A stretch of 41,621 bases of DNA, from contig CANRHZ010000014.1 in the NCBI GenBank assembly GCA_947630535.1, forward strand, positions 1 through 41,621, given 5' to 3'. Below the pieces are notes generated by a model, which saw nothing but the letters and a program-made list of their open reading frames with translations, did no database searches and had not been told where the DNA came from. The translations under genes were made by a program, and so were the position numbers. The stretch is from Candidatus Gastranaerophilales bacterium (lineage in GTDB: Bacteria > Cyanobacteriota > Vampirovibrionia > Gastranaerophilales > Gastranaerophilaceae). This document shows, piece after piece, positions 1 through 41,621 of the stretch. Within the stretch, counting starts at the first letter, position 1. The number at the start of each line of letters is the position of its first letter.

Positions 1-72
1 TTGAACCGGCACGAGGGTATTAGCCTCATTGGATTTTAAGTCCAACGTGTCTACCGATTTCACCACCAGGGC
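1..72 (-). tRNA. tRNA-Leu (UAA anticodon), 3' end cut by window start
   Basis: Read on the minus strand, the acceptor begins GCCCTGG at 72. A D-arm follows, then an anticodon stem TTGGA/TCCAA closing the loop CTTAAAA (40-34), which gives anticodon TAA at 38-36. A long variable arm of the class II type (GAGG...CCCTC) and the start of the T-arm (GCCGG TTCAA) come next. The last T-arm and acceptor bases lie outside the window. The long variable arm and the TAA anticodon identify leucine. Confidence 0.93.
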
Positions 73-96
73 ATGGCGGGTAAAATCCACATATTG

Positions 97-124
97 ATTT
101 TATAATAACAATTTAAAATGTCCA
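97..124 (-). promoter_or_regulatory. candidate sigma70-type promoter of tRNA-Leu
   Basis: On the minus strand TGGACA (124-119) lies 16 bases upstream of TAAAAT (102-97). Transcription would start near 90, about 18 bases before the tRNA 5' end. This is a motif match only. Confidence 0.45.
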
Positions 125-131
125 GTTATAT

Positions 132-332
132 TTATTTGTTGATTAATGAATTAATTTCATTAACCATATCGTCAACATTTATTCCGTGGACTTTTGCACC
201 TGCTTCAAGATTTTCAAATCTGGCAGCTGCACAACCAATGCAACCTAAACCATACTTTTGAAAAATTTCTAAAGATTCAGGGTGTTGTTGAACGATATCT
301 ATTATGCTCATATCTTTTGAAACTTTATTCAT
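132..332 (-). CDS. DUF1858 domain protein (hybrid-cluster-associated redox disulfide type)
   Basis: This 66-residue protein matches the DUF1858 / prismane-associated redox family. An N-terminal helix (SIIDIVQQHPESLEIFQKYG) is followed by a CxxC pair in GLGCIGCAAA (near residues 31-34) and a C-terminal helix. Members of the family are small cytosolic proteins of anaerobes, often near or fused to redox enzymes, and the CxxC is thought to be a redox-active disulfide. The ATG at 332 is preceded by AAAGG. A promoter-like TATAAT lies about 35 bases upstream. Family assignment is firm; the partner is unknown. Confidence 0.85.
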   Translation of the reverse strand: MNKVSKDMSIIDIVQQHPESLEIFQKYGLGCIGCAAARFENLEAGAKVHGINVDDMVNEINSLINK

Positions 333-364
333 TTTTTTTTGCCTTTTTTAATCTGATTATTAAA

Positions 365-391
365 ATTATACTATGAAAAATAATAAGTCAA
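365..391 (-). promoter_or_regulatory. candidate promoter of the DUF1858 gene
   Basis: On the minus strand TTGACT (391-386) precedes a perfect TATAAT (370-365) with a 15-base spacer, upstream of the start at 332. The rest of the 333-487 gap holds no convincing gene or terminator. Confidence 0.5.
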
Positions 392-487
392 AGAAAACTT
401 TTGATAAAATATCCCCGATTGGTATGGCGGGAATAAATAAATCATTCAGAAAGGATGAAATAAGTTTTAGTGTAATAAACCTTAATG

Positions 488-997
488 TTATTGATCGGAT
501 TCAAAATTTTTATCAAGAAGTTTTGCAAAGTCTGAAGGCTTAATGTCCTTTATAAACTTTTTAAATTCAAGTTCTTCTTCTTTGTCTTTTCCCGAATCAA
601 CGGAAATGGCGCCATCTGCTATAACATTTGGTGTTACGTAAATAGGAACATCCGCCCTAATTGCAATCGCAATTGCATCTGAGGGTCTTGAATCAATTTC
701 AATTTCTTTACCGTCTTTATCCGCAAGAAAAATTGATGAGAAATATGTTGAATCATCCACGTCATTTATTTCAATTTTAGTAATTCTTGCACCCATCTGA
801 TGAGCAAAGTTAATAAACAGGTCATGGGTAAGCGGCCTTGAGCTTGGTATATTCTCAATCTTTCTTATGATAGAGCTTGCTTCAGCCGAACCAATCCAGA
901 TAGGAAGTGCTTTTCGGTTATCAAGGTCATTTAAAACAATAATTGGAGAACCGGTCCTGGTATCAAGCGCAATTCCCATAACTTTCATTTCTAACAT
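488..997 (-). CDS. bifunctional nuclease family protein (DUF151/BFN)
   Basis: The 169-residue product begins MLEMKVMGIALD and carries the DUF151 hallmarks. These are an N-terminal strand with GSPIIVLND, the LPIWIG segment, RPLTHDLF in the middle, and the conserved ending DSRPSDAIAIAIRADVPIYV. Plant and bacterial relatives act as RNase/DNase or stress-related nucleases; the exact substrate here is unknown. The ATG at 997 was chosen because AAAGGAG sits 8 bases upstream. The longer frame would begin inside the terminator hairpin at 1029-1056. The C-terminus is acidic (DKEEELEFKKF). Confidence 0.9.
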   Translation of the reverse strand: MLEMKVMGIALDTRTGSPIIVLNDLDNRKALPIWIGSAEASSIIRKIENIPSSRPLTHDLFINFAHQMGARITKIEINDVDDSTYFSSIFLADKDGKEIEIDSRPSDAIAIAIRADVPIYVTPNVIADGAISVDSGKDKEEELEFKKFIKDIKPSDFAKLLDKNFESDQ

Positions 998-1028
998 TAC
1001 TTTTGCTCCTTTTATCACATTATACAAC

Positions 1029-1056
1029 AAAAAACCTGTCATAAGACAGGTTTTTT
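1029..1056 (-). terminator. intrinsic terminator (can act in both directions)
   Basis: A 6-bp stem CCTGTC/GACAGG with a 4-base loop is flanked by A-rich sequence on one side and T6 on the other. It therefore reads as a rho-independent terminator on either strand. It follows the unknown gene ending at 1076 and separates it from the nuclease gene. Confidence 0.85.
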
Positions 1057-1075
1057 ATCATGTTATGAAAATTTA

Positions 1076-2392
1076 TTACCAAATCCAATCGCAGAAAGAA
1101 TTCCAACCGTTGGATATTGCTTTTCCGATTCCTGAGAAGAAACCGCCAACTGCGCCAACTGCGGATTTTAACCAGCCGTCTTTATCTTCTTTAACATTAA
1201 GGGTTTTGATTGCATCTTCTCTTGAACAACCTGTAGATTGTTGAAGTGCAGCAATTTTTGTTTCATCTTCATCGGAATATTTTGCCGGTTCTTCCATAAG
1301 TTGTTCGGGCACTTCATAACCGAGTTGTTGAAGGTAATCAATTGCTTCTTCTCTTGTAAATCCGTTATTTATAAGATTGGTGAACATCATGTCTGTTTGA
1401 ATTTTATCAGCTTCTACGCTTTGAATTTTATCACCGAGTTGAGATATAGCTTCTTCTCTTGTTAACTGGAATTTATCCATTAAAAGTTGAATTTTTTCTT
1501 CATCTTCCTGAGAATATATTCCAAGTAATGCTTCCTCATCATCAGATACATAATATCCCTGGTTTTTTACATCATAAAGAGCTTCTTCTTTGGAATCATA
1601 TATGCCTGATTGAACGAGTTCATCTATATCGGCCGCATCAAGTTCTATTTGTTCACCGCTTTTGTCAACTATCATGCTGGATTGATTGCCGTCTGAATTT
1701 GTATATGTTTTTGTGGTGGCACCGTTATCTTTAGAGGTTACAATATAACCGGGGCCCCAAGGATACTGCTGAGTACCTGCTATTGTATTTGACGAAGCAG
1801 ATGAGGAGCTTGAAGATGCAGATGTTTTTGTCGAAGCTTGCGGAGTGCTTGAGGAGCTTGAAGATGCAGATGTATTTGTCGAAGCTTGCGGAGTGCTGTT
1901 TTCATTTGCAGCGCTTGTGCTTTGAGTTTCCGTTGTGAGTGTTGCGGAAGAATTTGAAGCAGAATTTTGAACGCTTGATTCTTGAGAATATGAAGCTGCA
2001 TCAGAATCCTCTTGAACATCAGAGTCCGTATCGGGAGTTTCTTGAGCATACGAACCAATTTCAGAAGCCTGCATGTTGGTGTTTGATGTTGTTTGAGGCT
2101 GAGCTAATGATGTAATACCGCTTCCGCCCGGCGTAAAATCAAATATTGTTGATGTGCCTTGATCATACCAGTTGTTTGAATACAAACTTTCATTTTGGAG
2201 TTTAACTAAATCAACATAACCTGTATTTTGGTTTTGGAGAGCGTAATAACCTGCCTGATTATAAATTGATGTCGGTGCCATTGCAGTGCCTGTAATACTG
2301 GCATTTCCCGCTTGTATTCCTGCCAATCCTCCTTGGAATTTAGCAAGTTGCGTTGCTTTATTTGGATCGAACATTGTGTAATTAGTACTCAT
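1076..2392 (-). CDS. unknown protein: conserved N-terminal domain, Ser-rich linker, UBA-like repeats, Trp-rich tail
   Basis: I do not recognise this 438-residue protein. Residues 1-~115 are clearly paralogous to the gene next door (2442-2792); both share AKFxGGxxGxxAGNA, APTSxxNQAGYYA, a YDQ/FxF segment and a final MxASEI. Residues ~116-205 are a Ser/Thr/Ala/Gln-rich linker that includes a 16-residue unit repeated twice. Residues ~257-402 hold four helical repeats with the pattern REEAIxxL (near 257-280, 300-322, 337-360, 380-402), resembling UBA/TS-N folds. Residues 406-438 form an amphipathic Trp/Phe-rich tail. No signal peptide is visible. The ATG at 2392 has a GAGAGAGTAG ribosome site. 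A terminator follows, and the gene is probably co-transcribed with its paralog. Confidence 0.8.
   Translation of the reverse strand: MSTNYTMFDPNKATQLAKFQGGLAGIQAGNASITGTAMAPTSIYNQAGYYALQNQNTGYVDLVKLQNESLYSNNWYDQGTSTIFDFTPGGSGITSLAQPQTTSNTNMQASEIGSYAQETPDTDSDVQEDSDAASYSQESSVQNSASNSSATLTTETQSTSAANENSTPQASTNTSASSSSSSTPQASTKTSASSSSSSASSNTIAGTQQYPWGPGYIVTSKDNGATTKTYTNSDGNQSSMIVDKSGEQIELDAADIDELVQSGIYDSKEEALYDVKNQGYYVSDDEEALLGIYSQEDEEKIQLLMDKFQLTREEAISQLGDKIQSVEADKIQTDMMFTNLINNGFTREEAIDYLQQLGYEVPEQLMEEPAKYSDEDETKIAALQQSTGCSREDAIKTLNVKEDKDGWLKSAVGAVGGFFSGIGKAISNGWNSFCDWIW
1802..1897 (-). repeat. 48-bp direct tandem duplication inside the Ser-rich linker
   Basis: Positions 1802-1849 and 1850-1897 are two adjacent 48-bp copies that differ by one base (T versus A). 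They encode residues 182-197 and 166-181 of the unknown protein, each beginning STPQAST. The length is a multiple of three, so copy-number change would keep the frame. Confidence 0.93.
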
Positions 2393-2441
2393 TTTCTACT
2401 CTCTCTTTCTCTTGTTGAATCAGTTAATTAGTTTAATTAGT

Positions 2442-2792
2442 TTAGTTACCGAATAGGCTTGCAATTTCTGATGCTGACATATTGCCGTTAAGTTGGCTTT
2501 GATTAACCGTTAGAACATTTTCAGGTTTAAAATTAAAAGTTTGATTTGTTGATTGGTCATAATATTCACGAGTATATAAACTGTTATTTGATAATTTTTG
2601 AAGGGTTGCATAATTGGTATTTGGGTCCATAAACGCATAATATCCTGCCTGATTAAAAACGGATGTCGGTGCGCTTGCAATTCCTGAATATGTTGCATTT
2701 CCTGCCAATGCGCCTGTAAAACCGCCTTCAAATTTTGCCTGTTGTGTCATTCCTTGAATGTCAATAGGAACTAAATTAAAGTTGTTTGCCAT
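2442..2792 (-). CDS. unknown short paralog of the adjacent 438-residue protein
   Basis: This 116-residue protein is essentially only the N-terminal domain of its downstream neighbour, with about half the residues identical over the shared part. It includes AKFEGGFTGALAGNA, APTSVFNQAGYYAF, the YYDQ...FNF segment and MSASEIASLFGN at the end. It has no signal peptide, membrane segment or cysteine. The ATG at 2792 is preferred over the TTG five codons upstream because GAGAGGA lies at the right distance before it. The 49-bp gap to the neighbour contains no terminator, so the pair likely forms an operon. Function unknown. Confidence 0.8.
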   Translation of the reverse strand: MANNFNLVPIDIQGMTQQAKFEGGFTGALAGNATYSGIASAPTSVFNQAGYYAFMDPNTNYATLQKLSNNSLYTREYYDQSTNQTFNFKPENVLTVNQSQLNGNMSASEIASLFGN

Positions 2793-2944
2793 TTTAAATC
2801 CTCTCAAAATTTATATGTTTACTCTTGTATTAAAATAAACAATTTTTGTTATAAAAAATTGCTTAAAATTTAATTATGTAATATATATTTCATATATAAT
2901 GCGGTTTTTGGGATGTTACAAAACTTAATATTAATTTGTGATAG

Positions 2945-2950
2945 TATACT
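2945..2950 (+). promoter_or_regulatory. candidate -10 element just upstream of the agmatinase start
   Basis: TATACT ends 3 bases before the ATG at 2954 and no Shine-Dalgarno sequence is present. If used, the transcript would start at or inside the start codon. No good -35 is seen, so this is weak. Confidence 0.3.
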
Positions 2951-2953
2951 TAT

Positions 2954-3790
2954 ATGTTAATCGGTCCGTTTTTAGAGAAAGATTTTATAGGCGCAAAAAA
3001 GGAATTTGAAAGTTCCGATATTGTACTTCTTGGAATGCCGTACGATTGCACATGTTCAAACCGCCCCGGTACAAGGTTTGCACCTCAGCAAATAAGACTT
3101 GAAAGTGTCGGCATAGAAACATATTCGCCATACTTTGATAAAGATATAGAGGATATCAATTTTTATGATGCGGGCGATTTGGAGTTTCCCTTCGGCAACG
3201 CAGAAAAAATGCTTAAAATTGTTGAAGATAACACGTCCATAATCTATAAAGAAAGAAAAAAAATCTTGGGAATAGGCGGGGAACATCTTGTTACGCTTGG
3301 CGAAATTCTTGCAATAAATAAATATGTAAAAAATCTTGCCGTTATTCAGTTTGATGCACATACGGATTTAAGGGAACAGTACCTCACGGAAAAATTAACG
3401 CACTCTGGTGTTATGTATCAAATTTCAAAACTTACAGGCTTTGATAATATAGCTCAAATCGGCATAAGGTCGGGTGAAAAGCAAGAGTTTAACCTAATGA
3501 ATAAATACGGAACTCATAAAACCCAATATTTTGAACTTGATAAATTTAAGGATAAAAATATATTCATTACAATAGATTTAGATGTATTAGATCCGTCATT
3601 AATGAGCGGGGTTGGTACACCTGAAGCAGGCGGGCTTAGTTATCTTGAACTTATCGGATGGCTTAAATATTTAAAAAAATTCAACATAATAGGTATTGAT
3701 ATCGTTGAGCTTGCGCCCGATATAGATATTTCAAAAACTTCAACCGCAACGGCATGTAAACTTATAAGAGAGTGTTTAACCATACTGTAA
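2954..3790 (+). CDS. speB: agmatinase / arginase-family ureohydrolase
   Basis: The 278-residue sequence has the ureohydrolase metal-site motifs in order: GIGGEHLVTLG, FDAHTDLR and ITIDLDVLDPS, the last followed by GTPEAGGLSY. These bind the two Mn ions used to release urea from agmatine or a related guanidino compound. Length and the N-terminal MPYDCTCSNRPGTRFAPQQIR fit bacterial SpeB-type agmatinases, which make putrescine; substrate within the family is inferred. No ribosome-binding site precedes the ATG. The last 29 bases overlap the 3' end of coaE on the other strand. Confidence 0.88.
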   Translation: MLIGPFLEKDFIGAKKEFESSDIVLLGMPYDCTCSNRPGTRFAPQQIRLESVGIETYSPYFDKDIEDINFYDAGDLEFPFGNAEKMLKIVEDNTSIIYKERKKILGIGGEHLVTLGEILAINKYVKNLAVIQFDAHTDLREQYLTEKLTHSGVMYQISKLTGFDNIAQIGIRSGEKQEFNLMNKYGTHKTQYFELDKFKDKNIFITIDLDVLDPSLMSGVGTPEAGGLSYLELIGWLKYLKKFNIIGIDIVELAPDIDISKTSTATACKLIRECLTIL

Positions 3791-4331
3791 ATTTTTCAGC
3801 ATTTTTGTTTAACTCGTCAATTGTGCCGTTATTTAAAATAACATAGTCGGATTTTTTTATTTTATCTTCTTGATTTTGTTGTGCATTAATTCTTTTTATA
3901 GCTTCGTTTTCAGAAAGATTATTTCTTTTCATAAGCCTTACTTTTCTTATATTTGTGTCGGATACTACAATTGCAACCTTATCAAAATATTTAAAAAAGT
4001 TGTATTCAAAGAGCATTGGAGCGGCAACAATAACAATATCGGAATTTTTATTTTCAATAAAAAAATCGTCCAGTTTTTCTGTAATGAAGGGTAAAATAAT
4101 ATCTTCAAGCTCTTTTAATTTGGATGAAGAATTAAAAACAATTTTTGAAATTTCCTTTTTATCATGGGTTAAAAATTTTTTTTGAAGAATGGATTTAAAA
4201 TCGCTATTGTTAAGGTATATGTCGTTTGTAACAACATCCAGGCAAAGAGTATGAAAGCCTTTGGTTTTGAGAAAATCAAGAACATAAGACTTGCCTGATG
4301 CTATATTTCCTGTTAGAGCAACTCTTAACAT
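3762..4331 (-). CDS. coaE: dephospho-CoA kinase
   Basis: A 189-residue P-loop kinase beginning MLRVALTGNIASGKS (Walker A GNIASGKS). It continues with the CoaE features LDVVTND near residue 35, a LID region ending IRKVRLMKRNNLSENEAIKRINAQ, and a terminal DYVILNNGTIDEL. It phosphorylates dephospho-CoA in the last step of CoA synthesis in the cytosol. It is divergent from recJ with a 53-base gap and overlaps the agmatinase gene tail-to-tail by 29 bases. Length is normal for the family. Confidence 0.93.
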   Translation of the reverse strand: MLRVALTGNIASGKSYVLDFLKTKGFHTLCLDVVTNDIYLNNSDFKSILQKKFLTHDKKEISKIVFNSSSKLKELEDIILPFITEKLDDFFIENKNSDIVIVAAPMLFEYNFFKYFDKVAIVVSDTNIRKVRLMKRNNLSENEAIKRINAQQNQEDKIKKSDYVILNNGTIDELNKNAEKFTVWLNTLL

Positions 4332-4357
4332 ATTTTTATTTTAGCATAAAGAAATTG

Positions 4358-4363
4358 TATAAT
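4358..4363 (+). promoter_or_regulatory. -10 element of recJ
   Basis: A perfect TATAAT sits 21 bases upstream of the ATG at 4385, with AAGGA at 4373-4377 in between. No good -35 is visible, so only the -10 is claimed. Confidence 0.5.
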
Positions 4364-4384
4364 ATTGAATATAAGGATATCAAT

Positions 4385-6685
4385 ATGCCAACATCTGTTA
4401 ATATAAAAGCAAAGAAAACGGACAATCAATCCCTTATAGACGCCATTCTTGATTCAAGAGGGGTAAAAGATAAGTATGAATTTTTGCATCCGCTTGAATT
4501 TCCGCTTTCATCCCCTTTTATATTTTCGGATATGAAAAAATCTGTTGAAATAATCAATAATGCCATTTTAAATAAGGAAAAAATTCTTGTTTGGGGCGAT
4601 TTTGATTCTGACGGCATAACATCTTCCGCTATACTATATAAAACCTTGAAATTTCTTGGTGCCGATTTTGATGTATTCTTGCCTGACAGAATAAATTTAG
4701 GCCATGGCCTAAATTCTAAAGAACTTATAAATCAAAAAGTTAAAAATAAAATTAAGGTTCTGATTACTGTAGATTGCGGAATTACAAATAACAAAGAAAT
4801 TTCTCTTATGAAAGGGTTGGGAGTTAAGACAATTGTAACCGACCATCACCGCCCGCAAGGCGACCTTCCTAATGCTGATTGCATTATAAACCCGATGGCG
4901 CCAAATTCGTTTTGCTTGGACCTATCCATAAGCGATATTGAAAAAAATTCTTACCTGTCAGGCGCCGGCGTTGCGCTTAAACTAGCTTATGCACTTTTGG
5001 GGGATAACGATAATCAAATAAAAAAAGAACTTTTGGTATTAAGTGCGGTTGGTACCATTGCAGACATTGTGCCCTTAATCGGCGAAAACAGAATTATCGC
5101 TTCTTATGGACTGAATGAAATAAATAATGGGGCGCATATCGGGATTAAAAGACTATTTAATCTTTTGGAATTGAATAGAAAAATTAAATCAGACGATATA
5201 GCATTTTTGCTTGCACCAAGATTAAATGCATCAGGCAGGCTCGATTCTCCTGTTTTAGGCTTTAATTTTCTTATCGAAGATGAGATAAATAAGCTCGATA
5301 TTTTAATCAATAAATTAGATAGTTTAAATAAAGTCAGACAAAGCCTTTCAGATGCAACATATAATGATGCCATAAATTTTATTAGCCAAAATGACACCTC
5401 TATTGTGCTTTTTAATCCCGAATGGCATATAGGAATAATAGGTATTGTCGCATCAAAACTTGTTGAAAAGTTTAATCTTCCCGCATTTCTTATGACAATG
5501 GATGAAAATAAGGTTTTGAGGTGTTCAATCAGAAGCCCGAGGGGATATAACGTATCAAATATTTTATCAAGCCTGTCGGAAAATTTTCTTGGATTTGGCG
5601 GGCATGAATTAGCGGGGGGGTTTAGTGCCGATTCGCTTCAAGTCGATTTTGAATTACTAAAATCTAAAATTCAAAATGCAATATTGGAAGCTAAAGAAAG
5701 CAGCACATACAAAGATATAAAAGATGCTGACTTAGAACTTTATGGAGAAGATGTTACATTTGAATTAATTGAGGAGATTTCTACCTTAGAGCCCTTTGGT
5801 GCAATGAATGAAGAACCCGTTTTTTTATTTAAGAATGCTTCAATTATTGATTATAAGACAATCGGTAAAGAACAAAACCACACAAGCTTCACTATAACCA
5901 AAGACAACAAAAATTTTAGCTGCCTATATTGGAATAGAACGCACCTTGGGTATTCTAACCATGAATTAATTGATTTTGTATTTAAACCAAAAATTAATGA
6001 ATTTAATAATGAAAAAAGTATAAGACTAATAACCGAATTTATCGTTTCAGATAGACTCTATAACAATAACAAAATAAAACTTTTTGACCACAGGCAAAAA
6101 ATTGGCATAATGGATAAAATTGAAAAATATGTCAGCGATAAAAACGGCACGGTAAAAGTTTGGGCAAAAACTATAGAGTCTATAAATAGCCTAAAACCAT
6201 ATAGCGCAATTTCTTCAAACATTATAAAAAAAGATTCTACAGGTTATGATTCCGTTTTGCTTTTTGACCTGCCGCCTTCAGAAGATGATTTTAAAAATCT
6301 GGCTTTATCTAACGGCATAAAAGCTCTGCATCTTATGAATGTCAGCTATTCAAAAAATCCCAATGATTACTTTAATACTCTGTTTGGAATGCTTAAATAT
6401 GCTCATAAAAACAAAAACGGTATAGCAAATATAGATGAGCTATCCTTGCATCTTGGGCTAAATATTCAATGCACTCAAATTATGCTTGAAATTCTCGAAA
6501 AAGCCGGTTGTATTGAAATAAAAAGCATTGATAAATTTACCGTATTAAAGCCTATAAATAAAGAAATGATTGAAAACGACGCAATGTATGAAATATATTT
6601 AGAAGAATTTAATAAAACAGCCGCCTTTAAAGATTATCTAAAAACGGCTAATATAAATGATATTGAAAGTATTCTTACAAATTAA
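4385..6685 (+). CDS. recJ: single-stranded-DNA-specific 5'-3' exonuclease RecJ
   Basis: The 766-residue product carries the DHH phosphoesterase motifs GDFDSDG (residues 71-77), VDCGIT (129-134) and TDHH (152-155). The DHHA1 motif GFGGHELAGGF follows, and then an OB-like region. Beyond the core of about 570 residues there is a C-terminal extension of about 200 residues, as in the longer clostridial-type RecJ proteins. It degrades single-stranded DNA from 5' ends in recombination and mismatch repair. The ATG at 4385 was chosen because AAGGA lies just upstream and the family start aligns there; the longer frame would run into coaE. A G7 run at 5614-5620 encodes the glycines of the GGH motif region and needs no special explanation. 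Confidence 0.93.
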   Translation: MPTSVNIKAKKTDNQSLIDAILDSRGVKDKYEFLHPLEFPLSSPFIFSDMKKSVEIINNAILNKEKILVWGDFDSDGITSSAILYKTLKFLGADFDVFLPDRINLGHGLNSKELINQKVKNKIKVLITVDCGITNNKEISLMKGLGVKTIVTDHHRPQGDLPNADCIINPMAPNSFCLDLSISDIEKNSYLSGAGVALKLAYALLGDNDNQIKKELLVLSAVGTIADIVPLIGENRIIASYGLNEINNGAHIGIKRLFNLLELNRKIKSDDIAFLLAPRLNASGRLDSPVLGFNFLIEDEINKLDILINKLDSLNKVRQSLSDATYNDAINFISQNDTSIVLFNPEWHIGIIGIVASKLVEKFNLPAFLMTMDENKVLRCSIRSPRGYNVSNILSSLSENFLGFGGHELAGGFSADSLQVDFELLKSKIQNAILEAKESSTYKDIKDADLELYGEDVTFELIEEISTLEPFGAMNEEPVFLFKNASIIDYKTIGKEQNHTSFTITKDNKNFSCLYWNRTHLGYSNHELIDFVFKPKINEFNNEKSIRLITEFIVSDRLYNNNKIKLFDHRQKIGIMDKIEKYVSDKNGTVKVWAKTIESINSLKPYSAISSNIIKKDSTGYDSVLLFDLPPSEDDFKNLALSNGIKALHLMNVSYSKNPNDYFNTLFGMLKYAHKNKNGIANIDELSLHLGLNIQCTQIMLEILEKAGCIEIKSIDKFTVLKPINKEMIENDAMYEIYLEEFNKTAAFKDYLKTANINDIESILTN

Positions 6686-7146
6686 TTTTGCGTCGGTACA
6701 TAAATATTGTCCTGAATAATTTTTTTGGATTTTTCTATCTTATTCATTTTTCTTTTAAGAGTATTGTACTGTTTTTTATATGCTCGATATTCATCTTTTT
6801 TTGCTTCATAACTTGCTTTTGACTGGGTCATGAGTTGACTGTAACTTGCAAGCTGCTCTCTTATTTCAACCTGGGCATTGTCAAGGTTATTGACTGCACT
6901 TTTAAAGTTTTGGTTAGATAAATCCGAATTTTTAGCTTTTTCAACCAAAGGAACATTTGTAGAATTAGAATTTGATTTATATACAGGGATTGAATCAGCG
7001 GATGAATTAGCGGTTTCGGTATGATAATTCAAAGGCTGCAAATCGAATTGTTCGCTATCCGAGTTTGTAAAAATTGTATCCTGTGCAAATGCGCCCAATG
7101 ATATAAATGATAACAATAAAAATATGGCAAAATATTTTCTATACAT
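6682..7146 (-). CDS. secreted coiled-coil protein of unknown function
   Basis: A 154-residue protein with a clear signal peptide (charged MYRK, hydrophobic core, AFAQ cleavage region near residue 22). A polar, Ser/Asn-rich stretch follows, then a Lys/Gln-rich helical region from about residue 80 that looks like a coiled coil. It should reside in the periplasm or be exported. GGAGGAG before the ATG supports the start. Its last four bases overlap the end of recJ on the opposite strand. I recognise no family. Confidence 0.75.
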   Translation of the reverse strand: MYRKYFAIFLLLSFISLGAFAQDTIFTNSDSEQFDLQPLNYHTETANSSADSIPVYKSNSNSTNVPLVEKAKNSDLSNQNFKSAVNNLDNAQVEIREQLASYSQLMTQSKASYEAKKDEYRAYKKQYNTLKRKMNKIEKSKKIIQDNIYVPTQN

Positions 7147-7202
7147 AATTTCTCCTCCAATAAAAATATTCTACCTTTATATATTTGGTTGTGTCAATTT
7201 GT

Positions 7203-7388
7203 TTAGAAAATCTCATCTATCCATATTGCATTAACCGGGCAAATAAGTGCAGCGTCAATACAATCTTGCTCATATCCTTTAATCATATTCTGGTTTACTC
7301 TTGCGATAGAGTCGATTGAAAATATCTCAGAATTGATAGCTTCACATGCGCCGCAGCAAACACATTCATCTGTTATACATACAAGCAT
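7203..7388 (-). CDS. single [4Fe-4S] ferredoxin
   Basis: A 61-residue ferredoxin with CxxCxxC at Cys9, Cys12, Cys15 and the distal Cys50-Pro. Further cysteines at 4, 11 and 43 include residues that could form the disulfide known in mono-cluster ferredoxins. The second cluster of 2[4Fe-4S] ferredoxins is absent. It is a low-potential electron carrier. AAAGGAG lies 5 bases before the ATG. It sits downstream of a radical SAM gene, and donating electrons to that enzyme is a reasonable inference but not shown. Confidence 0.9.
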   Translation of the reverse strand: MLVCITDECVCCGACEAINSEIFSIDSIARVNQNMIKGYEQDCIDAALICPVNAIWIDEIF

Positions 7389-7451
7389 AAATTCTCCTTT
7401 TTATATATTAAATATAAAAAAGTTTGAATTTTTTTATCCGACAGGATGACA

Positions 7452-8852
7452 TTATTTTCTGAATAAAAGCCTTATCCCCGCTTTAATATAGTTTTTAAGT
7501 TCTGTAAATGATTGAATTTTAGTCAGCATCATAAGTATATATGAAAGCCTTGCATAATAAGATTTTGTAGCAATTTTGTGCATTTCAAAAACTCTTTCTT
7601 TGGACAGATAATGCGTATTAACGCTGGGGTAATAATAGGGCATATCAAAATTTAATTCACCCAAGTTATTCTTTATAACATAGTCGTAAAATTTAGTCCC
7701 GATAAGCGCAGTTGCGGTATAAAAGCTTACGTATTCCGTGTTTAGAGATTTTGCAAATTTCATGGTTTCAAAAAATGTTTCTTCGGATTCGAAAGGAAGC
7801 CCTAAAACATAGTAAGCATAAACCTTTATGCCCTCTTTTTTAAATATATTAACAGTCTTTCTTATTTGACTTGTATTAATTTTTTTACCCATTTTAGAGA
7901 GCATAAAATCCGAACCGCTCTCAACTCCCATGGATACAAGTTTGCATCCTGCCTTTTTCATAAGTTTTACGGTTTTTATATCGGCAGTATCCGCCCTGGT
8001 GTTAGCTGAAAAAGTAATTGTTAATTTAGAATTTATAATTTCATTGCAAAGGTCTTGCACCCATTTTGAATTATAATTAAAAATATCAGACCAAAATACA
8101 AAATTTTTGATGTTATATTTTTCATAGCACTCTTTAATTTCATCAACAATATTTTTTGGGGAGCGAGTCCTAACTTTTGAGCCGTTTAGAGGAGTTGCAA
8201 GACAAAAGAAGCAATGATAGGGGCATCCTCTTGATACTTTAATTACGGCCTGCAATTCATCGGTATCGGGTCTTTTATAGAGCGAATTATCAATTAATTC
8301 ACGGGCAGGAAAGGGAATTTCATCCAAATTTTCTAATAAAGGGCGGTCATCATTTCTATATATTTGTCCGTCTTTTTTATAGGTAATTCCCTTAATATTT
8401 TCAAAAGGAATATGTGTTAATATATCATAAAGTGTTTCTTCGGTTTCACCTCTTATAACGATATCCAAACCCTCAAACTTCTTTAGTGAATCAACATCCA
8501 TAAAACTGAAATGTGCGCCTTTTGCTATAACAAGAGAATTTTTTAAGACTTCTTTAATAATGGGAACTATTTTCATATCATTTTTTAATGTGGTAGAAGC
8601 AGCATTAAAAACAACAATATCGGGCTTAATTTTTATTAAGTCCTCTTTAAAATCGTCAAGGGTCTGATTAAACAAGCTATAATCTTTTACAATAGGTTCA
8701 AATGAAGCCTTTTTTGCAATTGATGCCATATACAATAAATCAGTCGGAGGCAGGGGGGGAATAACAATAAGGTTGTCTGTCGGCTGCTGGCATCTATCTT
8801 CCCTGTTCATAACGGGAGATGGCGGATATAAAAGCAATATCTTATTTTGCAT
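7452..8852 (-). CDS. B12-binding-domain radical SAM protein
   Basis: The 466-residue protein has the two-domain layout of cobalamin-dependent radical SAM enzymes. The N-terminal Rossmann-like region (about 1-160) has PPLPPTDLLYMASIAKKA and later VIRGETEETL. The radical SAM barrel carries RGCPYHCFFC (cysteines 210, 214, 217), followed by ANTRADT and VSMGVESGSDFMLSKMGK. The family performs methylations, cyclisations and similar reactions on lipids, sugars and natural products; the substrate cannot be read from the sequence. Its start overlaps the end of the upstream short-chain dehydrogenase gene by 11 bases, which suggests translational coupling. A ferredoxin gene follows. Confidence 0.88.
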   Translation of the reverse strand: MQNKILLLYPPSPVMNREDRCQQPTDNLIVIPPLPPTDLLYMASIAKKASFEPIVKDYSLFNQTLDDFKEDLIKIKPDIVVFNAASTTLKNDMKIVPIIKEVLKNSLVIAKGAHFSFMDVDSLKKFEGLDIVIRGETEETLYDILTHIPFENIKGITYKKDGQIYRNDDRPLLENLDEIPFPARELIDNSLYKRPDTDELQAVIKVSRGCPYHCFFCLATPLNGSKVRTRSPKNIVDEIKECYEKYNIKNFVFWSDIFNYNSKWVQDLCNEIINSKLTITFSANTRADTADIKTVKLMKKAGCKLVSMGVESGSDFMLSKMGKKINTSQIRKTVNIFKKEGIKVYAYYVLGLPFESEETFFETMKFAKSLNTEYVSFYTATALIGTKFYDYVIKNNLGELNFDMPYYYPSVNTHYLSKERVFEMHKIATKSYYARLSYILMMLTKIQSFTELKNYIKAGIRLLFRK

Positions 8853-9663
8853 GATAAAAACTTTCTACTCTTTTATCTAAAATAAATCTTATAACTTTAA
8901 ATAGCAAGGTTGATTTAAATAGAGAAAAAATACTTGCTATATGAGCATCAAATCCCAAAGTATAGCTTGTTTTAGGATTATTTATATAAAGCAATTTATA
9001 TATAAAATCCGAAACAAAAGAAGGTTTTAGACCCCGGGTTGAATTTTTTAGCGCATTATTAAACATAAAATCGGCATATTTGGAATATTCATTATTAAAT
9101 GATAAACATTTTTTATTTAAATCAACCGAACTTGCCCAAAACTTTGTAGCAACCACACCAATTTTTAACGATACGGTTTTAATTCCCGTTTCAATTTCAT
9201 AGGAATTTAAAATAATATCAGAGGATGCTTTTGAAATTGAATACAAAGATAAAAAAGGAAATAGCCCGTATGATGCCATGGATGATAAAAAAATAATGCG
9301 GGATGTTTTATTTAACAGTCCTTTCAAATTTTTTAATATAGAAAGCAATGATTTTACCGTAACATTGATTTGATAATCAAGCAAATTAGAATTTAAATTC
9401 TCAACAGGAGCGCAAATACAAGCACCGTGAGCGATAATTACCCTATCAAAAAAGATATTTTTGAATTTTAAAAATAATTCATTGATTGAATTTTCATCCG
9501 AAAGATTAACATTATATTTATGCAAATAGGGGCTATCTAATTCTAAATTAGAGCGTGAAACCGCATATACGTTAACTTTATTATCAACAAGTTTTTTTAT
9601 AGTACTAAACACAATATCAGATGTGGCACCAAAAATTAAAATGTTTTTCAGAACTTTTCTCAT
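8842..9663 (-). CDS. short-chain dehydrogenase/reductase (SDR) family protein
   Basis: The product begins MRKVLKNILIFGATSDI, a Rossmann dinucleotide site with the GATSDI variant of the glycine motif. It continues with AHGACI, IIFLSSMASYG and the YSISKAS catalytic Tyr-Lys pair. Length is about 273 residues. The ATG at 9663 was chosen; a TTG 27 bases upstream (9690) would add nine residues. No clear Shine-Dalgarno precedes the ATG. It is coupled by overlap to the B12 radical SAM gene, so both may modify the same metabolite. The substrate is unknown. Confidence 0.8.
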   Translation of the reverse strand: MRKVLKNILIFGATSDIVFSTIKKLVDNKVNVYAVSRSNLELDSPYLHKYNVNLSDENSINELFLKFKNIFFDRVIIAHGACICAPVENLNSNLLDYQINVTVKSLLSILKNLKGLLNKTSRIIFLSSMASYGLFPFLSLYSISKASSDIILNSYEIETGIKTVSLKIGVVATKFWASSVDLNKKCLSFNNEYSKYADFMFNNALKNSTRGLKPSFVSDFIYKLLYINNPKTSYTLGFDAHIASIFSLFKSTLLFKVIRFILDKRVESFYHAK

Positions 9664-9711
9664 AAGAAATATATAAACAATTTTAGTCAATTTTGGCTAC
9701 CTATTTACAAT

Positions 9712-9739
9712 TTGACACATATTTTATCTTCATTATAAA
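9712..9739 (+). promoter_or_regulatory. strong sigma70-type promoter giving a nearly leaderless pfkB-like mRNA
   Basis: TTGACA (9712-9717), a 16-base spacer and TATAAA (9734-9739) form the best promoter match in the window. The expected start site is about 9746 and the ATG is at 9748, so almost no 5' leader and no ribosome site would exist. Confidence 0.7.
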
Positions 9740-9747
9740 ATGTTTGT

Positions 9748-10680
9748 ATGTTTGAGAAACTGGATATAATTACCATTGGAGAGAGCCTTATTGAATTTTC
9801 TACCGATAAGCCTCTTGATTTGGCCGAAACATTTACAAAATATTACGGTGGCGATACGCTTGCCGTTGCTATATCCGCTCTTAGAAGCGGCTCAAATGTC
9901 GGCTATATAACAAAAGTCAAAAATGATGACTTTGGCCAATACCTTCTTGATGCTTGGCAATCGGAAGGGCTTGACTCAGGACAGGTTAAATTTGCCGATT
10001 TTCAAAACGGAGTCTATTTTACGGGTATTAAAAACAATAAAATTGAAATGCAATTCTATAGAACTAAAACGGCCGCATCTACCCTTATGATTTCAGATAT
10101 AGATTTAGAATATATAAAATCTGCTAAATTTGTATTTGCCACAGGATTTGTTCAATCGCTTTCCTTAAGTTGCAGGGAAGCCGTTAAAGAGGTATTTAAA
10201 TTTGCCAAACAAAACGGGGTTTTGGTCGGATACTATCCGAATTTCAGACACACAAACCTGTTATCGGACGAAATTAAAGAGCTTTTTGATGAGGTAAGAG
10301 AATATATTGATATCGTATTTATAAATACCAAAGACAATCTCCTTTTTGACACGGAAAGTCCCGATGAATTAATTAAAAAACTTGGCGACTTTCAACTTGA
10401 AAACTCTTTAATAATTAAAAACGGTGAAGGAATTTGGTCATGCGATAGGACCGAAGTTTCCTTTATTAAAATGCATGAGTTTGAGCCCATTGATACTACA
10501 GGTTACACATCAGCCATTATTGGCGCTTATATCAGTTCAAGATTAACGGGTTTATCAAGAATGGACTCAATTAAATATGCCAATACCTTAGGTATGATGC
10601 AGGCGCTTAAAACAGGTGCCATACGTTCCATTCCGTTCAAAAAAGATGTTATTGAGAAAATGAGAGAGTATTATGATTAA
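9748..10680 (+). CDS. PfkB-family protein resembling 2-keto-3-deoxygluconate kinase, catalytic Asp missing
   Basis: The 310-residue fold is clearly PfkB. It has IITIGESLIEF at the start, YYGGDTLAVAISALRSG (34-48), GYITKVKNDDFG and the KDG-kinase-like substrate loop QFYRTKTAASTL (102-113). The signature that should read DTTGAGDAF is DTTGYTSAI (249-257), so the GAGD oxyanion-hole and catalytic Asp are replaced by GYTS. The Asn of the GGDTLN sugar-binding motif is Ala. This suggests a non-catalytic or altered protein. It heads an operon and its last 8 bases overlap csaB. A true sugar kinase with unusual residues cannot be excluded. Confidence 0.8.
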   Translation: MFEKLDIITIGESLIEFSTDKPLDLAETFTKYYGGDTLAVAISALRSGSNVGYITKVKNDDFGQYLLDAWQSEGLDSGQVKFADFQNGVYFTGIKNNKIEMQFYRTKTAASTLMISDIDLEYIKSAKFVFATGFVQSLSLSCREAVKEVFKFAKQNGVLVGYYPNFRHTNLLSDEIKELFDEVREYIDIVFINTKDNLLFDTESPDELIKKLGDFQLENSLIIKNGEGIWSCDRTEVSFIKMHEFEPIDTTGYTSAIIGAYISSRLTGLSRMDSIKYANTLGMMQALKTGAIRSIPFKKDVIEKMREYYD

Positions 10681-11701
10681 TAATAAAAAAGTCCTATTAT
10701 CCGGCTATATTGGTTTTTCTAACTTTGGGGATGATGCAATGCTCGAAGTAATTATCCGATATTTGAAAACTCAAAATTGTGAAATAAGCACACTTTCGTC
10801 CAATCCCAAGCTTACGAAAGAAATGTTTAAAGTTAATTCAGCCTACTATTTTAACCCGATTTCAATCTTTAAAGAAATTTTAAAATCGGATATTGTTATA
10901 CAAGGCGGCGGAAACCTTTTACAGGACGGTACAAGCTTTTTTAGCCTTTTATATTATCTGATGATAATCGTAATTTCCAAATTGTTGTTTAAAAAGGTGG
11001 TGTTGTATTCTCAAGGTATCGGCCCACTAAAAAGCTTTATATCAACCATTCTTGTCAGATTTGTATTGTATTTTGTTGATTTAATAACAGTTAGAGATAC
11101 CTATTCGAAAAATCTGCTTATGAAGTGGGGCATAAAAGCAAAGTATACTTATGATGCCGTATGGAGTTTAGAGACTAATGAATACAATCCGAAAAATATT
11201 ATAGGAATTCAGCTCAGAAACTATGATAAGTTTCATGAAAAATTCATATCTACTCTTGCAAAGTATGTTGATATGTTTTTTTCAGATGCGCTCATTAAAA
11301 TATACTCTTTTCAAAATACATCTGATGCATCCGTTGCATATCAGTTTGAAAAACAATTAAAATCAAGAAATATGCAAATTAAAACACAGGTAGTACTATA
11401 TAAAAACCCTGCTCAAATTGTACAGGAATTCAGCGAACTTAAATACCTTATCGGAATGAGGCTTCATGGAAATATTTTAGCGCTTAAATACGGTGTCGGT
11501 ATTGTTCCTGTCATATACAATTCAAAAGTTAAAAACTTTGCTGATGAGTTTGATATAAAATATATTAATCCAACCATTGAGGATAATTTTCACTCGGTAT
11601 TGACGGATTTAACCTTAAGTCCGCAAACCTCGGGCAAAATTCAAGATGCGAGAAAACGTAAATTCAATTGGTCACTTTTAGATAGCATTATCAAAAAATA
11701 A
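10673..11701 (+). CDS. csaB: polysaccharide pyruvyl transferase, CsaB type
   Basis: The 342-residue protein starts LLSGYIGFSNFGDDAMLE and has VIQGGGNLLQDGTSFFSLLYY, YSQGIGP, VRDTYSKNLL and the C-terminal IGMRLHGNILAL. This is the pattern of the PS_pyruv_trans family and its CsaB branch. CsaB adds ketal-pyruvate to cell-wall polysaccharide, which in other bacteria anchors SLH-domain proteins. No SLH protein is seen in this window. Its start overlaps the pfkB-like gene by 8 bases, and hisA follows 12 bases downstream. Confidence 0.87.
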   Translation: MINNKKVLLSGYIGFSNFGDDAMLEVIIRYLKTQNCEISTLSSNPKLTKEMFKVNSAYYFNPISIFKEILKSDIVIQGGGNLLQDGTSFFSLLYYLMIIVISKLLFKKVVLYSQGIGPLKSFISTILVRFVLYFVDLITVRDTYSKNLLMKWGIKAKYTYDAVWSLETNEYNPKNIIGIQLRNYDKFHEKFISTLAKYVDMFFSDALIKIYSFQNTSDASVAYQFEKQLKSRNMQIKTQVVLYKNPAQIVQEFSELKYLIGMRLHGNILALKYGVGIVPVIYNSKVKNFADEFDIKYINPTIEDNFHSVLTDLTLSPQTSGKIQDARKRKFNWSLLDSIIKK

Positions 11702-11713
11702 AAGGATAAAAAT

Positions 11714-12946
11714 ATGATTATACCAAGTATAGATTTAATGGACGGAAAAGCAGTCCAACTTAAACAAGGAAAAGAAAAAGTACTTGAAAGACAAGATGTA
11801 CTTGAGCTTGCTCAATATTATTCACGATTTGGAGAACTTGCGGTCGTTGACCTTGATGCTGCAATGAATAACGGCAAAGATAACGAAGAACTAATTTATA
11901 AAATATGTAAAGTTGCTAAATGCCGTGTCGGTGGCGGAATTAGAACCATTGAAAAAGCTAAAAGAATGATAGCTAACGGCGCCGATAAAATTATAATCGG
12001 AACCGCCGCAGATGAGAACTTTTTATCTAAACTCCCAAAAGATAGGGTTATGGTCGCAATAGATTCAAGAAACGGAAAAATCACTGTCGATGGGTGGCAA
12101 ACAGATACCGAAGTTTCAACACTTTCTCATGTTCAAAGGTTTGGGGATTTTTGCTCCGGGTTTTTATATACGATTGTTGAAAAAGAAGGCTTAATGCAAG
12201 GCACAAATTTAGATGCCTACAGGCAAATAAGAAGCATAACAAATAAACCCATAGTTGCAGCGGGCGGAATTACAACTCTAAATGAGATAAAAGAGCTTGA
12301 AAAAATGAACATATCTTCCCAGCTTGGAATGGCAATTTATACGGGCAAAATTAATCTTGAAGATGCTTTTATTACCTGTCTGGACTTTACAAAATCCAAA
12401 GACGGCCTTATTCCAACCGTTGTACAGGATTTATATACAAAACAGGTCTTAATGCTTGCTTATTCAAATAAAGAGTCGATTAAAAAGTCCCTATCGACGG
12501 GTAATGCCACATACTATAGCCGTTCAAGAAAACAACTCTGGACAAAAGGTGAAACATCCGGTAACACCCAAATTCTAAGAAGCGCTAAATTTGATTGTGA
12601 CGGGGACGCACTTTTGTATTATGTCGAACAAAAAGGTAATGCCTGCCATCTGAACAGATACAGTTGTTTTGAGGACAAAGAATTTGCGCTTGTTGATTTA
12701 TTCAGAGTAATAAAGGACAGAAAAATCAATCTGCCCGAAGGTTCATACACGACAAAACTTTTTAAAGACGAATTTTATTTAAAAAGAAAAATTATGGAAG
12801 AAGCGTTTGAAACGGTAAATTATGAACAGGGAGACGGCCTTGGATGGGAAGCATCCGACCTTTTATATCATCTTTTAGTCTTTATGGTTATGCATGATAT
12901 TACTCCAAAAGATTTAATTAACAATTTGGCTTCAAGGGCAAAATAA
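11714..12946 (+). CDS. HisA-HisI-HisE triple fusion (histidine biosynthesis)
   Basis: The 410-residue chain joins three enzymes. Residues 1-~230 are HisA (ProFAR isomerase): IPSIDLMDGK with Asp7, VGGGIR at 72-77, AIDSRNGKITVDGW with Asp117 and AAGGIT. Residues ~231-325 are HisI (phosphoribosyl-AMP cyclohydrolase): LMLAYSNKES, TYYSRSRKQLWTKGETSGN, and metal residues around DCDGDAL (294-300), Cys311 and Cys318. Residues ~327-410 are HisE (phosphoribosyl-ATP pyrophosphatase): KIMEEAFE and EASDLLYHLLVFM. These are steps 4, 3 and 2 of the pathway. AAGGAT precedes the ATG, and the stop codon overlaps the hisD start by one base. HisIE fusions are common; HisA-HisIE is unusual in my knowledge. Confidence 0.93.
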   Translation: MIIPSIDLMDGKAVQLKQGKEKVLERQDVLELAQYYSRFGELAVVDLDAAMNNGKDNEELIYKICKVAKCRVGGGIRTIEKAKRMIANGADKIIIGTAADENFLSKLPKDRVMVAIDSRNGKITVDGWQTDTEVSTLSHVQRFGDFCSGFLYTIVEKEGLMQGTNLDAYRQIRSITNKPIVAAGGITTLNEIKELEKMNISSQLGMAIYTGKINLEDAFITCLDFTKSKDGLIPTVVQDLYTKQVLMLAYSNKESIKKSLSTGNATYYSRSRKQLWTKGETSGNTQILRSAKFDCDGDALLYYVEQKGNACHLNRYSCFEDKEFALVDLFRVIKDRKINLPEGSYTTKLFKDEFYLKRKIMEEAFETVNYEQGDGLGWEASDLLYHLLVFMVMHDITPKDLINNLASRAK

Positions 12947-14211
12947 TGAGAATAGTACCTATCAATGAATTTGATAAATACAAAGATGAATTTTATTCGG
13001 TTATTGAATACGATAACAACCCTTCGGTTGATTCAATAATTAATGATGTAAAAACAAGAAAAGATGAAGCATTAATTGAATACTCTGCTAAATTTAATGA
13101 CGGCAACTTTAATTTGGCATCCGATTTTATTGTGAGCGAATATGAAATAGAAAATGCGTTTAAATCAACAGATAAAGAATTTATAAGCCAAATTAAAATT
13201 GCAAAAAAGAATATTGAAACATTTGCAAAAAAACAGTTAAATTCAATTAAAGACCTGAAATATAAAATAGAAGGCTCTATTATAGGACACAAAATATGCC
13301 CGCTAAACAGAATTCTATCTTATGTGCCGGGGGGGAATTATCCTCTGCCGAGTTCCGCTCTTATGACAACGGTACCTGCTAAGGTTGCGGGTGTAAAAGA
13401 AGTAATTTTAACATCCCCTAAAATAAAAAATGAAACCATAGTGGCAGCTAAAATTGCAGGAGCGGATAAAATATATAAACTTGGCGGTGCACAGGCAATA
13501 GCAGCTTTTTCATACGGAACCGAAAGTATACCCAAAGTTGATAAAATAGTAGGCCCCGGTAACAAATATGTAACGTATGCAAAAAAACATGTATATGGCA
13601 CGGTCGATATTGACTTTTTAGCGGGCCCATCTGAAGTTTTAATCATAGCGGATAAAAATGCTGACCCTAAATTAATTGCCGCAGATATGCTCGCACAATC
13701 GGAACACGATAAAGACGCAAGAGCCTACCTTCTTATTGACTCTATTTCTTTAGCCGAAGAAGTTGAAAATTATGCAAACAAATTTTTATCCGAATTAAAA
13801 ACCTCTGAAATTGCCAAAGTATCTTTTGAAAAATCTTTTGCAATTGTCGGGAATAATATTGATGAATTAATTGAAATTGCAAATAAAAGAGCACCCGAGC
13901 ACCTTGAACTTATGGTGAAAGATGAAAAAAAATATATAGACAAATTAAATAACTACGGTTCGCTTTTTATAGGCAAAAACTGCGCCGAAGTGTTTGGAGA
14001 TTACGCTTCGGGAACAAACCATGTGCTTCCTACCAATATGGCATCTAAATACACGGGCGGACTTTCGGTGTTTGATTTTATCAAAATTCTAACCTACCAG
14101 AAAATAAATTCAAAATATGCAAAAAAACTGAGTAAAACTTCATCTTATATAGCAAACTTTGAAGGACTTATGGCTCATAAACTGGCATCCGATTTAAGAA
14201 GGGAAATTTAA
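12946..14211 (+). CDS. hisD: histidinol dehydrogenase
   Basis: The 421-residue protein has the HisD landmarks RILSYVPGGNYPLPSSALMT, KIVGPGNKYVTYAKK, DFLAGPSEVL, ADMLAQSEHDKDARAYL, RAPEHLEL and a late FGDYASGTNHVLPT, which includes zinc and catalytic His residues. It oxidises L-histidinol to histidine with 2 NAD+ in the last two steps of the pathway. It is joined to the HisA-HisIE gene by a TAATG overlap and to the next gene in the same way, so the genes are translationally coupled. Confidence 0.95.
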   Translation: MRIVPINEFDKYKDEFYSVIEYDNNPSVDSIINDVKTRKDEALIEYSAKFNDGNFNLASDFIVSEYEIENAFKSTDKEFISQIKIAKKNIETFAKKQLNSIKDLKYKIEGSIIGHKICPLNRILSYVPGGNYPLPSSALMTTVPAKVAGVKEVILTSPKIKNETIVAAKIAGADKIYKLGGAQAIAAFSYGTESIPKVDKIVGPGNKYVTYAKKHVYGTVDIDFLAGPSEVLIIADKNADPKLIAADMLAQSEHDKDARAYLLIDSISLAEEVENYANKFLSELKTSEIAKVSFEKSFAIVGNNIDELIEIANKRAPEHLELMVKDEKKYIDKLNNYGSLFIGKNCAEVFGDYASGTNHVLPTNMASKYTGGLSVFDFIKILTYQKINSKYAKKLSKTSSYIANFEGLMAHKLASDLRREI

Positions 14212-14849
14212 TGAACAAAAAATCCTTTAAAACACTCCTGCTTGCTAAATTATGCACACTATATTTTCAGTTTAAAAGACATTTTTATTATTGCAAAAAC
14301 ATTAATTACCCAAAATCCCAATGTATTTTTGCTCTCTGGCATGCTCACCAGTGCGGACTGTATGCGCTTGAAGAGAGAGAAAAAACCACGGTTATGATAT
14401 CACGTTCAAATGACGGCGAGATTATTGCACAGGCAGGAAGCGCAATGGGTTTAAATGTTGTGAGAGGCTCTCAAAGAAGAATGGGCGCTACGGCCGCACT
14501 TGAGCTAATTGATGCAATCAAAAACGGCAACAATGGCGCTCTTACAATTGATGGCCCAAGGGGCCCAAACAGAATTGTAAAAAAAGGAATAGTTGAAATA
14601 GCCAAAATTACGGGTGTTCCCATAGTGCCTATGAGCTGGTATTCGCCTTCAAAATTTATGCTCAAATTAAAAACATGGGATGAATTCAGATTTCCTCTTA
14701 ACTGTATAAAAATGAAAGCGCTCTACGGAGAGCCAATCTATGTGCCTGAAGATGCCACGGATGACGATATTGAATTTTACAGAAAAAAGGTAGAGGATGA
14801 ATTAAACAGGCTCTATGATACTCTTAAAACCAATTTTAAAAAGTTGTAA
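14211..14849 (+). CDS. DUF374 lysophospholipid acyltransferase-like protein
   Basis: The 212-residue protein carries FALWHAHQCGL, ISRSNDGEIIA, GSQRRMGATAAL and TIDGPRGPNRIVKKGIVEIAKITGVPIVPMSW, which define the DUF374 branch of the acyltransferase superfamily. It probably transfers an acyl chain to a lipid, possibly to the lipid anchor of a surface glycolipid; the acceptor is not known. It is the last gene of the operon, starts in a TAATG overlap with hisD, and ends 4 bases from the convergent ftsH. Confidence 0.88.
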   Translation: MNKKSFKTLLLAKLCTLYFQFKRHFYYCKNINYPKSQCIFALWHAHQCGLYALEEREKTTVMISRSNDGEIIAQAGSAMGLNVVRGSQRRMGATAALELIDAIKNGNNGALTIDGPRGPNRIVKKGIVEIAKITGVPIVPMSWYSPSKFMLKLKTWDEFRFPLNCIKMKALYGEPIYVPEDATDDDIEFYRKKVEDELNRLYDTLKTNFKKL

Positions 14850-14853
14850 AATT

Positions 14854-16752
14854 TTATCCTTGATTTCTTCTTGATTTTATTTTATCAACGGATGCTATAA
14901 ATTCATCAGCTTCCATTGTTTCTTTTTCGATTAGTTCATGTGATAGTGCTTCAAGCACATCTTTGTTTTCGCTTAAAAGCCTCAATACTTTATTGTACTG
15001 TTCATCAACAATGGATTTAACCTCCTCGTCAATAATATAGGCTATTTGTTCGGAGTAATCCCTCTGATGCCCGAAATCTCTGCCCATAAATATATGTTCT
15101 TGAGATTTGCCATAAGTAAGGTTTCCGAGTTTATCGCTCATGCCCCAGGACATAACCATTTTTCTTGCGGTTTCAGACACTTTTGATAAATCGGAAGATG
15201 CGCCTGTTGAGATATTGTTTTTGCCGTATATAATTTCTTCTGCGGCACGACCGCCAAGAGTAATGGCAATCTGGCAAAGAAGGTCATTTTTAGAAGTATG
15301 GACCCTTTCATCCTTTGGTCTTGACCAAGTTATACCAAGAGCATATCCTCTCGGGATAATGGAAACTTTATGAAGTTCGTTTCTTGAATCTTCGAGCAAA
15401 ACATTAATAAGGGCATGTCCGACCTCATGGTATGCCGTTGTTTCTTTATCTTCGTCGGTTAAGACTTTGCTTTTCTTTTCAATGCCCGCTTCAACTCTAT
15501 CTATTGAATTATCAATATCATCCATTGTAATGCTTTCTTTATTTTTTCTTGCGGCAAGAAGCGCAGCCTCATTTAAAAGATTTCTTAAATCAGCTCCCGT
15601 GAACCCTGATGTTCTTTTTGCAAGCACTTTAAGGTCAACCGAAGGTGCTAAAACTTTATTTTTGGAGTGAACCTTTAAGATGTCCTCTCTGCCCTTTATA
15701 TCGGGGAGACTTATATAAATTTGTCTGTCAAATCTTCCCGGGCGAAGAAGGGCGGTATCTAATATGTCGGGGCGGTTTGTTGCGGCAATAACAATAATAT
15801 TGGTATTTTCATCAAAACCATCCATCTCAACAAGAAGTTGATTTAATGTCTGTTCTCTTTCATCATGTCCGCCTCCGAGCCCTGCACCCCTTTGGCGGCC
15901 GACTGCATCAATTTCATCAATAAAAATTATACAAGGTTGATGTTTCTTAGCCTGTTCAAATAAATCTCTTACACGGCTCGCACCGACACCAACAAACATC
16001 TCAACAAAATCAGAACCCGATATGGAAAAGAAAGGAACGCCCGCTTCCCCTGCAACGGCTTTTGCCATTAAAGTTTTACCGGTACCGGGTGCTCCGACAA
16101 GCAAAACACCTTTCGGAATTTTTGCGCCGAGTTTAGTGTATTTCTCGGGTGCCTTAAGAAAGTCAACGATTTCTTCAAGTTCTTGCCTTTCTTCATCAAT
16201 ACCTGCAACATCTTTAAATGTCATTTTAACTTTTGATTCCTGAAGCATTTTTGCTCTGGATTTACCAAAATTCATAGCGGCAGAACCGCCCTGTTGAATT
16301 CCTCTCAAAATGAAGATAATCATGATGATAAAAAATATCGGTACGACAAACTGCCCAATTGTAGATAAAATAGAGCCTTCTTGTTGTTTTTTAACATTAA
16401 TATCGACGTTGTTTTCTTCTAATACGGAATACAAGGTATCGGAGTTTTCAGGAATAGACACTTTATATTGAACAGTGGGTGTTTGAGAGTCCATAACGGA
16501 TGATAAAAAATCGGAGCCTTTTTTTGTATTTATGGTTTGAGCTTTTGTATTGTTTTCATCAAAAGGTATTGCGTACAAAAAGTCTTTAGATATTACAACA
16601 CTTGATATTTCACTATTTTGAACTTTCTTTAAAAACGTGGAATAAGAAATTTCGCTTGTAGAAGTGTTTGGCCCCACAAGTGCCATAACGGCAATAATTG
16701 CAGCAATTATTGCGACTATTATATAAACTCCCAATGATTGATTATTTTTCAT
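14854..16752 (-). CDS. ftsH: ATP-dependent zinc metalloprotease FtsH
   Basis: A 632-residue membrane AAA+ protease. An N-terminal transmembrane helix (residues 8-27) precedes a periplasmic domain, and a second helix lies at about 130-150. The AAA module follows with Walker A GAPGTGKT (220-227), Walker [12 protein letters not shown] and the second region of homology [19 protein letters not shown]. The zinc site is HEVGH (442-446). It degrades misassembled membrane proteins and regulatory substrates. AGGGGAT precedes the ATG and a good promoter is present. Confidence 0.97.
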
Positions 16753-16784
16753 TTTATCCCCTTAAAAACTTAAAGTCTATTGCC

Positions 16785-16813
16785 ATTATATCAAAAGAAT
16801 AATAAAATGTTAA
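16785..16813 (-). promoter_or_regulatory. promoter of ftsH
   Basis: On the minus strand TTAACA (16813-16808), a 17-base spacer and TATAAT (16790-16785) lie about 32 bases upstream of the ftsH ATG. Confidence 0.7.
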
Positions 16814-16843
16814 TTGAAGTTCTATACATTATACGAGGTCAAA

Positions 16844-17358
16844 TTGTCAGTTGCATTCTTATCACTAGGCTCAAATCACGGTGACAGATTATCCGTTATT
16901 CAACAGGCGGTAAATTTTTTAAGCAACGATAATTCTATAGAAGTTAGAGCGGCTTCATCTTTTTATGAAACAGAACCGTGGGGCAAAAAAATCAACCTTG
17001 GTTTGTAAATGCCGTTATAGCAGTAAGAACAAATCTTTCCCCAATAGAACTTTTAAGAGTTTGTCAGGATATTGAAGCAAGGCTTGGCCGAAACAGGAAT
17101 AAGGAAGAAAAGTGGGGTGAAAGACCGATAGATATTGATATTCTTTTTTACGATAACCTTGTTTTTTCTAATGAAATACTGACTATCCCGCACCCTTATG
17201 TACATAAAAGAGCATTTGCGCTTGTTCCTATGCTTGAAATTCAACAAAGTTACGTTCATCCCGTTTTAAATAAAAATATTTTAGAGCTCCATGAAGAACT
17301 TGAGGACCCCGAAGATGTCTTTTTGTACGGCACAATTTCAGGTTCAAGGCTTGAATAA
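16844..17358 (+). pseudogene. folK: folK (HPPK, folate synthesis) split by a frameshift at an A7 run
   Basis: The first part, from a TTG at 16844 with GAGG upstream, reads SVAFLSLGSNHGDR...SSFYETEPWG and stops at 17008. The second part, in the -1 frame, reads KNQPWFVNAVIAV...RNRNKEEKWGERPIDIDILFYDN to 17358. Joined at the A7 run (16985-16991) they give a complete 2-amino-4-hydroxy-6-hydroxymethyldihydropteridine pyrophosphokinase of about 171 residues with the family GSN, EPWG/QPWFVN and RPIDIDI motifs. One missing A explains the break. It could be a sequencing error, a real null mutation, or be rescued by slippage. The stop overlaps the next gene's ATG. Confidence 0.85.
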
Positions 17359-18419
17359 TGCCTAAAATTCCAAAAATAGCAATAATAGGCGCAGGCCCAG
17401 CAGGAATTTACTGTGCAATAAAAATATTATCCGAAATTGATGCCAAAATAGATATATACGAAAAAAATTCTCCCCTTCATACCTTGTTACCGACGGGAAA
17501 TGGCAGATGCAACCTTTCATACAACGAATTTGATAATAAAATTCTTGCCTCAAATTACCCGAGGGGTGAAAAATTTTTATATTCGGTTTTTGCCAAATAC
17601 TCACCCTTTGATACAATAAAAGACTTCAATGATATGGGCATTAAAACATATATTCAGGACGATGGAAGGATTTTCCCCATAAAAAACTCTGCCAAATTTG
17701 TAAGGGATACACTTTTATCTAAGTTAAAAAATAAAGTAAACTTTATTAAAAAAGAAGTAAATGAAAAATTAACAGGTTATGATGCGGTTATTTTATCAGT
17801 CGGCCTTAAAAATTATCCTAAAATCATGCAAAGCTACGGTCATACAATTATTGATATAAAACCTTCATTAGTAGGGCTTAAAATCAAAGAAAAAGAATTT
17901 AGCGAGCTTGAAGGGGTGAGCTTTAATGATGTAATATTTACAAAAAACGGAGTGTCGGGCCCCTTTATATACAAATTGAGTTCTTATATGGCATATAAAG
18001 ATTTTCCCTATAAAATTAAAATTCCGCTTATTTGTACCGATAAATTAACAGAATATGTTAAATTAAATCCAAAAAAACAATTTAAAAATGCGCTTTCAAA
18101 TTTTATACCAAAATCGCTTGCAGGGGTTTTAATTAAATCGGATGTAAATTGTGCAAATACAAAAAAAGTCGATATAGAAAAATTAGAGTACCTTAATTTA
18201 ACCGCAACGGGTTACGACAACAACGGTGAAATAGTTCATGCGGGCGGAGTAAAGCTTAATGAAATTGATAACAACTTTAAATCTAAAATATATCCTAACT
18301 TATGGATTATAGGCGAATTACTTGATGTGGACGGACTGTGCGGAGGGTTTAATCTTCAGTTTTGCTGGTCATCTGCCGCAATTTGCGCCAAGAACATAGT
18401 TCAACAGTTAAGAGGATAA
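17358..18419 (+). CDS. BaiN/HI0933-family FAD-dependent oxidoreductase
   Basis: The 353-residue flavoprotein begins with a dinucleotide site IAIIGAGPAGIYCAI. It has the family signature TGNGRCNLS and a C-terminal ATGYDNNGEIVHAGGVKLNEID with GLCGGFNLQFCWSSA. Members were annotated as aminoacetone oxidase or linked to bile acid 7-dehydroxylation, but the physiological substrate is uncertain. At 353 residues it is shorter than the usual 390-420. The gene starts in a TAATG overlap with folK and its 3' end overlaps the convergent radical SAM gene by 19 bases. Confidence 0.85.
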   Translation: MPKIPKIAIIGAGPAGIYCAIKILSEIDAKIDIYEKNSPLHTLLPTGNGRCNLSYNEFDNKILASNYPRGEKFLYSVFAKYSPFDTIKDFNDMGIKTYIQDDGRIFPIKNSAKFVRDTLLSKLKNKVNFIKKEVNEKLTGYDAVILSVGLKNYPKIMQSYGHTIIDIKPSLVGLKIKEKEFSELEGVSFNDVIFTKNGVSGPFIYKLSSYMAYKDFPYKIKIPLICTDKLTEYVKLNPKKQFKNALSNFIPKSLAGVLIKSDVNCANTKKVDIEKLEYLNLTATGYDNNGEIVHAGGVKLNEIDNNFKSKIYPNLWIIGELLDVDGLCGGFNLQFCWSSAAICAKNIVQQLRG

Positions 18420-19327
18420 TATATCCCTTGATGAGTGTTTCTTTGTTCTAAAAATAAATCTATTTTATTTTGAGTTTCAAATTTGTTCTTTACCCAAAGA
18501 GGTGCAACAAGTTCAGCCAGAAGCCCCGTACCTGCCGTTCTTTGAACAACGGTATAAGGGGGCATAATCTCGATAAAATCGCATAAAATATTGCAGTATT
18601 CATCTTCCGTTAATAATTTTATAGGGCGCATTTTATAAATTTCATGGAGTGGAGAATTTTTTAAAACGGTTAAAACGTGGAATTTTATACCGTCTATTCC
18701 AAGTTTAGAGAGTTCTCTTGCTGTCACCATCATATCTTCATAAGTTTCATTTGGAAGCCCGATAATAACATGTGCACAAACTTTTATCCCGTATTTTTTT
18801 GTTAATTCAAAAGCATATTTAAACGAATCAAAGTTATGACCCCTGTTTATAAGTTTAAGAGTTTTATCGTTAGCGGATTGAACACCGTATTCAATCCATG
18901 GATTTTTGTATTTTGAAATCAGTTTAATTTTATCTTCATCAACACAATCAGGACGGGTTCCGATTGAAATTCCAACCACTCTATCATCAATAAAAGCTTC
19001 ATCATAAACTTTTTTTAGATATGCAATATCGGCGTAGGTGTTTGTGTAGGCTTGAAAATAGGCAATGAATTTTTTTGCGTTATATCTTGCAGGCAGGTTA
19101 TTGATTGCAGCTTGAACCTGCTCGTATATGGAAAGTTTAGAGGAATGCGATAAAGAAAAACTTCCGGAGTTATCACAAAATATACACCCCTTATCTGAAA
19201 TTGTACCATCTCTGTTTGGACAGGAAAATTCGGCATCAATAGTTATTTTATAAACTTTTGTGCCGAATTTATCTTCCAAATATTTACTGAATTTGTAGTA
19301 TCTGTCTTTAATTTTCTGATTCATCAT
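18401..19327 (-). CDS. TIGR01212/YhcC-type radical SAM protein
   Basis: The 308-residue protein begins MMNQKIKDRYYKFSKYLEDKFG. It contains the atypical cysteine cluster CPNRDGTISDKGCIFC (C-x11-C-x2-C), then YFQAYTNTYA, ISIGTRPDC, WIEYGVQSANDKTL and HVIIGLPNETYEDM. This is the YhcC-like branch related to Elp3 radical SAM domains, of unknown reaction. The start at 19327 gives the normal family length. The longer frame upstream would read through the zinc ribbon gene out of frame and was rejected. The gene overlaps the upstream zinc ribbon gene by 20 bases. Confidence 0.88.
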   Translation of the reverse strand: MMNQKIKDRYYKFSKYLEDKFGTKVYKITIDAEFSCPNRDGTISDKGCIFCDNSGSFSLSHSSKLSIYEQVQAAINNLPARYNAKKFIAYFQAYTNTYADIAYLKKVYDEAFIDDRVVGISIGTRPDCVDEDKIKLISKYKNPWIEYGVQSANDKTLKLINRGHNFDSFKYAFELTKKYGIKVCAHVIIGLPNETYEDMMVTARELSKLGIDGIKFHVLTVLKNSPLHEIYKMRPIKLLTEDEYCNILCDFIEIMPPYTVVQRTAGTGLLAELVAPLWVKNKFETQNKIDLFLEQRNTHQGIYYPLNC

Positions 19328-19478
19328 CTTGTTTGGGCGGATAGGTATAATGTTCGCCGCATTTAGGACAAATAACTTCCTGTTGCTGCCCTTCTTTAAG
19401 AGTAACCACTTCAAAAAGTTCCTTGCAGCTTGAATTTGAACATCTGATAGCCCATGTTGGTCTTACTATTCTTGCCAT
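19308..19478 (-). CDS. 56-residue zinc ribbon protein
   Basis: A short frame starting at 19478 reads MARIVRPTWAIRCSNSSCKE and continues to CPKCGEHYTYPPKQDDESEN. The cysteine pairs CSNSSC (13 and 18) and CPKC (37 and 40) form a rubredoxin-like or zinc-ribbon fold. GGAG lies 6 bases before the ATG and a promoter-like pair lies just upstream, so it looks real. It overlaps the start of the radical SAM gene by 20 bases, which implies coupled translation. Function unknown; nucleic-acid or protein binding is typical for such ribbons. Confidence 0.8.
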   Translation of the reverse strand: MARIVRPTWAIRCSNSSCKELFEVVTLKEGQQQEVICPKCGEHYTYPPKQDDESEN

Positions 19479-19507
19479 ATATAATCTCCAAATAAATCTA
19501 TATAACT

Positions 19508-19536
19508 ATTTTATAATACGTTTTAAAAATTGGCAA
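19508..19536 (-). promoter_or_regulatory. candidate promoter of the zinc ribbon-radical SAM pair
   Basis: On the minus strand TTGCCA (19536-19531) and TAAAAT (19513-19508) are separated by 17 bases, about 30 bases upstream of the ATG at 19478. Confidence 0.5.
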
Positions 19537-19581
19537 ATAGTTGAATTATCTTATTTTTTAGTTACAAAAAATAAAATCAAA

Positions 19582-19956
19582 CTAGATAGAATTATCAATA
19601 ATAAAATTAAAATCTTTAAGCCCCTGATTTCTTTTTGGAGAGTATGAATAAGCACACTTTAGGCCTGATGGTTTATCATCATTAATTAAAATTCTCTCCC
19701 CCATAGGGACATCAAATATTATTTTATTATATCTTATTTTGTTTTTAGATAGAAACTCTATTGTGCGCTCTTTAGCTTCAATTTCTCTTGCAGTCAGTAT
19801 AAGGATATAATCGCCTTTCGGTATTGAATTAAAAAAATCAACAACCCCATCAAGAAGTTTTTCTTCCCCATTTAAATATCCGTTATGTTCAACAAGTGTA
19901 CCGTCTAAATCAAATACCCATGTATGATTTAAGGGTGATAGTTTTAAATTTGTCAT
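19582..19956 (-). CDS. small HAD-superfamily phosphatase of the surface-glycan locus
   Basis: The 124-residue protein has HAD motif I VFDLDGTLVEH (Asp16, Asp18), motif II ILTARE, and the late INDDKPSG acidic motif. There is no cap domain, so it belongs to the compact HAD phosphatases often found in capsule and LPS loci. It likely removes phosphate from a sugar or sugar-like phosphate. It is the last gene of a three-gene minus-strand operon with a glycosyltransferase-like gene and a nucleotidyltransferase-kinase fusion, which suggests a shared pathway. Confidence 0.8.
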   Translation of the reverse strand: MTNLKLSPLNHTWVFDLDGTLVEHNGYLNGEEKLLDGVVDFFNSIPKGDYILILTAREIEAKERTIEFLSKNKIRYNKIIFDVPMGERILINDDKPSGLKCAYSYSPKRNQGLKDFNFIIDNSI

Positions 19957-19982
19957 AGTGTTTTAGTTTCCTTGGTTTAAAA

Positions 19983-21137
19983 TTAAAGTTTTGAAATTTT
20001 ATCAACAATGTTACCTATAAGCATATTATCATCAATTTTATGGCAGTTGTATTCAAATATTAAATCAGAATGAACAAAAGGGTAGCCTTTAATAGAAAGG
20101 GATTTAATTGTTTTATCCATAAGCTCGTTATTGGATGTGTACAAATTTTTATATAAAACAAACATTGGCTTATCAAGATAAGACAATATTTCGCTAAAAC
20201 CGCTTCTAACGGTAATTATGCCACAAGATAGTTTAGCAAGGGAAACAACCTCCTTATGAGATAAAAGAGTGTGCTCATATTTTTCCATCCATTTTTTTGG
20301 TTTTATGGAATTAATATAAATATCATAACCAAGCTCATTTAATTTTTGTGTAATATTTATCCAAAAATCGTCGTCCATCTCGCCAAAAGAATCAGCTTCA
20401 GGGGCGATAAATATAAAGTTATCCAAATTTAAATTAAGTGAATTAATTTTTTTATTTATTTCATCCAATTCACCATTCTTGTAAACCAAATCTTTTTTTG
20501 TAACCTCAGAGGGCAAAATATCTAATAGCTCAATAAATTTATTAAAAATATGCTTATCTAAACCTGAATCTGAGGGATAAATTTTAACAACTTTCTTACC
20601 TTCAAATTCAAATTCCGTATCGGCACGAGGCACCTTAAAATTTGGCAATATTTGTATCTCAGGTAAAATTCCATCCCAAAAAAGCTCGAACATCTTTTTA
20701 TGGCAGGTGCTATAACATAAAAATTTTGTGTTTTTATATTTCTTTAAAAGTGTTTCAATAAGAAAAGCACTTATGAGATAAGATTCTCCGTGGTGCCCGC
20801 ATAAGATAAATATGTTTTTATCTTCAGGCAGAATATATTTTTTATACTTATTTAAAAAATCATATCTATGGTCTTTTGTTTTAAATAAAATATTAAAAAA
20901 GTAAATCTTTTCGATAAAATCTTTTCTGAATGATTTAATTATAGGGATATTCATCAGTTTTAAGATTTTTATTTGCGGAATATGATATTTAGCCCTAAGG
21001 GTTTTTATTAAGCCAAAAAATATCTCCTTTTTATCGACTCTTTTACCAATGTATTCAAAGAAAAAAACTTTATTTAAAAAATAAATTTTTTTTATCTTAA
21101 TACCATTTTTTATAGTTTTAACTATTTTTATAAACAT
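19983..21137 (-). CDS. GT-B-like glycosyltransferase-family protein, low confidence
   Basis: This 384-residue protein has no motif I can name with certainty. The first ~60 residues are very basic. A segment FILCGHHGESYLISAFLIETL starts what looks like the first Rossmann domain, and FIFIAPEADSFGEMDDDFWINITQKLNELGYDIYIN starts the second. LAKLSCGIITVRSGFSEILSYLDKPMFVLY at about 300-340 resembles the nucleotide-binding end of GT-B enzymes such as heptosyltransferases. It lies between the HAD phosphatase and the nucleotidyltransferase-kinase genes, so use of their activated product as donor is plausible. Confidence 0.55.
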   Translation of the reverse strand: MFIKIVKTIKNGIKIKKIYFLNKVFFFEYIGKRVDKKEIFFGLIKTLRAKYHIPQIKILKLMNIPIIKSFRKDFIEKIYFFNILFKTKDHRYDFLNKYKKYILPEDKNIFILCGHHGESYLISAFLIETLLKKYKNTKFLCYSTCHKKMFELFWDGILPEIQILPNFKVPRADTEFEFEGKKVVKIYPSDSGLDKHIFNKFIELLDILPSEVTKKDLVYKNGELDEINKKINSLNLNLDNFIFIAPEADSFGEMDDDFWINITQKLNELGYDIYINSIKPKKWMEKYEHTLLSHKEVVSLAKLSCGIITVRSGFSEILSYLDKPMFVLYKNLYTSNNELMDKTIKSLSIKGYPFVHSDLIFEYNCHKIDDNMLIGNIVDKISKL

Positions 21138-21166
21138 AAAAACCTTATATATACCGATATCAACTT

Positions 21167-22675
21167 TTATAAAATTTCATTCAGCTTGATTGTGCCTCTG
21201 TAAAATGCACCGCAAATTGAATCGTAATCTTCCCATGCATATGTCGTTAAAGAAAGCCATATTATAGCATGCAAAAATTTAATCTTGAATTTATTAACGT
21301 TTGGAATAAGTTCAAAGAAATATTCTTCCATATCGGCCCAGTTATTTGGCTTAATTGCCATTTCAACTTCTTTATCTTTAATATCTAAGGTAAATTTTTT
21401 GCGGTTAAATTGGTCATATTCACCGTTTATTGAATAATAAAGTTTTGCCCAATCGTAATCAACATCCCCATATAATTTTGTTTTACCAAAATAACCCCTC
21501 GGGTCAATTAATACGGGCTTCATATTAAAAGTATCAAACATTAAATTTGAAAAAGTACAATCCCCATGGATAAGGCTGAATGTTTCAGGGAATATCTTTT
21601 CAACCGTATTTTTTAGTTCCTCTTTCATAAAAAACGGGTTTTTATAGTATGAGCCGTTAATTTTAATAAATTCATCCCCAGCAAAGGGAATTAAGTTTTC
21701 AACTTTAGATAGTCGAGAGAGTGTCTTATATAAAAAGTTTTCCCTGCAATCATCAAGGTTGACCGGGATTTTTGGCATTAGGTTATGAAGTGAAATAAGA
21801 GCATCAATAAGGGATTTTAAAATTTCTTTTTTCTGGCTTACGGTAAGGCAATCGTATTCAAAAATGTTTTTGCCCATAACCTTTTTCATTATTAAAGGCT
21901 CAAATTCAAGAATTTTTGGAATAAATTCAAAACCGAGCTTGTCAACTTTTTTATACCAGTTAATCTCATCTTGAGCAATTTTTTTGCCTTGTTCGGTTAT
22001 TCCCTTTTTAATTACAATGTCGTCTTTAAATTCCATAGAATTAAAAGGGCGGCATCTGAATGTTGAATTGTTGTTATCAGAATACGATAGAAGTGTTCCA
22101 ATTTCTTTTGTACCGTATAAATCAAGCCTTTTGAAGGGGATATTATTTTTATTTAGCCAATCAACAAAAGCACCTTCTTCAACTATGTTTTTAAGAGGTT
22201 TTTTATTTTCAAAGATAAATAACCCTGCAACCCCATCATCTTTAGAGGGGATTTTTACAAATTTATCATCAATATAAGACCATCTGCACTCAAAGTCTTT
22301 TGAAATTCCGACATAATTTCCCTGGATTGGAAAATCGGGTAATTTAAAATCGGGAGACAGTATTAAATCACACCAAACTATCATAAAGGGTTCATTGTCC
22401 GAAAAACCCGTAATTGCATCTTTGATGCCTGAAATTGTACCTTGGGATTTAGCCTGTATAATTCTATAATCGTAATCATTGGCAAATGCTTCAAGGTATT
22501 TTTTTAAAACATCAATTTTATAGTCAGCAATTATTGAAAACTTTGCATCTTTAAACTTTTGAAAAAGGTAAAATATAATGGGAAGATTGTTAACCGGAAC
22601 CAAACATTTAGGTTTATTTCTTGTAAGCCACTCAAGTCTTGTGCCCTTACCTCCGGCCTGTATAATAATTTGCAT
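21167..22675 (-). CDS. nucleotidyltransferase-kinase fusion (sugar-nucleotide type plus APH-like kinase)
   Basis: The 502-residue protein has two enzyme domains. Residues 1-~230 are a nucleotidyltransferase with IIIQAGGKGTRLEWLTRNKPKCLVPV and metal-site Asp103 in WCDLIL. Residues ~235-502 are an APH/choline-kinase-like fold with IHGDCTFSNLMF (369-380) and LIDPRG (389-394), the catalytic-loop and metal motifs. Such a pair can phosphorylate a substrate and then couple it to an NTP, as in LicA/LicC or AmgK/MurU; the substrate here is unknown. The ATG at 22675 has AGAGGA upstream. It is the first gene of the minus-strand glycan operon and divergent from gmd. Confidence 0.82.
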   Translation of the reverse strand: MQIIIQAGGKGTRLEWLTRNKPKCLVPVNNLPIIFYLFQKFKDAKFSIIADYKIDVLKKYLEAFANDYDYRIIQAKSQGTISGIKDAITGFSDNEPFMIVWCDLILSPDFKLPDFPIQGNYVGISKDFECRWSYIDDKFVKIPSKDDGVAGLFIFENKKPLKNIVEEGAFVDWLNKNNIPFKRLDLYGTKEIGTLLSYSDNNNSTFRCRPFNSMEFKDDIVIKKGITEQGKKIAQDEINWYKKVDKLGFEFIPKILEFEPLIMKKVMGKNIFEYDCLTVSQKKEILKSLIDALISLHNLMPKIPVNLDDCRENFLYKTLSRLSKVENLIPFAGDEFIKINGSYYKNPFFMKEELKNTVEKIFPETFSLIHGDCTFSNLMFDTFNMKPVLIDPRGYFGKTKLYGDVDYDWAKLYYSINGEYDQFNRKKFTLDIKDKEVEMAIKPNNWADMEEYFFELIPNVNKFKIKFLHAIIWLSLTTYAWEDYDSICGAFYRGTIKLNEIL

Positions 22676-22748
22676 AATATGTCCTCTTTTACCAGATAAT
22701 AATATAACAGGAAACAAAATAGTGCAAATTTTAAAAAACGGGCTTTTA

Positions 22749-22757
22749 TGATATTAT
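22749..22757 (+). promoter_or_regulatory. extended -10 promoter of the gmd-fcl-fucosyltransferase operon
   Basis: TG-A-TATTAT at 22749-22757 is an extended -10. The expected start near 22764 leaves about 20 bases of leader that contain a G6 ribosome-binding site before the ATG at 22785. Confidence 0.55.
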
Positions 22758-22784
22758 TAAATAAAAGTAAAAGCAGGGGGGATA

Positions 22785-23870
22785 ATGAAAAAAGCTCTTA
22801 TAACAGGTATTACGGGTCAAGACGGAAGCTATCTGGCGGAATTTTTGCTTGAAAAAGGGTATGAAGTCCACGGCATGAAAAGAAGGGCATCTTCTTTTAA
22901 CACGGCAAGAATAGACCACCTTTATCAGGATATTCACCATGAGGGAAATTTTAAACTCCACTACGGTGACCTTTCGGATTCATCAAACCTTATAAGGCTT
23001 GTTTGCGAAATTGAACCTGATGAAATATACAACCTTGCCGCACAATCCCATGTTAAAGTTTCCTGGGATTGCCCCGAATATACGGCGGATTGTGATGCAC
23101 TGGGCACTCTAAGGCTTCTTGAAGCAATAAGAATGAACGGTTTTGAGAAAAAAACCAAATTCTATCAGGCTTCAACATCTGAACTCTACGGGCTTATACA
23201 AGAACCCATTCAAAATGAAAAAACACCTTTTTATCCAAGAAGCCCCTATGCGGTTGCAAAACTTTATGCCTATTGGATATGCGTAAACTATAGAGAAAGC
23301 TTTAATATGTTTGCATCAAACGGGATTTTATTCAACCATGAATCCCCGAGGCGTGGTGAAACCTTTGTTACAAGAAAAATTACAATGGCGGCAACCAAAA
23401 TTAAAATGGGTTTGCAGGATAAATTATATTTAGGAAACCTCTCTGCAAAAAGGGACTGGGGTCATGCAAAAGATTACGTAGAAGGCATGTGGAAAATTCT
23501 TCAACAGGATAAGCCCTCTGATTATGTACTTGCAACGGGAATTACAACCTCTATCAGAGATTTTTGCAAAATGACATTTAATGAGCTTGGAATTGAGCTT
23601 GAATTTGTAGGAAGCGGAGCAGATGAAAAAGGGGTGGATAAAAAAACGGGAAATGTGTTAATTGAAGTTGACCCGAGGTACTTTAGACCCGCAGAAGTTG
23701 ATTTACTATTGGGCGATAGTGCAAAAGCAAGAAAAGAACTCAATTGGGAGCCAAAATACAATCTTAAATCCTTGATAAAAGAAATGGTAAAAGAGGACCT
23801 TAAACTTGCAAAGAAAGAAAAAACTCTAAAAAGCCACGGGTATGAAGTATTAATTCCGCAGGAAGGATAA
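22785..23870 (+). CDS. gmd: GDP-mannose 4,6-dehydratase
   Basis: The 361-residue SDR enzyme begins with [40 protein letters not shown], covering the NADP site and the Arg-rich loop typical of Gmd. The catalytic STSELYG and YAVAK motifs follow, then [17 protein letters not shown] and [20 protein letters not shown]. It converts GDP-D-mannose to GDP-4-keto-6-deoxymannose. Strong ribosome site GGGGGGA. The fcl gene follows after a single base, so the two form the standard GDP-L-fucose pathway. Confidence 0.96.
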
Positions 23871-23871
23871 A

Positions 23872-24825
23872 ATGGACGAAAAAATATTTGTTGCAGGCCA
23901 TAAAGGGCTTGTTGGAAGCGCAATTAAAAGAGAGCTTGAAGAAAGAGGATACAAAAATTTAATATGTAAATCTCATAGCGAACTTGATTTAGAGGACGCA
24001 AATTCGGTTACAAAATTTTTTGATGAATATAAGCCCGATTATGTTATACTTTCCGCCGCAAAAGTCGGGGGAATACTCGGGAATAATTCTTATCCTGTTG
24101 AATTTTTTGTTAAAAATATGAAAATTCAATTGAATGTAATTGAAAATGCCTACAGAACAAACGTTAAAAAATTGATATTCTTGGGTTCAAGCTGCATTTA
24201 CCCAAAATCAGCGCCCCAACCTCTAAAAGAAGAATACCTTTTGGATGGTAAACTGGAAAAAACTAATGAGATGTATGCTCTTGCAAAAATATCGGGTCTA
24301 AAGCTTTGCGGGGCATATAACAGAGAGTATAATACAAACTATATATCCGTTATGCCTTGTAACCTATACGGACTAAACGATAACTATGACAGTCAAAATG
24401 CCCATGTACTTCCAATGCTTATAAGAAGGTTCCACGAGGCAAAAATAAACAATCAAAAAGAAGTTACAGTCTGGGGCACTGGAAAACCCTTAAGAGAATT
24501 TATGTTCGCAGGCGACCTTGCAAAATGCATAGTGTTTTTATTGGAAAATAAAAATGCAAGTGATATAGGCGAATTCATTAATATTGGAACGGGAGAGGAA
24601 GTCACCATTTTTGAACTTGCAAACATTATAAAAGATGTTGTAGGTTTTATGGGAGATATTACTTTTGATAATACAAAACCTGATGGAACATATAGAAAAG
24701 TTATGGACGTATCAAAAATAAAATCCTTAGGCTGGAGCGCAAAAACCCCTCTAAAAGAAGGAATTAAAATAGTATACCAAGACTTTTTAGAAAATAAAAA
24801 TATAAGGAAAAATCCCATAAACTAA
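23872..24825 (+). CDS. fcl: GDP-L-fucose synthase
   Basis: The 317-residue epimerase/reductase starts IFVAGHKGLVGSAI (NADP site). It contains LSAAKVGGILGNN, FLGSSCIYPK, the YALAKISG catalytic pair and the PCNLYGLNDNYD motif. It makes GDP-L-fucose from the Gmd product. AAGGAT at the end of gmd serves as its ribosome site. Its stop codon overlaps the start of the fucosyltransferase gene (TAATG), so donor synthesis and transfer are encoded in one transcript. Confidence 0.96.
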   Translation: MDEKIFVAGHKGLVGSAIKRELEERGYKNLICKSHSELDLEDANSVTKFFDEYKPDYVILSAAKVGGILGNNSYPVEFFVKNMKIQLNVIENAYRTNVKKLIFLGSSCIYPKSAPQPLKEEYLLDGKLEKTNEMYALAKISGLKLCGAYNREYNTNYISVMPCNLYGLNDNYDSQNAHVLPMLIRRFHEAKINNQKEVTVWGTGKPLREFMFAGDLAKCIVFLLENKNASDIGEFINIGTGEEVTIFELANIIKDVVGFMGDITFDNTKPDGTYRKVMDVSKIKSLGWSAKTPLKEGIKIVYQDFLENKNIRKNPIN

Positions 24826-25847
24826 TGAAAATTTTTGAAAAATTAAAAAAGAACATACTAAAATTTTTTCCCCCGTATAAAACTTGGGGGGGGGGGGGAT
24901 TGAAAATTGTAAATTTGCAAGGCGGACTTGGGAATCAGATGTTTGAATATGCCTTTGCAAAAGCCATAAGCAATAAAATGGGGATAAAAATTTTATTTGA
25001 TAAAACTTGGTTTGATATACAGGACACCAGCAACAAAATAAGCCCAAGAAGGGAACTTTTGCTTGATAAAATTTTTAATCTAAAACTTGACTATGCAACA
25101 GATACGCAAATAAAAATAGCAAAAGGTAAAGTTATATTCAGGAAATTTTTTCGGGATATATTTAAAATAAGAAACAAATACTCCGGCGAAATTACCATAA
25201 ACTATTCTACAAGAAGCAATAAAAGGCTTTATCAAAAAATTAAGAATAAAAGATATATAGGAGGGTACTTTCAAAACTCCGGATACTTTGAAGATATAAA
25301 AGAGCTTTTAATAAACGATTTTAAATTCCCAACGGATAAATTAAACGAAAATAATCTTGAATTATTAAAAGAGATTAAAGAGTGCAAAAATTCCGTATTT
25401 ATACATATAAGAAGGGGGGATTTTTTAAAGTATGATAAATGGGCACTTGATAATTCTTACTATCAAAATGCCATTAAATATATAAAAGATAATGTTGAAA
25501 ATCCAAAATTTTTTATTCTTGGCGAATTTGAATGCGGCTTTTTAGAGAATAATTTTAATATGGATACCAATTATAAAGTTATAAAAAATCAAAATAATGA
25601 CCCGTATTTTGATTGGGTCGATATGTATCTTATGACCCAATTTGCTCACGGGATAGCATCAAATTCAACATTTTGTTTCTGGGGAGCGTATTTAAATCAA
25701 AACAAAGATAAAATCATTGTGTGTCCTGATGTTTACCCCGTTAATAACACAAAGGTTCCATGCAAAAATTGGGTCAAAATTAAGACAGGTTTATTAACTG
25801 AAAATACGGAAGTTTTAACTCTGAGGAATACAAAAATCAGTCTTTAG
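24825..25847 (+). CDS. GT11 alpha-1,2-fucosyltransferase with an in-frame poly-G tract
   Basis: The family core begins LKIVNLQGGLGNQMFEYAFAKAI at residue 26 and contains VFIHIRRGDFLKYD (the HxRRGD GDP-fucose motif), GYFQNSGYF and a later GIASNSTFCFWGAYL. It transfers L-fucose from GDP-fucose to a surface glycan in the cytosol. Ahead of the core lies a 25-residue extension starting at the ATG that overlaps the fcl stop. Thirteen consecutive G within it encode WGGGG. In the present sequence the frame is open. Losing one G gives GAT-TGA at once; gaining one G gives a stop after 15 codons, so the gene looks phase-variable. TTG at 24900 is a possible internal start. Confidence 0.92.
   Translation: MKIFEKLKKNILKFFPPYKTWGGGGLKIVNLQGGLGNQMFEYAFAKAISNKMGIKILFDKTWFDIQDTSNKISPRRELLLDKIFNLKLDYATDTQIKIAKGKVIFRKFFRDIFKIRNKYSGEITINYSTRSNKRLYQKIKNKRYIGGYFQNSGYFEDIKELLINDFKFPTDKLNENNLELLKEIKECKNSVFIHIRRGDFLKYDKWALDNSYYQNAIKYIKDNVENPKFFILGEFECGFLENNFNMDTNYKVIKNQNNDPYFDWVDMYLMTQFAHGIASNSTFCFWGAYLNQNKDKIIVCPDVYPVNNTKVPCKNWVKIKTGLLTENTEVLTLRNTKISL
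24886..24898 (+). repeat. homopolymer run of 13 G (putative slipped-strand contingency tract)
   Basis: Thirteen G in a row interrupt an otherwise AT-rich region. No other G or C run that I noticed in the window exceeds seven. A preceding C5 (24870-24874) could pair with part of it. The tract lies within the coding sequence of the fucosyltransferase. Confidence 0.95.
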
Positions 25848-25856
25848 GGTTTATAA

Positions 25857-26180
25857 AATCAGTTTGTACAAAAACTCGATACAAACAAAGACGTAAAAAT
25901 TGATTTTGGAGAATACAAAGCTAATGAAGTTGATAAAGCTGACAAATGCGCAAAAGACCAGAACTTTGAAAATATGGAAAAACGCATTTGGCCCTTTTAA
26001 TTTAGATAAAGACGTCTCAATTACATCAGATAAAGCACAAGAAATTTTCGGTGCGGTTGATATGCCGGACAATGACGGAGCTTCTGACGGGAATATAAAT
26101 ACAATATATATGTTTCAATGCTTTTGTCGGATAAACTGTATAATGCAGTATGTAACGGGAAAAACTTTGCATTAGTCTGA
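25857..26180 (+). pseudogene. decayed EF-hand protein gene remnant
   Basis: The stretch between the fucosyltransferase and tRNA-Ser has no intact gene, but three reading frames carry coherent pieces. Frame one from 25857 reads QKLDTNKDVKIDFGEYKANEV, an EF-hand loop (D-x-N-x-D-x-x-I-D-x-x-E). The second frame reads NLDKDVSITSDKAQEIF and then DNDGASDGNIN, two more EF-hand-like loops. A third frame ends LLSDKLYNAVCNGKNFALV with TGA at 26180. At least two frame breaks and no valid start indicate a pseudogene fragment. Whether the fucose genes displaced its 5' part is an inference. Confidence 0.6.
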
Positions 26181-26190
26181 ATGCAAAAGG

Positions 26191-26198
26191 ATAAAAAA
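26191..26198 (-). terminator. T-rich termination site directly after tRNA-Ser
   Basis: On the minus strand the mature tRNA 3' end is followed immediately by T6 and then AT, the usual U-rich release signal. The tRNA acceptor/T-arm supplies the structure. No CCA is encoded. Confidence 0.45.
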
Positions 26199-26285
26199 GG
26201 AGAAGAAGGGATTCGAACCCTTGGTACGTTATTCACGTACGACGGTTTTCAAGACCGCTCCGATCAACCACTCCGGCACTTCTCC
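26199..26285 (-). tRNA. tRNA-Ser (UGA anticodon)
   Basis: On the minus strand the acceptor GGAGAAG pairs with CTTCTCC. The anticodon stem CGGT/ACCG closes loop CTTGAAA, giving anticodon TGA. A long variable arm with stem GTACGT/ACGTAC and a T-arm AAGGG TTCGAAT CCCTT complete a class II serine tRNA of 87 bases. CCA is not encoded. The base after the acceptor is U, whereas serine tRNAs normally have G73. Confidence 0.95.
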
Positions 26286-26332
26286 AAAAGATTGATAAAT
26301 TTATTATCAGCTAAACAAAAATATTTGTAAAG

Positions 26333-26367
26333 AAAAAATTAGGGCGCCCTTATTTAATAAAGGCGCC
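26333..26367 (-). terminator. intrinsic terminator of the OmpH gene
   Basis: On the minus strand GGCGCC (26367-26362) pairs with GGCGCC (26348-26343), with additional pairs TTTAT/ATAAG and a 3-base loop. CCTAA and then T6 follow. Confidence 0.8.
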
Positions 26368-26375
26368 TTGAATAA

Positions 26376-26816
26376 TTATTGAGCAAAGTTCAATTTTTTA
26401 AGAACTTTATCAGTTATATCAATGCCGCCATGGAATACAACTCTTGAATCAAGAACGGTATCTATTTTAGATTCAAGTGCCACCTGTTTTATTGCATTAT
26501 TTATAGCAGCATCAATTTCGCTTTCTTTTTTTTGTCTGTATTTTTCAAGTGCATCTTGTTTTTGAGCAAATGCTCTTGCAGTTTGGTCCTCAAAGGTTTT
26601 CTTTTGAACTGCGGAATCTAATTTTTTAAATTCTTTTTCTTTATCCAAAAGATAGCGTTGTAATTCGTTTGATTTGTCCTCTAATTCGCTCATGGCGGAC
26701 TTTGCTTTGGAATAGTTTGTGACAAGTTGTCTGTAATTAACCATGCCAACGGTATCAGCATAAGAAGGCAGAACAAAACCTAATACCAATAAGAGTGCAA
26801 AAATTTTATTTTTCAT
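26376..26816 (-). CDS. OmpH/Skp-family periplasmic chaperone
   Basis: The 146-residue protein has a signal peptide (MKNKIFALLLVLGFVLPSYA) followed by VGMVNYRQLVTNYSKAK. A long charged helical hairpin comes next, then the family ending VVFHGGIDITDKVLKKLN. Skp-like chaperones hold unfolded outer-membrane proteins in the periplasm, so this gene supports an outer membrane. GGGGAG precedes the ATG. It is divergent from the first acyltransferase and has its own promoter and terminator. Confidence 0.9.
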   Translation of the reverse strand: MKNKIFALLLVLGFVLPSYADTVGMVNYRQLVTNYSKAKSAMSELEDKSNELQRYLLDKEKEFKKLDSAVQKKTFEDQTARAFAQKQDALEKYRQKKESEIDAAINNAIKQVALESKIDTVLDSRVVFHGGIDITDKVLKKLNFAQ

Positions 26817-26847
26817 AAAAAAACTCCCCTACATATCAATGAAAGAG

Positions 26848-26876
26848 ATTATAACAAAAATTAAATGTTTAGTAAA
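26848..26876 (-). promoter_or_regulatory. extended -10 promoter of the OmpH gene
   Basis: On the minus strand TTTACT (26876-26871), a 17-base spacer and TATAAT (26853-26848) preceded by TGT form an extended -10 promoter. Confidence 0.7.
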
Positions 26877-26893
26877 TACACCATTAAGTGTTC

Positions 26894-26922
26894 TTGATGT
26901 TTTTATAAGTACGTTGTACAAT
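26894..26922 (+). promoter_or_regulatory. promoter of the tandem acyltransferase operon
   Basis: TTGATG (26894-26899), a 17-base spacer and TACAAT (26917-26922) lie 30 bases upstream of the ATG at 26953. This also argues against the longer upstream start for that gene. Confidence 0.65.
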
Positions 26923-26952
26923 TTTAATTCGGACCGCAAAAAAGGAAACTAT

Positions 26953-27618
26953 ATGCCAAGAACATACACCCAAAGAAAACCGGAAGAATATAATCTTTTT
27001 AGAACAGTATTTACATGGATAACATGTAATCTTGTTTACGGTCTTTATTATAAACTTGCCTGCAATTTAAAGGTTATGGGAAAAGAAAATGTCCCCAAAA
27101 AAGGCTTTTACATTGTGGCATCAAACCATGTAAGCGCCGTTGATCCTTTTCTTATGGTTTATGCAACAGGCCGTCCCATAGCTTATATGGCAAAAAAAGA
27201 ACTGTTTGAATCAAAAACGGGAAGATTTTTCTTGAATTTACTCGGTGCATTTGCCGTTAACAGAGAAAAACTTGAAGTTTCAACAATTAAAACCGCAATA
27301 GGAATCAAGAAAACAAACTGGCTATTGGGGCTTTTTCCGCAAGGAACAAGAGAAATTGACGGGAATATGGAACACATATCAAGAGGGTTTGCGGCAATTG
27401 CTAAAACAACAAAATCAGATATTATACCCGTTGCAATAACCGGAGCAACAAAAGAAGAAAGAAAACCGTTCAGAGGAAATATGAAAATCAAAATAGGCAA
27501 ACCCATTGCCTACAGAGAAAATACTCAAGAAATGATTGATATATGGATAAATGCCGTGTCTGAATTAAGTAAGGAAGAAGGATTAAAAGAAAATGAATCC
27601 AAAGAAGCTGTCTCATAG
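26953..27618 (+). CDS. PlsC-type 1-acyl-glycerol-3-phosphate acyltransferase, copy 1
   Basis: The 221-residue product begins MPRTYTQRKPEEYN, with AAAGGAA as ribosome site. It has the acyltransferase motifs SNHVSAVDPFL (HX4D), GAFAVNREKLEV, FPQGTRE and IPVAITGA, the normal set for LPA acyltransferases that make phosphatidic acid at the membrane. The longer frame from 26839 would include the promoter and was rejected. Its end overlaps the start of a second, similar acyltransferase by 26 bases. The two share a 40-base identical stretch. Confidence 0.88.
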   Translation: MPRTYTQRKPEEYNLFRTVFTWITCNLVYGLYYKLACNLKVMGKENVPKKGFYIVASNHVSAVDPFLMVYATGRPIAYMAKKELFESKTGRFFLNLLGAFAVNREKLEVSTIKTAIGIKKTNWLLGLFPQGTREIDGNMEHISRGFAAIAKTTKSDIIPVAITGATKEERKPFRGNMKIKIGKPIAYRENTQEMIDIWINAVSELSKEEGLKENESKEAVS

Positions 27619-28255
27619 GAATTATGCCAAGAAAAGCGCTAAAGATTTCAATATATTAACCCGCCTCTATCAGATATATGCTCTGAGGGTTCTTTTTATA
27701 CCCTTTATGGCATTTCCTTTTTATAAGTTTAGAATTGAAAGAAATCAAAATGTGCCAAAAAAATCTTCATACATTGTGGCATCTAACCATATTTCATACT
27801 TTGACCCTTTTATTGTGTCATGGGCGGCAGATAGAAAACTTGCGTTTATGGCAAAAAAAGAGCTTTTCGAAAATTCATCATATATGGCAAGAAACATATC
27901 AAGACTGGGCGGATTTCCCGTTAACAGAGAAAAACTTGAAGTTTCAACAATTAAAACTTCAAAAGACGCTCTTAAATCCGGCTGGAGCCTGTGCATTTTC
28001 CCTCAAGGGGGGATAAGAAAAAATAAAAAGATAGAAAGCATAAATAAAGGTTTTGTTGTGCTTGCCAAGATGACAAAAACGGATATTCTGCCCGTTTCGA
28101 TATCGGGGCTTGAAAAATATAACTGGAACATTTTTAAAAGACAAAAAGTTGAAGTTAAAGTAGGAGAGCCCATTTCATACGAGCTTGATGCCGATACCAT
28201 TATTGAGAACTGGAGAAAGCAGGTTTCAAATATGGCTGATTATGAACTTATGTAA
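27593..28255 (+). CDS. PlsC-type acyltransferase, copy 2
   Basis: The 220-residue paralog of the preceding gene carries SNHISYFDPFIV (HX4D), GGFPVNREKLEV and ILPVSISG. Its FPQGGIRKN replaces the usual FPEGTR / PQGTRE block, so acyl-acceptor recognition may differ. The ATG at 27593 has AAGGA upstream inside copy 1, implying coupled translation. Both probably act on glycerophospholipid precursors; division of labour between them is unknown. Confidence 0.86.
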   Translation: MNPKKLSHRNYAKKSAKDFNILTRLYQIYALRVLFIPFMAFPFYKFRIERNQNVPKKSSYIVASNHISYFDPFIVSWAADRKLAFMAKKELFENSSYMARNISRLGGFPVNREKLEVSTIKTSKDALKSGWSLCIFPQGGIRKNKKIESINKGFVVLAKMTKTDILPVSISGLEKYNWNIFKRQKVEVKVGEPISYELDADTIIENWRKQVSNMADYELM

Positions 28256-28325
28256 AAAAATAGCAAAAATTTTTGTTGATTTTACTTTATTAACTGTCGA
28301 CAAAAAAAATTAGTATTATACCTTT

Positions 28326-29891
28326 ATGCAATTAACAACACCTCTTTTATCATATTTAAAAGACACAACAAAAATAGCTCCCATGCTTCTCATTGAAGTG
28401 CCGACATCGGCAGGAAGAACATATCAAGGGTATAAGCGTGGAGGCAAGGCGGAAGCAAGAGAAAGAGTTTGCGAAGAATCTCTTGGTGCTGCCGTTTGGC
28501 TTTTTGGTGTTGCTTCATTTAACAAAATAGGAGATTTTATAGGAGAAAAAATACTCAAACTTAAAGATTTATCGGTTGATACCGGATGTGATTCTCTAAG
28601 AAACCCCTCAAGTTATATAAAAGATAGGAAGCTTTTATGTGCAACTTATAAATTTTCTAAGATAGGGCTTTCTGCCATCCTTGGTTCACTTGCAATGGGT
28701 GTTGCGGTTCCAAAAATAAAAATGTCAATGACAAACGCATTCAGAATGCAAAACGGCTTAGAGCCCATACCGAATAAAAATTCCAAAGACGGTAAATTTC
28801 ACCCCATATGGTCTGATAAACTGGTATCTTGCTTTATTAAATACAATAAAGAAATGATAAACGTATCGGGGCAAATGAATCATGATGATGACGAAAATCA
28901 AAAAATCGGCCCTATAAATGTTTCCATGGAAGATTTTATAGCCAAAACAAAAAATCAAAAATCTTCATCTACCGCTTTTAAGGGCGCACTGGATAAAATT
29001 TTATATGCAACTCACAACCTTGAAAATAATACGGCATGGCGCCTTTTATCAACTGATGCGGGCACGCTTACGGGAAGGGTGGCTAATTCAAGAAACAAAA
29101 AAGAAGGAATAGAATATTTTGTAAGGGATTCTATTTCAAGCTTTGCATACATATTTGCGGCGCCGCTTTTCACTTCATTGATAAGAAAAATATCAAATAC
29201 GCCAAACATTCACCCGAAAGGAGCAAATAATGTTGGAGAGCTTCTGAAAGCCGAATTAAGAAAAAATCCGAACCTTGGAATTGATGAAATATCGGAAAAT
29301 ATTCTAAACACTAATAACAATGATTTTGCAATTCAAAACCTTGTGTTTGATGATAACGGAACAATTCCCTTAGAAAGATTTCAAAAACAAACGGGCGGAA
29401 TATTTTTTAATAAAGCAAATGAAATGTCAAAATTGCAGCCTGAATATATAACTAAAGATGGGGTTAAATATTCAATACTGTCAAAAATGCAGGTAGATGA
29501 CATTGCATCAAATTCAATTACCTCCGACCCTAAATTTTTGAAAAAAGCAATATCGGATGTTACGGGCGGTAAATCTGATGATGTAAGACGTTTCATTTCA
29601 AGAAAAAAACTTGAAGAAATAAGAGAAAGCTTTGATGATTACATTAGAGATTTTTGTAAATATGCTGAAAAACACTCTAAAGACAAAAAAATAACGGAAA
29701 ATATAATAGATAAATATACCAAAAATTTAAACAGAAAATCACTTTTTATGCATTTAGCGGGAATTGGCTTTGCAGTCTTTCTTTTAGCGGATTTAATTCC
29801 CAAATTCCAATACTGGGTATCTGAAAAATTAACAGGTGTTAAAGAATTCCCCGGAACAATCGGATATGCAGATTCTAAAACGGACATGTAG
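28326..29891 (+). CDS. orphan protein of unknown function with predicted membrane segments
   Basis: I recognise no family in this 521-residue protein. Hydrophobic stretches occur near residues 52-64, 112-129 (LSAILGSLAMGVAVP), 270-286 (SSFAYIFAAPLFTSLI) and 473-491 (LFMHLAGIGFAVFLLADLI). The regions between are polar, with Lys/Asn-rich linkers and an acidic HDDDEN at about 186-191. No signal peptide is seen, so it is likely an inner-membrane protein or a membrane-active one. TATTAT at 28314-28319 sits 6 bases before the ATG and there is no ribosome site. The composition matches its neighbours. Confidence 0.7.
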   Translation: MQLTTPLLSYLKDTTKIAPMLLIEVPTSAGRTYQGYKRGGKAEARERVCEESLGAAVWLFGVASFNKIGDFIGEKILKLKDLSVDTGCDSLRNPSSYIKDRKLLCATYKFSKIGLSAILGSLAMGVAVPKIKMSMTNAFRMQNGLEPIPNKNSKDGKFHPIWSDKLVSCFIKYNKEMINVSGQMNHDDDENQKIGPINVSMEDFIAKTKNQKSSSTAFKGALDKILYATHNLENNTAWRLLSTDAGTLTGRVANSRNKKEGIEYFVRDSISSFAYIFAAPLFTSLIRKISNTPNIHPKGANNVGELLKAELRKNPNLGIDEISENILNTNNNDFAIQNLVFDDNGTIPLERFQKQTGGIFFNKANEMSKLQPEYITKDGVKYSILSKMQVDDIASNSITSDPKFLKKAISDVTGGKSDDVRRFISRKKLEEIRESFDDYIRDFCKYAEKHSKDKKITENIIDKYTKNLNRKSLFMHLAGIGFAVFLLADLIPKFQYWVSEKLTGVKEFPGTIGYADSKTDM

Positions 29892-29927
29892 GCAATAACA
29901 TTTATCGGGATTTTTTGGCTCTGATAA

Positions 29928-29936
29928 TGCTATAAA
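29928..29936 (+). promoter_or_regulatory. extended -10 promoter of the secreted-protein gene
   Basis: TG-C-TATAAA at 29928-29936 lies 11 bases before the ATG at 29948. A start near 29943 would leave a leader of only about 5 bases. Confidence 0.5.
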
Positions 29937-29947
29937 CTCAATTTACC

Positions 29948-30745
29948 ATGAGGTTTAGTTTAGCAATCATATTTTTATTTTTTATTTTAATGCCTGTCCA
30001 TTCTCAAACAATATCGGGAAACGTAAGACAGGATGAAGTTTTAAATAAAAAAAGCATCGTAATAGATTCAAACACGCAAAAGCCCATTAAGGGCGCTAAA
30101 ATATATATGCCAAACTATAACTTTAATACAACAACCGATAGTAACGGCAGTTTTCAGTTAAACGCACAAATTGAGGATAGGGCAATTCTTCAAATTGAAA
30201 AAGAAGGGTACCGCCCGTTTTCAATTACGGTTGATAAATCAATTACAACAAGACCCCTTAAACTCGGCATTCAAAAATTAAACTCATCAGATGTTTATAC
30301 GGAAGCGGGAGTATTTCATCTGGGGGATGATGTTTATTCGGAAAATTCCGCAAACTGTATGCAGTTTAGGGCAAAACCCATTGGAGCGTACTATTCAAAA
30401 GAAGTAAGTCTGAAAGGATATAATAGCTCAAAAGAGGCGGTTATTGTGTTTGGCTCCGTTATAGGGCTTGATACCAAGCTTGCAAAGGAACTCGGGCAAA
30501 ATTCAATAGTAAGTGTTTATTCTTCGCCCGTAGAAATTATATTTAACGGACAAAAAATCGGAGAGTTAAATATGAACGGAGACAATCAACAAATAGTAAT
30601 CCCTAGCATGTTAATTAAAGAAAAAAATCAGCTTACGGTAAAAACAGGGAAAAATATATTCCAGCACAACTACACAGACTATGACGATATGGAATTTGCA
30701 AACCTTAGAATAGAGCTTAGAGATAAGGTTTTTGCGAATAAATAG
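29948..30745 (+). CDS. secreted protein with a carboxypeptidase-regulatory-like beta domain
   Basis: The 265-residue product has a signal peptide (MRFSLAIIFLFFILMPVHSQ). A CarboxypepD_reg-like beta-sandwich follows, with VIDSNTQKPIKGAKIYMP, TTTDSNGSFQLNAQ and LQIEKEGYRPFSITVD (about residues 35-95). The C-terminal half is a beta-rich region without a known motif. The domain usually mediates binding or stability in envelope proteins. It should be periplasmic or on the cell surface. Its last 29 bases overlap the 3' end of folP on the other strand. Confidence 0.75.
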   Translation: MRFSLAIIFLFFILMPVHSQTISGNVRQDEVLNKKSIVIDSNTQKPIKGAKIYMPNYNFNTTTDSNGSFQLNAQIEDRAILQIEKEGYRPFSITVDKSITTRPLKLGIQKLNSSDVYTEAGVFHLGDDVYSENSANCMQFRAKPIGAYYSKEVSLKGYNSSKEAVIVFGSVIGLDTKLAKELGQNSIVSVYSSPVEIIFNGQKIGELNMNGDNQQIVIPSMLIKEKNQLTVKTGKNIFQHNYTDYDDMEFANLRIELRDKVFANK

Positions 30746-31871
30746 CGTTATAAAAATCCAGTGCTAATTTTGTTTTAGCAACATTATGTACCCTTATATA
30801 ATCAACTCCCGATTGAATTAAATAAAAGCTTGAAAGCATTGTAATATCATCCAACATATTATTATCGGACGTATTAACCAAACTTTTTAAAAACCTTTTT
30901 CTTGAGGTACCTGCCATCATTTTAAACCCGAGAGATTTAAATTCTTTAATTTTTTCCAAAAGCTTAAAATTTTGTTCGATATTTTTTGCAAAGCCAAAAC
31001 CGACATCCAAAATAATATTATCTCTGTTTATTTCTGAATTTGAAATTCTATTTAATAATTCATTGTATACATCATCTTCTATTTGGTTATAATCGCATAA
31101 ATTATCCATATCGGATGGAAGGCCCCTTGAATGGGTAATTACAATTTTAGAATTATATTCTTTTATGATTTTTTCCATATCTTTATCGTATTTGAGCCCC
31201 GATACATCATTTATTATGTCTGCTCCAAGTTCAATAGCCGACTTTGCAACAAGAGAACTTCTTGTATCAACGGAAATAACTATATTTGTTTTTTTTAATT
31301 CGCAAATAACGGGCTTAAGCTTTTTTATTTCATCTTCTGGGGATATTTCAGAAGAATTGGGGTTTGTGGCGGCAGCTCCTATATCAATTATATCGGCACC
31401 CGTATCAATCATATTATGAGCATAAAAAATGGCATCATCCATATTTTTATACTTATTGCCATCAGAAAATGAATCTTTGCTTAAGTTTAAAATTCCGACT
31501 ATTTTAACTTCGTTTTTTTTATAATAAAGATTAATTTGCTCCTCAATTAAATCAGAGATTAAAGGTAAATTAAAGGGCTGATTTTTAAGGTTTTTAGAAA
31601 TTTCTTTAAGTTGTTTTATACTTCCCGATAAAATTAAATCCGATTTATCAATTGTGTTTGTTAAAACATTTTTATTAATAGCAGCATCAGTACCCATTGA
31701 TAGTGCGGTTTGTTTTATAATAGTTGCCATGGGGCAAGTTAAATTATAAATTTTGAGCACTAAAAAGTTATGCTTATTTGCCGCATATTTTATATAGTTT
31801 GTATCAAAACCTATTTTATCTAACTCGTCAATTGGGTTAATATCATGGATGGTTTTTATGTAAAATTGCAT
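30717..31871 (-). CDS. folP: dihydropteroate synthase with N-terminal extension
   Basis: The 384-residue protein has the DHPS barrel from about residue 120. Motifs are VGILNLSKDSFSDGNKY (pterin/phosphate loop), DTGADIIDIGAAATNP, ISVDTRSS, ADIINDVSG, DVGFGFAKN and GTSRKRFL. It condenses DHPPP with p-aminobenzoate in folate synthesis, directly after FolK. The first ~115 residues form an extra domain with CPMATIIKQTALSMGTDAAINK, seen in some other DHPS proteins; its role is not known to me. It overlaps the secreted-protein gene tail-to-tail by 29 bases. Confidence 0.9.
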   Translation of the reverse strand: MQFYIKTIHDINPIDELDKIGFDTNYIKYAANKHNFLVLKIYNLTCPMATIIKQTALSMGTDAAINKNVLTNTIDKSDLILSGSIKQLKEISKNLKNQPFNLPLISDLIEEQINLYYKKNEVKIVGILNLSKDSFSDGNKYKNMDDAIFYAHNMIDTGADIIDIGAAATNPNSSEISPEDEIKKLKPVICELKKTNIVISVDTRSSLVAKSAIELGADIINDVSGLKYDKDMEKIIKEYNSKIVITHSRGLPSDMDNLCDYNQIEDDVYNELLNRISNSEINRDNIILDVGFGFAKNIEQNFKLLEKIKEFKSLGFKMMAGTSRKRFLKSLVNTSDNNMLDDITMLSSFYLIQSGVDYIRVHNVAKTKLALDFYNAIYSQKPYL

Positions 31872-31893
31872 TTAATTATTTTACAGGTACAAT
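31866..31893 (+). promoter_or_regulatory. promoter of the bL25 gene
   Basis: TTGCAT (31866-31871), a 16-base spacer and TACAAT (31888-31893) precede the ATG at 31937. TTAGGAGAT is the ribosome site. The -35 box overlaps the first codon of folP on the other strand. Confidence 0.55.
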
Positions 31894-31936
31894 GAAAAAA
31901 TAACAATACCATAAATTTTAATTAGGAGATATAAAA

Positions 31937-32224
31937 ATGAGCGAAGCAGTTATAGTAAAATTAGAAGCAACCGAAAGAACCGAAGGTAAAAATCCCCGCC
32001 AAATAAGGCAAGCAGGTTTTCTTCCCGTTACTCTTTATTCCAAGGATGTTAATTTAAATCTTCAAGTTAATACTCACGAATTTAAACTTCAGTACCAAAA
32101 GAATAAAGATGCAAAGTATGAAATTTCATTTGGGAAAAATAAATACAATGCTGAAATTAAAAACGTGCAGGTTAACTTTGCAACAGATGAATACCAATCG
32201 GTTGAATTTCAAGTAGTTAAATAA
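31937..32224 (+). CDS. rplY: 50S ribosomal protein bL25
   Basis: The 95-residue protein begins with the bL25 pattern LEATERTEGKNPRQIRQAGFLPVTLYSKDVN and ends in a compact beta domain. It binds 5S rRNA in the large subunit. It is the short form, without the CTC C-terminal domain found in many bacteria. Strong ribosome site TTAGGAG. The gene stands alone between folP (divergent) and a small convergent gene. Confidence 0.87.
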   Translation: MSEAVIVKLEATERTEGKNPRQIRQAGFLPVTLYSKDVNLNLQVNTHEFKLQYQKNKDAKYEISFGKNKYNAEIKNVQVNFATDEYQSVEFQVVK

Positions 32225-32245
32225 AATAATTTTAAACGGCTATGT

Positions 32246-32524
32246 CTAATCTTCTTCTATTTTGGAAGAATAAAATTCGGCATAGCTGTTTAGCATATTT
32301 ATAAAGTGAGAATATCTTTCCATTCTCAATTTTAGCCAGCCAAGCATGGGGTTTGCCCCCGTTATTTTAATTATACGAGTCTGGGTGAAGCATTTTTTCT
32401 TTGACGAATAACCTTCTTCAAAAAACATCTGGTATCTGCAATTAAGCTCATCAATTAAACCTAAGAGAGTTTGAAGCCAAGCGTCTTGAAGTTCATCATT
32501 TTCAATTCTGTATTCTAAATACAT
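32246..32524 (-). CDS. hypothetical protein, 92 residues
   Basis: I do not recognise this protein. It begins MYLEYRIENDELQDAWLQTLLGLIDELN, is rich in aromatic residues and looks mostly helical, with no signal peptide. GGAG at 8 bases upstream of the ATG and sense codon use like its neighbours support it as a real gene. It is convergent with rplY (21-base gap) and divergent from the DUF192 gene. Confidence 0.7.
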   Translation of the reverse strand: MYLEYRIENDELQDAWLQTLLGLIDELNCRYQMFFEEGYSSKKKCFTQTRIIKITGANPMLGWLKLRMERYSHFINMLNSYAEFYSSKIEED

Positions 32525-32562
32525 TTTTGCTTCTCCTTGCCTGTATAAAGGCTATTTACATT

Positions 32563-32591
32563 TTGTTTTTTATTAACTTTAGGGTTATAAT
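32563..32591 (+). promoter_or_regulatory. promoter of the DUF192-uvrC operon
   Basis: TTGTTT (32563-32568), a 17-base spacer and TATAAT (32586-32591) are followed by the DUF192 start at 32620. The promoter lies inside the longer frame that starts at 32527, which argues against that start. Confidence 0.65.
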
Positions 32592-32619
32592 ATTTAAATT
32601 GGATGGATTGAGTTTTTTT

Positions 32620-32979
32620 ATGTATAAAGAATCATTTTGTAAAGTTTTATTAAGTTCGGGTGCAGAGATTTTTAAAGCTAAGGTTGCAGACAACTTCTTT
32701 TTGAAATTAAAAGGGATTATGTTTAAAAAGAACTTTACATACAGTGCGCTTATTTTCAAGGATTCTAACTGGATGCATTCCTTTTTTTGTTTTGTTAATT
32801 TTCATATCGTCTTTTTGGATAAAAACTTTAATGTTTTGAGAGTTTTTTATGACGTTAAACCAAACAGAATTTTACCCCCCGTCTGGAAGGCAAAATATGC
32901 AATAGAATATTTTGATGACAGTATTAAATTTGAAATAAACCAAAAACTTAAGGTGGAATTTAATGAAACAAGGAATTGA
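32620..32979 (+). CDS. DUF192 family protein
   Basis: The 119-residue protein has the DUF192 pattern. The fragment FKAKVADNFFLKLKGIMFKK corresponds to the usual ARTPxERxxGLM region. It is followed by NWMHSFFCFVNFHIVFLDKNFNVL and a final WKAKYAIEY. DUF192 is a small beta-barrel of unknown function; many members have a signal peptide, which this one lacks. The ATG at 32620 has no strong ribosome site, and TTG at 32608 is an alternative. Its 3' end overlaps uvrC by 17 bases. Confidence 0.75.
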   Translation: MYKESFCKVLLSSGAEIFKAKVADNFFLKLKGIMFKKNFTYSALIFKDSNWMHSFFCFVNFHIVFLDKNFNVLRVFYDVKPNRILPPVWKAKYAIEYFDDSIKFEINQKLKVEFNETRN

Positions 32980-34636
32980 CCCTAAGATTCTGGAGCAGGT
33001 TAAGTTAATGCCAAAAGCACCAGGCTCCTACCAGTTTTACGACAGAAACGGAAAAGTAATATATGTGGGAAAAGCAAAGAACCTTTTTAACAGGGTTAGA
33101 AGCTATTTTATACAAAACGATTCAATTAAAGTTAACGTTATGGTTCCAAAAATCGCAAAGATTGAATGCATTGTTGTCGATAGCGAAGTAGAAGCCTTAA
33201 TTTTAGAATCGGAACTCATAAAAAAATACCTGCCAAGGTACAATGTTCTTTTAAAAGATGACAAAAAATTCCCCTACTTTTTAATAACGGATGAAAAGTA
33301 TCCGAGAATTACGGTTGTAAGAAAGGCAAACAAAAACAAACTGAAAGGCAAATATTTTGGGCCATACACGGATTCAAGAGCAATGTGGGCAACATTGGAA
33401 GTGTTAGAGCGAATTTTTCCGCTAAAAAAATGTAAAAAACCAAAATTTAATACAAGGCCCTGTCTTTATTATGATATGGGACAATGTATGGCACCCTGCC
33501 AAAACCTTATATCACCTGAAGATTACAGAAAAATATTAAGCGATGTTGAACTGTTTTTAACGGGAAGAAGGTCTGAATTATTAAAAATCCTGAAAGAACA
33601 AATGATAATAGCATCAAACAATCTTGAATTTGAAAAAGCCGCAAATTATAGAAATTCCTATAACGACATCCAAAAAACAATGGAAAAGCAAAAGATAGTT
33701 TCTGAAAACACATCAACAAATAAAGATTATATTGGAGTGATAAGCGATAACAACATATTCTGTGCCGCAATTTTAGAAATAAGAGAGGGGTGTCTTGTTA
33801 ACAAAAAAGATTTTGATTTTAAAGGAATACAAACAAGTGAAATCAGAGATTCAAAAGAAATAATAAAAGCCGTAATGAGAGAATACTATTCAATTATAAA
33901 TGATTGTGACATTCCAAAAAACATTGTTGTGCAGGAATTGCCTGATGATAAACAAATTTATGAAGATTGGCTTTCAATGAGAAGGGGTACTAATGTTAAG
34001 ATAATGGCGGCAAAATCGAATAAGGATATTGAGATACTTGAACTTTCAAAGAAAAATGCCGTCTATAACCTTGAACAACAGAAACTAAAATCAATTCAGG
34101 AAATCCAAAACGACTATAACGAGGTAGGTTCCTACATTAAAGACAAACTATTCTTAAAAAATTTCCCCCATATTGTTGAATGTTACGATATATCTCACAT
34201 TCAAGGGACTAATACAGTGGCATCAAGAGTCGTTTTTGAAAACGGAGCTCCCAAAAAAAGCTTGTATAGAAAATACAAATTAAAAACAATAAAAAATGGT
34301 GAAGTAAACGATTTTAAGAGCATGAATGAAATTTTGGGAAGGAGATTAAAAAAAATTATAAACGGTACGGATTACACGCCCGATTTAATAATAATTGACG
34401 GAGGTAAAGGGCAGCTATCAAGCGCAAAATCTGCAATGGCAGAGTTAGGCCTCAATATTGACATGGTTTCTCTTGCAAAAAGAGAGGAAGAAATCTTTAT
34501 ATTAAACGATAAAAACCCCGTTATTTTTCCCATAAATTCACCATCTCTGCACTTTTTCCAGAGAATAAGAGATGAGGCACACCGCTTTGCAATAACTTTC
34601 CACAGACAACAGAGAAATAAAACAATGTTGCAATAA
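32963..34636 (+). CDS. uvrC: excinuclease ABC subunit C lacking the C-terminal HhH domain
   Basis: The 557-residue protein has the N-terminal GIY-YIG nuclease (GSYQFYDRNGKVIYVGKAKNLFNRVRSYF), a cysteine cluster (CKKPKFNTRPCLYYDMGQCMAPC), and a UVR motif (LEFEKAANYRNSY). The RNase H-like nuclease has VECYDISHIQG, LIIIDGGKGQ and RDEAHRFAITFHR. It makes both incisions in nucleotide excision repair. The chain stops at KTMLQ right after the RNase H fold, and the tandem helix-hairpin-helix that normally follows is missing. No HhH coding is visible in any frame downstream. AAGGTGG precedes the ATG. Confidence 0.93.
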   Translation: MKQGIDPKILEQVKLMPKAPGSYQFYDRNGKVIYVGKAKNLFNRVRSYFIQNDSIKVNVMVPKIAKIECIVVDSEVEALILESELIKKYLPRYNVLLKDDKKFPYFLITDEKYPRITVVRKANKNKLKGKYFGPYTDSRAMWATLEVLERIFPLKKCKKPKFNTRPCLYYDMGQCMAPCQNLISPEDYRKILSDVELFLTGRRSELLKILKEQMIIASNNLEFEKAANYRNSYNDIQKTMEKQKIVSENTSTNKDYIGVISDNNIFCAAILEIREGCLVNKKDFDFKGIQTSEIRDSKEIIKAVMREYYSIINDCDIPKNIVVQELPDDKQIYEDWLSMRRGTNVKIMAAKSNKDIEILELSKKNAVYNLEQQKLKSIQEIQNDYNEVGSYIKDKLFLKNFPHIVECYDISHIQGTNTVASRVVFENGAPKKSLYRKYKLKTIKNGEVNDFKSMNEILGRRLKKIINGTDYTPDLIIIDGGKGQLSSAKSAMAELGLNIDMVSLAKREEEIFILNDKNPVIFPINSPSLHFFQRIRDEAHRFAITFHRQQRNKTMLQ

Positions 34637-34669
34637 TTTTTTTTCAGGGCTTTTTATTTTTATAAAAAA

Positions 34670-34678
34670 TGTTATAAT
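34670..34678 (+). promoter_or_regulatory. extended -10 promoter of the BlaI-like gene
   Basis: TG-T-TATAAT at 34670-34678 is a perfect extended -10. The start would be near 34685, and AGGA precedes the ATG at 34714. Confidence 0.65.
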
Positions 34679-34713
34679 GGTAGTAACAAATTTTAAAGAT
34701 AGGAAAATTACTT

Positions 34714-35085
34714 ATGAATTTTAGACATGGCTCGCTTGAAAGCATTATTTTAAACGCACTTTGGGATTTAGAATCTCAAGGGATATACAAAAATTCCGTT
34801 AAGGATGTTTTTGACTATATTTCTGCGTCCCATACAACCAAAAGAGCATACACAACGGTAAAAACCGTAATGGACAGATTGTATGAAAAAGAAGTGCTCT
34901 TAAGAATTAAACAAGGTAAGAAATTTTTCTATCGTACCGCATATTCTTCTTATGACATTGTTGCAAACAGTTTGAAAAAAATTGCGCTTCAATATTGTAA
35001 CAGTGACATGAATAAACTCATTGAGGTTGCAAATACCCTTATTAATTCTAATTTAGAGGAATCCGCTAAAATCTCTCAGAGGTAA
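34714..35085 (+). CDS. BlaI/MecI/CopY-family winged-helix regulator
   Basis: The 123-residue protein has the family N-terminal winged helix: LESIILNALWDLESQG, VKDVFDYISASHTTKRAYTTVKTVMDRLYEKEVLLRIKQGKKFFYR. A dimerisation helix with a C-terminal segment follows. BlaI relatives are dimeric repressors released by proteolysis through a BlaR-type sensor; no BlaR or beta-lactamase gene lies nearby. It heads a small operon with a hypothetical gene and a TadE-like gene. Its own operator cannot be assigned. Confidence 0.85.
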   Translation: MNFRHGSLESIILNALWDLESQGIYKNSVKDVFDYISASHTTKRAYTTVKTVMDRLYEKEVLLRIKQGKKFFYRTAYSSYDIVANSLKKIALQYCNSDMNKLIEVANTLINSNLEESAKISQR

Positions 35086-35088
35086 ACA

Positions 35089-35466
35089 TTGGCTGATGAT
35101 ACGGATATAATTAAACAAAGAAGAATCTGCGCACAAATTCTTGTTGATGTTATACTGTCAAAAATCAAAGTACTTGATGCGCTTAAAAAAATCCCCAAAG
35201 AAACGGGAGATGATTCAATTAACACCTGTTTTCATATTCTTGTGCACTACGAATCAGACGAAGATTTAAGAAAAACCGATAACGTATATAAAGAAGTGCA
35301 GGACGATTTTTTGGTTGAGGCAGCAGAAATTCTTGCAAGAGGCGAAAACCTTCCCTATAATATTATAAAAGAATATAAAGATTACTATCAAAATTCGGAT
35401 TTATTCTACAGAAAACCAAACAGGCATAACTTTATAAAACGTCTTTTAAAGTTTATAAATATATGA
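35089..35466 (+). CDS. hypothetical protein, 125 residues
   Basis: I recognise no family. The protein is soluble, mostly helical, with acidic N-terminal residues (ADDTD) and a basic C-terminus (NRHNFIKRLLKFINI). It starts at a TTG with GAGG 6 bases upstream, 3 bases after the BlaI-like stop. Its end overlaps the start of the TadE-like gene by 4 bases, so the three genes form an operon. Confidence 0.75.
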   Translation: MADDTDIIKQRRICAQILVDVILSKIKVLDALKKIPKETGDDSINTCFHILVHYESDEDLRKTDNVYKEVQDDFLVEAAEILARGENLPYNIIKEYKDYYQNSDLFYRKPNRHNFIKRLLKFINI

Positions 35467-35906
35467 TTAAAAATTATTTAAAAAGAAAACATAGGGCATC
35501 CGGTACACTTGAGTTTCTTGTGGTATTTGTTGTTCTTTTTATTTTTTTTATGACAATTACGGATATCGGGCTTTATTTTAGAGAAATATATCTTGTTCAG
35601 ACAGTATCGGATGAAGCGCAATCAAAAATGAGCGCAAACGGTATCTGTATAAACGATATCGAAAAGACAAAAGAAATATTTAAAGATACTATACACACAT
35701 TTTATAACACAATTCCAAATCTAACTCTATCAACAAAAGATGGTTTCAACTCTCTTGAAGATGACAACTACACTTTTAAATTTTTGTGCCATAAAGACAA
35801 TCTGGTTGACAATATTATTTTTGAAAAAAAATATTCCGGGCTTTTTTTATTTAAACCTTATGTTTTGATAAAATCAAACAACTCATCCAATACATTATTT
35901 TATTAA
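35463..35906 (+). CDS. TadE-like pilus-related protein
   Basis: The 147-residue protein has a basic N-terminus followed by RASGTLEFLVVFVVLFIFFM, a single long hydrophobic helix with a conserved Glu, the TadE pattern. A periplasmic C-terminal part follows. TadE proteins are minor pseudopilins of Tad/Flp pili. No other Tad gene is in the window, so the role is uncertain. It overlaps the preceding gene by 4 bases. Confidence 0.7.
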   Translation: MIKNYLKRKHRASGTLEFLVVFVVLFIFFMTITDIGLYFREIYLVQTVSDEAQSKMSANGICINDIEKTKEIFKDTIHTFYNTIPNLTLSTKDGFNSLEDDNYTFKFLCHKDNLVDNIIFEKKYSGLFLFKPYVLIKSNNSSNTLFY

Positions 35907-35969
35907 TTTGTTGCAGCATTTGAGTTCAAATGCTAATATTAAACAAGGAAAAAATAAAAAGAGATTGCA

Positions 35970-36659
35970 TTGAATAGCGTAGACATAATTATACCCGTAT
36001 ATAACGAAGAGGACACAATTGAAAGTGTCCTTGAAGTTGTTGATAATACAGATTTTTGTGCATTACAAAAAAATATAATTATAGTTGATGATTGTTCTAT
36101 TGATTCAACAAGAAAAATTCTTGAAAAGTATGAAAATAAATTCAAAATAATATATAAAGACAAAAATTCGGGCAAAGGCTCTGCATTAAGTGAAGGTATC
36201 AAACATTCAAACGGTGATATTATCGTGTTTCAGGATGCGGATTTAGAATATGACCCGAATGACTATTCAAAACTTATTTCTCTAATTGTGCATGGTGATG
36301 CTGACGTTGTTTACGGTTCAAGATTTTTAAATAAAAAAAACAATAACTTTATGATGCTCTCATTTCTTGCAAACAAATTTTTAACAATGCTTACAAACAT
36401 CCTTTATAACTCAAATTTGACCGATATGGAAACATGCTATAAAGCAATAAGGAGAGATTGCATAAAAGATATAACGCTTGTTTCAAAGAAATTTGACATA
36501 GAACCGGAAATTACATCCAAACTCTTAAAGAAAGGAATAAAGATTTCGGAAGTTCCAATTTGTTACAATTCAAGGAACTATTCAAGCGGCAAAAAAATTA
36601 CATTTTTGGATGGTTTAATGGCAATCTATACCTTGCTTAAATACAAATTCACAAACTAA
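35970..36659 (+). CDS. GT2 glycosyltransferase, DPM1/polyprenyl-phosphate type
   Basis: The 229-residue protein starts VDIIIPVYNEEDTIESVLEVV and has IIVDDCSIDST, KGSALSEGIKHSNGDIIVFQDADLEYDPNDY and GSRF, a GT-A fold with the DxD-type metal site. The compact length and C-terminal basic region fit enzymes that transfer a sugar to polyprenyl phosphate. Start codon is TTG with a weak AAGAGA upstream. It sits directly ahead of rsmH, possibly in the same transcript. The substrate is unknown. Confidence 0.85.
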   Translation: MNSVDIIIPVYNEEDTIESVLEVVDNTDFCALQKNIIIVDDCSIDSTRKILEKYENKFKIIYKDKNSGKGSALSEGIKHSNGDIIVFQDADLEYDPNDYSKLISLIVHGDADVVYGSRFLNKKNNNFMMLSFLANKFLTMLTNILYNSNLTDMETCYKAIRRDCIKDITLVSKKFDIEPEITSKLLKKGIKISEVPICYNSRNYSSGKKITFLDGLMAIYTLLKYKFTN

Positions 36660-36674
36660 AGGTTTTAAAAAACA

Positions 36675-37640
36675 GTGTCAAGTTTATATAAATCAAACAA
36701 ATATACCCACTACACCGTAATGAAAGAAGAAGCGGTGGGTATGCTTTCAGTTGATAAAAACCCCGATAAAATATATATTGATGCAACACTTGGGGGCGGA
36801 GGCCATAGCGAACTTATATTACAAAAGCTTTCAAACAAAGGAAGGCTCATATCATTTGATGTGGATGATGAAGCAATTGAAGCATCAAAAGAAAGGCTGT
36901 CTGAGTACAAAAATTTAACCATAGTAAAAAGAAGCTATTCTGAAATAAAAGATGTTTTAAAAGAATTAAACATAGATAAAATAACCGGCGGGATAATATT
37001 TGATTTGGGAGCATCCTACAATCAGCTTAAATCAGAGCAAAGAGGATTTTCCTTTCTGAAAGATTCGCCGCTTGACATGCGTTTTAACAAAAATTCAAAA
37101 CTCACCGCCCACGATATTGTAAACAATTATAAAGAAGAAAAACTTGTAGAGATTTTTTCAAAATATGGCGAAGAACACTATTCAAAACGCATTGCAAGAA
37201 AGATTGTAAACTCAAGACCAATTAATACAACTTTACAATTGGCGGATTTAATAGTTACCTCTACACCAAAAAACAAAAGTAAAATTCATCCGGCAACAAG
37301 GGTTTTTCAGGCAATCAGAATTGAAGTTAACAATGAGTTGTTAAATTTTGAAAATACACTAAAAGATGTGCTTACATTATTATCTTTAGGTGGTATAATA
37401 AGTGTGATAAGTTTTCATTCTTTAGAAGACAGGGTGACAAAACAATTTTTTAGAGAGTTTTCAAAAGAATGCAGATGTCCTTTTAATCAGCCTATATGTA
37501 ATTGCGGCGGAAAAATTCTTGAACTTATAAATAAAAAGCCGATATCGGCTTCAATGTCAGAGATAAAAGAAAATCCTCCGTCAAGAAGCGCAAAACTTAG
37601 AGGGGCAAAAAAAATTTCCGATACTGGAGTACAAAATTGA
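36675..37640 (+). CDS. rsmH: 16S rRNA (cytosine1402-N4)-methyltransferase RsmH (MraW)
   Basis: The 321-residue protein begins at GTG and has HYTVMKEEAVGML, DATLGGGGHSELIL (SAM site), IIFDLGASYNQL, DMRFN, HPATRVFQAIRIEVNNEL and the family-final SFHSLEDR. A CxCP/CNC cluster (CRCPFNQPICNCGG) is also typical. It methylates C1402 of 16S rRNA and classically opens the dcw cluster. Its stop overlaps the TTG start of the next gene. Confidence 0.93.
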   Translation: MSSLYKSNKYTHYTVMKEEAVGMLSVDKNPDKIYIDATLGGGGHSELILQKLSNKGRLISFDVDDEAIEASKERLSEYKNLTIVKRSYSEIKDVLKELNIDKITGGIIFDLGASYNQLKSEQRGFSFLKDSPLDMRFNKNSKLTAHDIVNNYKEEKLVEIFSKYGEEHYSKRIARKIVNSRPINTTLQLADLIVTSTPKNKSKIHPATRVFQAIRIEVNNELLNFENTLKDVLTLLSLGGIISVISFHSLEDRVTKQFFREFSKECRCPFNQPICNCGGKILELINKKPISASMSEIKENPPSRSAKLRGAKKISDTGVQN

Positions 37641-38137
37641 ACAACAATAATGTTAACAATATTACAAGGCTAAATGGCAATATTGAACATACCGCCGGAC
37701 ATTCATACGTCCGGAACCCGTATTCCGAAGAAAGACGAAACAAACAAAAAGCAAGGCAAAATCCCGTCATAAGCGGTTATTTTGTGAGGGAAAAATCATA
37801 TAAAGAAATAATTATTTCCCGTATAAATACCGCACTTTGTTGTATTTTGGGAATACTTGTTTTAGCGTGTCTTATAAGTTATTATTTTGTTGTTGTTAAT
37901 GAAATCCAATTAAGAAAAATAAGCAAAGAAACCATCGCACTAAACCTCGATAATTCCGATATGCAAAATAAGCTTGACAACCTTCAATCGTTCTCTAATG
38001 TTGATTTTCAGGTTTCAAAATTCAATATTTTGCAGCGTGCAAAACAGGTAATTGAAATTGCACCTCAGGACTTACCGGTTGTTGATTACGACAAAAAAAC
38101 GGCAGATACCGGAATGAACAGATTTCTTGGCTATTAA
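37637..38137 (+). CDS. ftsL: FtsL-like division protein
   Basis: The 166-residue protein has a basic N-terminal tail, one transmembrane helix (about residues 61-84, TALCCILGILVLACLISYYFVV) and a short coiled coil (NEIQLRKISKETIALNLDNSDMQNKLDNL). That topology, between rsmH and the transpeptidase, is the position and shape of FtsL. Sequence conservation in FtsL is poor, so the name rests on context. TTG start overlapping the rsmH stop. Confidence 0.7.
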   Translation: MNNNNVNNITRLNGNIEHTAGHSYVRNPYSEERRNKQKARQNPVISGYFVREKSYKEIIISRINTALCCILGILVLACLISYYFVVVNEIQLRKISKETIALNLDNSDMQNKLDNLQSFSNVDFQVSKFNILQRAKQVIEIAPQDLPVVDYDKKTADTGMNRFLGY

Positions 38138-38167
38138 AACCAAATAGCTTTTTTAGGGGGAGTACAT

Positions 38168-39868
38168 TTGAATAAACCGTTTCAAAAACAGTTTGAAAAT
38201 CGTATCGGTTGTTTGCAGTTTTTTTTCAATTTTTGTGTTGTGTTGCTTCTTATATATCTGTTTTTGACTCAGGTCTTTGATATAAGAGGGTACAGGGACA
38301 GGGCAAAATTCCAAAGGTCATCTTCTCCTTTTGTTTTAAGGGGGGAAATTGTAGACAGAAACGGGGTTAAGCTTGCTTCGGATGATACATCGTTTAATGT
38401 CTATGCGCACCCTCAATACTATGATAACACCCCAAAAGAGCTGGCAGAAAAATTGCAACCGCTTTTGAATTTATCTGAAAGCGAACTAATACAGAAGTTT
38501 TCAAAAAAAGATACGGTAATCCTGATAAAAAAAGGTATCAATAGGAAAACCGCCGACAAAATAAAGTTATTAAAACTAAGAGAAATTTCGCTTGAAGCCA
38601 AGAATAAACGTGTATATCCGCAAGGAGAGCTTGCTTCCCATGTGCTTGGATACTACAACCCTGATGCGGATATGGCGGGCGGAATTGAATATGTTGCGGG
38701 AGATTACCTTAAATATATAGACCGTTCAATAAAATACGAAAAAATGCCTAACGGAGATATTATATACAATCTGACGGTTGACCCCAAAGACGTTATCACA
38801 CCCGTTATGGGTAAAACTCTAAAACTTACCATAGATTCTCCAATTCAACATATATGCGAAAAATACCTTTATCAGATGGTAAGAAAAACAAATGCACTAA
38901 GGGGAGCGGTTATTGTTATGGAGCCAAAAACCGGAGATATTTTGGCAATGGCGGTCTATCCCTATTACAATCCGAATAACTATGCAAAACACTCCCTTTT
39001 GGAACTAAAAAATTGGGCACTCACAGATGTTTACCCGCCGGGTTCAACCTTTAAAATTATAACGATAGCCTCAGCCTTTTTGAATAACAAAATAAATAAA
39101 AATACCAAAATTCTTGATACCGGAAAAATGAAAATAGGCTGGTGGGAAATTTTAAACTATGATTACGGACAAAAAGGCGCCCCCGGGCTTATTGATTTAG
39201 TTTATCTTTTTCAACATTCAAGCAATATAGGAAGCGTTAAGGTTGCCCAGATGATGAGCCCGGAAGAATTTTCTCAGGCGCTTCAATTGTTCGGGTTTGG
39301 TGCAAGAACGGGAATAGATTTGCCGGGAGAATCTACGGGCCTTTTACCTAACCCCTCAACCTGGGATAGTGCAACACATGCTTCAATGGGTTACGGATAC
39401 GGTTCTTCTGTTACTGCAATTCAAATGGTATCAGCGGTTAACGCAATTGCTAACGGCGGAGTTTGGGTCAGTCCGCATGTTATAAAATATAGCGATGATG
39501 AACTTGAAAGCAAACTTACAAAAAGAAGAATTATGACGGAAGAACAGGCAAAAGACATAACGGACCTACTTGTTGAATCAATTGAACGAGGCAAATCTCC
39601 TGCCAAACTGGATGACTATTATGTTGCCGCAAAAACAGGTACTTCAAGGCGCCCTAACGACAACGGGGTTGGGTATTCAAACAAACTTTATACGTCAATG
39701 GTAGGCTTTCTTCCCGCCACAAACCCGAGAGTTACAATATATGTAGTTGTCGATTCTCCGCAAGGAGGCGGCATCTGGGGTTCAACAGTTGCAGCACCGA
39801 TTTTTAAAGATGTTGCAACCGAAATTGTCAGAATTTTAAATATTAATCCTGACAAACATTCCACTTAG
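38168..39868 (+). CDS. ftsI: penicillin-binding protein / FtsI-type peptidoglycan transpeptidase
   Basis: The 566-residue class B PBP has an N-terminal membrane anchor (residues 15-37). A PBP dimerisation domain with RGEIVDRNGVKLASD follows, then a transpeptidase domain with SxxK (STFK, 293-296), SxN (SSN, 351-353) and KTGT (489-492). It crosslinks septal peptidoglycan. The TTG start follows a strong AGGGGGAG. Its position in the rsmH-ftsL-ftsI-murE order supports FtsI rather than PBP2. Confidence 0.92.
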   Translation: MNKPFQKQFENRIGCLQFFFNFCVVLLLIYLFLTQVFDIRGYRDRAKFQRSSSPFVLRGEIVDRNGVKLASDDTSFNVYAHPQYYDNTPKELAEKLQPLLNLSESELIQKFSKKDTVILIKKGINRKTADKIKLLKLREISLEAKNKRVYPQGELASHVLGYYNPDADMAGGIEYVAGDYLKYIDRSIKYEKMPNGDIIYNLTVDPKDVITPVMGKTLKLTIDSPIQHICEKYLYQMVRKTNALRGAVIVMEPKTGDILAMAVYPYYNPNNYAKHSLLELKNWALTDVYPPGSTFKIITIASAFLNNKINKNTKILDTGKMKIGWWEILNYDYGQKGAPGLIDLVYLFQHSSNIGSVKVAQMMSPEEFSQALQLFGFGARTGIDLPGESTGLLPNPSTWDSATHASMGYGYGSSVTAIQMVSAVNAIANGGVWVSPHVIKYSDDELESKLTKRRIMTEEQAKDITDLLVESIERGKSPAKLDDYYVAAKTGTSRRPNDNGVGYSNKLYTSMVGFLPATNPRVTIYVVVDSPQGGGIWGSTVAAPIFKDVATEIVRILNINPDKHST

Positions 39869-39954
39869 TTCATGTTAACAATTATAAATTTTGCTTCCAT
39901 TTTTTTATTTAGTCGTAAAATACTAGTATTAGACTGTCTTGTTGAAGGATTACT

Positions 39955-41412
39955 ATGGAACTATCTGAAATTATTAAACATATTGATTGCAAAGAAATTT
40001 TAAACTTTAAAAATGTAGATATTAAAGGCATTTCATACAACTCAAACACAATAAAAAGCCATGAAATTTTTGTTTGTTTAAAAGGAGAACATGTTGACGG
40101 CCATAATTTTGCACAGAAAGCCTTTGAAAAAGGTGCAATTGCAATAATGGCAGAACACCCCTTAAACATTGAAATTCCTCAATTAATTGTTAATTCAACT
40201 CAGGAAAAAATAGCGGATTTGGCTTCTGCATTTTACCATAACCCGTCTAATTCATTGAATTTAATCGGCATAACGGGTACTAACGGCAAAACGACAGTTA
40301 CTCACCTTGTACAGAAAATTTTTGAATATGAAAATAAAAAGTGCGCCCTAATTGGGACTCTTGGATACAAATTGTGTTCTAATTCTGAATATTTGGAAGC
40401 AAAACATACAACACCTCAGGCACCAGAATTGCAAGCAACATTATCAACAATGCTATCAAAAGACATATTGAATGTTGTAATGGAAGTATCATCCCATGCT
40501 CTGGAACAACACAGGGTTAAAAATGTTAATTATTCGGGCGCCGCATTTACGAATTTAACACAGGATCATCTTGATTTTCATATAACAATGGAAAATTACT
40601 TTAATGCAAAAGCCAAACTTTTTATTGGTCTGAAAAAAGGTTCATTTGCCGTTATAAACAATGATGATAAGTATGCAAATAAATTCTTAAATAAAATACC
40701 CGATGGAGTCAATGTGCTTACCTACGGAGTTAAAAACAATTCAAAATTGATGGCAAAAGACATTGAATTTACATCCCATGGTGTTTCATTTAAATGTTGT
40801 TATGAAAAAGAATGTGTTGAAATAAATCTTCAATTAAACGGAATGTTTAGTGTCTATAATGCACTATGTGCTATAGGTGTAGGGTTAATGTCAAATATTC
40901 CTTTAGTGTCATGCAAACTGGCACTTGAAGCTACAAAGTCTGTTGCGGGACGATTTGAAATTGTGCACTCCAACCCTATGGTAATCGTTGATTATGCCCA
41001 TACCCCGGACGGTCTTGAAAATATTTTAAGAGCGGCAAGAGAGCTTACGCCTAAAGATGCTGAACTTATATGTATGTTTGGATGCGGCGGGGATAGAGAT
41101 GCTACAAAAAGACCAAAGATGGGACATATTGCTCAAACTCTTAGCGATAAAATCGTTGTAACATCAGATAATCCACGCTCGGAGGACCCTCAGCAAATTA
41201 TAACGGACATACTGTCAGGGCTAAAACTGATTAACCCGAAAACCGTATTTGTAGAACCTGACAGACACCTTGCAATTGAATTATTAAAGAAAATTTCAAA
41301 AGAAAATGACGTAATAATATTGGCGGGCAAAGGGCATGAAGATTATCAAATTCTAAATGACAGGACAATCCACTTTGATGACAGAGAGGAAGTCCAGAAA
41401 GTTTTTTTATAA
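39955..41412 (+). CDS. murE: UDP-MurNAc-L-Ala-D-Glu:meso-diaminopimelate ligase
   Basis: The 485-residue Mur ligase has the ATP loop GTNGKTT (108-114), the central TNLTQDHLDFH and VDYAHTPDGLENIL blocks. SDNPRSEDP is the DNPR signature of meso-DAP-adding MurE rather than the Lys-adding type. It adds the third residue of the stem peptide in the cytosol. GAAGGAT precedes the ATG. Gap of 86 bases after ftsI with no obvious terminator. Confidence 0.95.
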   Translation: MELSEIIKHIDCKEILNFKNVDIKGISYNSNTIKSHEIFVCLKGEHVDGHNFAQKAFEKGAIAIMAEHPLNIEIPQLIVNSTQEKIADLASAFYHNPSNSLNLIGITGTNGKTTVTHLVQKIFEYENKKCALIGTLGYKLCSNSEYLEAKHTTPQAPELQATLSTMLSKDILNVVMEVSSHALEQHRVKNVNYSGAAFTNLTQDHLDFHITMENYFNAKAKLFIGLKKGSFAVINNDDKYANKFLNKIPDGVNVLTYGVKNNSKLMAKDIEFTSHGVSFKCCYEKECVEINLQLNGMFSVYNALCAIGVGLMSNIPLVSCKLALEATKSVAGRFEIVHSNPMVIVDYAHTPDGLENILRAARELTPKDAELICMFGCGGDRDATKRPKMGHIAQTLSDKIVVTSDNPRSEDPQQIITDILSGLKLINPKTVFVEPDRHLAIELLKKISKENDVIILAGKGHEDYQILNDRTIHFDDREEVQKVFL

Positions 41413-41471
41413 GTCAATATTAACTTTTTATAACCTCTTTTAAATATGCCCAAATTGTATTAGAATATATA

Positions 41472-41480
41472 TGATATACT
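41472..41480 (+). promoter_or_regulatory. extended -10 promoter of murA
   Basis: TG-A-TATACT at 41472-41480 would start transcription near 41487, about 9 bases before the ATG at 41496. No ribosome-binding site is seen in that short leader. Confidence 0.45.
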
Positions 41481-41495
41481 AATGTTTATACATAT

Positions 41496-41621
41496 ATGCA
41501 AAATTCACAAGAAAAATTAATAATTCAAAGCGGTAAATCCTTGTCGGGCGAGGTTACCATATCGGGCGCAAAAAATGCCGTTCTTAAGCTTATGGCGGCA
41601 TCCCTTTTGGCTAAAGACGTC
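41496..41621 (+). CDS. murA: UDP-N-acetylglucosamine 1-carboxyvinyltransferase, 5' part only
   Basis: Forty-two codons are visible before the window ends. They read [20 protein letters not shown] followed by the MurA signature [17 protein letters not shown], including the Lys-Asn pair of the active site. MurA starts peptidoglycan precursor synthesis by adding enolpyruvate to UDP-GlcNAc. It continues the cell-wall cluster, here placed after murE. Confidence 0.92.

Follow-up and report, generated by a model that had tools for sequence, protein, structure and literature searches.

A split folK gene in a Gastranaerophilales genome is best explained by an isolated one-base contraction of an inherited A run

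Introduction

Does a folK gene that falls into two reading frames on either side of seven consecutive A reveal a recoding event, a gene that has just been lost, or a missing base in the sequence itself? The question is raised by a contig from a Candidatus Gastranaerophilales bacterium, designated C14 and analysed here in its entirety as the window (41,621 bases), which belongs to a genome of 1.85 Mb in 72 contigs, 98.5% complete and with about 33% G+C. Based on the sequence alone, the original prediction considered the two pieces of folK as well conserved and joining at the A run into a normal HPPK, and put forward that slippage of the RNA polymerase or of the ribosome could restore the frame.

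The folK locus

The run comprises exactly seven A when the sequence is read directly, with GGGGC on its 5' side and TCAACC on its 3' side (Table 1). The upstream frame, whose TTG start is positioned as the start in relatives, matches PF01288 at 35.8 bits over positions 1-42. It codes for the N-terminal third of HPPK, down to YETEPWGKK, followed by a short out-of-frame tail, INLGL. The downstream frame matches positions 42-115 of the same family (94.3 bits) and encodes the remainder of the protein, from the stretch around NQPWFVNAV to the end. A full-length HPPK match is obtained solely with both frames joined at the run, namely TIGR01498 (folK) at 141 bits over positions 1-127 of 128. The joined protein is alignable to solved HPPKs along the domain and displays the LGSN start as well as the RPIDIDIL and PHPxxHKRAF stretches typical of TIGR01498/PF01288 members, but differs from them in being encoded as two halves in two frames. 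Both the split at the run and the normal HPPK obtained by joining the pieces are thus confirmed. Regarding a possible second folK, which the original prediction would have counted against itself if accompanied by a truncated product alone, the whole-genome search returned no other HPPK-family gene and folK is present as a single copy.

Table 1. Location of the folK frames, the A run and the folate genes considered; positions refer to the window unless another contig is named
Feature	Location	Strand	Remarks
folK upstream frame	16844..17008	+	TTG start at 16844, stop at 17006-17008; 54 codons plus stop
folK downstream (-1) frame	16969..17358	+	Open from 16969, stop at 17356-17358; first start codon GTG at 16978
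A7 run, point of frame loss in folK	16985..16991	+	Homologous site is A8 in four same-genus species
folP (dihydropteroate synthase)	30717..31871	-	Intact; uses the folK product; TIGR01496 DHPS 258.5 bits, above cut-off
folE2	C5:42952-43722		Found in the genome
PTPS/QueD-family protein with CENMHGH motif	C55:5130-5477		Found in the genome

The run in relatives and across the family

In all seven same-genus species having folK, the gene lies in a single open frame; G003, from the same genus and 85% complete, gave no folK match. The homologous site is A8 in G001, G004, G005 and G007, where it reads GGC or GGT, AAA AAA, then AAC or AAT. The state closest in ancestry to this genome, which lacks one A, is thus likely to be A8. 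Elsewhere in the genus, G006 carries seven A within GGA AAA AAA GAC and remains in frame, and the site is A6 in G002 and A3 in G008. The longest A run at this site thus ranges from 3 to 8 within the genus, i.e. the protein is conserved and the run itself is not. The comparison of orthologs for A7 against A8, suggested at the outset, therefore gives A8 in four species. No match to the exact A7 junction appeared in the public genomes searched, a set that may omit the source genome. When proteins were used to look for another genome of this species, other species alone came up, at no more than 82% amino-acid identity, the nearest public ones being metagenome-assembled genomes of Candidatus Gastranaerophilales.

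At the family level, HPPK was matched in 362 of the 383 genomes searched, and in 282 of the 289 that are at least 90% complete. No other frame split of folK occurs among the family matches listed, single full-length matches among the 362 HPPK genes being deduced from the tally and the E-values. Four other family genomes have two HPPK matches, corresponding to an extra match on another contig or to a gene cut by a contig end. The split folK of G131, the one genome of these four that lacks a full copy, was rejected as a frame split, since its pieces lie on different contigs and one of them begins at base 1, which indicates a contig break. The split is unique to this genome among those examined.

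Conservation on both sides of the split

Compared with genus relatives, the downstream part of folK shows 77-85% amino-acid identity, with dN of 0.12-0.18 and dS above 1, values in the same range as between intact relatives. Such conservation indicates that the gene has not spent a long period without function and is not an old pseudogene, bearing in mind that the dN/dS comparison is insensitive to recent pseudogene formation. There is no decay on either side of the split, and the conservation originally attributed to both pieces holds.

Origin of the missing base

Taken as a whole, the split is very probably an isolated, non-programmed contraction of an inherited homopolymer by one base, from A8 to A7, explained by either an error in the consensus or an indel of very recent date. 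By our own estimate, an error in base calling or in the consensus of this metagenome-assembled contig would be somewhat the likelier origin, and an indel produced very recently by replication slippage in the strain sampled would be a serious contender whose chance falls a little short of even. In the case of a real indel, little HPPK would be produced except through accidental, low-level slippage of the RNA polymerase or the ribosome at the run. Antonov et al. (2013; PMC3711429) anticipate that most homology-validated frameshifts occurring as singletons are due to sequencing error. The present case resembles these singletons in being confined to a single species, in its homopolymer site and in a join backed by Pfam and homology; presenting no notable difference from them, folK is a case of the kind expected from sequencing errors and recent indels.

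The remainder of the genome gives some measure of the sequence quality. About 840 kb were compared with stretches of same-genus relatives, yielding about 212 comparable gene places (228 kb), and folK is the sole convincing frameshift among them; the reverse search found none in the same-genus relatives. The lack of any other frameshift in the sampled genes indicates a generally good assembly and makes a consensus error at folK no foregone conclusion. A second candidate, in L105 (12352-12659), was rejected on reading the sequence, which suggests a spurious ORF lying antisense at the beginning of a ParA/MinD-type gene. A third, between hisD and an acyltransferase gene, was rejected as a gene fusion in two relatives. 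In the window, hisD and the next gene, which is lysophospholipid-acyltransferase-like, occupy 12946-14849 (+) and share one base (TAATG); in the same-genus G001 (L062) and G006 (L070), hisD and the acyltransferase-like gene form one continuous frame of 644 codons.

Possible slippage at the A7 run

Two further readings, namely the leaky bypass of a real A7 allele and the recent loss of folK, are sub-cases of the real-indel branch of the contraction described above, and the confidence granted to each overlaps with that granted to the latter. According to the first, which is rather unlikely, the A7 allele would be real and accidentally bypassed, either by the polymerase adding an A or by a lysyl-tRNA slipping back one base at A_AAA, in a minor fraction of transcripts or ribosomes, and would yield enough HPPK for growth. 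Consistent with such a rescue, HPPK is single copy, both of its halves are conserved, folP is kept and no PF12822 match was found. In E. coli, moreover, the deletion of an A in an A8 run is partly bypassed, enough to give a functional protein (PMC3812077), and insertion by the RNA polymerase at A7 in one gene reaches 0.39%, as determined by sequencing (PMC6260861). Against it, slippage by the E. coli RNA polymerase in a reporter is reported to need no fewer than 7 consecutive T, or a still longer run of A (PMC6260861), high-efficiency transcription slippage has been reported at about 9 A/T and longer (PMC5009743), and a genome-wide survey found no frame restored by any transcription error (PMC5574713). 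With seven A, the folK run stays under the length of about 9 A/T of productive transcription slippage sites of the dnaX or endosymbiont type. In the open conserved segments of this genome, coding-strand runs amount to 248 A7, 55 A8 and one A9. Such abundance indicates that A7 is evidently tolerated and is no special signal, and strong slippage at 248 such runs would be costly.

The closest known parallel is the rescue by transcription slippage at poly(A) tracts in Buchnera and Blochmannia, which likewise involves an A+T-rich genome and a frameshift at an A run in a gene that is conserved in other respects (PMC5009743). However, the endosymbiont tracts are long, with 12-50% corrected transcripts (PMC5009743), against only seven A here, and the present genome is of about 33% G+C and 1.85 Mb with one such gene in about 212.

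Regarding the ribosome, the zero frame at the run is GGC_AAA_AAA_ATC, and the canonical slippery heptamer X_XXZ_ZZN is absent, the zero-frame heptamer being C_AAA_AAA. The only -1 shift motif at the run is the weak tetramer A_AAA, of the form Z_ZZN, and tetramers of the A_AA.A type barely shift in E. coli without a pseudoknot or strong stimulator (PMC4066793). The fold of the 80 nt following the run has a z-score of -0.61, a stability also reached by 51 of 200 shuffled sequences. Shine-Dalgarno stimulators of -1 frameshifting typically lie some 10-14 nt from the slippery site. By eye, no Shine-Dalgarno sequence occurs at the usual stimulator spacing upstream of the run, the GGGG being one base before it. 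A frame transition conserved across species is likewise absent, the genus relatives having one frame. On these grounds, an accidental, leaky rescue of folK would be feasible in physical terms, and nothing points to a programmed signal. As for the slippage that the original prediction put forward, its use by folK as a mechanism is not supported, given a split found in no other species examined, a run that is not conserved, the lack of a canonical -1 heptamer, ordinary downstream structure, and the frequency of A7 and A8 in intact genes of the same genome.

Folate synthesis and the fate of folK

According to the second of these readings, an equally unlikely one, the A7 allele would be real and folK recently killed, folate or pterin intermediates being obtained by another route or HPPK activity being supplied by an unrelated enzyme. 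The family offers some ground for it: HPPK was undetected in seven genomes at least 90% complete (G065, G097, G105, G159, G265, G358 and G227), and all seven keep folP, which suggests that life without canonical folK may be possible in the family. Among them, G105 consists of about 10 contigs and is 99% complete. The HPPK-less genomes could harbour an unrelated HPPK or reflect real loss, but could also result from assembly gaps.

The pathway around folK nevertheless looks kept in this genome, with folP, folE2 and a PTPS/QueD-family gene present and intact (Table 1), and folK itself bears no sign of decay. Neither folE (GTP cyclohydrolase I, PF01227) nor folB (PF02152) was found in this genome. 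Reading this as pathway loss was rejected, folE being missing in all 12 genomes searched and folE2 being present here. PTPS-family proteins with a Glu in a CENMHGH-type motif can stand in for FolB. In this genome, folE2 and the CENMHGH-motif protein might offer another way into folate synthesis. No match to PF12822, an ECF-type transporter component and possible means of folate import, was found in this genome, which together with intact folP, folE2 and the PTPS/QueD-family gene speaks in favour of a folate pathway intended to function. The view that its loss would be surprising is hence only partly sustained: folP is indeed intact elsewhere in the window and the pathway genes are kept, but seven high-quality family genomes are without HPPK and yet with folP.

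Programmed frameshifting, an improbable reading, and significance

Programmed frameshifting, in which the A run would be a selected recoding site setting the HPPK level, is extremely improbable, having in its favour solely that the frames meet at an A run and differ by exactly one base, against a split seen in no other species examined among the matches listed, a longest run varying from 3 to 8 even inside the genus, a C_AAA_AAA that is not X_XXZ_ZZN, a GGGG one base off the run and a structure z-score of -0.6. The A7 itself belongs to the sequence provided, but a recoding feature at folK finds no support.

It is also very doubtful that A7 is both real and fixed in the species, with the sole HPPK made by low-level slippage on seven A. 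Were it so, a gut bacterium would depend on decoding errors for a key enzyme of its folate synthesis, a modest example of slippage sustaining such an enzyme, with an A run shorter than in the endosymbiont cases. With the one-base contraction as the preferred explanation, the main lesson is one of caution: a homopolymer that differs by one base in just one metagenome-assembled genome is no evidence of recoding.

Another feature of the window

Further along the window, at 22785-25847 (+), genes for a GDP-mannose 4,6-dehydratase, an NAD-dependent epimerase and a family 11 glycosyltransferase stand in a row, an arrangement that suggests GDP-fucose synthesis associated with a putative fucosyltransferase.
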